Shown: positions 1 to 64,000 of the stretch, piece by piece
Position numbering within the stretch: the stretch's first letter is position 1
Layout: each line of letters begins with the position of its first letter
Translations under genes and position numbers: made by a program
Notes under the pieces: generated by a model
What the model saw: only the letters and a program-made list of their open reading frames with translations
Databases searched by the model: none
Told to the model about the DNA's origin: nothing
NCBI GenBank assembly: GCA_013368375.1
Contig: JAACJP010000046.1
Coordinates: 1-64,000 of the forward strand
Origin: Tricholomella constricta
Taxonomy: Eukaryota; Basidiomycota; Agaricomycetes; Agaricales; Lyophyllaceae
Length of the DNA: 64,000 nt
Direction of reading: 5' to 3'

Positions 1-778
1 TCGCGTGATATAGCGAAAGTTTGCTGCCATAAGAGGAAACTCCTGAGTTCGGCCGAGGCGCCGTCCAGGACCATTGTCCAGGGTTTCTCGAAGTCGCGTC
101 TTTGGTTGGGGCGGCTTCTGGCTACGGGCCTAGATATGGAGAGTTTCTGATCTTCGCTACCGATGCCGAGGGAGCGAAGGAAGTTCACAATGTCCGTGTT
201 GAGGTGAGGGTGGTCACGGAAAAGGCGGTTTCCGGCTCCGAAGGGGACGATCGCTAGGTAGTTCTCCGGGTTCTTCTCGACTTCTTCGGAGATGGTGAGG
301 TGAAGATTATTCAGGAGGGTGGTCATGGGGATGACGCTACGTGGGAGGGCTGCACGAGTGAAAGCGATGGCTGCAGGCGCGGGTGTGAAGGGGAGGGGGC
401 CCTGGCAGGACTGCTGGATGGCAGGGTTCTGATCGCTAAGCGTAGGGAGGTCCTTCATGTCGAACGCGTTGGGGAAGACAAAGGTGTCCGCCATCTTGCG
501 ACGTGGTTCCGGGCGTTTCGGTCGGGAGTCTGGGTCGTCGATTGTTTCTATATCCTCTTCTTGGAGGTCGTACTCCTCTGATCTAGACGCCTAGTGCGGG
601 GTATTAGTGAGGTTCGGGTGGGAGGTGAGTTGGGGGGACGCACTTCGTGGTCCGTCCTGGTTGTTTCCGGGTTGCCGTCGTCTTTGCGCGAGCGTTTCGC
701 CGGTCTGTTCGAGTCGTTGTCCCCGTTTATGGGGTTGGTATGGGGGGCTGGGTTTGGGGTGCTACTGGTTCGGGGCAT
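1..778 (-). CDS. Unknown protein, 3' end cut by window edge
   Basis: The gene reads leftward from an ATG at 778 and runs off the window. A 53-nt intron (591..643) has a GTGCGT donor, an ACTAAT branch-like site and a TAG acceptor. Removing it joins two open frames in phase. The first ~45 residues are polar, with a basic AKRSRKDD patch that could be a nuclear signal. An acidic stretch (EEYDLQEED) follows, then a more ordered region from the internal Met at 494 containing PFGAGNRLF and KPWTMVLDG. I do not recognise the family. The style (many paralogues, no enzyme motif) resembles repetitive basidiomycete hypothetical proteins, some of which are carried by transposons, but no transposase or reverse transcriptase motif is visible. 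An ATG at 494 is an alternative start. Existence is fairly sure, function unknown. Confidence 0.5.
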
Positions 779-1793
779 TGCGTCCAAAGTAGTGGAGATT
801 ATAAGGTGGGGGCCTTTATGGTGGGTTGCACAAAGGGCGGCGGCCTCGAGGCCAAGTGGCACAAGTCTTTGTTTTATTCGGGGCTGGCATGAGTGGCACA
901 GGTAGCCAGGTCGTGGCTCGTCGGGGGGTAGGCATGCTTCGGGGGATTGCACGAAGGAGCGGTAGTGTCTGAGAGTCTCTCGAGAGTCTCTTATTCACTT
1001 ATCCACGCATTGAGGTGTTGTAATTATTTTACATGCTAGGCATTTGCTCGGGTGATGGAGATTCTACGTCGTCTGGCGTAGGGCCGAAACTGGGGTTTCC
1101 TTTTGCATGTCTAGATAGAGGGGATGGGCAGAGCCTCCGAGATGGTGTTCTCATAAGATCGCTACACACGGTAGGTTGTAGATCTACCCTCGGTCATGAC
1201 GACCGGTGGGGTGTTGATGAGCCACCTTGGTGGTACCCATCGAGCGTTGCTGACTGCAGGCTCATTTATTCTCACAGCGAAGTGAGAAAACGTCTTTTGG
1301 CTTCCCCCGGAGGGTACTAATCCCTTGAGCCACGAAGAGGCAAGACGCCGGAGCACCGTGATGGTGGTCCTTGATCAAGGGATCATATTTTTCCTTGTAC
1401 GCAGTAGAGGTACTAATAGAACTACAGAATGTAGCCCTTATGGACGTATATATACGCATACTTAGAATGAACTGATCCTTGTTTGACTCTGGGTCTGACT
1501 CCGATCCCAAGAACAGCAAGGGGACGAGAGATCCTGATGATAAACAAACCAGCATTTGAAGTTGAGGCGCTTGGCGTTCAGATGTTCAAGTAACCCCCGC
1601 GTCTGCCTGCAGGTGATGTACAAAGAAAGGATAAACCTGAACACGCATTGGGAAGGATTGATCCAACTTTCTAGCACCAATGAACGTCGATTCGGCAGAA
1701 AAAAAATGAAGGATCGCAAGCTGTCCAATGTGGCGTAAACAGTAAACCATGCAAGAACTCTCGAGCGGCGTAGCTATAGGCAGAGTTTGAAAT
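779..1793. other. Intergenic stretch, no gene recognised
   Basis: Only short unrelated ORFs occur here (for example 1033..1320 + and 1462..1728 -). None has a recognisable motif, good splice partners or biased codon use. This stretch should hold the promoter of the truncated gene ending at 778 and the 3' end of the gene at 1794. Confidence 0.5.
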
Positions 1794-3279
1794 TCACCAT
1801 TCCGAAAATCCCACAATCTTACCATCCCAGCTCCACCAAATCATCTCATCCCACTCATCATCCCCATCCTCACCCCCCACGTTAACAGCCTCTCCATCCT
1901 TAGCCTTACTCCATACCGCCGTTCCCAACCCACCTCTACACGTCACCCAAACACCCTCCACCGTCTTCCCCTTCTTCTGTACTTTCCTCCGTTTCAAATT
2001 GCCGAGCTCTGCCGTTGGGTCCCGCAGTCCCGATTCCTCCAAAAATTCATCAAGAGTGCTCTCCAGTGACGCCGAAATGTTTTGGCGCGGTATCCACGCG
2101 GGGTGGACGAAGCGGCGCGGGGCGCGCAGGAGAACGTGCGTTTGTGTTGGAGCTGTAGTCTGACTCAGCGAGGACATGAAATGGGCGGATAACACGCACT
2201 TACCCATGTCGGTAGACATGCCGTCGCCTTCTGCGTCTGCAGCTGCGAGTGTCCGCGAGAGGAGGCGTTCGGCGGCTTGGAGGGCCCGTTGTTCGTCTGC
2301 ATGGCTTGGGTATGTATATGTATGTGATGGAGGCTCAGGCTCGGGCTCGGGGGACGGCGACAGCGAACGTGATGCGGGCGGGGATGAGGTCGGGTCTGTT
2401 TCTGTGTCTTCATCATCATCTGTGTCCACATCATCATCATCTTCCTCCTCGTCTTCACTCTCTTCTTCTCCTTCTCCTTCTCCTGCTGTGCCGTCGACTA
2501 CCTCTCCAGCTCCGTTCTCCTCCCCTCCACTCTCATCGGAATCGTCCTCGATTCCGGTGTGCCGTTCACTACTGCTGCTGCTGCGTTTTGCGAGATCATC
2601 TCTCACGCCAATGGCTTTGATCTCCAGTCCATCAACGGCGTATATCACTTTGGATTTGGCGGACGCCGTATTCGAGCCTACGAAAATAGCAAGGTAGACA
2701 CGTGCGCGCTTCGTGTTAGTGTTGGACAAGCTTGTATTAGGTGGTACGGGAACTTGAACTTGAACTTGGGCTTGTTTGGGACCTTGTGCAAGAGCTGAGG
2801 AAAGTGCAGTGAATGTGGTGTTGAGATGCGATGTGAGCGTGTCGAACGATGAGAGAAGCTCGTTGCGCTGTCTGAGTGCTCGTGCAGTTGACTGACCAAC
2901 ATCGAAGTTTATCGAATCCATTATTGATGAATAAGATTAATCACGTACGTTCGTACTCGGCATCCTGGAGAGCTGCATTACAGGCCTAGGGTGGTTTGAC
3001 GATGACGTTTGGCAATGGCTTGATAATTCAGACGGGGACTTACAGTGGCACCTGGCTTTTCAAAAATAGAACATGACCAAGTAAGCTTGTCGCGAGCCTT
3101 GCTGCCACTGTATCCGTAATTGCTTCGACGTCCAAGGATACTACTGGTATCTTGTTCACCAAGACGCCCGAACCTCCTGCCTTGGATGATCCTCCGTCAG
3201 GTAGGTTAGAAGCCTGCGAAACAATCTGACGAGACGAGCTGGGATTTGGAGAAGGAGCGGTTGGTGCGAGCACAGGCAT
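1794..3279 (-). CDS. Acidic-linker conserved fungal protein, unknown function
   Basis: Four exons are inferred: 3279..3044, 2985..2949 (37 nt), 2891..2204 and 2152..1794. Introns 2986..3043, 2892..2948 and 2153..2203 have GTAAGT or GTACGT donors and TAG/CAG acceptors, and all join in phase to give about 439 residues. The N-terminal part has a short helical region (ITDTVAARLATSLLGHVLFL) followed by PLPVMQLSRMP and a second helix (RQRNELLSSFDTLTSHL). The middle is a long Asp/Glu/Ser run and a Pro-rich spacer. The C-terminus is Trp-rich (WDEMIWWSWDGKIVGFSEW). The exon-3 frame has its own ATG at 2921, but continuity through the upstream exons argues that the true start is 3279. No catalytic motif is visible and I cannot assign a role. 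The conserved-looking ends around a disordered acidic centre suggest a binding or chaperone-like protein. Confidence 0.6.
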
Positions 3280-3421
3280 CGTAATCCTCGTGGTTCAGGT
3301 GTCGGAATCGGAGTCGGAGGTTTTCTCGGCACGTCCCTCACGTGGTCGATCATGTGAACGTCCGAATTGTCAAGCCCGTTGATTGTTTCCCATTACCAGT
3401 CGAGCATTACTTGCCTTTACT

Positions 3422-4086
3422 ATGCCTGCTCTGCGAATCGATAAAACTGCCTTTTCATACAGGCCTCTTGGAAATAAACCAATAAATACCGCGCGTGCAA
3501 TCTCCGAAACCGTGCCTGAAGGCACCTTGGACGTTACGCCAGCAAAGAATCCCGAAAAAGCGCAAATAATCTATCCAACTACGTCTTCTGAACGTACAAT
3601 CTACCGTACAGACCAAGGCAAGGTCTGTATCGCTCTATCATAACATATGTTCGAGTTGAAACCTGTGCTAGGCTGTCACCGCCCATCAATGGGACGTATA
3701 CGACTTTGTGCGCTCAATCCCATGCGGGCGAGTGACCACATACAAGGATGTCTGCCTCTCAGTGGGCGGTTCGCCCCGCTCCGGTACGTATACATACCTT
3801 CCATATATCTACTACACCCGGAAGGTTCCTATACCTATACTTACTTACGGTTGTGTGGTAAATAGTGGGAAACGCGCTGCGGAACAACCCATTCGCGCCG
3901 TACATCCCGTGCCACCGGGTCATCGCGTCGAATTTCTTCGTCGGCGGGTTTTTTGGTGAATGGGGCAAGAATGATAAGACTGGGACACGGTGTAACCAGA
4001 AATTGGGCCTCCTTGCTTCGGAGGGCGTCGATTTTACGAAAAGGGGGCATCTTGTCGATTCGGATACTGTTATTTGGAGGGGATAA
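3422..4086 (+). CDS. MGT1: Methylated-DNA-protein-cysteine methyltransferase (O6-alkylguanine repair)
   Basis: This is a suicide DNA-repair enzyme that transfers alkyl groups from O6-alkylguanine to its own cysteine in the nucleus. Three exons (3422..3622, 3672..3783, 3866..4086) with GTCTGT and GTACGT donors join in phase to 177 residues, typical for the family. The active-site motif is intact as IPCHRVI. Upstream comes the DNA-recognition helix region (VRSIPCGRVTTYKDV, then GNALRNNP, where the family's arginine finger and Asn lie). Downstream are GGFFGEWG and the closing LLASEGVDF block. An in-frame ATG lies at 3383, but 3422 leaves a more usual N-terminus. It is divergent from the gene starting at 3279, with only about 140 bp between the starts, so the two may share a promoter. 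Identification rests on the PCHRV motif and domain order. Confidence 0.9.
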
Positions 4087-4542
4087 TGATCTCCATAATC
4101 GTTTTACATTCACACAATCTCGTAATAAAGCTACGCTGCCGGCTGCGCGGCCGCCACATACAGTTCACGATGTATTTTTGCCTGTAATCCCAGAATGTCT
4201 TCCCGAAATTTCCCTTCACTGCAGCCATATCCTCAATATTAATGTAATATTAGCCCAGTGATACGGATGAGTCGTGCAGAGGAGCCTTTTCTGGTGGATC
4301 CACACGAAGTAACTAAATCACGTGGCTAAACGCGAGGGTGTGACTCGGTGCTCACGGCGGCTCAGCGCCAGCGGCGCCTGTGCCTGTAACACCACCACTG
4401 AGCCTATCCATTTTCGTTTCCTTGGACAATGAGAGCAAGTTCTTATCTTAAATAGACTGAACGAAGTCTTCCTTCCCTATCACTTTCCTTCTCAACTTTA
4501 GAACGCCTGATTATCGTCATATTTCAACAATCTTCCTGTGAC
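4087..4542. other. Intergenic, promoter of the membrane protein gene
   Basis: No convincing ORF. A pyrimidine-rich stretch (about 4460-4540, CTTCCTTCCC..TCTCAACTTTAG) lies just before the ATG at 4543, as is common upstream of fungal start codons. Confidence 0.4.
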
Positions 4543-7101
4543 ATGGCTAACCCGAACAGTCCCAGGGAATCTCCGCGTCAGGCTTCGGCAGCTGAAGGCT
4601 TACCTGCTGCTGAAACGGATGATCAAAGTAAATCAGACAGAATCCCATTTCCAGTCGTGGTGAAAGAGCCGTCGAGCTCAGGTACGTGCAGCAAGTTACA
4701 TGTAGTGGTTCTGACTCTGAGAATTGTTTCATTAGATCTGCACGCAAAGCTCGAGAATTCCAGCCCTGGTAAGTATCACTGTCACTCGAAGTTGCATTCT
4801 TGGACGCAAACTTCACTAGCAGATTCTCAGACCACTGCATCGTCCAAACAGACATCGTCGGACAAGTTGTCCGCCCTTCCAACCTCTAAGAGCACTCCAA
4901 ACGCGAACCGAGCTCTCCGCTCCCCCGTAGCTACTTCAAGCAACATTCTCCCAAATCGCGGCTATCGTCGCAGTCTTGATGCATCTATATCTCTGCCTTC
5001 GTTCTCGACCGCCGATCTGGACTCTCCACCATTGAATAGTGTCTGGAATGCGACTCATAACTTGAATACGCACCTTAATGCGGGAGGAACAGCCCCCCGA
5101 GGAACATCCGCCGATGGTTCTGGTACACCGAGACAGAGAGTATCGTTCGACAGCGATCGAGGCTCGTTACCGACTATGCAAAGCGTTAGACAAGGTTAAA
5201 TTTCTTCGACTTTCGCTCTCAATTACACTCACATTCATAAAGCCTTTTCTCGCATGAACAGAGGCAGTGACCCGGCTGTTACTTCTCCCGCCCAACGCTC
5301 CTCCGCATATCGCGATTCACAGAAGGACCCCGACTCAGACGCAGGTTCACGCTCTCCCTCGCATTCTCGTTCTCGTGCCGCATCTCCTCTTCGCCTATTT
5401 CAACAATGGTCAGCAGGTCGCCATCGCCATCGCCATCCCGACCCCTTCGTCCCCATCGACCCCTTCAAATTCAAGACCCATTTTCGTTTCCCGCGTTTTC
5501 CCACTCTTACGGATCCGCTCACGCCAAAGATTCATACCCATAGCCACAATGACCCAGGCTCACCAGATATCGCAGGATGCGAGGCGTGTATGCCCACCTC
5601 CGCGATGAAAGACTCCTGGAGCAACGCCCGCATATTTCTACTTGATACCCTTCCCCGCCAAGTATACCTAAATATTCTCCTCCGCCTCCCTGCCATGTAT
5701 TTCTCCCGTGTCGCCAAGATCTTCGAAGACGCCGAGGTGAGCAGACCTGACATCCAGCGAATGATCGAGAGCGGCGGCGGGGGCAGCGGCTTCCTCGCCA
5801 CCTCCGCATCAGAGCAAATTACCGTCGGCACCCTTGATTCCGCCAACAATCACGGAAGGTCGGAGTACCCCCCAGGGACGCTGTCGCCAACCATGGCTGC
5901 TGGAATCGGGCTCACGACACATGTGGGTGTGTCGGCGGCGTCGGCCCCGCAGATGCCCTTGCCATTTCCGGACGAGTGGACAGCACCTCTGGTTTCGCCT
6001 GCCCTCATCCGTTTCAAGAATTCCTGGGAGGCATTCATCGATTCGTTGCTCAGGGAATGGAAGACCTTGAATGTTGTCTCTGCCCTGTTGTCATCGTGCG
6101 TCCTCTGCAAATCCCAGGCGTCCCGTTATGCTGATGAGTGATATCATCACAGCGCGATTCTAACGATATTCCAGATCCCCAGTGCAGCGGATGATCCTGT
6201 GACGCGAACGGCTGCGCTCCTCTCGCTGATTTGTGCACTCATGAGCCTGTCTTATGGCTGCATGTATATCGTCAGGTTTGGTACCATGCGTAGCATGTAC
6301 AGAGCGTCTAAATGGGCAGAGGTATGCCATCACTTCAACTCACAATGACGATTGGCAGTTTGACGACGACTCTGAAATTTTGAAGGAAGCGCGTAAGACC
6401 GACACGCTCATCTGGTGGAACGTCTGGGTTTTATTAGCCATGCCCGGCGTCTGGATGTCCTGGTTCGTACCCATACCCCATACATCCTGCTCACGATCAA
6501 AAACACTTCTTACTAGTGACTAATAAGAAACAATTAATTACGCAGGTCAATGATCTTCTTCATCGCATCCATTCTCTCTTTCGTCTGGCGCACCGGATCC
6601 GAGCACGACCCCGAACAGCGTCCTCCGCTTACCGTACGCGCAGCGCTCGGCCCGCGCATTGCCATAACAGGCACTTTCGTGGTGGGCATGGTGTATCTCG
6701 CGCTCATCGTGAAGACGCTGCGGAGCTATGGGACGCATGCGGGTGGGGGAACGGCGTGGCGGCGGAAGACGCAGGAGCCGGAGCATCCGCATCCGCAGAC
6801 GCAGACGCAGGCGCAGGCACAGGTACAGGCACAGACGCCGGATCTGCGAGCGAGGGATGTAGATGCTGCGATGGAGCGGCGTGGACGAGAGCGGCAGCGG
6901 AGCACGTCGGGCAGGAGGAGACGGGAGGAGACGCCGGAGGAGGGGAGAGGGGCGCATGCGGAGGTGTTCAAGGAGGAACGGAGAGATAATAGAGGAGTGT
7001 TGAGGTCGTTCCTTGGGCTGGGGATTGTGGGTGTTGGATCGCGAGAACAGGATTCTGGGATGCATTTGGATTTGGAGAAGGGTGAGGAGAGGGGAAACTA
7101 G
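4543..7101 (+). CDS. Large multi-pass membrane protein, conserved hypothetical
   Basis: Seven exons are inferred (4543..4681, 4736..4768, 4823..5194, 5264..6095, 6183..6321, 6359..6462, 6546..7101), giving 724 residues in one frame. The first ~280 residues are Ser/Pro-rich and low-complexity with an RHRHRH stretch. A folded part follows: SWSNARIFLLDTLPRQVYLNILLRLPAMYFSRVA looks membrane-associated. Clear transmembrane segments come next (TAALLSLICALMSLSYGCMYI; WWNVWVLLAMPGVWMSW; MIFFIASILSFVW; a segment around TGTFVVGMVYLALIV). The tail is charged with alternating Gln-Thr/Ala repeats. I read it as a conserved basidiomycete membrane protein of unknown role. Two junctions are less certain: GTTAAA/GAG around 5195..5263, and the acceptor at 6182, chosen because the nearer AG would give a stop. 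Confidence 0.7.
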
Positions 7102-7251
7102 GTGTTTTTTGGGGGGTGTGTGTGAGCACTTTACTTTATTGGAATGATTATTGGAAGGACTGGTGGTTTTTGTACACGTATGACTTAGATACTACATTAA
7201 TACTCGTAGATAGTCTAGAATGGTTGTATAATATTCCCTTTCACGTTTCTG

Positions 7252-8700
7252 TTAAGATCGTCCAGAGTTCAGGTGTTCTATACTTAACATCCCAGGGGCC
7301 TCGTTGGACCTATCATTTTTGTTTAAACGGCTCCAGATGATTTTCGACCTGGTACCGATCCATATGAACCACTGCTGAACAGATGCAAGACTGTAGTGGT
7401 CTGGGAACTCGCCCAAGAAATCCCAAACAATACTTTCGTGCTCGGGACTCCCGACAGGAGAAGCCTTGGGAATTTGTACACCAGAAGAGAGAACGTCCAG
7501 ATTCAGCTGGGCAACGACTGCTCCTATCCCGATGGGCGGGATGACCTTGCTCTGTATGATATGTGTGATGGCAGCGCCCGGAGGATAGAGGTGAGTGTTC
7601 ACGGAAAGGGATCTCAACCTCGAGAAGCTGTCGGAGATCGCCTCTACGAGGAAGGTTGGAAGCGTCCTTACGCCGATTTCCAGTGCTTCGACGCAGGGGC
7701 CGAGTCGTGACAGTATGGGTGCCAATTCCGTGGGACACACTGCAAATGACGAAAGTTTCCTACATGCCCATAGCTTAAAATCACGGATAGCGCAATCCTG
7801 TTGCGAAGGACACAGGGAGTGGGGGTCCGTGGTAAACGACAAGGGCTTGGAGGATGTTAGAGGGAATAGGTGCCATTTGTGGTAAAGGGCGTGCTGGCGT
7901 CTCTGAGCGTCGCAGTCGCAAGGCGGCAAGACGGGGGCACTGGTACATCGCAGGTACGAATTGCGGGCTGGAGATGAAATCAACCGAGATGTCCAGAGTC
8001 TGAAGGGAACGGAAAGCGGATGGTGAAGAGGACATGGCAATTAGCATGAATTGCGTCCCATCAGGGCCTGAATGAATCTCCTCGAGGGTACCAGGGTGTA
8101 CAAGATGAACGGAGAAAAGCGATGGTATGATGGGTGTTCTGTAATAATTTGCATCGCAATTGAATAATATTACCCGTCGAGCTGGTAGGGGCATCGAAAT
8201 CCTCTTTTCCGTCGGCAAGCCCTGCCATATGTCATGTCCTCGAATATTCAGCTCGAAGTTGTCCAAAGTCAGGTCCTGAAGGATTGCGATTATCCGCGGA
8301 GTAAGCCGGATGAAATGGACGACGAGGCTCCTCAGATTCGTGAACAGTGGGAGGGCGCTGAATATCTTATCGATGACATCGTTCTCAGGGACAAGCTGCT
8401 TTCTAGTAGTGCGTCTGAAGGGACAATGTGTAAACGGTATCAAGGAGAAACTTCGAATGTGGCGTGCGATGCGCGGTGAGGAGAAGAATTGAAGACGCTT
8501 ATAGCAGCGCGCTTTGTGGGAATCCGGCTGGAATATCCGATGGGTGGTGGACGCCAGAAGTGTACGGATAGATAGATGGCCTTGGAAGAGACGGGGTTGA
8601 GCCATCCACCGCAGAGAACGACAGGTCAATGTTATCGCTGCGATAGAATTCGGGTTGACAGAGACAGGATGTCGAGCCAAAGCTCCGCTGGTAGGAACAT
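7252..8700 (-). pseudogene. F-box/LRR-like gene, reading frame disrupted
   Basis: From ATG 8700 the reading starts with an F-box-like helix (FLPAELWLDILSL). The rest of a typical agaricomycete F-box (NSIAAITLTCRSLRWMAQPRLFQ) follows in another frame. Restoring continuity would need four bases at a CTGT repeat near 8655, as if one CTGT unit were lost. The long second frame runs to about 7781 with leucine-rich text (LFTNLRSLVVHF, LQTLDISVDF). A third frame then continues the LRR-like protein (LGPCVEALEIGV, FSRLRSLSV) to the stop at 7252. The second change, near 7770-7800, could be a weak intron or another indel. If intact, such a protein would be a substrate adaptor of SCF ubiquitin ligases; these families are large and turn over quickly. 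I call it a probable pseudogene; a sequencing error is the alternative. Confidence 0.55.
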
Positions 8701-9580
8701 GTTCCAGTTGTGTCTGGGTCCCTATTCACCGATTACCAGTGTCATACGGCAGCGTCGAGGGGCGAGCACTACAGAATGGCGCACCGTACTACTAGATGGG
8801 CGAACAATCTTGGATTGCAGCGCTTGCTTGCTATGTTGCATGTCCATGTCTAGTGTGAGGTACAACCCTTGGATTCAGTGGTGATTGTGTATCTAAAAAG
8901 ATGTTGATGGTTGATTCATTTGTCGCAGCATTCGCGGAAGTGATTCAGATGGACGCTGTCAAATTCGAAACCATCAGTTGAGATAATAACGATGGCTGAA
9001 AAGACACTTGTACCCAGCCACGTCAAATTAGTTGGATCAAAGCAAGCAGTTAGAAGTCAGAGATGCTATGATTGGAAGTCCTTGGGATGTATACGGTATC
9101 AATACAATTGGGCCGTTGGCAGCAATGAACGTTCTCGCCTGGTTCTCGCCCTCCTTTGAGCACAAGTGATTTATGTCACTCGCTTCACCGTTTGTTGCTT
9201 CGACTCTATATGTAGACGATTGCCATCAAATTGCCATTATTGTGTATCGCACTTGGAGCAGATCGCGTGCTGGTGGTATCATGTGTGTGTTCTGCTTTTT
9301 CGCGACGAGTACGATTCAGTTGACCTGATATGGCTACGTTTCAGTGGACGTTATCTTTCTTTTCGTGTCGAGTGTAGTCTAAGACAGACCTCCTTGGTCC
9401 CAGACGCTTCCAGATGGCTCGATTCCTTCTCGCATGTTCGTATTTTAACTTTATGTCTCCGCAGGCACGCCAAAGTTCTTCTCTACTCGAAGATGAAATC
9501 CCGAGTACAGTGACGCTCGTCAAAGCCTGCTAGTGCAATCGACGACTGTCAACGGCAGGGGGCATGATGATGACGGCGCG

Positions 9581-9586
9581 ACGCGT
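9581..9586 (+). promoter_or_regulatory. MCB-type box (ACGCGT), first copy
   Basis: Perfect palindromic ACGCGT, 87 bp before the RFC1 ATG. In yeasts this MluI cell-cycle box binds MBF and drives G1/S expression of replication genes. Its role here is inferred from position and gene identity. Confidence 0.55.
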
Positions 9587-9618
9587 TGTGATCAAACAAG
9601 GCGAAAGAAATGATTCTG

Positions 9619-9624
9619 ACGCGT
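9619..9624 (+). promoter_or_regulatory. MCB-type box (ACGCGT), second copy
   Basis: Second perfect ACGCGT, 38 bp after the first and 49 bp before the RFC1 ATG. A pair of such hexamers this close to a replication gene is unlikely to be chance. An imperfect ACGCAT lies a few bases further on. Confidence 0.55.
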
Positions 9625-9667
9625 CTCGTCACGCATCGTGTCACGATCACGTCCTAACCCGACCATC

Positions 9668-12600
9668 ATGGCGCCGTCTACAAAAGTTACGAAAGTTACT
9701 AAGCCTGGGGGAAAAGATATTCGAATGTTCTTTGGGGCCTCTTCAAGCAGTCAGAAACCGCCAACGCAGGTATGCCAACAGCTTATACTCATTGAGTCGT
9801 TAATTGAGCGGGATTACAGGCCTCGGGTTCCGGTTCCCAGCGGAAAGACGCGATTGAAATAAGTGAGTCACTTCCCTTTTGCTTGACCTGCTGAGGACTC
9901 AAGCCAAACCCAAAAGGCGATGAAGATGAACTGTTCGTATTCCAGTACCATCTTGTTTCTCGGTATGAATCATGTAGAACTTCACAGCGTATCCAAGAAA
10001 AAGACCCCAGCAAAGAGTGCCCCACAACCCAAAGCGTCGTTATCGAAACCGACGAAGGTCGCTCCAATGGATATCAGCGACGATGAAACACCCGTCAAGA
10101 AATCGACGTCGGCCAAGCGCAAGAAGGTGATAGACAGTGACGAGAGTGAGGAGGAGGAGAAATCTCCACCAAAGAAGAAGCAGAGCGTTGCGGCCTCGAG
10201 GCCATCCAAGGCTAAACCGACGGCACTTTTGTCCAGCGACTCGGAGGAGGAGCTTAAGAAATCTCCGAAGAAGAAGGGGTCGTCTGGAACATCGAAACCT
10301 CCTGCGGCGTCCAAGGGCAAACCCCGTCCGTCTGAGGCCAGTAAACCGCGAGCTTCGACGAAGAAAACAAAACCGAAGAAGGACGACGACTTTATAGTCG
10401 ATTCGGATGACAGCGTATCTGAGGCCGAATCGTCTGGTGCTGAAGAGCTTCTGGGTGCTCAGAAGAAGCCTGCTGCTAAAGCGCGCGCTCCTGCTAAAGC
10501 CAAAGTCAAGGCTACGACGGAGAAGCCCTTGGTCAATGGGAAGGGCAAGGAGAAAGAGGAGCCCAAAGCCAAATCATCATTCAAGTATGAGGCACTATTC
10601 TGCCCCCTTGGAATGCTGCTGACCTTCTATCAGCTGGGCTGCTGCTAAAGCTGCCAAGCTCGCTGGCCCGGTCGCGCACGGTACAAAGGAGGTTCCAGAT
10701 GGTGCCCTCGATGCACTTGCTGGGCTCTCGTTCGTGTTTACTGGAGAGCTAAGCAGCTTCTCCAGAGACGAAGCCGTAGATCTTGCGAAACGCTTTGGAG
10801 GGTAAGCAAATCGAAATTCTCCGTTCTTCAGAGTTGCACTCACTGGCTTTCCCTTCCTCAGACGCGTTGTGGGTCAACCATCGAGCAAGACAGACTACGT
10901 GGTCCTTGGCGACAATGCTGGCCCCAGCAAAATTGCTGCAATCAAAAAGCACGGAATTCGGACGGTCAACGAGGACGAGTTCCTCAACCTGATTGCGACA
11001 CGGAAGGGACTTGGGAATGGCAAGGTCGATGAGAAGACGAAGAAGAAAATGGAGAAGGAACAGGAGGCGATCAAGCAGGCGGCGCGCGAGATGGAGAAGA
11101 GGGAACAGAAGGAGAGGAAGGCTACTGCCGGCAGGTTCGTTGCTTGGTTCGAAATCTCGCGCCATGTAACTGACGTCGCGCTCATTGACCGCAGTGCCAA
11201 GTCAATTGATCCGTCGTCACAGCTATGGACGACGAGGTACGCCCCTCAATCTTTGAAGGAAGTCTGCGGCAACAAGTCACAGGTAGATAAACTCCAGCAG
11301 TGGCTGGTGGAGTGGTACGTTTTACTTTTCACGCAATGTTTTGATAGGTAACATTCGACCGTCGTTTCGCAGGCAGGATAGCAAGAAATCTGGATTCAAA
11401 AAGCCGGGGAAGACCGGCATGAATGTTTTTCGTGCCGTGATGATTACTGGATCGCCCGGGATCGGTAAGACGACGAGCGCACATCTATGCGCTAAGCTAG
11501 CAGGGTACACACCTATCGAACTTAACGCTAGCGACGCACGGAGCAAGAAGCTTGTCGAGGTGGGCAGGTCCCAGTTCAACCAATATATCCCTTATATCTT
11601 CTCCTACACAGAATGGTATGAACATCAACAACTCTTCATTGGATGGTTATGTTGTCGGCACTCATGTGAGCATCCTTTCTCGATAATGTCATCTAGCTTG
11701 TTCATTGTAAATGCCGCGTGAAGGACACCAACTCGGTTGGCATCGCCATCACGGATAAGACGTGTTTGATCATGGATGAGGTAGATGGGATGTCTTCAGG
11801 TGATCGGGGTGGCGTGGGCGCTCTGAACGCTCTCATTAAAAAGACGAGGGTAAATTTCTTTTTATTCCACGCCGCTCGGTGACCTGACTTAGACACAGGT
11901 GCCGATCATCTGTATAGCTAACGACAGGCAGGCGCAGAAGCTTAAACCACTTCTGGCGACGACATACAACATGAGTTTCTCAAAGTACGTCCTTGATTTG
12001 AATTATTGATGATGACGACTCATCTATGATCCCAAGACCGCAGGTGGCCGCTGTGCGCTCGAGAATATTGACTATCGCATTCAAGTACGTTCCTGACGGA
12101 CACTTGACGTACACGGCCCCGCTTACATACTGCTTTAGAGAGAAGATGAAGATACCTGCGAATGTAATCGACCAGCTCATCAGTGGTGCTCAGTCAGACA
12201 TTCGCCAGGTTCTGAATATGTTATCAACCTGGAAACTATCGCAAGACACGATGGATTTTGACGAGGGCAAGAACTTGTTGGTTTTCGCTTTACTCCCTGT
12301 GTATCATCTTGTTCACTCATGTTGCCTCGTAGGGCCAAGATGAACGAGAAGTACTCAATCATGAGCCCCTTTGATATCACGTCGAAAATGCTCGGTCCAT
12401 ACCTGTTCTCGGCGACCTCTCGCGAGACCCTCGGTGACAAAATGGATCTGTATTTCCAAGACCACTCTTTTATGCCGCTGTTCATCCAGGTCTGTCGACA
12501 GTCTTCGTGCTGTCAGCGGCTCACCAACCAGATCTCTCTCGTCAGGAAAACTACCTCAAAACGCAGCCTGCGAAGATTCGTGATCTTGAAGGACCTGAGA

Positions 12601-13685
12601 AGACGCTAAAGCAGCTGGAGCTCATGGATCGTGCGGCCTCATCCATTTCGGACGGCGACCTCGTAGACGCTCTGATCCATGGGTCTGTCTTTCATTCTGT
12701 TTTCTTACCCGGTATGCTCACCAAAATTCTCTTCCAGGCCAGAACAACATTGGGGCCTCATGCCACTTCACGCGGTGTGCTCCACCGTCCGCCCTGCATC
12801 AGCTTTGTACGGAGCAGGTGCACATTACGGTGGCCCGAATTCCATGTCGTTCCCTCAGTATGTGGTTATACATCTTTTAACTTCTTGCCGCTCGTTTGAC
12901 GTTATGCCATCTTCCTTGTCTAGATGGCTCGGCCAGAACTCGAAACAGAACAAGTTGACTCGACAGTTGACCGACGTTCAGATCCGCATGCGCCTGAAGG
13001 TTTCCGGTAACAGGTCGGAGATACGACAGTCGTATCTTCCTGCGCTCTTCCCTCACATTGTCAAGCCGCTGCTCGACTCGGGAGCAGTACGTTCCCTTCC
13101 CCTCCTTCCTCCAATTCAAACAGTCCAGAGCTGATTTTTGGTTTCTCCAGAGCGCAGTGGACGAAGTGATCGAGCGAATGGACGAGTATTTCATATCCAA
13201 GGAAGACTGGGATACCATCGTCGAGCTCGGTGTAGACGAACACAAGGATGACATTGTCTTGAAGAAGATTTCGGCTGCTGCGAAATCTGCGTTTACGAAG
13301 AAGTGCGTCCTTCCCGGTTTTGTTTTCGTCCGTCCATGGTGCGATGGCTTACTTGGAACGAACGGTGGCTACTACAGATACAACGCCTCGGAGCATCCCA
13401 TTCCGTTCCATAAAGCCCAAGACCTTGGCAAGGTCAAGAAATTGGCTGTTGGTCCTGCGCCAGATCTTGAGGAGGCGTTCGATGTGCGTCGCTCTTGCTT
13501 TGCATGTTCGCACCAGTATTGATCTATATATATGGCCGATTTCTTCACAGATGGATGATGTTGTGGACGATGCATCGGATGACGAGAAGAAGAGGAAGAG
13601 TCCGGATGATTTCAGTAATGATAAGCTGATACAGGTGGCTAAGAAGAAAAAGGCATCTGCGGCGAAAGGGAAGGCTAAGAAGTGA
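9668..13685 (+). CDS. RFC1: Replication factor C subunit 1 (clamp loader large subunit)
   Basis: RFC1 is the large subunit of the ATP-driven loader that opens PCNA and places it on primer-template DNA. More than a dozen exons can be followed. The N-terminus has a PIP-like DIRMFFG, as in other RFC1 proteins. A long Lys/Ser/Asp-rich disordered region full of basic nuclear signals follows. A BRCT domain runs from about LDALAGLSFVFTGEL across an intron to DYVVLGDNAGPSKIAAIKKHGI. The AAA+ module then has a Walker A GSPGIGKT, ELNASDARS, a Walker B LIMDEVDG, and the DRGG/ICIANDR sensor region. The RFC1 C-terminal domain (MDRAASSISDGDLVD, HWGLMPLHAVCSTVRPA, WLGQNSKQNKLTRQL) and a Lys-rich tail end the protein. 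No frame break or lost catalytic residue was seen. Two ACGCGT boxes upstream suggest S-phase regulation. Confidence 0.95.
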
Positions 13686-14551
13686 TTGTTCTTTTTTCCT
13701 CTCCGTGCATCGGCATATATGTGTATATAGTACGTCTAGGACATCTTTCCCAGCATGATTTATACGGGTCCTTTTTTTCCAATATGGCCTGTCGTCGGCT
13801 CGGTTTGACTCGTTGTAAGACTTTGACCGTCTACGCCACTCGGACCACAGGGCCAGATGCGTACTCATCATCATCTTCAGCGATGGGTCACAATCCTGCT
13901 TGGGGCTCTTTGCCTAGCCTTACCCTTTCTCCCGTCTCTATGCCTCTCCAATCTTGAAGGCACAAATGAGCTCTAACCGTTTGCTAGAGTTTTTTGCAAA
14001 ATCATGGGCTCAAACACCATCTATAGCCGACCGTGGCTGTCCACATGTGGAAACACGAAACCTCTCAATACGATAATATTACACATCAAGAGCTGGCACG
14101 ACCACTATTTACAGAATTTGTTCCACAACAGCCTCATAGGATCTGTTATCCTCTTTTACGCCAATTACATCAGGGAGCGCGATCGGATAATGGCGCGTCG
14201 GTTGGCTGGACATTGTCCAGTGCTACCCCTTGCTGAAGGTGCTATTATTCATCGTAAACAACATTGAACTGATTACAAGAGGAGTGAGAAGACGAAGACA
14301 ATGCGAGGCGAAATCTGTGTTAAAGAACGAAGGGCAATAAGGTAGGAAAGACGCCACTGCACAGAACAAAAATCTGTGGCTGAAATCTGATAGCAAAGTA
14401 CAAGGGTCCGTTCCTTGTTGTATCCTAGAAGTACAACTGGACCGGTCAAATCGGCAAAGTGTCACGGAAAGAAGGAAAAATGACGGCGAAACAGATTCAG
14501 AAGGAGCGACATATGCGCGAGCGTCAAGTACTGGATTGAGACTGGGTACAG
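13686..14551. other. Intergenic between convergent genes
   Basis: This is 3' flank of RFC1 (+) and of the DUF6697-type gene (-). No ORF with recognisable content was found. Confidence 0.45.
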
Positions 14552-16004
14552 CTAGTTGGGCAAGAACCTCGTGGGCAAACGTATCGCTCGACGATACCGA
14601 CTAGCAGCAGTGTCTTCATCCGCAATTGCTACACCGCTGTCTGGAGAGGGGCTCTGTTCCTCTCGTTTCGGGGCAGCCTCCGGATCCTGCGCATTACTTG
14701 TATCTGAAGTGGCGATATCCTGACGCTTTCCTTTCCCATTTTTACCCTTCGTCGAATTGTTTTTCTTGGTCTTGCTCTTCGCTGTAGCTCGATCCGTTGC
14801 AGTGTTACTCTTGTTTTCCTCCTTCTGCTTTAGCTTTAAGAACTTCTCCCTCATCTCGCGCTGGAAAGTGTGATCGTAGGCAACACATTTCATGATCCAA
14901 ACGTTGATGGCCTGTATCAATATTTTCATCAGTTTACAGCCTTCAAAAGAGCATAGTTACTACTGACCTCCTCACCGCTGTCAAGCGCTGCCCGCACATC
15001 GAGAGAGGTGACGCCCGCACCGCCGCCAATGGCGTTCTCGCATTCTTCGGGCGTAGGCTCACGGCCGAGAGCCTTGCGCAGGGCGATCCTGACACGGATT
15101 TCTGCGCCCCAGACTTGCTGGGAGATGTGATTACACCACCTGTTCTTTGTCTGCTTATCTCTGGTCAGATATCGTTGATACTGAAAGAGGTGGGGGGGAT
15201 GACGACGTGCCTTTATTGAGCTTGCGGCCCACTCCTGCGGCGTAAGCGGGTCTGACTGGACTAACTGGTACTGCCCGATGTACAGCCAAATTCCATCGTC
15301 TATGCGGATGAACACGCGATGGATCTCGGGGAGATCTGTAGTGCGAATTCGGTAGAACAGGCCCGGAAACCCGGCGCGTTGGGGCGCAAAGGGGTTGTAC
15401 TCAATATGAAGGAACATAAAGTTGTGATAGTCATGACGTGCGCGGTTGTCTGGTGAGATGGACGGGAAGGTGGATTGAGAATTGCCGCCGTATACACTGG
15501 AGAGGAATTTTCGGGAGACGGTAAAGTTGAGCAAGTCGTCGTCGAGGTCGAGGTCGAGGGGAAGTGGTTTGATTTTCAAGGCATCGACCCGACGGAATAC
15601 GGAGTGCAGCCCTGCACTGACGTCTTCCTTTGCCCGTTTGATCTTGAATCGTGGCTTGAAGTCATAACAATTATCAGTACCGTAGAGTCAAGGAACGAGA
15701 GAAACTTACATGAAGAAATTCCCGTTCTTGCCTCTCGCGCGTCTCTTGTTTGACGCGTCGATATTCGCGTTTGGACCATGCTGGAACGGTTATTTCGACC
15801 CCTTCGAAATACTCCCGGCGCCTCTTTCGCGGATTCTTCTGCTGCTCTGCTGGCAGAGTATACTGATGGAGATCGATCGTGAGGCGACCCGCATCACAGG
15901 GAGATCCTGACGAGGGATCTTCGGAAAGTGCCACCTGCGCGTGGGAGGGCGCGAGCAACACCGGAGTCTGTACGTTTTTTAAAAACGTCAGACCGGTGAG
16001 ACAT

Positions 16005-16040
<36 letters not shown>

Positions 16041-16492
16041 ACAGTTACGTTTGGGGCGTCGACCTGACAGTCGTATGCAAGGCTTGAATGTCGCTCATTC
16101 ACAAGACCAGATCCGACAATTTCGTTGGAGCTTGAATCCTGCGCGTCAATTTCGAAGTCGGGGCCCGGTAAGTCAGCATGTTCGGGCTTTGCGACGGAGA
16201 CATCTGAATCTGCTGGGCTAAAGTCTGGCACTCTCACGTCGCCTTCATCCTGAAGGAAAAAGTCATAGAAATAAGCCCGAATGTTGTCCGCTGTCGGCTC
16301 CCAAGCCAGGACGGCGGGGCTGTCAAATTGCGCTGATGGTAATTCCACGCGTCCGAGTCCGGGTCCTCCCTGTGGCATGTCGGTCAGTCCTGATGAGATC
16401 TGTGAAAGAATCAGCTAGTTCCCACATACTGCATCCTGATTTATGGCGTACTCGTCGTGTGATGTCTCAGGGAACAGTTTCAGACTATCCAT
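14552..16492 (-). CDS. DUF6697-type basidiomycete protein, function unknown
   Basis: At least five exons from ATG 16492 to stop 14552. The first exon ends at a GTATGT donor; the second runs to 16049; intron 15968..16048 contains a 30-base poly(T) on the coding strand. Later junctions (EFLH/PRFKIKR and SGEE/AINVW) use GTAAGT and GTCAGT donors. The N-terminal half is acidic and probably disordered. The folded C-terminal region has a characteristic string: HDYHNFMFLHIEYNPFAPQR, PGLFYRI, DDGIWLYIGQYQ, EWA, RVRIALRKALGREPT, then IMKCVAYDHTFQ. I recall this pattern from the DUF6697 family, found mainly in agaricomycetes. The tail is Lys-rich and coiled. It may be a nuclear protein, but nothing shows its job. 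A 60-nt GC-AG intron (GCACGT..AAGCAG) near 15185 is possible but not needed for the frame. Confidence 0.7.
16008..16037 (+). repeat. Poly(A) homopolymer, 30 bases, inside an intron
   Basis: An uninterrupted run of 30 A on the + strand (poly(T) in the transcribed sense) lies within the intron 15968..16048 of the DUF6697-type gene. An almost perfect inverted repeat (ACGTTTTT-T-AAAAACGT, about 15972..15988) sits next to the acceptor side. Confidence 0.95.
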
Positions 16493-17300
16493 GAGATGAA
16501 CAATTGTCAGCAGAAGAAAGCAGGAGAAACTTCGGCAGGTGAAGAAAAGGTTCCGTTGGCGGTATTTACCCAATTCACCGGATTTCGTTTGATTGTGTCG
16601 ATCCAGTTTTATCAGTATAGTTGCCCGGATATTTCTTATGAAATAAAGGTAAAGTAATGATCTCATGAAGGTCTATTAATTATTGCTGAAAGTATTTTGA
16701 GCGAGCTCAGCGCTCAGCGACAGAACTTCGCTCTTCAAACAATAATCATGATGTTCGTGATCGAAAATAATTGATCAGGACAACTAGTAGAGAACAAGGG
16801 TGACCGTAGGTTCGGCCACGGCTTGTAAGCAGTATCCGGTTTATCTGCCATCTATTGAAATTTTAGGCTCGCTTGCGTTTTAGCTTGCTTCTCGTCCAAC
16901 CTGAGGAACCGCAACGCACCTGAGCTCGGAGTTAAGTACTCATTCAACTCCATAGATTCAACCTGATTTGGCTAGCATCAGGAATCGCGTGGGATGCCCT
17001 GGGGATGCCAATGTAACCGACACCGAAGCGGACCGCTTAGTACCGTTCTGAATTCAACCCCTAAGTATGTGTAAGTATATGTACAACTTGAAGTTGTGTC
17101 ATTTTCAAATAAAAAACCCTGAGCTGGACGCTTGGGCGTCCTTCTTTCCACGCGACAAGCTTTTCTGGCCATAGAGCTGTGGTGTAGGATACTCAGGTTA
17201 AAATTGCCAAAACGGAATGGATTTACTCGGGTGAGCCTGCAATTTTCTTCGTCGACGACCCGAACTGACATTGAAAGGCTTATAGACTTTCACTCGTCTC
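16493..17300. other. Intergenic; 5' part of the next gene may hide here
   Basis: No recognisable ORF or RNA. The first exon of the seven-TM gene at 17301 was not found and may lie in the right part of this stretch. Confidence 0.4.
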
Positions 17301-18727
17301 GACATGGCTTAATCTCATTCTGTACTCTTTGGAACTGGCGTTAACGGCCATATACTTCCATCAGTTTCCAAAAGACGCGCCGTTCGTCCGCGTCATGGTT
17401 ATTCTTTTCTTACTCGCCGACACACTTGGCACAATCTCCACGTGTGCCACAACTTGGATGGTAAGAGAACTTGGTTAAGCTACCCAACAAATCGGTGTAC
17501 TGAACCAACTTTTCGCAGTTTGCTATCACATACGCGAGTGAGTCGGTTGAATGACGTTGATGTTCGACGTAACCTCACCCATCTTTACTATCTAGATGTT
17601 ATGGTTACATTTAACTTCTGGACCACACCTGTTTTAATCCTCACCACTGCAGTATCTGCGATGCTCGAGCAGTCTTTCCTCATATATCGGGTCTATGCTT
17701 TGCACGTCTTCCCTTGCTTCGTACCTCTGAACAGACCCTGATCTTCGAACAACACAGGTCTCACTGCAAAGTTGTTTGCGGGTTTCTTCTGTTGCTTGTT
17801 GTAACACATGTGCGGCGATCTTTGTCTTCTGCGCGGGGCATGCGTTGACTCCTCTACTTCATCCAGGTAGCTTTCTCGATATTGTCGAGTGTAGAACTAT
17901 CCATTCATCCCGAGTTCGGACCTGGGATAGCTATAATGGCGACTACGTGAGGCGATCTGATCTTGTTCCTCGAAGCTCCTTCCAATTTCATTCACATTCT
18001 AGTGTTGCCTTCTGCGTCGCCGCTGCCTTGGATATCCTGATACCCATCGCACTAATATGGCAACTGCGGAAATTTACCTCCATCTTTGAATCCACAAAAA
18101 AGTATACTCTCAGCAGAAGGCAATATATACCCAGACTAACGTCGCCACTACTTAGCCTCGTCCGCCGTTTGTCTATCAAGGCCATCTCCTCCGGCTCTGT
18201 GGTTGCGATAACTGGCATCCTCTTCCTGATTCTATTTTGGCTGCAAATACCTGGTAAATGTCTAGTCTGTTCTTTTAGGCACCTGTCAACTGAAGGCCCT
18301 GACCATTCTGCAGAATATCTGATAATTACGAGTACCTTTGGCCGTCTGTACTCCCTGACAGTCCTCGTCAACCTACTCGGTCGTAAACCCAGGGAAACGC
18401 GAAACCATACCTCCGGCAGCTCGAATACAGATGGGGGGTTCAACGTCTCTGGGCTTTTTAGTACGTCAAGTTATACTGTTCGGCGCGCTGCCGTATCTGA
18501 CCGGACATCCACAGACGTCGAACTCACAACTCCTAGTAGTCGCATTGAAGAATCTATCGTCCTGAATAATGTATGTTTTCCTCCCCCTATATGCTGCTCT
18601 GTTCGCGGCGATAGGCTTATTACACCCTTAGGTCAATCCTTCCTCGCGAGCGGCCTTCCCGGACTCTATCTCCACCCATTCTTCTCGCAGGACTAAAGAA
18701 CAGACCAGCCTTACGGAGCGGCTCTGA
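17301..18727 (+). CDS. DUF6534-like seven-transmembrane protein, 5' end unclear
   Basis: Several hydrophobic exons match the layout of the basidiomycete DUF6534 family. A helix pair (LILYSLELALTAIYFHQF, then PFVRVMVILFLLADTLGT) comes first. Two small exons follow, joined by GTAAGA/CAG and GTGAGT/TAG to give a segment ending in FLIYRVYAL. A later block (AAALDILIPIALIWQLRK; SSGSVVAITGILFLILFWLQIP) leads through a GTAAAT intron to EYLIITSTFGRLYSLTVLVNLL, the usual last helix. A Ser/Thr-rich tail continues past a further GTATGT intron to the stop at 18727. I could not find the initiator exon. The section 17700-17990 between helices 4 and 6 reads poorly in every frame, so it may contain an unusual intron or be damaged. 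These proteins are predicted plasma-membrane or receptor-like proteins of unknown ligand. Confidence 0.5.
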
Positions 18728-19132
18728 TTCTCACCTCGCCTCGGAGACAGTTGAGTTGTGCCCGTGCAGTCCCGCCGGTCAGTGCCAGGCCTCATCCACC
18801 TGGTTCCGGATCCTTGTCGAGGTTGCGAAACCACGTTCCCCATGTACGTAAATACTTAGGCAGGGGAGCCTGGAGATAGACTTGCATCTATGGCAGATAA
18901 CCCTTCGCTCTATCTTGTGGGGGGGGGAGATCGTAGAATTGTTATTGTCTATGAGGACGTTGTAAAAATGGGATAGAATTCACTGTGCCATGCTCGCCAG
19001 GATAATGGACCCATGTGCTTATGCGTAGTCTACCGCTTTGCTGTATAATACATGATACATGCCAGCTGCTTGAACATCGTGAACTCTGATGACTCGGAAC
19101 GGGCGTGGTACGGCCACGCGGTAAGTATATAT
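18728..19132. other. Intergenic between convergent genes
   Basis: No ORF of note. Contains a run of nine or more G near 18918. Confidence 0.4.
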
Positions 19133-19598
19133 TCATTTCTCCAGTAGCACGACAAGCACATCTTTGTCTTTCGGCATCATCAGAAGCTCTGCATCAAACG
19201 CCACCTGCAGGATCGCAGAAGGAGTCAATTACATGGTCCCAAGTTCCCCATTCAATTTTATAAGGGAGCGAAAATGAGTCCTCACCTTTTTCTGTCGCTT
19301 GGCAGCCCTGAGCGTGCCATTCAAGGCTTCCACTAGTGCATATAGTTAGAATAGTAGGGCGTAACGTTCTCGAGCGATGTAATAAGTTCTACACACGCGT
19401 ATTCGCTGTCTTGTCAAAGAGAACGCCGTATGACACGCTCGTCGTTCCGTCTACGTTAGTTGTGCCAAATTCCTTTATGGCATCTATTTATCAGGTCAAA
19501 GGTAAAAGGTATATGTTGAGTTAGTATGTAGTATGCGATAGGATGGAGAGAGAGGCTGCGCCACCTTTAAGGACCCCGATTTCATGAGAGGTGTTCAT
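19133..19598 (-). CDS. Costars-domain protein (ABRACL-like)
   Basis: Four exons (19598..19565, 19483..19397, 19332..19286, 19204..19133) add up exactly to 79 residues plus stop. The protein lines up along its whole length with the small Costars/ABRACL family: MNTSHEIGVLKDAIKEFG, then VSYGVLFDKTANTLEALNGT, LRAAKRQKKVAFDAELLMM and a hydrophobic end DVLVVLL. In animals and Dictyostelium, Costars proteins influence actin dynamics and cell migration; a cytoskeletal role here is inferred from the family. The first donor (GTGGCG) is weak, but the resulting join restores the conserved I/A-I-x-x-x-G spacing. Because the exons are 34, 87, 47 and 72 nt, the gene is easily missed by ORF scanning. The call is made confident by agreement across three intron joins. 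Confidence 0.85.
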
Positions 19599-20528
19599 GC
19601 TTGCAAGATCGGCGGCGCGATCATCGTCTAAGTGATCGATCCATAGAATGGGTGTTTATGGTTGTTATCTTCGGAGGACGATGAGATTGATGCGAGGCTA
19701 AGAACAGAAGGGACAATGTACACCTCTGTGCCAGTGCATGAGGCATAGCGATGGGAAAGCTTATACTTCTCCAAAAATATGATAAGTAGGTTTTCTGGGA
19801 GGCCAGTAACGGTCCGATGACCGTTTAAAGGGTTTTGCAACATGTATCATCACCTTGTCAACATTGGTCTGTGTAGCTCACGCAGTGGGATACCAAGTAT
19901 AGAGACCATCTGCCCCAGAGTAAAGTTTCCTGTAAGCTAGCCTCCCATCGTTGCCTTGAGGGTGACATTTGTGGGTTTGATTTGTTGCGTGGCGCGCCTC
20001 GGGCATCCTCGGAATATTTTTTAGCGCGATAAGCCTTGCCAATGTAACCTCTTTCATGCAACAGATGAGGATCTGGGAGTTGAATACGTGGTTGTAACGA
20101 ATCAGCACGCTGAGATAACAGCTTTGACAGGTAATTGAGTATGTGTTTGCTCCAGCCTCCAGGCTCCCGGGCATCAGTTGAGAAACAGGGTTAAAAGGGG
20201 GCTTACGTAATCTCACGATAATTGGCGTTCTGAAATCGGCTCACCCTGGTTCCCAACCAACAGCATCTATCAGGAGAACCGTCACAGCGAGCTATCGAGT
20301 TGGCTGTACAAAGGAAGAATAGGCGAAACCTCAGGAGATCCGAGCTGTCGACAAGCTCTCGGAGGAAAAACGGAGGATTCAGAAATTTGGTTCCGTTGAG
20401 TAGCCCAAACTGCTCTAAGATATCGGTTTCTGATTTCTACCGTCCACGCCTAGATCTAAGCAGGGCTCATTTGGAGCTGAATCTACGCACGGGCCCATTT
20501 GGCGGGGCCGCTGTGTGTCAGGAGAGCT
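19599..20528. other. Intergenic, divergent promoter region
   Basis: Lies between the start of the Costars gene (-) and the phosphatase gene (+). No coding signal or repeat recognised. Confidence 0.4.
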
Positions 20529-23500
20529 ATGGATCAATCCACGACGGAACACATCGACACAGAACGCCCACCAGCTGTGCAAAGCCTTCGTTCGAGATTT
20601 GAACAATTAGCTGTCAACCTATCTCCCAAATCGCACCATAGGCATAGCAGCGGAAACACAGGGGACTTGCTGGCACCAAGGACGCCGGGGAGCCCACGGC
20701 CGCGAGCATCGTCCAATACACAGTCGGACGAACCCTCGGGCACCCACCATCTTCGGTCATCCTCATCCTCGTCCGACCTCAAGGTCGGCACGAAAAGACC
20801 GCCGCCGCCACCACCGCCTTCCCGCCCTTCGAAGGGTCTAACTGGCTCCCCAACTCCTGCATTGTCGCCATCACCGCTGCTTCGACCTGTTCCTGTTCCA
20901 CCTGGAGCTCATGGAAGCCCTCGCTTAGGCTCGTCCAGTCTCCCAACGAACGGTTCTGTACCAACCATAATATCTCTCGAATCTGAATCCTCTGGGCAAA
21001 GCGTTTCTTCGCTGAGGCATAAATTGTGAGTCAGGATTGGCAGGTTTGCAGAGATTCAATTGGCCTCAGGCTGACACTCTGAAATAGCGCTAATACACCA
21101 TCCATACCCCCACGTCAAGGCTCTAGCATTGTATACCCTACCGATACAAACACAGCAAGTACAAGCTCTCTAAACAAGCCACCCGTCCCACCTCGTCCAA
21201 CAAGATCGGATCCAACTCTTCTTCAGTTACCCCAATCGCAAAGCCCCGAAGGTTCTGATTCCTCCATTGTTGCATCCAGTCTGCGCACTATCAGCCCCTT
21301 TTCCGATGATGAAGATTTAGAAACCCCCACTGCCCCACCCGCGCTTCCTACCAGGAGACACCACGTACATCACCACCATCAACACCATGGATCCAGTGCA
21401 CATTCCAGCGAATCTAGCGTGACTACCAGCGACAGCGATCTTAGCACGAGCTCACTCCCACTGCCTAAATCTTCTCTTCCTCCACGACCTCCATCCCGCT
21501 TTCGCAGGCCAGCTTCCCCTGCGACCTATGAAGCTCCATTTACAACCTCTCCAGCCAGCTCATCTTCTACCTTAGGCCCTCCACCGCTGCCTGTCCGACG
21601 TTCTACCATCGCACAGTCCGAGGAAATCGCTTCTGGCACTCCCCCCCGTCTCCCCATCCGTCCGCTCGCCATTCCAGCTCATATTGGCCTACCGGACTCA
21701 CCAAACCCCTCACCGACCTCCGCCATGGATCGCAAGCCATTGGGTTCTGGCCGGCTCCCCCCTCCGCCCACCCGGACTATCGCTCTTGGCGATAAACTTC
21801 CTCCTCCGCGGCGACCGCCGTCGCCGACATCAGATGAGGAGTCTGGAGAAGAGGACGACCACAAGGTCCATCTGGTTGATACTTTACCTGATAGTTCTCG
21901 TTCCTCTCGGCGCCCACCCGTCCTGTCCTTCCGCGATGCCCACACCGAGCCTAATATTCATGTCCACGCATTCTCGGGGATCGCGTCGGTCGCAGGAACA
22001 ACCGCAGTGGTGGCCCACAACCACCACATCAAAATCTACGATTTGGCACTGTCTGATGTTCCAGTGCACACGGTCGACACGAAAGACATGAGCACTAGAG
22101 ATGTAAAAATCACGAGCATGGAGTTCCGGCCATCCGCCAAAAAGCCCGATCGGGGCTTCGTCTTGTGGCTGGGCACGAAGGAGGGCCACATTTTCGAGCT
22201 GGACGCTCGGACGGGGGGGATAGTCGCGTCGAAGCACTCGGCGCACCTCCACGCCGTAACGCACGTATTTAGGCACGGCCGCAGCATGATTACTCTAGAC
22301 GATTCGGGCAAGGGGCTTATTTTTTCGCCGGATACCAATGGGGAGGATATATCCCTGGCGTATACCCAGCCACGCGTCGTACGGATTGCGGAGAAGCAGG
22401 ATTTTGTGAAGATTCTTGGAGGCAAGCTATGGACCGCTGCGCGGAGTGACTACCAGATTATCGCGGGCGCATTGAAGATGCCCGTCATCCGCGTATATGA
22501 TATATTCGCGCTGGGGATTACGACGAAGGCCCTCATGCCGACGGAGCATGTGGGCACGGTGACGTCTGCGACGATTATCCCCTCGCGACCAGGTTTTGTG
22601 TACATGGGGCACGAGGCGGGCTTCGTGTCGATATGGACGCTGGAATCGGAGGATGGACACCCCAGGTGTCTTGAGGTAATGAAGATTTCGACTTCGGATG
22701 TGTTGAGCGTGGAGGGGGTGAACGACCGACTGTGGGCCGGCGGGAGGGGCGGTATGATTTCGGCGTTTGATGTGTCGCAGAAACCTTGGGTGGTGACGAA
22801 TTGCTGGACTGCGCACCCTGGGTTGCCGGTGTTGAAGATGTCGGTGGATCATTATGGGATTGATAAAATTGGGCGGCTTTGTGTTATCAGCATTGGGAGG
22901 GACGAGCAGCTCAGGCTTTGGGATGGACTTCTTGGTTTGGATTGGGTTGGTAAGTCATAATTTCTTTGTTTGCTATCGGGACAGTTATTGATGACGAGCG
23001 TTCTGTCCATAGATGATGAGCTTTTGAAACAGGAGCACTCGTTCAGTAGGACTCGGGACTTGAAAGTGCTTCTTGTCTCGTGGAACTGCGACGCTGCACG
23101 GCCAGACTCTATGACCGGTGACACCGCAAACATCACCTTCCTCCACGATGTATTACAAAGCGTCGACTCGCCAGACATCGTCTCTTTTGGCTTCCAGGAA
23201 GTCATTGACCTCGAGAGCCGCAAAATGGCTGCCAAAAATGTATTGCTAGGCTCAAAGAAGAAGCTCGAGGATGGTGGATTGTCCGAAAAGGTCACTGGTG
23301 CTTACAGGAGGTGGTATGACCGCCTAATTATTGCCATGCGACAAGCCATGCCAATGGACGAGCCTTACTCGGTCATCCATACTGAGAGTCTGGTTGGTCT
23401 GTTCTCCTGCATCTTCGTGAAGCAAACCGAGCGTGGACATTTGAGGGATGCTTCCATTACCACGATCAAGAGAGGCATGGGTGGGAGGTATGGTAACAAG

Positions 23501-24309
23501 GTCGGTGCTTTCCGAAAATATATAAGCCAGTTCTCTCAATCTGACGATGAACGTAGGGGGGGATTGTATCTCGTTTCGTGATAGAGGATTCGTCGCTCTG
23601 CCTCATCAATTGCCATCTTGCCGCCGGCCAGAATGGCATCCGTCAACGTAACGCAGATGTCGCCGGCATGCTGGAAGAGAAGGCCTTATTTCCGGAGACT
23701 CATTTTCCGTTTGCATACGTTGGAGGTGGGGACGGGACGATGGTGTTGGATCATGAAATTGTCTTCGTGCGTATCCCATCTGTCCAATATCAGCCAAATT
23801 CTAATGATGTATGTTCTACGTCTCAGGTCAACGGCGACATGAATTATCGTATCGATCACCGACGCGACGCGATCATTACTGCCATTCGTACCAACGACCT
23901 CGCCAGCTTACTCCCTCATGATCAGCTTCTTCGCGAGATCAAATTCAACCGTGCCTGTCGCTTCCGCGGCTTTTCAGAGGGTCCTCTCACATTTGCACCA
24001 ACCTACAAGTACGATCGTCGTTCCGACGAGTACGACTCTTCAGAGAAACACCGTGCCCCAGCATGGTGCGATCGCGTCCTATGGCGCTCCCGCGTTCCCA
24101 CTCGTGTGCACCAGCTTCATTACCAGCGGTACGAAGCGAACGTATCGGACCATCGACCCATCTCTGCGGCCTTTACCGTGACCGTGAAAAGTATCAAGCA
24201 TGAAGCAAGACATCAGGTCAAGGCGGCCGTGCAGGCCGGGTGGGTGGAGGAGCAGACTCGCTTATTAGGTGCAGCCAAGCAATTTTATGTTCGGCAGGCG
24301 TTGATATGA
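20529..24309 (+). CDS. WD40-inositol polyphosphate 5-phosphatase
   Basis: Five exons (20529..21025, 21088..22949, 23013..23500, 23557..23766, 23827..24309) give 1179 residues. The first ~470 residues are Ser/Pro-rich with PPPPPP and PxxP stretches that could bind SH3 domains. A beta-propeller region follows (NHHIKIYDLAL, GTKEGHIFELD, GFVYMGHEAGFVSIWTLE, ISIGRDEQLRLWDGLLG). The C-terminal catalytic domain shows all signature blocks of the Mg-dependent 5-phosphatases: WNCDAARP, FGFQEVIDLE, INCHLAAG, NGDMNYRID, PAWCDRVLW and SDHRPI. It should remove the 5-phosphate from PI(4,5)P2 or PI(3,4,5)P3 and so act in membrane traffic or actin control. A fused propeller is known from plant type II enzymes; yeast synaptojanin-like enzymes carry a Sac1 domain instead. 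No residue is missing. Confidence 0.92.
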
Positions 24310-24818
24310 ACCCAACCTTGGCGGCGGTTCCCATCGGACTGGATTTCTTTCAGTACATAGCAAAGCATTGTAGATCAGCAGCATCGGACTTCATGACAAC
24401 TCTCCCTTATTATTGGGCGTCTGTATCAACGTTTCCTGTATCCTCTCTATACTATTACCTAGATAAATCGCTTGTAACCTTTCTTTAACAATTGGGATGG
24501 TCCTTGGGCTTGAGGACCCAGGATGTGGCTTACAATTTGACAACGATCACAACCCGCATCCCTTCAAACCTCAATTCCTCCCCCGGTCCCCTGATTTCGC
24601 GGTAAGACGGTACCGCACATGTACGGCGGCCCGGGGATGGGTAAGCCAAATCTTATCTTATCTTATCTTACCCCGTTTGCAACTGCCTACAACAACGGAA
24701 AGCAACCTTGACAGATCTCCCTCGCTTCAGCCCATCAGCCCGTGGAATGCTCGGACGAGTGTTCAGCTAGTCCTGCAAGTAACTCTTTCAGCAGTACTTC
24801 AGCAAAATTCTTTTCAGC
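24310..24818. other. Intergenic; pentanucleotide repeat
   Basis: 3' flank of the phosphatase and promoter of the MFS gene. Holds the (TCTTA)4 repeat at 24651..24670 and CAG/CTCT-rich sequence before the next ATG. Confidence 0.45.
24651..24670 (+). repeat. (TCTTA)4 short tandem repeat
   Basis: Four perfect TCTTA units, about 150 bp upstream of the MFS gene start. Confidence 0.9.
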
Positions 24819-26849
24819 ATGCCGCCCAAGCCAGTCCAGTATCCCAGCTTGATCAGTGTGCCACGCTTCACCACGCTTCTGGCTTCGCTGTTCGTTACAC
24901 TTAGTTCAGGGACTAACTATGTGCGTAGCTTCCTGTATGAACTCCATTTCACTATCTGAGTGTGCTACCAGGTTTTTTCAGGTGATTTAAACCATGACCT
25001 GCGCACCGTAGTGCTGATGGTGTCTTAGCTTATGGCCCGCAGTTGGCCATCCAGCTTCAAATCACACACACCCAATTGAACATCGTTGGGTTGGCCGGGA
25101 ATAGTGCGTTCGGTATACGCGAACACGTCGAGCTGATGAATTGACCACGAACAGTTGGCGTGTATAGCAGCGGCCCCTTCTGGGGTCGCATAGTGGACTT
25201 TCGAGGGCCCCGGATTTTGCTGGTTTCAGCCTTTGTACTGCTTCTGACTGGGTACTCTGGCATACGCTACATATATGATTCGGGAACTCCTGCCGCTTCG
25301 ACTACGATATCAACCTTCACATTCTGTGTCCTGATGTTGTGCAGCTTCATGACTGGAGCAGGTGGTAACGCTGGCTTAACCAGTGCCGTAAATTCGACGG
25401 CGAAAACGTTCCCTGACAAGGCGGTGAGAACTTGTTAAGACCTCTCAATTTTTGATGTCTTACATTGCTCGTCAGCGCGCGACAGCGACCGGCATTGTTT
25501 TATCGGGTTTCGGGCTCTCTGCTTTCCTCTTCTCGACAGTTTCTCGCGTGCAGTTCGCGGGAAACACTTCATCATTTATATTACTACTAGCTCTCGGCAC
25601 GTCCATACCCATGGTATTTGGATTCTTCCTCATCCGCCCAATACCGTTGCCTCCGACCGATCCTGTACATGGCGTGGAACACGGTGGGCGGAGCTCAGAG
25701 GAAGACTCTGAGGGCCTGGATTCCCTTGAAAGTGAAAATCGTGCGCTATTAGCGCCCCGAGACATGGTCCCAGAGTAAGGTTGCTTACTTTCCGTGAATT
25801 TAATACTTACTTGAGAAGTAGAGCTCCTCCTAGGCTCTCAAGGCGTGCTGCGCTTAGCCAAGGCCTTCTACCCAACGTCTACGGGTCTAAGTTGTTCACG
25901 AGCCGCGACTTTTGGCTTATATTCAGTATCCTTTCTTTATGTATGTCGTCATGCCAAAATGCTCAAATAGCTTGCTGACTGACTTCCTCTAGTGAGTGGG
26001 ACGGGTTTGATGTGTATGTTCTTTTTGCAATAACCATACAGCTTCCCTTCCCTGACTTGAGTGTAGACATTAACAATGTTGGGTCGATGTCCCAAGCTCT
26101 GTATGCCAAATCGACCACTGTATACAACCCAATAGAAGCAGCGCGCTGGCAGGCTGATCAGGTCGCCGCGATCAGTCTACTCAATTTTGCTGGCCGCATC
26201 TTCATCGGTCTGTACACGCCGACACATCGTAATTGTTTATTCATCTATCCACCCAGGTCTTGTCTCCGATTACTGCAAAATCAGCTATAGCCTTCCAAGG
26301 TCATATTCGATGGTGCTTGCCTCGACGTTCTTCTTCATCTCACAGGTCATGGCCGCCAATATTAACAAGATCAGCCACCTCTGGATAGCCAGCACCATGC
26401 TCGGCCTCGCACACGGAAGCGTGTTCGGGATCTTTCCTAACGTCTGCATCGATTGGTTCGGCATGCGTAAGCTGGTCCACCTCTCTCTTCCTCACTATCC
26501 ATTCTTATGTCTTTGTTTTGGATATACAGCCCACTTCTCGGAGAACTGGGGTTACCTGTCCATGTCGCCTATCCTTGCGGGGAACCTCTTCTCTGTCGCA
26601 TTCGGGCGCACTCTCGACGCGCACGAAAATACCCCTACTGAGTCTGGTGCGTCCCCGGTGAGCCCTGCGACACAGTGTATGTTGGGGCGGCAGTGCTACG
26701 CTGATGCGCTCTACCTGACCATGGGAGCGTGTTTCGTCGCCATCGTGTTGAGTGCGTGGGCAGCCTGGCGAGATCGTGGGAAGCTAGCGGAAAGCTTGAA
26801 GATGACGCGTCGACGAAACGAGGTCGTTTGGGAGCATAGTGATGAGTGA
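24819..26849 (+). CDS. MFS transporter of the NFD4/Mch1-like group
   Basis: A twelve-helix carrier built from about ten exons. Exon 1 (24819..24920) gives MPPKPVQYPSLISVPRFTTL and the first helix. A 10-nt exon (24972..24981, GTTTTTTCAG) then completes FVTLSSGTNYVFSAYGPQL. Later joins at GTGCGT, GTGAGA, GTAAGG, GTATGT, GTATGT and GTCTGT donors keep the frame. Recognisable pieces are YSSGPFWGRIVDFRGPR (loop 2-3 signature region), GAGGNAGLTSAVN, ATGIVLSGFGLSAF, INNVGSMSQAL (usual in NFD4-type carriers), LNFAGRIFIGLVSDY and GNLFSVAFGR. A long acidic loop divides the halves. Yeast Mch1 resembles monocarboxylate carriers but its substrate is not established, so the substrate here is unknown. It is intact. 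Confidence 0.8.
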
Positions 26850-27602
26850 GGGCTATTTGGGGGTATAATGACAGGTGATTCAATAAAATGCTTATACACT
26901 CTCTCATTTCAACTTCTATTTGGTATACTCTGTGTAGATACTAACGGTAGATCATCACTATTCTAGTTAACAGGGAAATACGTGGAATATCTGCAACCCT
27001 GCGAATGTGGAGATTGTGGCTGATCATGAGGAGGTGCGTGAACTGTGGCGGTATAACTTCGAAAAGTTGTTAAAGCGGCCTTGGCGCACTGGTATATGTG
27101 GAGCCCTCATCTGAGATCTGAGTAATCTGAGCATAGGAGATTGAGCTCGATAAACTGACGGGTGGATCTGACGATATCTCGTGATAAGGTTGCCAAGCTG
27201 AAGCAATTCAGTTCATCAAGCCCATTTGGCGCATTTCCATACTTGGCTCATGTGGCCGCAGATCATGTAGCAATTGCCACACCATATCCGCACTAAGATT
27301 TCTTACTGTGTCGCTTCAACGCCACACGCACTGCTGGGGCTGGTTGTCGTCCATAGAAAGCGTCCCAGAACAAGATCGTTGCCGACGAGCTACTTAGGGA
27401 GTTTCCACAAGTTCGAAATCGAAACTATAAGGATAAATTGACAATTTTTTGGTATATTGAACTACTTACCTACGGTACGTACTCGTGTATACACTCGGTC
27501 GCAATCCTAGTACTACAATCAACATGCAACTACTTCAACTTCGGATGGTTTAACTCTCTAATAGTCCACAAAGGGCTCGAATTTAAAACACCAAAGGAGA
27601 AT
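26850..27602. other. Intergenic between convergent genes
   Basis: 3' ends of the MFS gene (+) and LEU4 (-). No coding signal recognised; AT-rich around 27420-27480. Confidence 0.45.
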
Positions 27603-29902
<2,300 letters not shown>

Positions 29903-31631
29903 GTCGTTGACAAACGATCGGTATTGAAGCAGCTATTACGTTCGATAGAAGGGCGTCGGATAAAGGGTGGATATTTGTGAAGTTCGAATGAGACGAACAA
30001 CCTCTTTAAGTACCCGTTCTGTGTTCTTCATAAAGGACGAATTCACCCAGTTTCTCACAGGTAATGTTTTATCGATGGGCAACTTGGAGAGTGTATGGCA
30101 GCGAAGTAAACACGCAAGGCAACGCCAAGATAATCTTTGATTTTGATTCCGTTTCAGGCATCGTAGAAAATGCGGAAGGGGGACGACAAATCGAACTTGG
30201 CGAAACGGTATTGGAGGCCATACAACGCCGCTGGGAGAGAATTCGTGGGATGAGATATCAGAAAGAAGTAAGCACGATCCGGAAACATACGCCTCGCTCC
30301 GACGTCGTGGATTTGGCACCAGTTGTGCGTAAGACCCGGGCCACAGGTGACTGGAGCGTCCTATCTTTTTGCAGTTCCCCAGTGCTCGTAATAGCCCAAT
30401 GCCAAGACAGGCTGACACGATGATGAGAGATCTAGCAAGAAGTGCTTCCATGTTGCAGAACCTCTGAGTTGCATGGGAGTACAGGGCAAGATAAACAAGG
30501 ACTTCTTTCGTTACTATGGAGCAAGGCTATCCACACCCAACGAGCAGGTAGAACTCTAAAGGCACGTCAATTTTTCTTTTCGCGTGTAGTCAAAATAGCC
30601 AGAGAAAGAGGTTGTAGTTGGCTTCGAAGCCTAACCGCCTGAGACCTGAAATGTCGATGGTCATGTCAGTTCTAAATTTAGGTGGCTTTTTCATACCTTC
30701 ATGAGGGTAGTTCTGGCGAACAATACATATGCAGCTGCGGGAACCACATGTGGCAACAATACAACACCGTTCTGGCTCCTCAAAAACATTGTCATGAGAG
30801 TCAGCACTCCCAGGTTGATCACTACAATCATTGGACCGTCGTCGGTGAAATTCAAAGTATTCCCATGGATTTCTATGACTGCGAATTAGACTCCAGGTTC
30901 CACGACTTGGCGAGGCTGTGATATTCGCTGCGCGCGACAAGCTGTGGAAATTCGAGGCGATATCATAGAGGATGACATTGGGCTTGGCGGTTGTGGCATG
31001 TCGGCGATCCTGGGCAGATTTACCGAAAAAGGAAATGACAGCGCAACAACAAACCACATCAATCGCTATCAATCGTTCCCAACTTCCTGGATCTCACTGT
31101 CATGATCTTGGGTCTTTCTTTGGTACCATGGCTCCCTCTTACCCGTGTTCTGGTTCTATGGATCAGAATATCTTATTTATTTGAAAGGTGCACCTATTTT
31201 TAGCCATAATGGTGTGGCAATCCCATCGCGTTCGTGGGATTATCATTATGTCTCTTTACCACAAGGCTGTGTAATGGTGGGTGTGGAGAACGGGAGTCCG
31301 AGGAAATTTCTCATTCCAGCGAGTGAAAAAGATGTCGAAGGTGGGTATTCCGATCCAAATTTGTGCAATTTGCTACCACCAATGACATGGTTTGGCAGTA
31401 AACTAAAGATGAAGTGGGGCGCATCCTGAGGTTTCCATCGCACGGCTAGCTTGGGTGGCTTCTTTTTTTCTGAAGCCAACGCAGTGGAATGTGAAAGGCT
31501 TGGGTTTTCCAAATGCAAACCATGGTCTCATTTTCGATGCGCATTACAAGGACTTGGCGTGGCGATTTTGGTTCTACTTCATCATTGTCCTTTAAGTTCC
31601 TATGTTTTGTGGGATAGCTTCTCGCGCAAAT
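29903..31631. other. Gene-poor stretch with possible coding remnants
   Basis: Two relics may be present on the minus strand. ORF 29936..30451 starts with a hydrophobic segment (EALLARSLIIVSACLGIGLLRAL) like a membrane anchor, but then loses any family resemblance. Around 30680-30850 one frame reads MIVVINLGVLTLMTMFL followed by HVVPAAAYVLF, like the last helices of a multi-pass protein, without supporting exons. Neither makes a complete gene. The rest, up to the MFS start at 31632, has only short ORFs. Confidence 0.35.
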
Positions 31632-33940
31632 ATGACACCTTATATTTCCCACTCTGCGCAAGGACACCAGGAACGCGTTAGCTCAACTTCAGGTGAGGTT
31701 TTGCCATTCACGACGCCGACGGCTACTGACTTGGTTACCCAGTGGAAGGTGCACCAACAAGTAGGGGATCGTCACCACCAGGTCTTAATAACCCTGGACG
31801 CCTCAGCGACTCAGATAGGTCTACAACACGCAATGGACTGTCTTCCCCGACATCGTCAATTGACTCCCCGACATCGACGCCCAAAGGCTCTGAAAACACC
31901 CACGAGACCGATAACATTATTGGGTGGGACGGTCCTAACGATCCAAGGAATCCTCGAAACTGGACAAAGCGTCGTCGCTGGGTTGTTACCCTTGTCGTCA
32001 GTTTATTCACCTTCATAAGGTTTGTTGGCTTGTCGCTCTGTGATAGCTCTGGATTTGATGATTCTTGCTCAGCCCTGTTGGATCGTCCATCTCGTCTCCA
32101 GCCCTCCCGGCTATTTCGAGGGAACTAGGAATCCCCCCAGGCTCTATACTGGAAAACATGTCGCTTTCGATATTCGTTCTGGCGTATGCCCTTGGCGTAG
32201 GTCGAGAGATCTGTGGCTCGGTACATCAGCATTGACAGGATGCTTTAGCCATTGATATGGGGTCCGCTTTCTGAGTTATATGGACGATTGATTATACTTC
32301 AAATATCTAACATATGGTTCCTGAGTACGCTATCCTCTCTCTCTCTCTACCCACAGCTGAATTTAGAGATTTGAATAGCCTTCAACACTCTGTGTGCTGT
32401 AGCAAAAACGCCGACCCAGATGCTCGTATTTCGTTTTCTTGCAGGCTTCGGCGGAGCAGCTCCTCAATCGCTTGGTGGAGGGGTTGTCGGAGACTTGTGG
32501 TCACCTGAAGAACGCGGCATGGCCATGAGCGTATATTCCCTAGCACCACTTGTTGGTCCTTCGACCGGTCCACTTGTCGGCGGTTGGATAGCGGAGCGGA
32601 TTCATTGGTCCTGGGTATTCTGGAGCGTTAGCATTGCAGATGGCCTATTACAGATTGCCGGATTTGTAGGTCATCGCCGTCGATCCTATTTTAAAACCAC
32701 ATCTGACTAATTGTGTCCTAAATCTGTTCTTCAGATCTTCCTTCGAGAAACTTACGCGCCGGAACTGCTCAAACGGAAAGCACGCGGGATGCGAAAGTTA
32801 ACAGGGAATGAAAAGCTCCGTTCTACCTTTGAACGCCCAGATCGGCACTGGACTGCCATTTTGGCACGTGGCATGATCAAGCCTCTCGTTTTCCTCGCTA
32901 CAGAGCCGATTGTACAAGTCTTCGCATTGTACATGGCTGTTCTTTATGGTGTCCTTTATTTGAGCTTGACGAGTGAGAGCCTTTCCTTTTTTTCGGATTC
33001 CGCGATACTGGAGTGCTTATTCTTAAAATAGCTTTTGTCAAGGTGTTCACTGATCAATACGGCCAAACTACGGGGATTGCTGGTATCCATTATCTTGCGA
33101 TAGCACTCGGGTCTACGGGTAAGATTGCCATGTCTACACTGAGGATGGAACGCTGATAACTTTATTTTTATAAGTTGGCGGGCAGGCTGGTGCGAGAGTA
33201 CTGAACTCCGTTTACCGAAGGCTCAAGGCCAAGAACGGTGGCGTTGGGACTCCAGAAATGAGGTCAATAATCTTTCCCATTCATTTTGAATTCGATTATC
33301 TCAATAGCTTCAAATTCTAGGCTACCGTTGCTCATGGTGTCTGCGACGACACTACCTATTGGCCTTGTTATCTACGGCTGGACAGCGAATGCGCGAGTTT
33401 TCTGGTTGGTTCCTGGTGCGCCGTTCCATCACCGATGTGGTTTTAGTATCCTAATATATGAACTTCCTCACATCAATCAGATCTGGGTGTCTTTATTTTC
33501 TCCATAGGAATTGGTAAGTTATTTTCGTTGAGAAGGGATGTAATGGAATCCCCTTTGATTCGACGACAGGTGGAAATTGGACATGCATTCAGACCTACCT
33601 TGTGAGTGATCTATAGGCGGCTCTTTTTTGCCATCTCTCACCGATAACAGGTCGATAACTATGCATTGCATGCCGCAAGTGCCATAGCAGGTGTTTCGAG
33701 CTTTAGAGCTTTAGCTGGTTTTGGCTTCCCACTCTTTGCTGATAAGATGTATGCGAAATTAGGCGATGGTACGGCAATACCTTTCCACTGCAAAGGTCCC
33801 TTACTGACCATCCTAAAGGTTGGGGAAACTCGATTCTTGCCCTAATCTGCTTGGTAATTGGATGCCCGGCACCTTTTATATTTTATAAGTACGGGCCTAG
33901 ACTTAGGGCATGGAGTAAGGCCGCCTCTGTAGAGCAATAG
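31632..33940 (+). CDS. MFS drug/polyamine:H+ antiporter (DHA1 type)
   Basis: About twelve exons join without a stop. Exon 1 (ATG 31632) is a short polar piece ending at a GTGAGG donor. The N-terminal tail carries the DHA1-type motif GWDGPNDPRNPRNW just before helix 1 (WVVTLVVSLFTFI). Helix 2 onward shows SPALPAISRELGIPP, AYALGPLIWGPLSELYGR (motif A region), FRFLAGFGGAAPQSLGGGVVGDLW, ERGMAMSVYSLAPLVGPSTGPLVGGWI (motif C-like) and WSWVFWSVSI. The second half has TEPIVQVFALYMAVLYGVLYL, GNWTCIQTYLVDNYALHAASA and SSFRALAGFGFPLF, the usual finish. It should export drugs, polyamines or fungal metabolites at the plasma membrane. It is convergent with the laccase-like gene 0.8 kb away; functional linkage is only a guess. 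Several acceptors were selected by frame (for example AAATAG before TFVKVFTDQYG). Confidence 0.88.
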
Positions 33941-34706
33941 CGACCGACGAGCACAAGTAACGTATCATCTCCGTGAATAGACTCGAGCCCCAAAATAAAC
34001 ATGCATTCCCATTCAGGTACGGAAATCACAAAACCATTTGGAGGTTGGGAAGCTGCGGCCCGTAAAATGGTGGCCAAGAGGGGCAATCCTAGAACGTTCG
34101 GGAATGAGGGTCCAAAGGGCCGATATGGACATCGTGGGGCCTTAGGAGCGCACCGGCGCTATTCCACGACTTCCATAGGGTAGTCCTTAGGAATACAGCA
34201 TCCGTACCCATCAAAGCAGCGACAGCTCTGTACCTGTTGAAGGCCCTGACATATGTATCACTCCTCATCATTCGAATAAGGTTATGTGTTTAACCGAACC
34301 GAAGACGAATGAGCAAGTAACTCTTGCGCCGGATAGTCGAAACATGCCATCTTGAGAGACACGAGCAAGCCACGGTCTTCGGAGGTTATAATCAAAAGCG
34401 GCAGAGCAAGTCTATTCTGAGATGGCCGGCTGTTTTATGTGCAGATAACTTTTGCCGTGTTGGTATGAGGGTTGTTCTGCTGGAGTCCTCGAGTCCCATC
34501 GGAGGGTCGGGCGATAGAGCGGCAACAGTATATCCCCCCATAAGCCTAATAATGTCATCGTGTATTAATCCCTGGAGATTTCTGGTTCACGCGTTAGTGG
34601 GCGATGGGAAGCGACAATAGAATATATGTCAAATAAGCAGTTACACAAGGAAAGCAACCGTTACATCCACGAAGAAAAACAGAAACCTCGTAACGATCAA
34701 CTCCGT
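33941..34706. other. Intergenic between convergent genes
   Basis: Holds short ORFs only. One at 34001..34183 (+) has a neat polar sequence (KPFGGWEAAARKMVAKRGNP) but no start context, splice partner or known relative that I can name. Confidence 0.35.
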
Positions 34707-37399
34707 TTACTGTAACTCAGCCGGAAGTGCGTCGTACCTAAATAAGTGTTGAGGACAACTGGTCCTAAAGGATACATTGAACACTTACGTGGGGCAAAGC
34801 TCCTTCCACTGCTCAGTCGGGCGAACGATCCTGCCGAGGTCCGCAGGGTCTGAAAGCATGACAGTAGCAAGACCGGCTTGCAAGTGCCAGAAGATATGGC
34901 AATGGAACATCCATGGTCCTGGAGGAACAATGCATAAGAATTGTCGTCACAACAGGAAGCAAGCCAGTTACCGAAGTTGTCGGTCCTGAAGCGAATGGTG
35001 GTGCCAGACCCACCGACTCCAGCAACCTGGATCATTCCAGAAGTTAAAGCAGAATTTACGATAGGTTAAGGAACCTTACATCACGACGAATAGGATTGAC
35101 GGTGTTGGTGACGTTAGAGGTCATGGATTTGATGACCCAGAAGTTGTTCTAGAATCTGATCAGTACATGGGTGAACAAGGCTAACGCAGAACTTACGCCG
35201 TGCAAATGGAAGGCTGGAGGAATTTCGATAAAAGGTGCGGTAAAGAACAAAAGAAAGGACACTTACGATGGGCATCATCATCGTCACTGAGAAAGGTGTT
35301 AGTGATCGCGGTTCATAGAATAGACGAAACTTCGCACGTCGGAGGGAAGATAATTTGAATAGTCTTGTCGGCGGGAAGAATGAAGGTGTTTTCGGTCTCA
35401 TTGAACGAGGCAGCCGTAGTTGCTCCTGCGAGAACTTTCGAAAGGGTTGGGACTTTCGGTGGGAGGTAAGAGATGCCGTTGACATTCCAGATAGCCTTTC
35501 CAGCAGTCTGAAGGCCAATGTCAATGAAAAAAATCTCCATAACGCAACATAAAACATACCACGACGAGGTCGAGCGTAATGTTGACATCGGGTTCCGGAG
35601 GCTAGAAGCAACGGTCAATTTATCGACTCCAGTTTTAATCAGAGACCGTACAGCAATGTTGAACAGAGGCTAAAAATCAATCAGTATTGGGTTCAAAGCA
35701 ACTGCTGGATGAACACATACACGAAGGTCAGCTTCGAGGAGGGACACGCCGTCTGCAGGACCAAGGGTCATAGGCGTCGTAGGCTCAGCATCAGGAGCTC
35801 CTCGGTAGCGCAAGATGGCTCTGGAAAGGGTTGCATTTTCTAGCAAGAACGTCGATGATGGTCAGAACAAAGGATCAAAAGGGTGACGGGAGAAAGCTTA
35901 CGGTGAAGATTGCGCGAAGGCAAGCCACCGACGAATGGTGCGTTGATCCAATAGTTAGCAACAGGTTGGTTAGCGGTGAGCTATGAGAAGTTATCGATCG
36001 CGATACACATAACGCAGTCTGTGTCACTTACCACGACAGAGTAACGTTGCCCTGCAAGCATTTCAAGAACATCGACCGTGTGGGGCTGAGTCGCAACGCC
36101 ATCAGCCTCAATGACCGCTAATGTTAGTGTTAGTCATCTGCCCCCATGAGGGATGGCGTCGAATGCCTTACTCAAGGAGTGCTTGTCAATGGACATAGTG
36201 AAAACGTTTCGGGCCGACTGATTGATGATCCGAAGTCGGTAGCGCTTGCCAGATACCACGTGCGTAACCGAGAAGGGAACGGCAGGTCCGCCTTGGAAAC
36301 GTCCAGCGCCGTTGACTGTGCCGGAATCAGAGACAGGAACGATTCCCGTAGCCTCGTATCCTGCAAGCAACGGGAGGGTAGAGTTCTGCCACCAATCGCC
36401 TAGAGTTACCCCCCCGGTACATCAGTATATGAAGTGACAAAAAGACGTGCGCCGCTTGCTTACCGACTTGAATGATCTAACAACACCATTAGTCAAATCA
36501 TTGGTACATCGAAGAACATTGGCATACCGTAGACTCGTCATCGACGTCGTAGAAATGTCGCAAGGGGTCCTTGGGGTCTAAACCATGGTCAATCAATAAT
36601 GGAAATAAGTCCGCAGTGCGTTTCTAACCATAGATAATCAGCGGCCCACGGAGTCCCTGCAAGTAATGTCAATATAGCATAAAGCATTTTTCAGTCCAAA
36701 TGAAGGCCGTACATCCACATATTGAACGCTTAATTGACTGATGAAAACGAAGTGTAAGAAAAAGATGAAAGGAAGCCAAATTCAGAGCATGCACCTGTGG
36801 TACCAGAAAGTTCCCGTCTGGGAACCCAGTGGAAGCGTATAGGTATAGCTGCCACCCGGAGCAATGGGGCACGCAGTAACAAAGGGCGTTCCCTCGTCGA
36901 AGGCATCCGCAGAGCTGACAAAGACACCATCAAAGTCCTGAGAGAAGGGGTTAGAGATTGGACGTCCTGTGGGGGCCTTGTACACTTACCATGGAGGTAC
37001 TACGACGCATGGTAGGGTCGGTCTTGGACGGATGGTGAATGTTTGGAGACTTCCGTCAGGTGAATGAACTTACGAGTTTATTGTTGACTGTCACCCGCAG
37101 AGTTTGTCCTTTGGTCGCAAAGATCGGAGGGCCAGGGTATCTTAAATGATGGTCAATTGAGGATACACTCTCGTCGAATGTCATACTTACGTTCCGTTTG
37201 CGACGATGGTGCCTACGAGGACAGGATAAGTCGCGAAAGAGGACATGAATGGCGAAATCTTACTCCTAAGGAAGCCATCTGGAGCCAAGTCCTTGTTGAC
37301 GATGTCAAGAGTGACCGACTTGACGTTGCTCTCAATGGCGAGACCAAGCGCAGGGCTCAAGAGAGCCGAAACAGCTGTGGATGCGAGGAAGAAATGCAT
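34707..37399 (-). CDS. Secreted laccase-like multicopper oxidase lacking trinuclear-site ligands
   Basis: Around fifteen exons from ATG 37399 to TAA 34707 rebuild a full fungal laccase. It has a signal peptide (MHFFLASTAVSALLSPALGLA), APDGFLRSTIVANGTYPGPP, LTDPTMRRSTSM, FVTACPIAPGGSYTY, QTGTFWYHS, VQYVDGLRGPL, three cupredoxin domains and the usual end CPTYDALPAELQ. The type-1 copper motifs are intact: HPFHLHG is split over 20-nt and 17-nt exons (35267..35286, 35197..35213), and HCHIFWHLQAGL lies at 34884 onward. In motif 1, however, the invariant HWHG is DFDG (36926..36937), and in motif 2 the second His of HSH is Gln (CAA at 36734..36736). Three of the eight histidines binding the type-2/type-3 cluster are therefore gone. 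Oxygen reduction should be abolished while the type-1 site may survive. Clean splicing and no stop argue against simple decay. Confidence 0.88.
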
Positions 37400-40300
37400 G
37401 ATTGAGCACTTGAGGACTTCAAGTCTAAATTTTGCCCCCTTTTATACCTTCAGGTCAATCTTCTCGAAGCAGGGGGAAAAATATACAGAGGCATTTTTCC
37501 CCAATGCTACAGCACGTGAAAAGCACAGAATTGAGGCATAAAGCAGATATCCACAGTTAGATACGAAGTCGTCGTGGGTACAGAAACTAAGGCATCGTTT
37601 CGGATTGGACAACAGTGAACGCTCTTGGGCCACACAACGAGATTGTTCTGATCGTGGCAAGGAGAAGCTGGATAGAGTTCGACTGAGAGGAGACGAGAGA
37701 CGGCGCCCAAAGCCAAGGATGGAAAGGCCGACCAGTAAAGTCGTCGACAGCTTTCAGCGGCGCCCGAAGAATGTTATTTGGCCACACAGATAATATTAGC
37801 CAGTGGATTCGTGGAAACAAGGACGACCAAAGAATGTTGCCTCATTGGAGGAGGTCAATTTAATTGAAAGCGTTGTACGAACGTTTGCCGCGCGGTACCG
37901 ACGCGCGAAGTGAGGAAGGATTCGCGTTGCACATGGCATATTGAAACGCTGCACGGCGTGTGAGTTGCGGTATTTATCGACTGGGTAGCTCGGGGGAAAA
38001 GCGTCTCATCACGTGTGGATTTACCATGTCGCCTTCCAATCAGCATTACAGGTATTCATCATCCAAGTCAAAAACCGAACGCACCTTCACACTTCGTGGA
38101 GTGTCATCGTTGTCGACCAGCGTCCAGTGCCTTCTAAAATAGCCTTACAGACACCAACGATGGCAGAGATTGACGGGAGCAAAAAGATGCTGCTGATCTA
38201 CCAGAACACTGGTAAAGCGATCCCTCAAGGTCGTGCGTTTAGGCAAGGCCTACACATAGGATAGAGACCTAAAAGATCCAAGAATAATCCATACGGTACC
38301 ACGACTGGAAGAGATGGTACTGCGAAGTCGCCGCGGGATGTGGAAGGCATGAAGCGACTGAAGTAATCCAGATCTCGATGGGAAACGCCAACCTCGTTGG
38401 GCCTTTGAACGGCAAAAAGATCCAAATATCTATACTTCCGAAGGTGGCTTGATAGAGTGAAGAGATTGAAGTAGCAGAGAAGGGGGGAAATAGAGATAAC
38501 GACTGTCACCGGTTATATGTACCCGTGCCACAAAAATCCAGATCCAGGTATTCACGATTGTCGAGGTCAAGCGACAACCCAAGCCCAACGCCAAGAACGG
38601 GGTGATGTCTGTTTGGGACACATGCGTCAAGCATACAGACACCATTAGAGACAAATACGGCGCAATTCCTCCTTTCGGACTGCCGCCACACACAAGCGTG
38701 GATGTCATAGATAACCTGGTCGTTTTGAAATTCTCTGCCGGGATGCTTTAGAAATATTTTAACAAATCATTGAATACGCACCCGACAGTTAGGGGGTCGG
38801 ATTCCATGCCTTTAGGAGATGGTATCTGAGGTGAAAGAGTCGGATTCGGACCAGTTCACACACGACGGGGCTTTGATTGTCCAATCTTTCGTGGACGATT
38901 TGAGACAGGGGACAGAGTAAGAGTAACAGAGCTACAGTGATGGATCCGTGCACAAATGTTTGCAAGCTGTACTTGTACAACGAGGCCAGTCCAATTTTTA
39001 TGTTTCAACTACCGCGCAGACCGCTCACAGCATGTATCTGAGAGGCAAATATTCATAGTGGCGCTCTCGTCTGGGATACTGATGATTCCATACATGGCGA
39101 GCTATCTTCACAGCAGGCAGCACGTGGGGCTGGAGCACAGCCCAGGAGAGCTAAGTATAACATGAGGAAAAAGAAGAAATGGGATTGGTGTGTGTGTGGC
39201 TTATTCGGCATGATTTGGCTTTGGAATAACAGAGTACCCATTCTCACTCCATCTTACCCACAGCGCCATCTCGGAGAAGAGTTGCTGACATGAACCACGT
39301 CGGGATTTTCATTCCGGGTTCTCCTTCCAGTTCCATATTCTCCCACCAACCTCAGCATCGTATCAACCAATACATCAAGGACGGGGCACGAATAATCTGC
39401 AAGATCGATTGTCTCCGCAGTACGAGGCGCAATATTCAACATGAGCTAGAGAGGACACGGGTGAGCAGATGAGGAGTGGTTAGCCATTGTAGACTTCACT
39501 TTATCATCGGGCGGCCCTGAGTCCGTAGTCCTTGTCGTTGACTCGGAAAGGACACTTAAATTTTTCTTTCAAAAAACAGAAATGAGGTTTTAGTAGTTGT
39601 AATTCAAATTATGAGATCACGAGTAAGCCTCTGTGCTAGAGTCTTCCTCATGGACATGAATTCTTTGTAAAACTCCCGGTGATGTCAGAGATGGTTAGCC
39701 TGGCTCACACGCGTGGAGACCTGCACCTAACCACTCCGTGAGGAGTAATGGACAAGAAAAGGTGTCTCCGCGGTTATCCTGCGTAGTCTGGGAAATATTG
39801 TAGATCTGGAGCAAACGCGAGGGAACCTATTGCTTTATAGCTATCCAGTCGGCATGGCATCAAAGCAGATTGGGGAAAACTCACCTTGAACGCGTGGGTC
39901 TGAGATGCTCGTCAATGATACTCGTCGCGGCGGATGCAACAGTGTCATTTTGTCACTCAACCTCAACAGGAGAAAAATGATTATCATGAAAGTTCGTGAT
40001 GCTGATTACTTTCCGACACGTCTGCAAAAAAATGCGTGCATCATCGAATAATTTGACGACGCATATTTCTGTGTGAAAAGGAAGTACCGATCGAGGAACA
40101 CCTCATGCCATGTATCAATCCAGTCTTTGCATCGGTGCGAGCACACACTACAAAAGTAGAAATCAATCTTGAGCTAATAATAGAAAGTGTTTAGGCGTGG
40201 GGCTTACCATGTTGGCCTGCTGCGGTTATAGCAGACATTCGTGAGTTATTTCTTGGAGCGTATCTGTAGACACGAAAAGGAAGTACCGCGTATTTGTTAG

Positions 40301-40468
40301 CGGTGCCTGCAAGGCTTCGTCGGGGGGCCGAACAGTCGAGGGTCCATCAGGGGCATAGGGATCGCAAACTGGCACATATCCCAAGTTGGCGATATCGAAT
40401 TGATGACGTGTGACGAAAATGTGTCCAGAAGTTACGAAAGAAAATATTGGAATCGGGTAGAATAAACG
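37400..40468. other. Long stretch without a recognisable gene
   Basis: Only small ORFs occur. The best is a + strand frame near 38545-38750 reading VEVKRQPKPNAKNG then DTIRDKYGAIPPFGLPPHTS, which looks protein-like but has no identifiable start, splice frame or family. A second possible exon, MAEIDGSKKMLLIYQNTG at about 38160, ends at a GTAAAG donor. A 14-15 bp direct repeat (GAAAAGGAAGTACCG) occurs at about 40076 and 40276. No terminal repeats, target duplications or transposase motifs were seen. This may be decayed sequence, regulatory DNA or genes with very short exons. Confidence 0.35.
37439..37446 (-). promoter_or_regulatory. TATA box of the laccase-like gene
   Basis: TATAAAAG on the minus strand, 40 bp before the ATG at 37399. 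Its presence supports an expressed, regulated gene rather than a dead copy. Confidence 0.5.
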
Positions 40469-40925
40469 CTAGATACTCTGACGATGCTTTGACTTTGTTG
40501 AAGGCTTTTTTGAAGGACCCCAAGCTCGATTTTCCTCATCTAACATTTCGGCCTGTTGAGTAGATGAGACTGTCTTTCGATGCTCAAGATCAACATAAAA
40601 CATACCATAGACACTGGGCGTCTGGGTTGTGCAAGGTTGCTGCGAGGTACCAAGTGTAGAGTCTGACCAGACAATTAGTGAGGCCGTTTATCGTGAGAGC
40701 ATGTATCACCTACAGACGAAGCATTCGACAAGGCCCTAGACAGTCGTATGTGAATTGGAGCAACTGGTGTATTCATCTCCTCTGAATCATGGCTCTACAT
40801 TGTGGGCGTGCTTAGTCCGAGGATATTAAACTCGCAAGCATGGAACACCAACACACCTTGAATTTCTTGAATTTGAACTTCGCGTAATTGATAAGTCTAT
40901 CAGGGAAATTTCGGGCTGGAACCAT
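40469..40925 (-). CDS. Possible small gene, unknown protein
   Basis: A tentative four-exon model starts at ATG 40925 (MVPARNFPDRLINYAKFKFK). It uses donors GTGTGT, GTAGGT and GTATGT with TAG/CAG acceptors, and ends at 40469 after MAEMLDEENRAWGPSKKPST. It would code about 95 polar, basic residues. I recognise no family. The support is only that three consecutive introns have good signals and keep a frame; alternative donors are available at two of them. Confidence 0.25.
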
Positions 40926-41747
40926 GTTTCCGTGGGATGACTGAATCGTTTAGGGGCAAACTATTCCGAGGGGGGCAGGTTGCGAAGAGTTCAAGCCATG
41001 CAGGGTGTACGTGTTTTTAATACGGACGATGCCTCATGCGCACGGTCCAGACGGAGACATCGGACTGACAGCACAATTAGCAGCGACCGTGCAGCTGGTT
41101 GGGGAGAAGAATCTTAGTTGGTTTAAGCGTTTTTGCCCAGGCCCCAGGCACAATATTATCCTCGACGCAGAGCCACGTGCGGCGCACGGGCCACAAACCG
41201 CTGCCAGATCTTGAGCTGTAACTTGCTGGGAACCGCGACTGCAATGAAAGACTTCACGATGGGGGCTGGGCAACTGTGTTCCTAGCAGGAAAACAATAGA
41301 AAGGCTGCGTGAAAACACAAAGTCTGGCATCGCGAAGTGCCAGGCCTAAAGCGAAGGGCGACAAAAGATGTATGAAGTTCCACTATATAAGGGGAATACA
41401 ACATAACTTAAACGAAGCCGTCGCTTCCAAATAACTGTGAGAGGCGAAGCGACGCTTCAAAAATTAGCGACGTTCTCAAAAGCAAATCCATTCTGTGTTG
41501 CCGCCCATTGTTGATGGAATATCATTGATGGCTTTCGGTCCAAACATCCATCAACAATACTTCCTCACCGCTCACAGCGAGCTACATCTCCCCGAACTCT
41601 GTTGTTTTCTCGTCATTCACCTTCATGGTCTTGCTCTAAGGACTCTATTGCTCTGAATAGCTCTGCTGTCTTTGATTTATATATCCCATCTTTCGGTTGT
41701 CCACGAAATCGCCACGTTTCAGCACTTAGAGCTCAGTTGCCTTCTCC
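40926..41747. other. Intergenic, promoter of the SH3 scaffold gene
   Basis: Divergent spacer. A TATATAAG sequence near 41384 lies 360 bp before the ATG, followed by a pyrimidine-rich leader (about 41560-41745). No coding signal. Confidence 0.4.
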
Positions 41748-44700
41748 ATGCAGGTTGCAGTCGATACCAGAAGGCCTGGCCGCCAGGATACCTACGATTT
41801 GCGGGAGCAAATTCAGCAGGATGATCACAGTCATCTTCATGCACACGCGGATGCGGCCTCAGCGACGTATACGGATGATGAAGAAACGTCGGTCATGGAG
41901 GATGATTCAGACGGTGAAGACCCTGAGGATTATATCGACGACGATGGCTCTTCATCTCTTTCGATTCCCAACGAATCCATTGACTTCGACCTAGTGTATT
42001 CTCTACACAGCTTCGCTGCTACTGTGGAGGGACAGGCCAATGTCGTGAAGGGTGACAGCTTGTTTTTGATGGACGACAGCAATAGCTACTGGTGGCTTGT
42101 TCGTGTACTCAAGACTCAAGAAGTTGGCTATATACCCGCGGAGAACATTGAGACTCCATTTGAGCGCCTGGCAAGGCTCAACAAGCACCGCAACGTTGAT
42201 GTGAGTACGCTCATGCCGTTGGCCTAGACTGATATTGACGGGCGCTCTGTCAGCTTGCTTCCGCAACTCAAGCAGAACTGAACGAAAACCTCCACGCCTC
42301 TCAGGACCGCCTCCGTAACAACCTTAGCTCGCGTGCCGGCTCAAACCAGACCCCATCGCCTCTCCCACGTGGCGGTTCCCGAGCCCAAAGTAGGAACGTC
42401 CATTTCCAAGCATCCTTCCCTGTTCATCGATATCTACCTGCGATATGGAAAGAGGATGAAGAGGAAGGAGCTGATTCTGAGTGGGACGATGAAGAGTATG
42501 AAGGGGAGGATACGGAGTTGGCGGACGAGCTTATGGTCCAGTCGAGAGCTGAAGAAGGCGGGCCTGCTGGGATGGAGCCAGACGACGGAATGGACTGGGA
42601 GGATGGAGCAGTTGAGGAGATACAGGCACGGCAGCTCCAGGCGCAGGCGCCTAATCCACCCACCGCATTACAAGCCGGAGCCGCTCGTGATCAGCAGCAG
42701 CAGCAGGAACAGGCCATTCAGCAGCAGCGAGAACTTGCTGCACAGCAGCAACAGCAGCAAGCGCAGCTCGCCCAGGCTCAGACGTTACGCACATCCAGTT
42801 CTCGGGAAAGGCTCCAGGATGCTCAGAGGACCATCGATCCTTTGGAGGCCACAGAGACGCGCAAGCTCACCGTCACGCCCACCATAGCTCGCAGTGAGGA
42901 AGCGCAACCATATTTGCCGAGTGCTATCATGGAGAAGCAGCAGGAGAGAATACGAGATGAGGAGATGATGGAGGATTCGAGGAAAAGGGCGAAAGGGAAG
43001 GAAAAGATGGCGGCCCCCGTCAGCTCTGCGAGCCTCTCCAAGCCGAATTCGGGTGGGAAACTGCGCAAGGAACGAGATTTCGATGAGGACAGTACAAAGG
43101 ACAAGAAGAAGAAAAGTGTGTTTGGTGGACTTTTCGGAAGGAAAAAGGATAAAAAAGACAAGAACGCGTCCATTGGATCTCTGGAGAGCGGGGACCTCGT
43201 TGGCCGCATATCAGAAGACTCCACCCGATCTGGTCACCGGCCGTCCACTGTGGAATCTGTTGTCTCACCCACAACGGCGACGGCCATGCAGCAGCAGCAG
43301 CAGCAACAGCAGTCAATCACCATTCGCGCGTCTTCCGATAGCAAACGAAGCGATCAGCAACAGCAGCCCCATACTCCCGAACGACCACCGGTGTCTCAGC
43401 ATGCCTCTCAACTCCGCCAGCGCGACCAGCAGCAGCAAGCACTCTACCAGCAGCAGTACCTCAACCGATCGCCCTCCTCACCCCCAGAAGCTCAGCCGTC
43501 CTATGGCATGCAATCAGCGCCGGTTGTTATGCCCAATGGCCCCAGTTCTTACCACAGCCCTCCTGGATCCGCTTCCACAGGCCTCGGGCCTCCCGTCAGC
43601 AAACCACGCCCAGGCTCGCTCATCCTTACGCAATCTATCATGGACGGCGGGGGCCCAGGTGTGCCCGAGCTCAGCGTCATCCGCGTCTTTGCGGGTAAAA
43701 ATCTGCAGACCGAGGCAACGTTCAAGACTGTCCTGCTCAATTCTTCGACTACATCATCGGAGCTTATTCGCCAGGCGACCCAGCGGTTCAGGTTGTCGAT
43801 TGGGGACGAGGAGAGCGAGTACTATTTAACGGTCAAACAGGTGGAAGGCGGTGCGTCGGCCGTCCTGCGACCCGAAGAGAAGCCGCTGGTCGTGTTCGAA
43901 CACCTTGTCGTTGAGGCAATGGAGATGCCGAAGGTGAAACGGAGCAGCGTTGGGAGTATCAGCTCCGTCGCCAGTAACCTATCCATGCATCCGGCGATCA
44001 AGAAGCTTCCAATGAACGACTTTACGGACGATTCGGCCGTCAAATTCTACCTCAACAGGAAAGGAGATGATATGGAGAGTGTCGTGGGTCACGGCGACGA
44101 GGCGGACGAGACCTTGATCGCGGACTCGTCGTTTGGAGATCTAGAGTCTCCAGCCCGATCACAGTACCTCACCGTGTCCACTAATCACAACGTTACTCCG
44201 GAGCGCTTCACCTCGCCGTCATTTAGGTTTACGTTGCAGCTCGTCATATATCCCGATGATCTCCCAGACGATATGATTTTCCATCCTTTGACGGAGGCGA
44301 TTGTTTTCAAAGACACCTTGCGCGAGGCCGATGCAGCGATGTCACCTACTGTCTCGCCTGCAATGCGTCGAAAGGTCTTCGTGTTCCCTAAGAATGCCAC
44401 GGTTGCGGAGGTTATCGAGATTGGCCTCGAGCGATTCGGCATTTCGGAGGGGGTGGTCGACGGCGGGGATGAGATTGAGGATAAATCGACGAAGCGTAGG
44501 AGCTCGACGCGGGTCCGGTATGGGTTGGTCGTTGACGGTGGTTCTCATGGTCATGGTGGGTCTTTGTTTTAATTATTCATGATCACTAAGAACTGACATC
44601 GATATAGAGCGAGAGCTGGCACCATCGAGTAGGGTTATCGATGCATTCCCCAGGCCCCCCACATTCAAAGCTGCGGATCGCCCGACACCCACGAACAAGC

Positions 44701-45958
44701 GACGCTCAGTCGATTCCACCCTTGTCCTCGGCTCTCTCGATGACGTTAACCCCGACGACCCAGTCTTTATCCTTCGACGCGCTATCTCTTACCGCAACTC
44801 TACATATCGGCACCGTATGTCCGCTCCGTTGGACGAGCTCGCGCTGCATCAGCTGCACCGTGATTCTGCATCGAGTGCCAGTTTATCTGACCCCGCTGCT
44901 AGCCCGTCATCACACGAGCATAAGCCTTCCCGTCAAGAAATCATCGCCCGCCAGCGTGAGGCCACTCGCGCAAATCAGCGTGCCATCCTGTCAGCACAGA
45001 CCAATTCTGTTCGTGGAATGGACGTTTTGCTTCCTGGGAACGCGATGCTTCGGAGCTCGCGCTACGACGTCAACGACCGGATGCGGTATTCCTACGTCGA
45101 CACGGACGGTGAAACGTACGACATCAGCGACATCGTCGAAGAAGAGCTCCGCGAGAACAATCATGCCAACAGGAACGATTTGTTGGAGGGTGTTCTTGGG
45201 CGAAAGGACGTTGTTGGAGAAAAGCTCAATCGGGTTTTGAGCAAAATTAAGAGCGGAAAATCAAAGGAGAGGGACCTTGTTTCTTTGTCCAGCATGGACT
45301 CTTCAAGACGCTCTCGTTCGATATCAGAGTATTCCCTCGATGATGCTACTATCGATCGTCGCCACGGCGCACGTTCATTGAGCCCTCCGGGGTCGGCTGG
45401 ATTGATATCGAAAACCCCCACCGATCTCTCGCAGACGCTGCCGAGAGCAGCGTCTGCCCCTGGCGCCCATGAAAGAACACGTTCAGGGACGACAACCCCG
45501 ACGGCAAAGCCTAGCGGCAGCGATCGCCGCCATCCCTCTATTGCTTCAGTCATGTCAGACTTGTCGGGTTACGCGACGCCCCCAACGCACAGCGGGGAGC
45601 TTTCCAACGACGAAAGCCCACGCTCGGGCGCTACACCAAAGCCTCAGCAGCCTCGGCTCGTCATTCCGAAGGACGACTTTGGCATCGCTCAAATGTTGAC
45701 GATAATCGAGTTCAGAGACGCAAAGCCTAAGGTTCCTCTTCCCCCACTTCATCCAGTGGATGAGCTGCTCTTCGGCCGGCCGATGGAATTACAAACTCTG
45801 CATCCCCATGTCAGAGATATCTATGCCCCTACATTCAAGCAGCTACAGGAGATGGACAAGGTATTTTTCTGTCTCGTTTTACTCTCGTTCGTTGCTGACT
45901 ATGGTGATAGATTTTGGACGATTACTTGGGACAGGCATTAGCGGTGGCAAGCCACTGA
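41748..45958 (+). CDS. SH3-domain cell-polarity scaffold, Bud14/Tea4-like
   Basis: Four exons (41748..42200, 42254..44555, 44608..45860, 45911..45958) give 1351 residues. After an acidic N-terminus comes one SH3 domain (about residues 80-140): DLVYSLHSFAATVEGQA, KGDSLFLMDDSNSYWWLVRV, EVGYIPAENIETPFERLARL. This long signature is that of the fungal Bud14/Tea4 group, which binds protein phosphatase 1 and links microtubule ends to formins during polar growth. A Gln-rich middle with several CAG tracts and a Lys-rich segment (KDKKKKSVFGGLFGRKKDKKDK) follows. A ubiquitin-like or Ras-association-like fold may lie at about 620-710 (LSVIRVFAGKNLQTEATFKTV .. YYLTVKQVEGG). The last third is a conserved tail (VNDRMRYSYVDTDGETYDISDIVEEEL) ending in short exon text ILDDYLGQALAVASH. 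Intact; expected at growing hyphal tips. Confidence 0.8.
43288..43312 (+). repeat. CAG/CAA tract coding polyglutamine
   Basis: Eight consecutive Gln codons in the SH3 scaffold gene; further Gln runs lie at about 42690-42760 and 43425-43460. Confidence 0.85.
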
Positions 45959-46636
45959 TTATCTTTTTTTCTCTTAGCCGTGTACATACCTGCTTTCGAT
46001 CGAAAACCCACCGGAATGGGGTCTTATATCCAAAACAGTGGAACGCGGGCAGGATCCTGGGTCGCCACGCACGTACTCAAATCCTCCCCTGTGTTGTCAT
46101 GATGTTGGCGATCAACTCGAATCAATCCTTTACTGGCCTTCTTTATTCCCCTCGTCTGTAAAATCCGTGCACGTATATCTTATATTTAATCATCATATCG
46201 CATATTACACGACTTGGTGTAACGAAACGCCTCCCGCGGACAAGCAGTGACTCGCACGATGCATTCACCAAACGTGCGCGTCGAAATGGCCGTCCTTGTC
46301 TGAAAATACACGTTGGGTACACGCGCTTGTAATATCTTAGAGAACACGAGCTGAAGTGAGTCACTTTCCCTGACTCGTGGTCAACACAGATATTAACCAA
46401 GGGGTCACTTGACACGACGGTGGGCGGGCGAAGAACGGCGTGCATTCCCGAAAAGGAAAAGCGTCGGTCCCGACGTTCCTGGAAAAGCGCCCTTGGCGAA
46501 AACTTCAACCACAAACACGATGATGCAACGCGCCGACCGCGACTCGGCCCATTTGGAGCTCAATTCAAAACACGATGCTGGATATATATGATATAATGGG
46601 ATTCTTGCATCCAGGCCAAATCTCATCTCTCGAATC
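45959..46636. other. Intergenic, promoter of the ankyrin gene
   Basis: No coding signal. An AT-rich TATATATGATATAAT block lies near 46580-46596, about 45 bp before the ATG at 46637. Confidence 0.4.
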
Positions 46637-49600
46637 ATGCGCCAGACTCCCGAAGCTAAAGCTTTCTTGAGACGTATTATCTCCTTGCCCAAGGGCCCCG
46701 GAATCTCTCTTGATGAGGTCTTACGACCCTCCCTCGACGACGAAGCAGAGCTGCGCAAACTTTTCGCGACTTACAAAGACCATGTCAGGCTCAGTGATCC
46801 TCTCGTCGGCCTTGTTGACGTGTTCGATGCTCCCGCCAACGTTCGCACCACACGAGCACGCATCGTGAAGGACGATCAAGAACTGTCTGCCAAGTATGTT
46901 ATGCCGCTTTCGAAGTCAATAGGAGGAAGGAAGGCTCGCCGAGTATGGTCAACGATCTTGAAGAATTTAAGAGGAACTGGTCGATCTTCACTGAGGGATC
47001 GCTATCTCACTTATCGGACTGGAACAACGTCGTAGCTGCAGGCGGTGCCGTGCTGGCATGTTTGACCACTTTGTCTGATGCAGCGAAAAAGTCAAAGCGA
47101 TCTATCAGGAAGTACTACCACTCTGCTGCCTACCCATCCTCCGATGTCGATCTCTTTCTCTGGGGCTTGAACGCAGAGCAGGCAAGTTCTCGAGTCATAA
47201 TGGTTGACGTCGACCTTTGACAATCCGCACGACTGGTTTATAGGCTGAAAAGAAGATTATAGCAATCTACGAAGCCATTCGCGATTCTGTCTTGGGAGGT
47301 GACTTGCGTTCGAACCAAGCATACCGTTTCAATTCATTGTGAGTGATCATCCGCAAAATGTCGATTTGGGCTGAAAGATGCGCTTGCAAGCGCAATACCC
47401 ATACCGATCCGTCCAAATTGTCCTACGATTGTACAGTTCTCCTGCGGAGATCTTGGCCGGATTCGATATCGACGCGCCTTCTTGCCTTTACGATGGTAGG
47501 CGTCCTAGCTTATTTGATGCTTCCTTAACTGAGGAAACCCCAGGCCAACGCGTCCTCGCTAATCCCCGAGCAATTGTCGCTATGATGCGCCAGGCTAATA
47601 CAGTCGACATGTCCAGGAGGTCTCCCTCGTATGAAGTCAGGCTTGCCAAGTACTCTCGCCGGGCTTTCGAGGTTTATGTACCCACACTCAAACGTGATGA
47701 TGTCGATCCCACTGTACGTTTTCCAGTCTCATCACTTGCCTCCGATCCTGACCCTAGATCATTTCCAGATTTATGAGCGTTCCATCAGACGTATTGAAGG
47801 CCTGGCTCGTCTCCTTGTCCTGGAGAAGCTTTCTAACACGGATGTTCGCTCCGACTTCATGGAGTCCAGGAGATCTCTCCGTGGCAGACACGCCCCGCCT
47901 CATCAAGACTATATACACAACACGAAGAGAACGTACAAGGGAGATTTGAAGGCATCCGATACCTCCACGGGAGGGCTGGAAATGAATGACTACGACGTGG
48001 CAACGCTCCATATCCCTTACGGGCCTGGATGGGACGCTCGGAAGATTGACAAACTGGTGTACCAAACGGTGTGAAGTTTTCTTATCGTGCCGATGCCTCG
48101 TTATTTACTAACTTCCGATCAGGATTTGGAAATGAATTGTGCGGGACCTGATCTTTATTGTACGCGCTTTCTTACGAAGTTCTGTAGCTCCGTTCAACCC
48201 CAAGAACAAAGACCGTCGACTTCATCGTCACCCAGCCTTTTTCGGCACCATAAAAGAGTGCCTCGAGGATTGTTGCGAGGTATGGCTCTCCATTATCAAA
48301 AGCATATCTATCTTTACAAATATTTCAGTACTGTCCAGAGCCGATCGACTCTGACGAGCGAAAACTTCAGCAAGAGGAGGATGAAATGCACATCAGAGGG
48401 CGAATTGCGTGCGTCACGGCAGTAATTTCTCATTGCATTCTACTAAGCACCTACATTCAGGTTCATCGAGGAAGATCCCGGACGTCAGAGCATGACTGGA
48501 AGCTTCAACCCCATCGATGTCGGAGAGTGGAGCGCCCAAGTATACATCGGCAAAACAAAACACTTCTTTGGTGCCATCGTCGCCCATAACTTCGAGGCGG
48601 TCTCCAAAATGATCAAGACCAAGATCGACGTGAACCGCAGGGACCATGTCGGCCGGACTGCGCTCCACGTCGCCATCCTCACCGGGGCGACAGACATAGC
48701 ATGTGCGCTTATCGATGCTGGCGCGAGGATCACGACCAGACTCGTGGATGGGCGGAGTGCGCTGCACTTGGCTGCACAGTTTGACCAGCCCGAGGTCATT
48801 CGAAGGCTCTTTGAGAAGAGTGCCAGCAACAAAGCCGCTGCGGGAAAGATAAAGCCGGAGGAGGTCGATGTCCCGGCTGCTACGCGACCTTCGTCGGAGG
48901 ATGACTGGACTTCTGTGGATGATGGCGTCATATCTATTCATTCGGATGAGGATGTGGGTGATAGTGAAGCCGATGACGACGAAGACGAAGACGACGGAGA
49001 TGAGGATGAGGATTATGATCGTATCAGCGGCGAGGAAGGCGCAGATGTCGATCGTGACAACGACGGCAAAGGCCGCCGAATACACAAGGAGCCTGTGGAG
49101 AAGGAAGAAGAGGGGACACAAGGCTTTCCTGAGGATTCCACCGATCAACCCGACATCCTGGAGGTTGATTTGCCGGATTGGGTCCTCAGATTCACTCCTC
49201 TGGCGCATGCGGTAGTGTCGGGTTCCCTTGCTGGTATCGAGGAACTCCTCAAGGCGGGTGCAGACGTGGCGGTACTGTTGAACATCACTCGTAATACCGC
49301 GTTCCATTCTCTCACTTTGACGATTCTGAGGGAGGACGAAGACGAGGCTTGCAAAATCCTTGAGCGACTCATCTCAGCTGGCGCGTCGACCTCCATGGCA
49401 AACGCGCATATGCGCACCATCTTCCATCGTGCAGTCTCCGCAAACAAAATCAAACTCGTCTCGACGATCCTGAAATGTGATCCGAACGTGGATTTCGTTC
49501 TTAACTTCCCGTGCTTCGACTGGTGCAGCGTGATCTTCCCGGTGGTCATCGCCATCGACCGCCGCAACTACTCCATGCTCGCCACCCTGCTTGCCCATGG

Positions 49601-52600
49601 AGCCAAGATCGCCTTCACAGCAGAAGATGTCACTAGGGCCCTGGAGCAACGTAAGTAACCAGTGCTTTCTTCTAGCCTTCTTCTTCTCAGATCCCCAAAG
49701 TCCTCAGATGAAGCAACGTCAATTTTTTCCTTATGGTATCCACCACGCCATCCACAACGTGTTCCTGCCCATGAAAAGCGCCCTCGCCAGGCGCGACGAT
49801 GTGGCCCAGTTACGCATCGCCCTGGATGCGGATTTCAATATTGGACTGCGCGAATCCTTCCATGATATCTCTCAGCGTTCTCGGCTCAAAAGTATTATCG
49901 ACTGGGTTCGCTCTGGTATCAATTTCTTTTCGGAAGAGATCTTTTTCTTTCAAGAGGCAGTCAATTTCCCCTTGCACACCGCGGCAACAGAAGACCCTGC
50001 TGCTACAGGTTGGGAAAAAATACCTCGCCAATCATATCAGAGAGAACAACAAAGCTGGCCCACCGGAAACGGGACGTTCGCGGAAACGAACAGCATTAGA
50101 ACCACCGGGAGTCTCACAGCTACCTCGTCGACCTTGAACGCGTTCTCCTTGCACGCGGGGCGAGAACTTGGAACGAGATTTACCCAAATATGCCTTCCGA
50201 GGAGGAGAAGGAGGTCGTGTATCGACCGCTTCACCGCAGAATGCATGATCCTACCTCGCGATACTCAATCCTGAACAGACGCTTCCAGGAGCACTATATC
50301 GCCCAGCATCTCTGCCTTATCTACGACGAACTTTTCGACGCTTGCTTCACGGGCGACAACAAAAAGATTGAACAGCTCTGCCTTCCGCAGGAGGAATCCG
50401 ATAACACCAATCCCCTCTGTGTATACGTCATAAAGGACATATATGCTGGGCTGGAGGGTAAGTACACATGGTGCTACGAAACGCGTATCAAGGCTCCTGA
50501 AATCTCTTTTGATCAGAATACACGCCCCTCTTCGCTGCAATCAGAGGACGCCAGTGGGCTACCGCTAAACTGATCATGGCCATTGCCATCGCTCAGTACC
50601 AATCGCCCGAGGATGAGGAGAAATTCAGCACAAGAGCCGTCAAGATATACGGTACGCGCGCAAGTGGAGCTCTCATCTGTGCTCTGTTAACTGACTCCCC
50701 CATTAGACGAAGATTCCGACAGCGACGATGCTTTTTCCGAAGGCTCGAACGATACCGCCGGGTACGAAGAAACGGCATTCGTGGACATCGCAAAGCGGCA
50801 TTCCTCCATCATATCGTACCTCCATCCGTGGCGGATACTCCAGGCGACGTTCTCCTGGTACATAAGGAGCGCCGATGGAACTTAATAAAAACGAAGGGAC
50901 CCGCGGGAGCCTGTTGCAGAAAGCCATACACGACAACGACCTGGAGATGTTCACTAACGTTGCTAGCCTCTACAACGCCGCGCCCCTCCCCATCCCAATC
51001 CGCGTACAGGACGTTGTGATGCTCTTGCGCTACGATAGAGTAGAGATGCTGGACGTGTACATCCGCCGGACCGGCCTCGGCATCGACATCGACATCGACA
51101 TCGACATGCAGAAAGACCCAGAGGAGCGCCAAGGAGGACGGAACGACAAGAACAGGGTGTACCTCGGATTGAGCGTGCACGGGAAGAAGATGGCGGGCCT
51201 TGCGAGGACGAACGATCCCAACGCCAAAATCGGCACGCAGGGACTCGCCCACTGTCTGCTGTGGAGGGCAGCTGAGGAACGCGCCACCGCGATCGTGGAG
51301 TACCTGGCCGGGGACCGCCCGCGCGGCGTACCGCCACTACGCTACTCATGGCGGGGACGAACGCGCTTATCAGCTCCGGCGCGTTCCCGACCTCGGGAAG
51401 GTCCTCCCCCGATGGCTGGGGTGGAGGATCTCCGGGTTGGGCGATTCGCCGCTCATGGCGGCGGTCATAGGCGGGAGCCTGGGTGTGATCAAGGCTCTGT
51501 TCGCTAAGAAACAAAAGTTTATGGCTTCTTGTCTCCATGAGAGGTGTGTGTAGCTTCTCCTTGGTTACCAATAATGTTTACACTCGATTTGACGAATATT
51601 TCTGAAGAGTCAAGTTCGCTGGGTACAATGCGCTGATGCTGGCGGTAGATCAGGGGTGCGGGAAAGATGTCATTGATTACCTGCTGGCCAAGTCGACATC
51701 GCCGGTCGTGAATGACTCTGTTCGAGGGTAAGCGCTGCCCACTTATCAGGCTATCGATATAATACACACGATTTTATTTAGGTGGAACATCTACCACATC
51801 CTGTGCTCGCGCAGCTCTGATGATCTGATCGAACACCTCCTGACCAAACTTCCTCGGAATGTCAACGAGACCCTGCTCGCTCAGCAATCCAAAGAACGCT
51901 TCAATACAGTATGTCGACTGTTTTGTTTGCTTCATAAAATTCCCTCCATCGACAAATTTTTTTCCCCCACAATCCAGCCGCTCCATCTGGCCGTCAAGAA
52001 CGGTGCAAAACGCGCCGTCAAGCTGATCGTGGATTTCACCAAGTCCAGCCTCCTCACGCGCGATCTAGACGGCTCCACACCTCTTCATTGCGCCGTCCAA
52101 GCGGGCTTCGCCGACATCTCATCAACGCTCACTCAGCAATTCGCCTCTCCAGGCGCTGCTATACATGGAAAACGGCGTGGGCCAGACACCGCTGGACATG
52201 GCCAGCCTCCGACAAACGCTCAACCTCACGCGCTGGTTGGCGGCGGACAACGCCAGGGACGTAGGCGCGCTCAGCGTCCGGCATACTGCTGACAAGAGCC
52301 CGCGCAGGGTTGACCTGGCCATGGGGAAGCTGGAGAGCGAACTCTTGAGGTTGCGTGCGACGATTGAGCAGCTCGTGGCTGAGGGGAAGTTGGTCCCGGG
52401 CACGAGATTGGTCGAGGAGCTGTATCGCTTCGCGGAGATGATGGAAAAGAAGGTTGGGGCTGAGAAGGCGGCGGCTAGATCTGTTGATGCTGTTGCTGTT
52501 GCTGTTGGCAGGAAGGACAGGAATGGGAGCGAGGTGTGTGATGAGAAGCGTACTCTAGAAGTGGTTTCTGCGGCTGTGGTGGCAGCTCCTGGAACACGGC

Positions 52601-52794
52601 TCCTGGTCCATCTCGTTGACGTCCAAAAGTCCGTGCATGGTAATATGGCAAGGTATGCGAAAAAGAATGAAGAGAACAAGGACAAGGAGAAGGATGATAG
52701 AGAGGGCTTAGGCAAAACGGATGATCTGGAGAGCCAGGAACGCAGAGGAAGCCTGGTGTTGTCCAGGATCGACCTCGGTCCTGACAGATATTGA
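46637..52794 (+). pseudogene. Nucleotidyltransferase-like/ankyrin-repeat giant protein, frame-disrupted
   Basis: Exon pieces spanning 6.1 kb follow one conserved fungal and protist-type protein from end to end. The N-terminal half resembles a Pol-beta-type nucleotidyltransferase: AAGGAVLACL, then SSDVDLFLWGL (Dx[DE] metal pair), VSIHSQYPYRSVQIVLRLY, and GFDIDAPS as likely third acid. Two strongly conserved blocks follow (GGLEMNDYDVATLHIPYGPG; NPKNKDRRLHRHPAFFG). The C-terminal half has ankyrin repeats (GRTALHVAILTGATDIACALIDAGA; DGSTPLHCAVQAG; GQTPLDMASL) and a final LVHLVDVQKSVHGNM block. One intron (47182..47243) is GC-AG. The frame shifts without plausible introns near 46918, 47293, 50882, 51325 and 52135, and perhaps 50050-50130. 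Each segment is otherwise free of stops. It is either a recently broken gene or a conserved gene with assembly indels. Confidence 0.7.
51081..51108 (+). repeat. (GACATC)n hexanucleotide repeat, codes Asp-Ile repeat
   Basis: About four and a half CATCGA/GACATC units in the ankyrin gene, giving an alternating IDIDIDID peptide. Confidence 0.85.
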
Positions 52795-52855
52795 TGATGA
52801 GGGTATTTTTGGGGAGAGGGGGACTATAATGTACATGTAACTACGGTGACACTCA

Positions 52856-53514
52856 CTACTCCAGGATGACTTCGATCTCGTTGATGCTGTTACTTTTGTC
52901 GGGCCGTGATGAGGACGAGAATACGTCGGCACCACTCGCCAGTGAATCGATTAATAATGACAGCCGTGAGGCTCCCAGATTCGGCTCCTGGAAAACTTGG
53001 ACTCAGCAAATGTTTTTGGATTGATGGCCGGCGAACGAACCTTGCGTATCTCTTCGAGATCATCCTTGAACCCGTCTGCAACAGACGCCATCCAGAACTT
53101 CCTGAATTTGGCTTTCATTATCTGCTCCTGTGATTCTTCTTGCAAGGGATCCGCTGAATTTATGAACGCTGGTATTTCTGTGGGAGGTGGCGAGGGCGAG
53201 GGCGATGTGCGGCGGATTGGCCGCGCTTTATTTAAATTTGCTGCGACAGGTTGGCGTGACAGTGGCGCGGGAGCGGAAGAAACGGCGGGTTCAGGCTCAG
53301 AGTCAGAGTCAGAGTCGGAAGACGAAGACGAAGACGAATCAGACGAGGATTCCGAAGAGGAGGATTGCTGAGGCTGAAGCGATAGCGGTTGGACAAGTTT
53401 TAGTGGTTGCGGCTGCTCCGATTCTGATTCTGACGATGAGGATGAGGACGAGGAAGACTCGGATACGGCACGTCTCTTGCGTTTCCGCACTCGCTTTCTA
53501 GGCGCGGGAGGCAT
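52856..53514 (-). CDS. RSA3: Ribosome assembly protein 3
   Basis: Two exons (53514..53041 and 52987..52856; 53-nt intron with GTTCGT donor) give 201 residues. The N-terminal two thirds are basic (RKRVRKRKRR, a nucleolar-type signal) and then a long Ser/Glu/Asp tract. The C-terminus carries the Rsa3 domain: FRKFWMASVADGFKDDLEEI, RKEPNLGASRLSLLIDSLAS and GADVFSSS. In yeast, Rsa3 works in the nucleolus on early pre-60S particles, with Dbp6 and others. The gene is convergent with the ankyrin gene (61 bp between stops) and divergent from ADE2, with 160 bp between the two ATGs. The upstream TTAGGG and CACGTG elements fit a ribosome-biogenesis promoter. Reading through the intron gives an alternative C-terminus that lacks the domain end and is therefore rejected. 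Confidence 0.9.
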
Positions 53515-53568
53515 CTTGTCGTGCTTCAAGTGTTGGAGGGCGAAAAAAACTTTTATTTGAAGCAGCAG

Positions 53569-53574
53569 CACGTG
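53569..53574 (+). promoter_or_regulatory. CACGTG E-box in the RSA3/ADE2 promoter
   Basis: Perfect palindrome between the divergent starts. Fungal bHLH factors (Cbf1, Pho4/Ino types) bind this hexamer, and yeast ADE promoters combine bHLH or Gcn4 inputs. Role inferred. Confidence 0.4.
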
Positions 53575-53593
53575 GAGACCTAAACCTGTTTCA

Positions 53594-53603
53594 GGGTTAG
53601 GGT
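53594..53603 (+). promoter_or_regulatory. Telomere-like GGGTTAGGGT element
   Basis: Sits 80 bp upstream of RSA3 and 72 bp upstream of ADE2. TTAGGG boxes bound by Tbf1-type proteins regulate ribosomal and ribosome-biogenesis genes in several fungi. Role inferred from the gene it serves. Confidence 0.4.
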
Positions 53604-53674
53604 CAGACTGATTCAGATTTTCTCTTCATCAGAGTCAGTGATCATCAGATCTGCCTCACATCCTCCGAAACGCC

Positions 53675-55666
53675 ATGACTGACAAGATTGTTGGGATTCT
53701 TGGTGGGTGTACGTCTTTGGGCCTATTTTTACAGTCCAGAATCCTCAAAGTTGTACAGGCTTCGTTATGGATCTTTAATTATGATCAATTCCGACCTTTT
53801 ACACAGGCGGTGGACAGTTAGGTCGCATGCTGGGCGCATCAGCGTCGCTTCTCAACGTCAAAGTCGTGATTCTTGACGTTGGAGAGACTGGACCTGCAAA
53901 ACAAGTCCTCGCACCCTTGTCACCAACTCTCGCTCATGTCGACGGCTCCTTTGCTGATCCTGAAAAGATCCGTGAGCTTGCAGCCAAAGTTGATGTCCTG
54001 ACTATCGAAATAGAGCATGTTGATGTCAAGACGCTGGAGGATATTCAAAGCATCCCTCGTCAAACTCCTCTCGCCATACACCCTAGTCCAGCCACAATCC
54101 ATATCATTCAGGACAAGCTTAGACAAAAGGAACATCTGTTGTCACAGGATTCCCCGGTTTCAGAGTTTTGTCCCGTCGATTCGACCGAAGAATCCGTTCG
54201 TTCCGCAGCGGTGCAGCTAGATCTACCTCTGATGTTGAAAAGCCGCACATTGGCATACGATGGCCGTGGAAATTGCGTTGTGCAGCAGGTGTCTCAGATC
54301 GCTGACGCCATTTCAGCTCTGGGCAAACGCCCTCTTTATGCCGAGAAGTGGGTTCCTTTTGTAAAAGAAATCGCCGTGATTGTTGTACGAACGATCGATG
54401 GTGAAGTCCAGTCATATCCTCCAGTAGAGACCGTCCATAAGGACAACGTATGTCATCTGGTCTTTGCTCCTCTGCGTGGCCATGATCCGACTCTCCCTCA
54501 ACGCGCATGCGCCATTGCTGAAGCTGCAGTCAAAACTTTCACGGGTGCTGGTGTTTTTGGGGTTGAGATGTTCCTTATGGAGGACGGTTGGTCAATCTCA
54601 TTCTCTGTCGATTCATAGACGCTAATAACCCAAGCAGGTTGCATCTTCATAAATGAGATCGCTCCTCGCCCACACAATTCTGGTCATTACACCATCGAGG
54701 CTTGCGAGACTTCCCAATACGAGAATCATCTTCGCGCAATTCTCAACCTGCCTCTGGGATCCACCGCTCTCAAGGTCCAGTCAACCGCGATGTTGAACCT
54801 GATTGGTCACTCTTCCTCCATGGACGAGATTACCACTACTACAAACGCAGCTCTTGCGGTCCCTGGCGCCACCGTCCATCTTTACGGAAAATCCGAATGT
54901 CGCAAAGGTCGCAAAATGGGACACATCACAATCGTAGCCGACTCAGACGCCCAACTCCGCGATCGCCTCCGACCTCTTCTCCAATCACTCCCTTCAAGCA
55001 CCCCCGAAGAGATCGATCGATACGCTCCCGCCGCCACCACGCCTGGATCTGGATTCTCGGACCCCCAGCCCCTCGTTGGGATCATCATGGGTTCAGATTC
55101 GGATCTACCGGTGATGCTCCCCGCTGCGCGCATCCTAGACCGTTTCCGCATCCCGTACGAGCTCACCATCGTCTCCGCGCACCGCACGCCCGACAGACTC
55201 GTGCAGTATGCGCGCGCTGCGTCCACCCGCGGCCTGCGAACCATCATTGCGGGGGCGGGCGGCGCGGCCCACCTCCCGGGCATGGTTGCCTCGATGACTT
55301 CCCTGCCTGTCATCGGGGTACCCGTGAAGGGAAGTACGTTGGACGGCGTGGACTCGCTTCACAGTATCGTCCAAATGCCGGTGAGTCTGTCTGCTATCGT
55401 CTCGGCTCCCTCGCATCATCGGGTGTTGACAATAATCGTTCGTTCGTTCCTTCCTTCTTTCTCAGCGTGGCATCCCTGTCGCTACTGTCGCCATCAACAA
55501 CAGCACGAACGCGGGGCTCCTCGCGGTGCGGATTCTTGCGGCTGGAACACCGACTCTGGTCACGGCTATGAACGAGTACTTGGCGAGCTTGGAGACCGAA
55601 GTCTTAGATAAGGTGAAAACGCTGGAGGACGTGGGCTGGGAAAAGTACGAGGTAAAACGCACATGA
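53675..55666 (+). CDS. ADE2: Phosphoribosylaminoimidazole carboxylase (AIR carboxylase)
   Basis: A bifunctional purine-synthesis enzyme (PurK + PurE) turning AIR into CAIR in the cytosol. The first exon is only 28 nt (MTDKIVGIL), then intron 53703..53806; two further introns lie after MEDG and after VQMP. The N-terminal ATP-grasp PurK half shows [59 protein letters not shown] and [18 protein letters not shown]. The C-terminal PurE half shows [36 protein letters not shown] and [20 protein letters not shown]. All are intact, with the PurE His in SAHRTP. It is divergent from RSA3 and probably shares its promoter. Loss of ADE2 in fungi usually gives red pigment, a known family trait. The call is secure. 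Confidence 0.96.
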
Positions 55667-56421
55667 GGGTATACGGGGCCCGGTGCTGGTAGAATTATTC
55701 TTGATCTTCTTTTGGGGGCCCTCGCATCCGACCGAATGCCCTGTATACATGTTCGATGGGGGGGGGGGGGTGTGCCTTGTGTTCTGTGTTCTGCAATGGA
55801 TGCCGGGGTGTGCAGGTGATTTCGCTGTAGCTTATTCGCTTGATGTTAATTTTCCGATATTGGAGTCGTTCCTCGTTCCAGGGTTCTCTTGAGGCTATGC
55901 TTCGAAAACGCGGGGCAGCGAGGTCGGGCCCCCCTAGCATCTCCCAGCGGCCCGGCAGTGTACCGTTCAATGTGATTCGTTGTCTGACTTCAGGATGCCG
56001 CCCAGACGTCTCTACGTCTCTACGATGTCGGGGGTTGCATTGTGTACCAGTCCGGACGAAGTCCTGGAAGAATTGGCCTTTTAGTGCCCCAGGGGCAAGT
56101 CTCTTAGTTCGCACCCGCGGGCGTCGCTCGTATGCTTTTTATCATCTAAGAGTGGTGAATGAATCGTGCGGTCACGGCTCGCCTCGCCTCCTCGAGCCGA
56201 TACGTTAATTCTTCCGAGAGCACAGGTCCGTCCACAAGTTTTGCCGTCTACCATGGGTCATAAGGTCTCTCGAGCCCCACGTGATCCATGCGATGGTGGA
56301 GAGAGCAACATACTCGCTGCCAGTGAAACTTGAAAGTGCACATCAACTGTCTCTGCGTTTTGTGAGCCTCACATCTAGGACAAACCCTGCGTCGTGACTG
56401 TAGCCTACCGGTAGGCCCGGG

Positions 56422-56428
56422 CGGTCCG
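56422..56428 (-). promoter_or_regulatory. CGGTCCG site (CGG-N-CCG palindrome), distal
   Basis: Same element as at 56571 and 59569, in the opposite sense, directly after a GGCCCGGGCGG block. A CGG inverted repeat is the kind of site recognised by Zn2Cys6 regulators. Confidence 0.35.
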
Positions 56429-56570
56429 CTCGCTCTCCAGTGCTGTCCAAGTTACCGTGACTGCACGCAACCCAATCCCGAGGAAAATCGCCGCACTCCG
56501 AGTCGATGATGATGGCGCGTTTACCCTTCACTGTCGTGTTCCCTCTCTTCTGTGGCCCGGGCGGATTGGC

Positions 56571-56579
56571 GGACCGCCG
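56571..56579 (+). promoter_or_regulatory. CGGACCGCC element upstream of pectate lyase 1
   Basis: Nine bases shared exactly with the promoter of the second lyase and at nearly the same distance (194 bp here, 185 bp there) from the ATG. Candidate site for a pectin-responsive Zn2Cys6 factor. Confidence 0.45.
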
Positions 56580-56688
56580 TGCTCTTTACTTGCGCTGTAC
56601 GACAACCTTACTATCGCTTGGCTTGGTCTCACTCGGTTGAAAACATGCAGAGGATCCGACAGTTCTCCGAACGGGGTGGCTAGCTAGT

Positions 56689-56696
56689 ATAAAAGA
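56689..56696 (+). promoter_or_regulatory. TATA box of pectate lyase 1
   Basis: TATAAAAG 76 bp before the ATG at 56765; the second lyase has TATAAAG 83 bp before its ATG. Confidence 0.55.
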
Positions 56697-56764
56697 CACC
56701 TCATCTCACTGCAGTTGGAGCAGAACTCGTTCTCTGATTGCTTTAACATCTCCAGATCTCAGAC

Positions 56765-58132
56765 ATGAAGTGGCTCTACTCTCTCCTCGCTTTCACCGCA
56801 GTACAAGTCGTCTCGGTACGCATCATTGAAAGGATTGCTTCCTTTCCGGAAGGACTGACTGACCTAAAATTATCTTTATCTTCGTAGTCCGCTCCGAGCG
56901 AGCTGGTCAAGAGGGCAAGTGTCAATGATGTCGCCAACATCGGCTACGCTGCGCAGGCTGGGTAAATATAGACAACTTCCAGTTATTTTTGGGCGTCGCG
57001 ACTGACTTTCGCCACGCGGAATAATAGTACCACCGGTGGATCAGGAGGAACTTCTACCACTGTCACCACCCTTGCTGCTCTGACCGCTGCTGTGGCTGGA
57101 ACTGCCAAGAAGGTCGTCATCGTTTCTGGTGGGTCCCCCCCCCCCCCGGTAGTATGCTTCTTCAATTTAGATTTAACGTTTTTTCTTTTTCCTTCTGTTT
57201 TTAAGGAACGATCTCTGGAAACACCATTGTGAAAGTCGGCTCCAATACTTCCATCATTGGAAAGCAGGGTTCTGGTATGTCCTTGTCACTGATATGTCTA
57301 GCAGTTTATTACTTACCTGACTTTTTCTTCAGCCCTAGTTGGCGTTGGCCTCCGCGTGTTGAACGAGAACAACGTCATCATCCGCAACCTCAAGGTCTCC
57401 AAGGTCTTGGCCGATGCCGGTGATGCCATTGGCATCCAGGCCTCTTCCAAGGTTTGGCTGGATCACCTCGACCTCTCCAGCGACATGGACCACGACAAGG
57501 ACTAGTCAGTCTATCGATATCTGCCTCGGAAGCACGAGCTGACCCCAAACTAGCTATGACGGTCTCCTCGACATCACCCACGGCTGCACGGGCGTCACCG
57601 TGTCCGGCTCCAAGCTGTACAACCACTGGAAAGGCTCCCTCGTGGGCCACTCCGACTCCAACGCCGCGGAGGACACCAAAATCACGGTCACATACGCCAA
57701 CAACTACTGGTCCAACATCAACTCCCGCACGCCCTCCTTCCGCTTCGGTAAAGGCCATATCTACAACAACGTCTTTGACAACACCGGAGATGGGATCAAC
57801 ACCCGTGTCGGTGCGCAGCTCCTGGTTGAGAACAACGTTTGGAGTGGTGAGTGCCCCCCCTCCCTCCCCCCCTTCCCCCTTTCCCCTCTCTTCTCCGAGT
57901 CCAAGTAGAGTTTCTGATTCCGAGGCGGGATGGGATAATGATAGGCGCCAAGAAGCCCTTGTACTCCACCGACGGAGGCTTCGCCGTGGCGAGAGGAAAC
58001 GACTTTGGCGGTGCGGCCAACACTGCGCCCGCCGGCACCTTCACGCAGGCCCCGTACTCGTACACCTTGATCGCCACCTCCAGCGTCAGGTCTGCGGTCG
58101 TCTCTTCGTCCGGCCAGACTTTGGGCTTCTGA
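56765..58132 (+). CDS. Pectate lyase, PL1 family, copy 1
   Basis: A secreted enzyme cleaving de-esterified pectin by beta-elimination with calcium. About seven exons; intron 1 splits the signal peptide (MKWLYSLLAFTAVQVVS). The mature part starts with a Lys-Arg (LVKRAS) that could be a Kex2 site. The parallel beta-helix then runs through TTGGSGGTSTTVTTLAAL, GTISGNTIVKVGSNTSIIG, GVGLRVLNENNVIIRNL, VWLDHLDLSSDMDHDKD (calcium-binding Asp cluster), YDGLLDITHGCTGVTV, HWKGSLVGHSDSN, TPSFRFGKGHIYNNVF (catalytic Arg region) and GAQLLVENNVWSG. Length is about 310 residues, normal for fungal PL1. The intron after IVSG holds 12 consecutive C. It is a tandem duplicate of the gene at 59754, with the same exon layout. 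Intact. Confidence 0.93.
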
Positions 58133-59568
58133 GGAGTCGGTTGCGGTTGTTTGAGAGAAGTGGAGACAAGCTGGTTATAGTTTGATAGTTCTATAGTTCT
58201 ATAGCTTGTCTGCCTTGGAAAAAATTCATTTCGTGTTTTCGTTCGTTACAGTACTGTACTCTTCTGAACCTCTCCTCAATCGTGACGATGGGTCGATCAA
58301 GATCAAAATCTAGTCAGCGGGGTAATCTAAGGCCATAGTCAAACAAATGTAAATACTTTTCAAGTTCTTCTGCAAGTTCTCATCGATCATCATGCGTATG
58401 TCTTCACGCATCTGCACAGTGTCATCTTTGCCCGTATCTTCTCTATGCGGGAAAGCGTGATACTCAGAATACCTGACAAGCAGCTGCGTCTGAATCAGCG
58501 TCCATCCGGCGTGGTACCCCACTCGCCTTTTGTGGAACGCTCCATACGAACCTGCTACGGGTAACAGCGCGTATCTGTACCTTGGCCTTCGTTCGACCGT
58601 CGGTGTCGTGCAAAGGTGAGTTAAGGAAATTTCCGATTGTTCAAGGTCGCGCCGTAGTAACTCCTCCCCGGAATATTTGTAGAGTGTGTACGTGCTCTTG
58701 AGTTTCATGTCATGTCCATATCGGATTCGGATGGGGGGTCTGCACGTTGGCTTAACGGTTTTAACGGACCGACCTACTTACAACTGTTCCTTGGACTGAG
58801 ACATGCGGGGAATGGAAAGCAAAGCTCTGGCCACGGTCGTGAGTGGGTCAGCGCTGTATAAGGCCGTTTTAGCAGAACCCCCCACTGGCTTCGTCGATTA
58901 CGGACCTGGATGATCATCATGATGACAATAGGCGAGTCGGTGGCCCTGGTTCCTGCGTCGACCAATCGTAAACCGTATGTAGCTCGTGCGGTCCTTCGTT
59001 ATATCATCGCTCGCCCAACGACGAAATCGCCTGTGCGTACAAGCGCGGTCGATCCCTCTGACCAAATGGCGCCATACAACATCCGTTTAGAGCTCAACTC
59101 TCCATTTTTACGTGTGGCGCACTTGTAGTTTTTGGTTTTGCGACGTGTCTTTGTCTCCAGGCAGTTGACCTTTATGTTACTCTCGACGTCCCTCCCAACG
59201 AAGAACTTTTGTCTGCAATCTCCAGTGGCATCCGGCGGACCGCGCCCTACCCAACTTCCTGGAGTTAAAAATAGAAAAATGGACCACGAGCACCAGGCTC
59301 CTCCGATTGTTTCCCCGCGACCACTCGTCTGGAAGCCCAACCTGTCAAGATCCGGCTCCAACGAGATGTAGGCTGCTATCACCTGTCATACACTACTACT
59401 ATGCACGTGGCCTGCCAACAGGCAGTCGTCTCCCGTCGTTTGTGCTGGATCGCGGTTACACGTGATGACGAGAAGCACTGACGCTTCACTTTTCTTCGTT
59501 GACACCATTTTTCGGTGGCAGCTCCTCGTCTTCTCTCTCATTGAAACCACTGGGCCGTGCGGAACCGA

Positions 59569-59577
59569 CGGACCGCC
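59569..59577 (+). promoter_or_regulatory. CGGACCGCC element upstream of pectate lyase 2
   Basis: Exact nonamer match to the element 194 bp before copy 1. Extra CGGACCG copies lie at about 58765 and 59236 in the same spacer. Confidence 0.45.
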
Positions 59578-59670
59578 AAGGAAAGTCCTGCCTACCGTCA
59601 TTGCCAGGAATGCAAACGCAGCTCTTGGAGCATCCAAGGATTATCCGAGGGCGGTCGCGAATCCCAGTGG

Positions 59671-59677
59671 TATAAAG
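59671..59677 (+). promoter_or_regulatory. TATA box of pectate lyase 2
   Basis: TATAAAG 83 bp before the ATG at 59754. Confidence 0.5.
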
Positions 59678-59753
59678 AGACATGCGAATGACAACGGATG
59701 GACCAGAAATCGTTCTCTCTGCTCTTCTCTGTATTAAAAACACCTCTCAGAAC

Positions 59754-61090
59754 ATGAAGTGGCTCGCTTCTCTCCTCGCTTTTACCGCCGTCCAGGTTTC
59801 ATTCGTACGTGTCGAGGATACAGGATATGGACTATCGCTGAACGATTTTTCTTTTAGGCCTCTGTTGTGGAGAAACGCGCGTCGACCGGTGACGTTGCAA
59901 ACATTGGATATGCAACTCTCAATGGCGGGTGAGCCTCATGCAATGCTTGGCATAAATTGGTTTTGACAGTGGCTTTCGCGATAGAACGACTGGCGGATCT
60001 GGCGGCACAACCACCACTGTTACGAGTCTCGCTGCTCTTACTGCTGCTGTGACTGGCACTGCCAAGAAGATCGTCATCATCTCTGGTATGTCTGCGGCCA
60101 TTCATAGTTTTGATACACATGCTCATTTCCTACAAGGAACCATTACAGGCAACGCTGTCGTCAGAGTCGGTTCCAACACCTCGGTCATTGGCCAAAAGGG
60201 TTCAGGTAATGAATCAGTTCAATGCTTTTCCGTTAGACTGCTACTCACGTTTCAACAACAGCTCTTGTTGGCGTTGGACTCCGCGTCCTGAACGAGAAGA
60301 ACGTCATCATTCGCAATGTCAAGGTCTCCAAGGTCTTGGCTGAAGTCGGCGATGCCATTGGCATCCAGGCCGCTTCCCAGGTTTGGCTGGATCACCTTGA
60401 CCTTTCCAGCGACAGGGACCACGACAAGGACTTGTAAGTGGCTCGCTTTGGCTAGTTCCACTGCCCCATACTAAGTGAACCCCAGCTACGATGGCCTTCT
60501 CGACATCACCCACGGCTGCACCGGCGTCACTGTCTCCAACAGCAAGCTATACACTCACTGGAAGGCGTCCCTTGTTGGCCACTCGGACAGCAACGGTGCC
60601 GAGGACACCCCGATCACCGTCACCTACGCTGCGAACAACTGGAACAACCTCAACTCCCGCACACCCTCCTTCCGCTTCGGCCATGGTCACATCTACAACA
60701 ACGTCTTTGACAACAACAACGACGGCATCAATACCCGTGACGGTCTGTCCTTTCACCTTGTTTTGACCAATTAGATTGTCTCAATTTTACCAACTAGGCG
60801 CCCAACTCCTCGTTGAGAACAACGTTTGGACTGGTACGAAGCCCCATCGTGCTCCACCCCGTGCTTCCCTGATCTTTTTCTATTTTCTATGAATCTGAAC
60901 AGGCACTAGCAAGCCCCTCTACTCCACCGATGGTGGATTCGCCGTCGCGACTGGCAACGACTTTGGAGGTGCAAGCAACACTGCCCCCACCGGCACTTTC
61001 ACCAGGCCGCCCTACTCCTACTCGCTCCTTGCGACCTCCAGCGTCAGGTCTTCGGTCGTTGCTAACGCCGGTCAAACCTTGACCTTCTGA
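59754..61090 (+). CDS. Pectate lyase, PL1 family, copy 2
   Basis: Paralogue of the gene at 56765, same strand and 1.6 kb downstream of it. It has the same signal peptide start (MKWLASLLAFTAVQV), a KRAS propeptide-like junction and the same intron positions. Conserved stretches are GSGGTTTTVTSLAAL, GTITGNAVVRVGSNTSVIG, GVGLRVLNEKNVIIRN, VWLDHLDLSSDRDHDKD (calcium ligands), LLDITHGCTGVTVSNSKL, HWKASLVGHSDSN, TPSFRFGHGHIYNNVF and GAQLLVENNVWTG. Copy 2 has the commoner DRDHDKD where copy 1 has DMDHDKD. It differs in some surface and loop positions (TPITVTYAANNW, PPYSYSLL). No break is seen, so both copies should be active and were probably kept for dose or slightly different pectins. Confidence 0.93.
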
Positions 61091-61480
61091 ACGTAACTCA
61101 CCTTACATACCCTGGACGTCTGCATGTATTATATACATATGCCGCCTTATAGAATTGGTTTCTTCTGAATCTCCGTGCGCGCACGCTTATTGTCGGATAA
61201 ATAATGCTTCCGCCCGAGTTGGCGGGTGGCGGACAGTGGACATGGTGAATGGAAAATGTCCAAGTGGCGCGCCAGCCTCTTTGCGGATGACCAACTTGAC
61301 AGAAACTGAGCAGGAGTTCTCAGGCGTCGGAGGCTCATTCATGTACATGTGTTTCTTTCTTAATCTTATAGCCGGGGGGTGGGGTTTACGTAGCTATCAA
61401 GACCTAGGGATAGACCCTAATATGCGCTTGCGCAGGCACCGTGCCTTCCTCGCCCTTGCGCAGCACTCAGAGTCAAAGCC
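61091..61480. other. Intergenic, promoter of the hydrolase gene
   Basis: Short spacer; no coding or repeat signal seen. Confidence 0.4.
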
Positions 61481-62962
61481 ATGTCCATGCAAGCAGAATC
61501 CGTGAAGGACGGCCCTCGGGACGGCTACGCCCTCGTGACGACGGCAAAGCGCTACTGGCTGCCCGAGCTCGAACGATACGCTGCGGACCCGGAGGCACTC
61601 ACGCTCGTGCTCCTGCACTCGACGAGCTTCCACAAGGAGACTTGGGAGCCCTCGCTGGAGAAACTGCTCACGCTCGCTGCACAGCCCGGCAGCCGAGTCA
61701 AGATACGCGAAGCGTGGGCGCTGGACTGTCCGAACCACGGTGAAGCGGGCCATCTGAATGAACGTGTGCTGAACTTGCCAGAGTTTCGCAATAATTGTGG
61801 GTTGTTCAAACGTTCAAACCGCGCTCATGTGGGGTCTAAGATCTAATTACTTCTAACGCGACTTGATTGACTGTAGTTACATGTGAGAAGTACGCAAAAG
61901 CTGCACATCGCTTTCTGTCGGACGGGCCTCTCCACGGCGCCCGCGTCGACTTTCGGAAACGGAATCTGGTGGGGATCGGGCATTCCTTGGGAGGGAACGC
62001 ACTGTGAGTTCCCAGTTCACGTCTTCCCCAGTCGTGCCACACTTAACGACAGAGGGTGTGGTTCAGGCTCATCTTACAGCACCTGGAACCACGCATACCC
62101 TTCAAGTCGCTCGTAATCGTCGAACCTCTCATCAGCCCCGCCGGGCCTCGCTACCTCAACAAACTGCGGTCCATCCTCGTCAAGGGCGCACACGAGCGGC
62201 GCGACGTGTGGCCGGACCGCGAGCAGGCGATGGCGGCGCTCAGGAGACGGGAGCGGACAAGGAAGTGGGATTCGCGAATCACAGACCTCTTCGTCGTGCG
62301 TGCTCTCTTTTGTTTTGGCGGTCTGGATTGATTGATTGATAGTGGGGTGGGCGGGATGTAGAAACACGCAATCGTGCCCCATCCTGGGTCGTACGAGGAG
62401 GAGACGCCGTACCTCGGTGTTACCCTGGCGTGCACCCGCGACCAGGAGGCGGTGAGTGTGTTCCTACATGTATGCTATGCCCCTTCTCGGTACGGTTGGG
62501 CTGAATGAGCTGTTGGGCGGCGGCAGGCGATGTACCGAGATGCGGACGGACCGACAAAGCCGGTTCAAGATCTGAAAAAAGCATGTGCCGCCCTCCCGGT
62601 TCATCTCGTTCTGGCGGCTGTCAACGACTTCATGTATTTACCCCTCCCCTGCCTTGTCGTCTTGCCGTATCTCTGACGCTTCCCCTTTTTACTGTGGTCG
62701 TTCAGACCGGCTAGGGTTCACGCTGCGATACTCGATCCTCAGTACGGAGGCAGATACGCGTCGGTACGGAAGATCGAGGGGGTCGGCCATTTGGTATGTT
62801 TCGGTTTTCGTGCGATGTGTCTCGTGGATTTCATCGCATCTCATCCTCATGCGAACGAAGGTCCCCCAAGAAGCCCCGGACAAACTCGGTGCTGTGATGT
62901 ATGAGGCATTAGCTTCGGAACCTGGCCCCTCGAATTCAGACAGTGTCAAACCAAAATTGTAG
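61481..62962 (+). CDS. Serine alpha/beta hydrolase, Lpx1/AKT2-like, PKL C-terminus
   Basis: Seven exons from ATG 61481 to TAG 62962. N-terminal text TLVLLHSTSFHKETWEPSL holds the HSTSF oxyanion-side loop, followed by AWALDCPNHGEAGHLNE. An intron joins to FTCEKYAKAAHRFL, and then comes the nucleophile elbow GIGHSLGGNAL (Ser in G-H-S-L-G). LVIVEPLISP, the insert with DREQAMAALRRRERTRKWD, and PYLGVTLACTRDQEA come next. The last exons give AILDPQYGGRYASVRKIEGVGHLVPQEAPDKL, whose His in GVGHLV is the expected catalytic base. This layout matches fungal hydrolases related to yeast peroxisomal Lpx1 and Alternaria AKT2-type proteins. It ends in Pro-Lys-Leu, a weak variant of a peroxisomal PTS1. Substrate unknown; likely an acyl ester or CoA-linked metabolite. 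Confidence 0.85.
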
Positions 62963-63634
62963 CAGACGCAGCCAAAACATGTACTAGGGTGTGTATATAT
63001 CCATACGTACGTACGTACGTACAACTCGGACGTTTGTACTTACTCTTCTGCGCGTTTTTGTATGGTTCAATTATCTTCATGTGGGATGTGGACGCGGAAT
63101 TATGGGTAATATGAGGTGCCGACTGAGATTGATACACACACATCCACGCCGTAGTCGCGGCAAATTTGAATAAAGTGTAGTTGGAAGGGCTGGTTGGTTG
63201 CTCCTAAGAAATAAGGGAGCAATATCAGATGTGCCGCACGGTGCTGAACTGGTTGTGGCCCAACCGACATATCACACGAGGGAAAGTTGACAGGCCTACA
63301 GAGGCGATGAGATGTGGAGCCGTGTAGCAGCCATATATAGAGATTACGGTGGAGGCACATAAGAAGACTTGGGTGGCGTACGGCTGCCTCGATCCCATTC
63401 GTGGCGCATCCACGGCCAAATCTATCTATATCCTTTGGCATGTCAAGCCACGGACCAGATGGTGGAAAGAAGCGGACGTGGGTTCTAGTTGACCAAGTGA
63501 GCTGTATGACAAATCCCAAGTAAGAAGCCGCTATCACTGGGGGCGCATAGCCTGAGGCTCGGGGCTTGCCACTCCGAGCTTGTTCAATGAGTTTACAAGA
63601 GAGGTATTTTTGTTTGCTACCGAGTTTCTCCAAA
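62963..63634. other. Intergenic between convergent genes
   Basis: Contains (TACG)n at 63004..63022. The minus ORF 63100..63633 has no recognisable motif. Confidence 0.4.
63004..63022 (+). repeat. (TACG)n short tandem repeat
   Basis: Nearly five tetranucleotide units just after the hydrolase stop. Confidence 0.9.
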
Positions 63635-64000
63635 TCAAGCCGCCATATTACGAACTACTTCTCTCCGTGCCCATTCCGACATGGCAGCGGCGTCATGACC
63701 AGGACCAATGAGCGCCCTCCAGACCAACATCCTACTCGTCATCAGATCCCAATCCCCAGTTACCGCTTCCAGGGACATCGACACGCGCCAAAGGGCCTCT
63801 ACAGCTGCCCCCCAGATCTGCACGGGATTTTCGCAGTGTAAAGATTCGTGGATCTCGTGCGCTTTGTATAGGGGCCCACTTGGAAGAGGCGACGAAGGCG
63901 ACGTCCCGATCGATGTAGGTGGAACCGTCGTAGATGCCTCTAGATGCTTCAGAGATTCCACACATAGCCCCAGGAGACAGGGGAGTTCAGGAACTTGGGG
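63635..64000 (-). CDS. 3' end of an unknown gene, cut by window edge
   Basis: A minus-strand frame is open from the window edge to a stop at 63635. After a Pro/Thr/Ser-rich linker (VPPTSIGTSPSSPLPSGP) it becomes helical and ordered: YKAHEIHESLHCENPVQIW, AVEALWRVSMSLEAVTGDWD, MLVWRALIGPGHDAAAMSEW, ARREVVRNMAA. The balanced composition and the clean end suggest a real C-terminus, but I recognise no family and cannot see any start. A second frame (63732..63965) is also open and has a protein-like stretch, so the assignment could change with more sequence. Confidence 0.4.
   Translation of the reverse strand, partial: PQVPELPCLLGLCVESLKHLEASTTVPPTSIGTSPSSPLPSGPLYKAHEIHESLHCENPVQIWGAAVEALWRVSMSLEAVTGDWDLMTSRMLVWRALIGPGHDAAAMSEWARREVVRNMAA

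Follow-up and report, generated by a model that had tools for sequence, protein, structure and literature searches.

An NMCO-class multicopper oxidase gene of Tricholomella constricta with one histidine lost from each copper of the trinuclear site

The 64,000-nt stretch of DNA analyzed here (the window), from Tricholomella constricta (Agaricales, Lyophyllaceae), carries a multicopper oxidase gene whose product keeps the type-1 copper ligands and lacks exactly one histidine ligand at each of the three coppers of the trinuclear site. By textbook accounts, multicopper oxidases need all eight histidines of this cluster. The gene fits the descriptions published for a class of fungal proteins termed "novel MCO" (NMCO), and is not of a new kind, as its loss pattern is already in print. 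What our analysis adds, judging from alignment with known ligand roles, is the loss of one histidine per cluster copper, the near-invariance of one introduced Asp, and the retention of five histidines and one carboxylate. Such a regular change of one ligand per metal, found in at least 31 genera (counted by eye among the matches listed) and under purifying selection where this was measured, provides a natural experiment on a cluster with oxygen donors.

Hand splicing of the gene (Table 1) gave 22 exons and 21 introns of 48 to 64 nt, all 21 of them GT..AG, and a coding sequence of 1,581 nt that is open throughout and encodes 526 aa, in agreement with an earlier reading of the letters alone (the first-pass annotation), which had described a gene without stops and with orderly introns. 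A protein-guided spliced aligner, with P0002 (84% identity) as the guide, returned a product identical letter for letter to the hand-spliced protein; 9gly, whose title identifies it as a reconstructed ancestral laccase, was also used as a splice guide. The Pfam families Cu-oxidase, Cu-oxidase_2, and Cu-oxidase_3 were all above their cut-offs in the window protein. The TATA box noticed earlier is present, and the signal peptide proposed along with it is probable from a hydrophobic stretch within the first 30 residues. The best database match, D9615_009594 (P0001) of T. constricta, is the same gene with its first intron unspliced; the deposited protein contains 17 extra residues from this intron, which are absent from P0002 and from the model of a paralogue on contig C9. 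AlphaFold2 was applied to P0002, which is not the window protein, with 71 sequences (pLDDT 89.8, pTM 0.89), and the best PDB match of this model in Foldseek was 9gly (TM 0.88, 2.0 Å, 49% identity), with laccases occupying the top ranks.

Table 1. Features of the NMCO-type gene, with positions in the window
Feature	Position	Strand	Basis or remark
NMCO-type multicopper oxidase gene	34707..37399	-	hand splicing, spliced aligner, Pfam
TATAAAA, 47 nt upstream of the ATG	37440..37446	-	sequence
Probable signal peptide, about residues 1-21	37337..37399	-	hydrophobic stretch only
First intron, 51 nt, in frame	37213..37263	-	retained in deposited P0001; absent from P0002
Intron immediately 5' of DFDG	36938..36989	-	hand splicing
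DFDG (residues 87-90) replacing HWHG	36926..36937	-	ligand roles from PMC2064922
Glu101, at the place of proton-donor Asp77 of laccases	36893..36895	-	Glu in 119/121 NMCO rows
His133, the kept type-3 ligand (His109)	36797..36799	-	118/121 rows
Gln135 replacing type-3 ligand His111	36734..36736	-	sequence, alignment
Arg236 at the Asp205 position	36209..36211	-	121/121 NMCO rows, 118/120 NLAC rows
HPFHLHG (T1, T2, T3 ligands), split by intron 35266..35214	35197..35270	-	splicing
HCHIFWH (T3, T1 Cys, T3, T1 ligands)	34884..34904	-	splicing
Phe483 in HCHIFWH, replacing the proton-donor Asp of HCHIDWH	34884..34904	-	alignment

The first-pass annotation had read motif 1 (L1) as DFDG instead of HWHG and motif 2 (L2) as YHSQ instead of YHSH, with the type-1 copper motifs HPFHLHG and HCHIFWH intact, and all four readings hold in the spliced protein. 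In the Lentinus tigrinus structure, as described in PMC2064922, the ligands are His64 and His397 for T2, His111, His399, and His451 for T3(a), and His66, His109, and His453 for T3(b). The type-2 ligand His64 is replaced by Asp87, and the type-3 ligands His66 and His111 are replaced by Asp89 and Gln135, respectively; because these roles place the three histidines on separate coppers, T2, T3(a), and T3(b) have each lost exactly one. The protein keeps the cluster's five remaining histidines, a neighboring carboxylate, and the Cys-His path for electrons. At T3(b), the near-invariant Asp and the two kept histidines form a 2-His-1-carboxylate set. No string coding for HWHG or YHSH is present at 34 to 38 kb of the window, and the sole HWHG-type codon string in the entire window is some 11 kb away, at position 23346 of the minus strand. 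A hidden HWHG exon was rejected, as there is none in the gene region.

Relatives were collected with two protein searches (the best 120 of 2702 and the best 120 of 2313 matches), which gave 131 proteins and, with the window protein, an alignment of 132 rows. Among the matches listed, His is found at neither of the lost L1 positions in any row (0/132), and at the lost motif-2 position in a single row (1/132), that of P0123, which is aberrant at motif 2. Homologues with the same pattern were recovered, with 77 of the 132 rows displaying the exact eleven copper-site residues of the window protein. The hosts of the relatives among the matches listed are Agaricales, Russulales (Heterobasidion, Stereum, Amylostereum, and Vararia), and Ramaria. 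At least 20 of the 131 (counted by eye among the matches listed) are on contigs of 1.9 kb or less that encode the whole protein and leave no more than about 310 nt of possible intron sequence, and these are probably spliced transcripts because the contigs are too short for some 20 introns.

The residue counts given below for 121 rows exclude 11 of the 132 (P0001 and ten rows gapped or broken near the motifs), which lifts conservation, while the weighted figures are from all 132 rows. At the His66 place, 120 of 121 rows have Asp and the remaining one has Glu; the weighted conservation of this Asp is 99.3%, and a level of 99% is attained by just 12.9% of all columns. The His64 place is occupied by Asp (81), Asn (33), Ser (5), or Gly (2), and at the His111 place Gln predominates (94), with Glu in 19 and Asp in 4 rows. 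Weighted conservation of the kept histidines is 97.6% for His109, 98.8% for His398 and His400, and 100% for His452 and His454. According to PMC10741624, two Asp residues near the cluster act as proton donors in laccases. The place of the first is occupied by Glu in nearly all NMCO rows (Table 1), and that of the second (D456-type) by Phe (111), Tyr (5), or Met (5). By the thresholds used, the positions with one fixed state in NMCO and a different one in both NLAC and laccases number just seven, and three of these, Asp89, Glu101, and Phe483, are at or beside the cluster. Cys is absent from the C205 place in all 121 rows and from the C117 place in the 120 of 121 rows shown, with the C85-C488 pair kept; the alignment indicates that the C117-C205 disulfide is gone as a unit, both of its cysteines having been lost jointly. 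With six of the 132 rows dropped, an acid at position 111 (24/126) never occurs alongside Asp at position 64 (84/126), and 18 rows carry no acid at either position. This apparent swap amounts to about four changes on the tree and was not significant in an independent-pairs test (median p 0.5), and we regard it as a possible lead.

PMC8480192 describes 29 NMCO sequences without three Cu-coordinating histidines and states that all nine NMCO-bearing genomes also carry NLAC. The review PMC10741624 repeats the loss, reports Arg at position 205 for many members, and leaves the relevance of these proteins to experiment. In the window protein, likewise, three of the ten copper histidines are absent, all from the trinuclear site, Arg236 occupies the Asp205 position (PM1 numbering), and the host belongs to the Agaricales. 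Its genome also harbors NLAC genes, on contigs C21 and C45, which have Arg at position 205 together with HWHG and HSH. In a tree of 63 rows, 36 NMCO rows are found on one side of a branch with support of 100/99, apart from 15 NLAC rows (99/96) and 11 canonical laccases (100/100), one of which is 9gly, the reconstructed ancestral laccase. Nothing distinguishes the window gene from this class, although PMC10741624 gives the replacements as basic or acidic and one of those seen here is an amide (Gln). The gene thus fits as a further member of the NMCO class, placed by the published descriptions of the class. The range of the class extends beyond the Agaricales and Russulales named in PMC8480192, as P0113 of Ramaria rubella (Gomphales), like P0108, is an NMCO-type protein; P0113 has Met at the His111 place.

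Laccases sensu stricto couple the oxidation of phenols or ABTS to O2 reduction and have HWHG in L1, HSH in L2, the full set of ten His and one Cys, and two disulfides, whereas the window protein has DFDG, HSQ, and C85-C488 without C117-C205, its only cysteines being residues 109, 480, and 515. The residues of a blue type-1 copper site are all present (His426, Cys480, His485, and the axial Leu490), in a three-domain cupredoxin fold as judged from the P0002 model. NLACs (POXA3-like heterodimeric laccases) share the Arg at the Asp205 position but differ in having complete copper ligands, with HWHG and HSH kept in nearly all rows, and both disulfides. The window gene and the C9 paralogue have an identical 22-exon layout with all 21 intron positions in common. 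Of these 21, 4 to 5 recur in the two NLAC genes compared and 2 in the three canonical laccase genes; a position was counted as shared when column and phase agreed exactly, a measure that varies with the alignment.

The first-pass annotation had stated that no described group displays this exact pattern, which proved wrong, not only because of the NMCO descriptions in PMC8480192 and PMC10741624. Shiitake Lcc9, Lcc13, and Lcc14 were described in 2015 (PMC4573974) as lacking the L1 His-Trp-His and having Gln for the L2 His, with the type-1 histidines kept, and a different affinity for T2/T3 copper was suggested. Lcc13 is secreted and comes with expression data, its mRNA being 1,042-fold higher at the colonizing front (PMC10130320); it belongs to another species than the window gene. 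The L1 histidines are also missing from laccases 10 and 12 of Amylostereum areolatum (AaLac10/12; P0053 and P0079), reported in PMC7700495, whose sequences read NFDG and HSQ and differ from the window protein in having Asn for Asp at the first L1 position. This matters for annotation: "laccase" is the name under which such proteins are deposited, and PMC7700495 took the Amylostereum proteins for typical laccases and docked lignin models to them. Insect MCORP (PMC4203857) similarly keeps the multicopper oxidase fold after loss of copper ligands, but it has lost far more of them, is confined to insects, and showed no oxidase activity. No structural, metal-content, or kinetic study of an NMCO was found in the open-licence literature, supplements aside.

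The claim that the gene is maintained was borne out by comparison with the C9 paralogue, which gave a dN/dS of 0.106 at a dS of 1.66 (Nei-Gojobori). Of three canonical laccase pairs, two gave 0.110 and 0.116 and the remaining one 0.349; saturation made the dN/dS of the NLAC pair unusable. The window gene is maintained and is not a decaying copy, because its losses are common to its relatives, the NMCO clade is well supported (100/99), and dN/dS is 0.11. Chance, a lone broken gene, and a private sequence error were rejected, as the same losses are found in relatives. A separate locus, C32:346867-349483, holds a second, closely similar version of the C9 NMCO gene in which there is an internal stop and the 3' end is altered; its dN/dS against C9 is 0.757, based on few differences (dS 0.029), and C>T or G>A changes at CpG make up 20 of the 78 counted base differences. 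This sister copy is a real pseudogene.

With our confidence about evenly divided, we read the NMCO class as having a functional type-1 copper connected to a metal site that has been rebuilt. The protein would be a secreted three-domain multicopper oxidase with a normal blue type-1 copper, which would still accept electrons from an extracellular reductant and pass them to a site binding fewer or different metals. Ordinary four-electron reduction of O2 would be weakened, or other O2 or peroxide chemistry would take its place, possibly at the growing front in litter or wood. The conservation of the five histidines, the near-invariant Asp, and the nearby Glu favors a rebuilt site, without proving it, over both a relic and a protein with type-1 copper only. 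Four of the five kept cluster histidines adjoin type-1 ligands, and their retention may have a different cause; the weight of the argument therefore falls on His109, which stands apart, and on the Asp. More specifically, but as a tentative proposal, the NMCO site may be a mixed-ligand cluster in which each metal has exchanged one histidine for an oxygen donor and one position is fixed as 2-His-1-Asp, connected to an intact blue copper, with chemistry other than four-electron O2 reduction and perhaps a non-copper metal.

The first-pass annotation had proposed a mono-copper electron-transfer protein or a copper carrier. An extracellular type-1-only protein of this kind, with an empty cluster, is a possibility that we consider rather doubtful: it would account for each cluster metal being short of one ligand, for the Phe, Tyr, or Met at one of the two proton-donor positions, and for the retained type-1 set, but an empty cluster offers no reason for 97.6 to 100% conservation of the five histidines or for Asp in 120 of 121 rows. 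The proposal therefore survives as possible and is the poorer fit.

That NMCOs are still working laccases, binding enough copper through carboxylate and amide groups to reduce O2 slowly, seems unlikely with two L1 histidines, one L2 histidine, and a proton donor gone. Lcc13 was nevertheless identified by LC-MS/MS (26% coverage) in the ABTS-active fraction P2-2 (4.9 U/mg; PMC10130320), a result that speaks against regarding the class as inactive, Lcc13 being matched to it by description (PMC4573974) and not by sequence. P2-2 was only partly purified, as were P1-1 with Lcc5 (1.1 U/mg) and P2-1 with Lcc6 (11.4 U/mg), and Lcc5 and Lcc6 are present in the same extract.

It is less likely still that the protein has no catalytic role and acts as a partner of the POXA3-like novel laccases (NLAC), or that it is a binding protein similar to insect MCORP, which is essential despite having lost its copper residues and oxidase activity (PMC4203857). 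The co-occurrence of NMCO and NLAC in the nine published genomes, in the T. constricta genome (C21, C45, and five matching places on C15), and in 25 of the 31 NMCO genera (by eye, among the matches listed, best 120 per list) is consistent with a partnership, but may reflect a shared lifestyle, and a pure partner would not need metal residues. Gene linkage is lacking as well, the NLAC genes being on other contigs. None of the 10 neighboring open reading frames scanned (of 81 of at least 140 aa) is laccase-like, and an explanation by gene clustering was rejected on this ground; five of the 10 matched a Pfam family above its cut-off, such as isopropylmalate synthase, phosphatase, RA domain, ankyrin, and AIR carboxylase. 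Decay, or an artefact of assembly or splicing, is refuted for the class and very unlikely for the window gene despite the pseudogene on C32, as the pattern occurs in 131 relatives, all 21 introns are shared with C9, dN/dS is low, and the two disulfide cysteines were lost together.

Several observations concern other laccase genes of this genome. The matches on C15 (at about 20-24, 110-114, 192-196, 247-250, and 288-292 kb) correspond one by one to the exons for the NLAC protein P0172 and occur in both orientations, which suggests recent amplification of NLAC genes on this contig, whether or not the copies are intact. The N-terminal extension of the deposited P0172 (D9615_005647) seems to be wrong: within residues 1 to about 104, the expected start MVRLF is internal, as it is in P0156. 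Three consecutive canonical laccase genes with all copper motifs readable are present at C16:745926-756162, and one of them, C16c, has Ser at the 205 position, where laccases have Asp or Glu.
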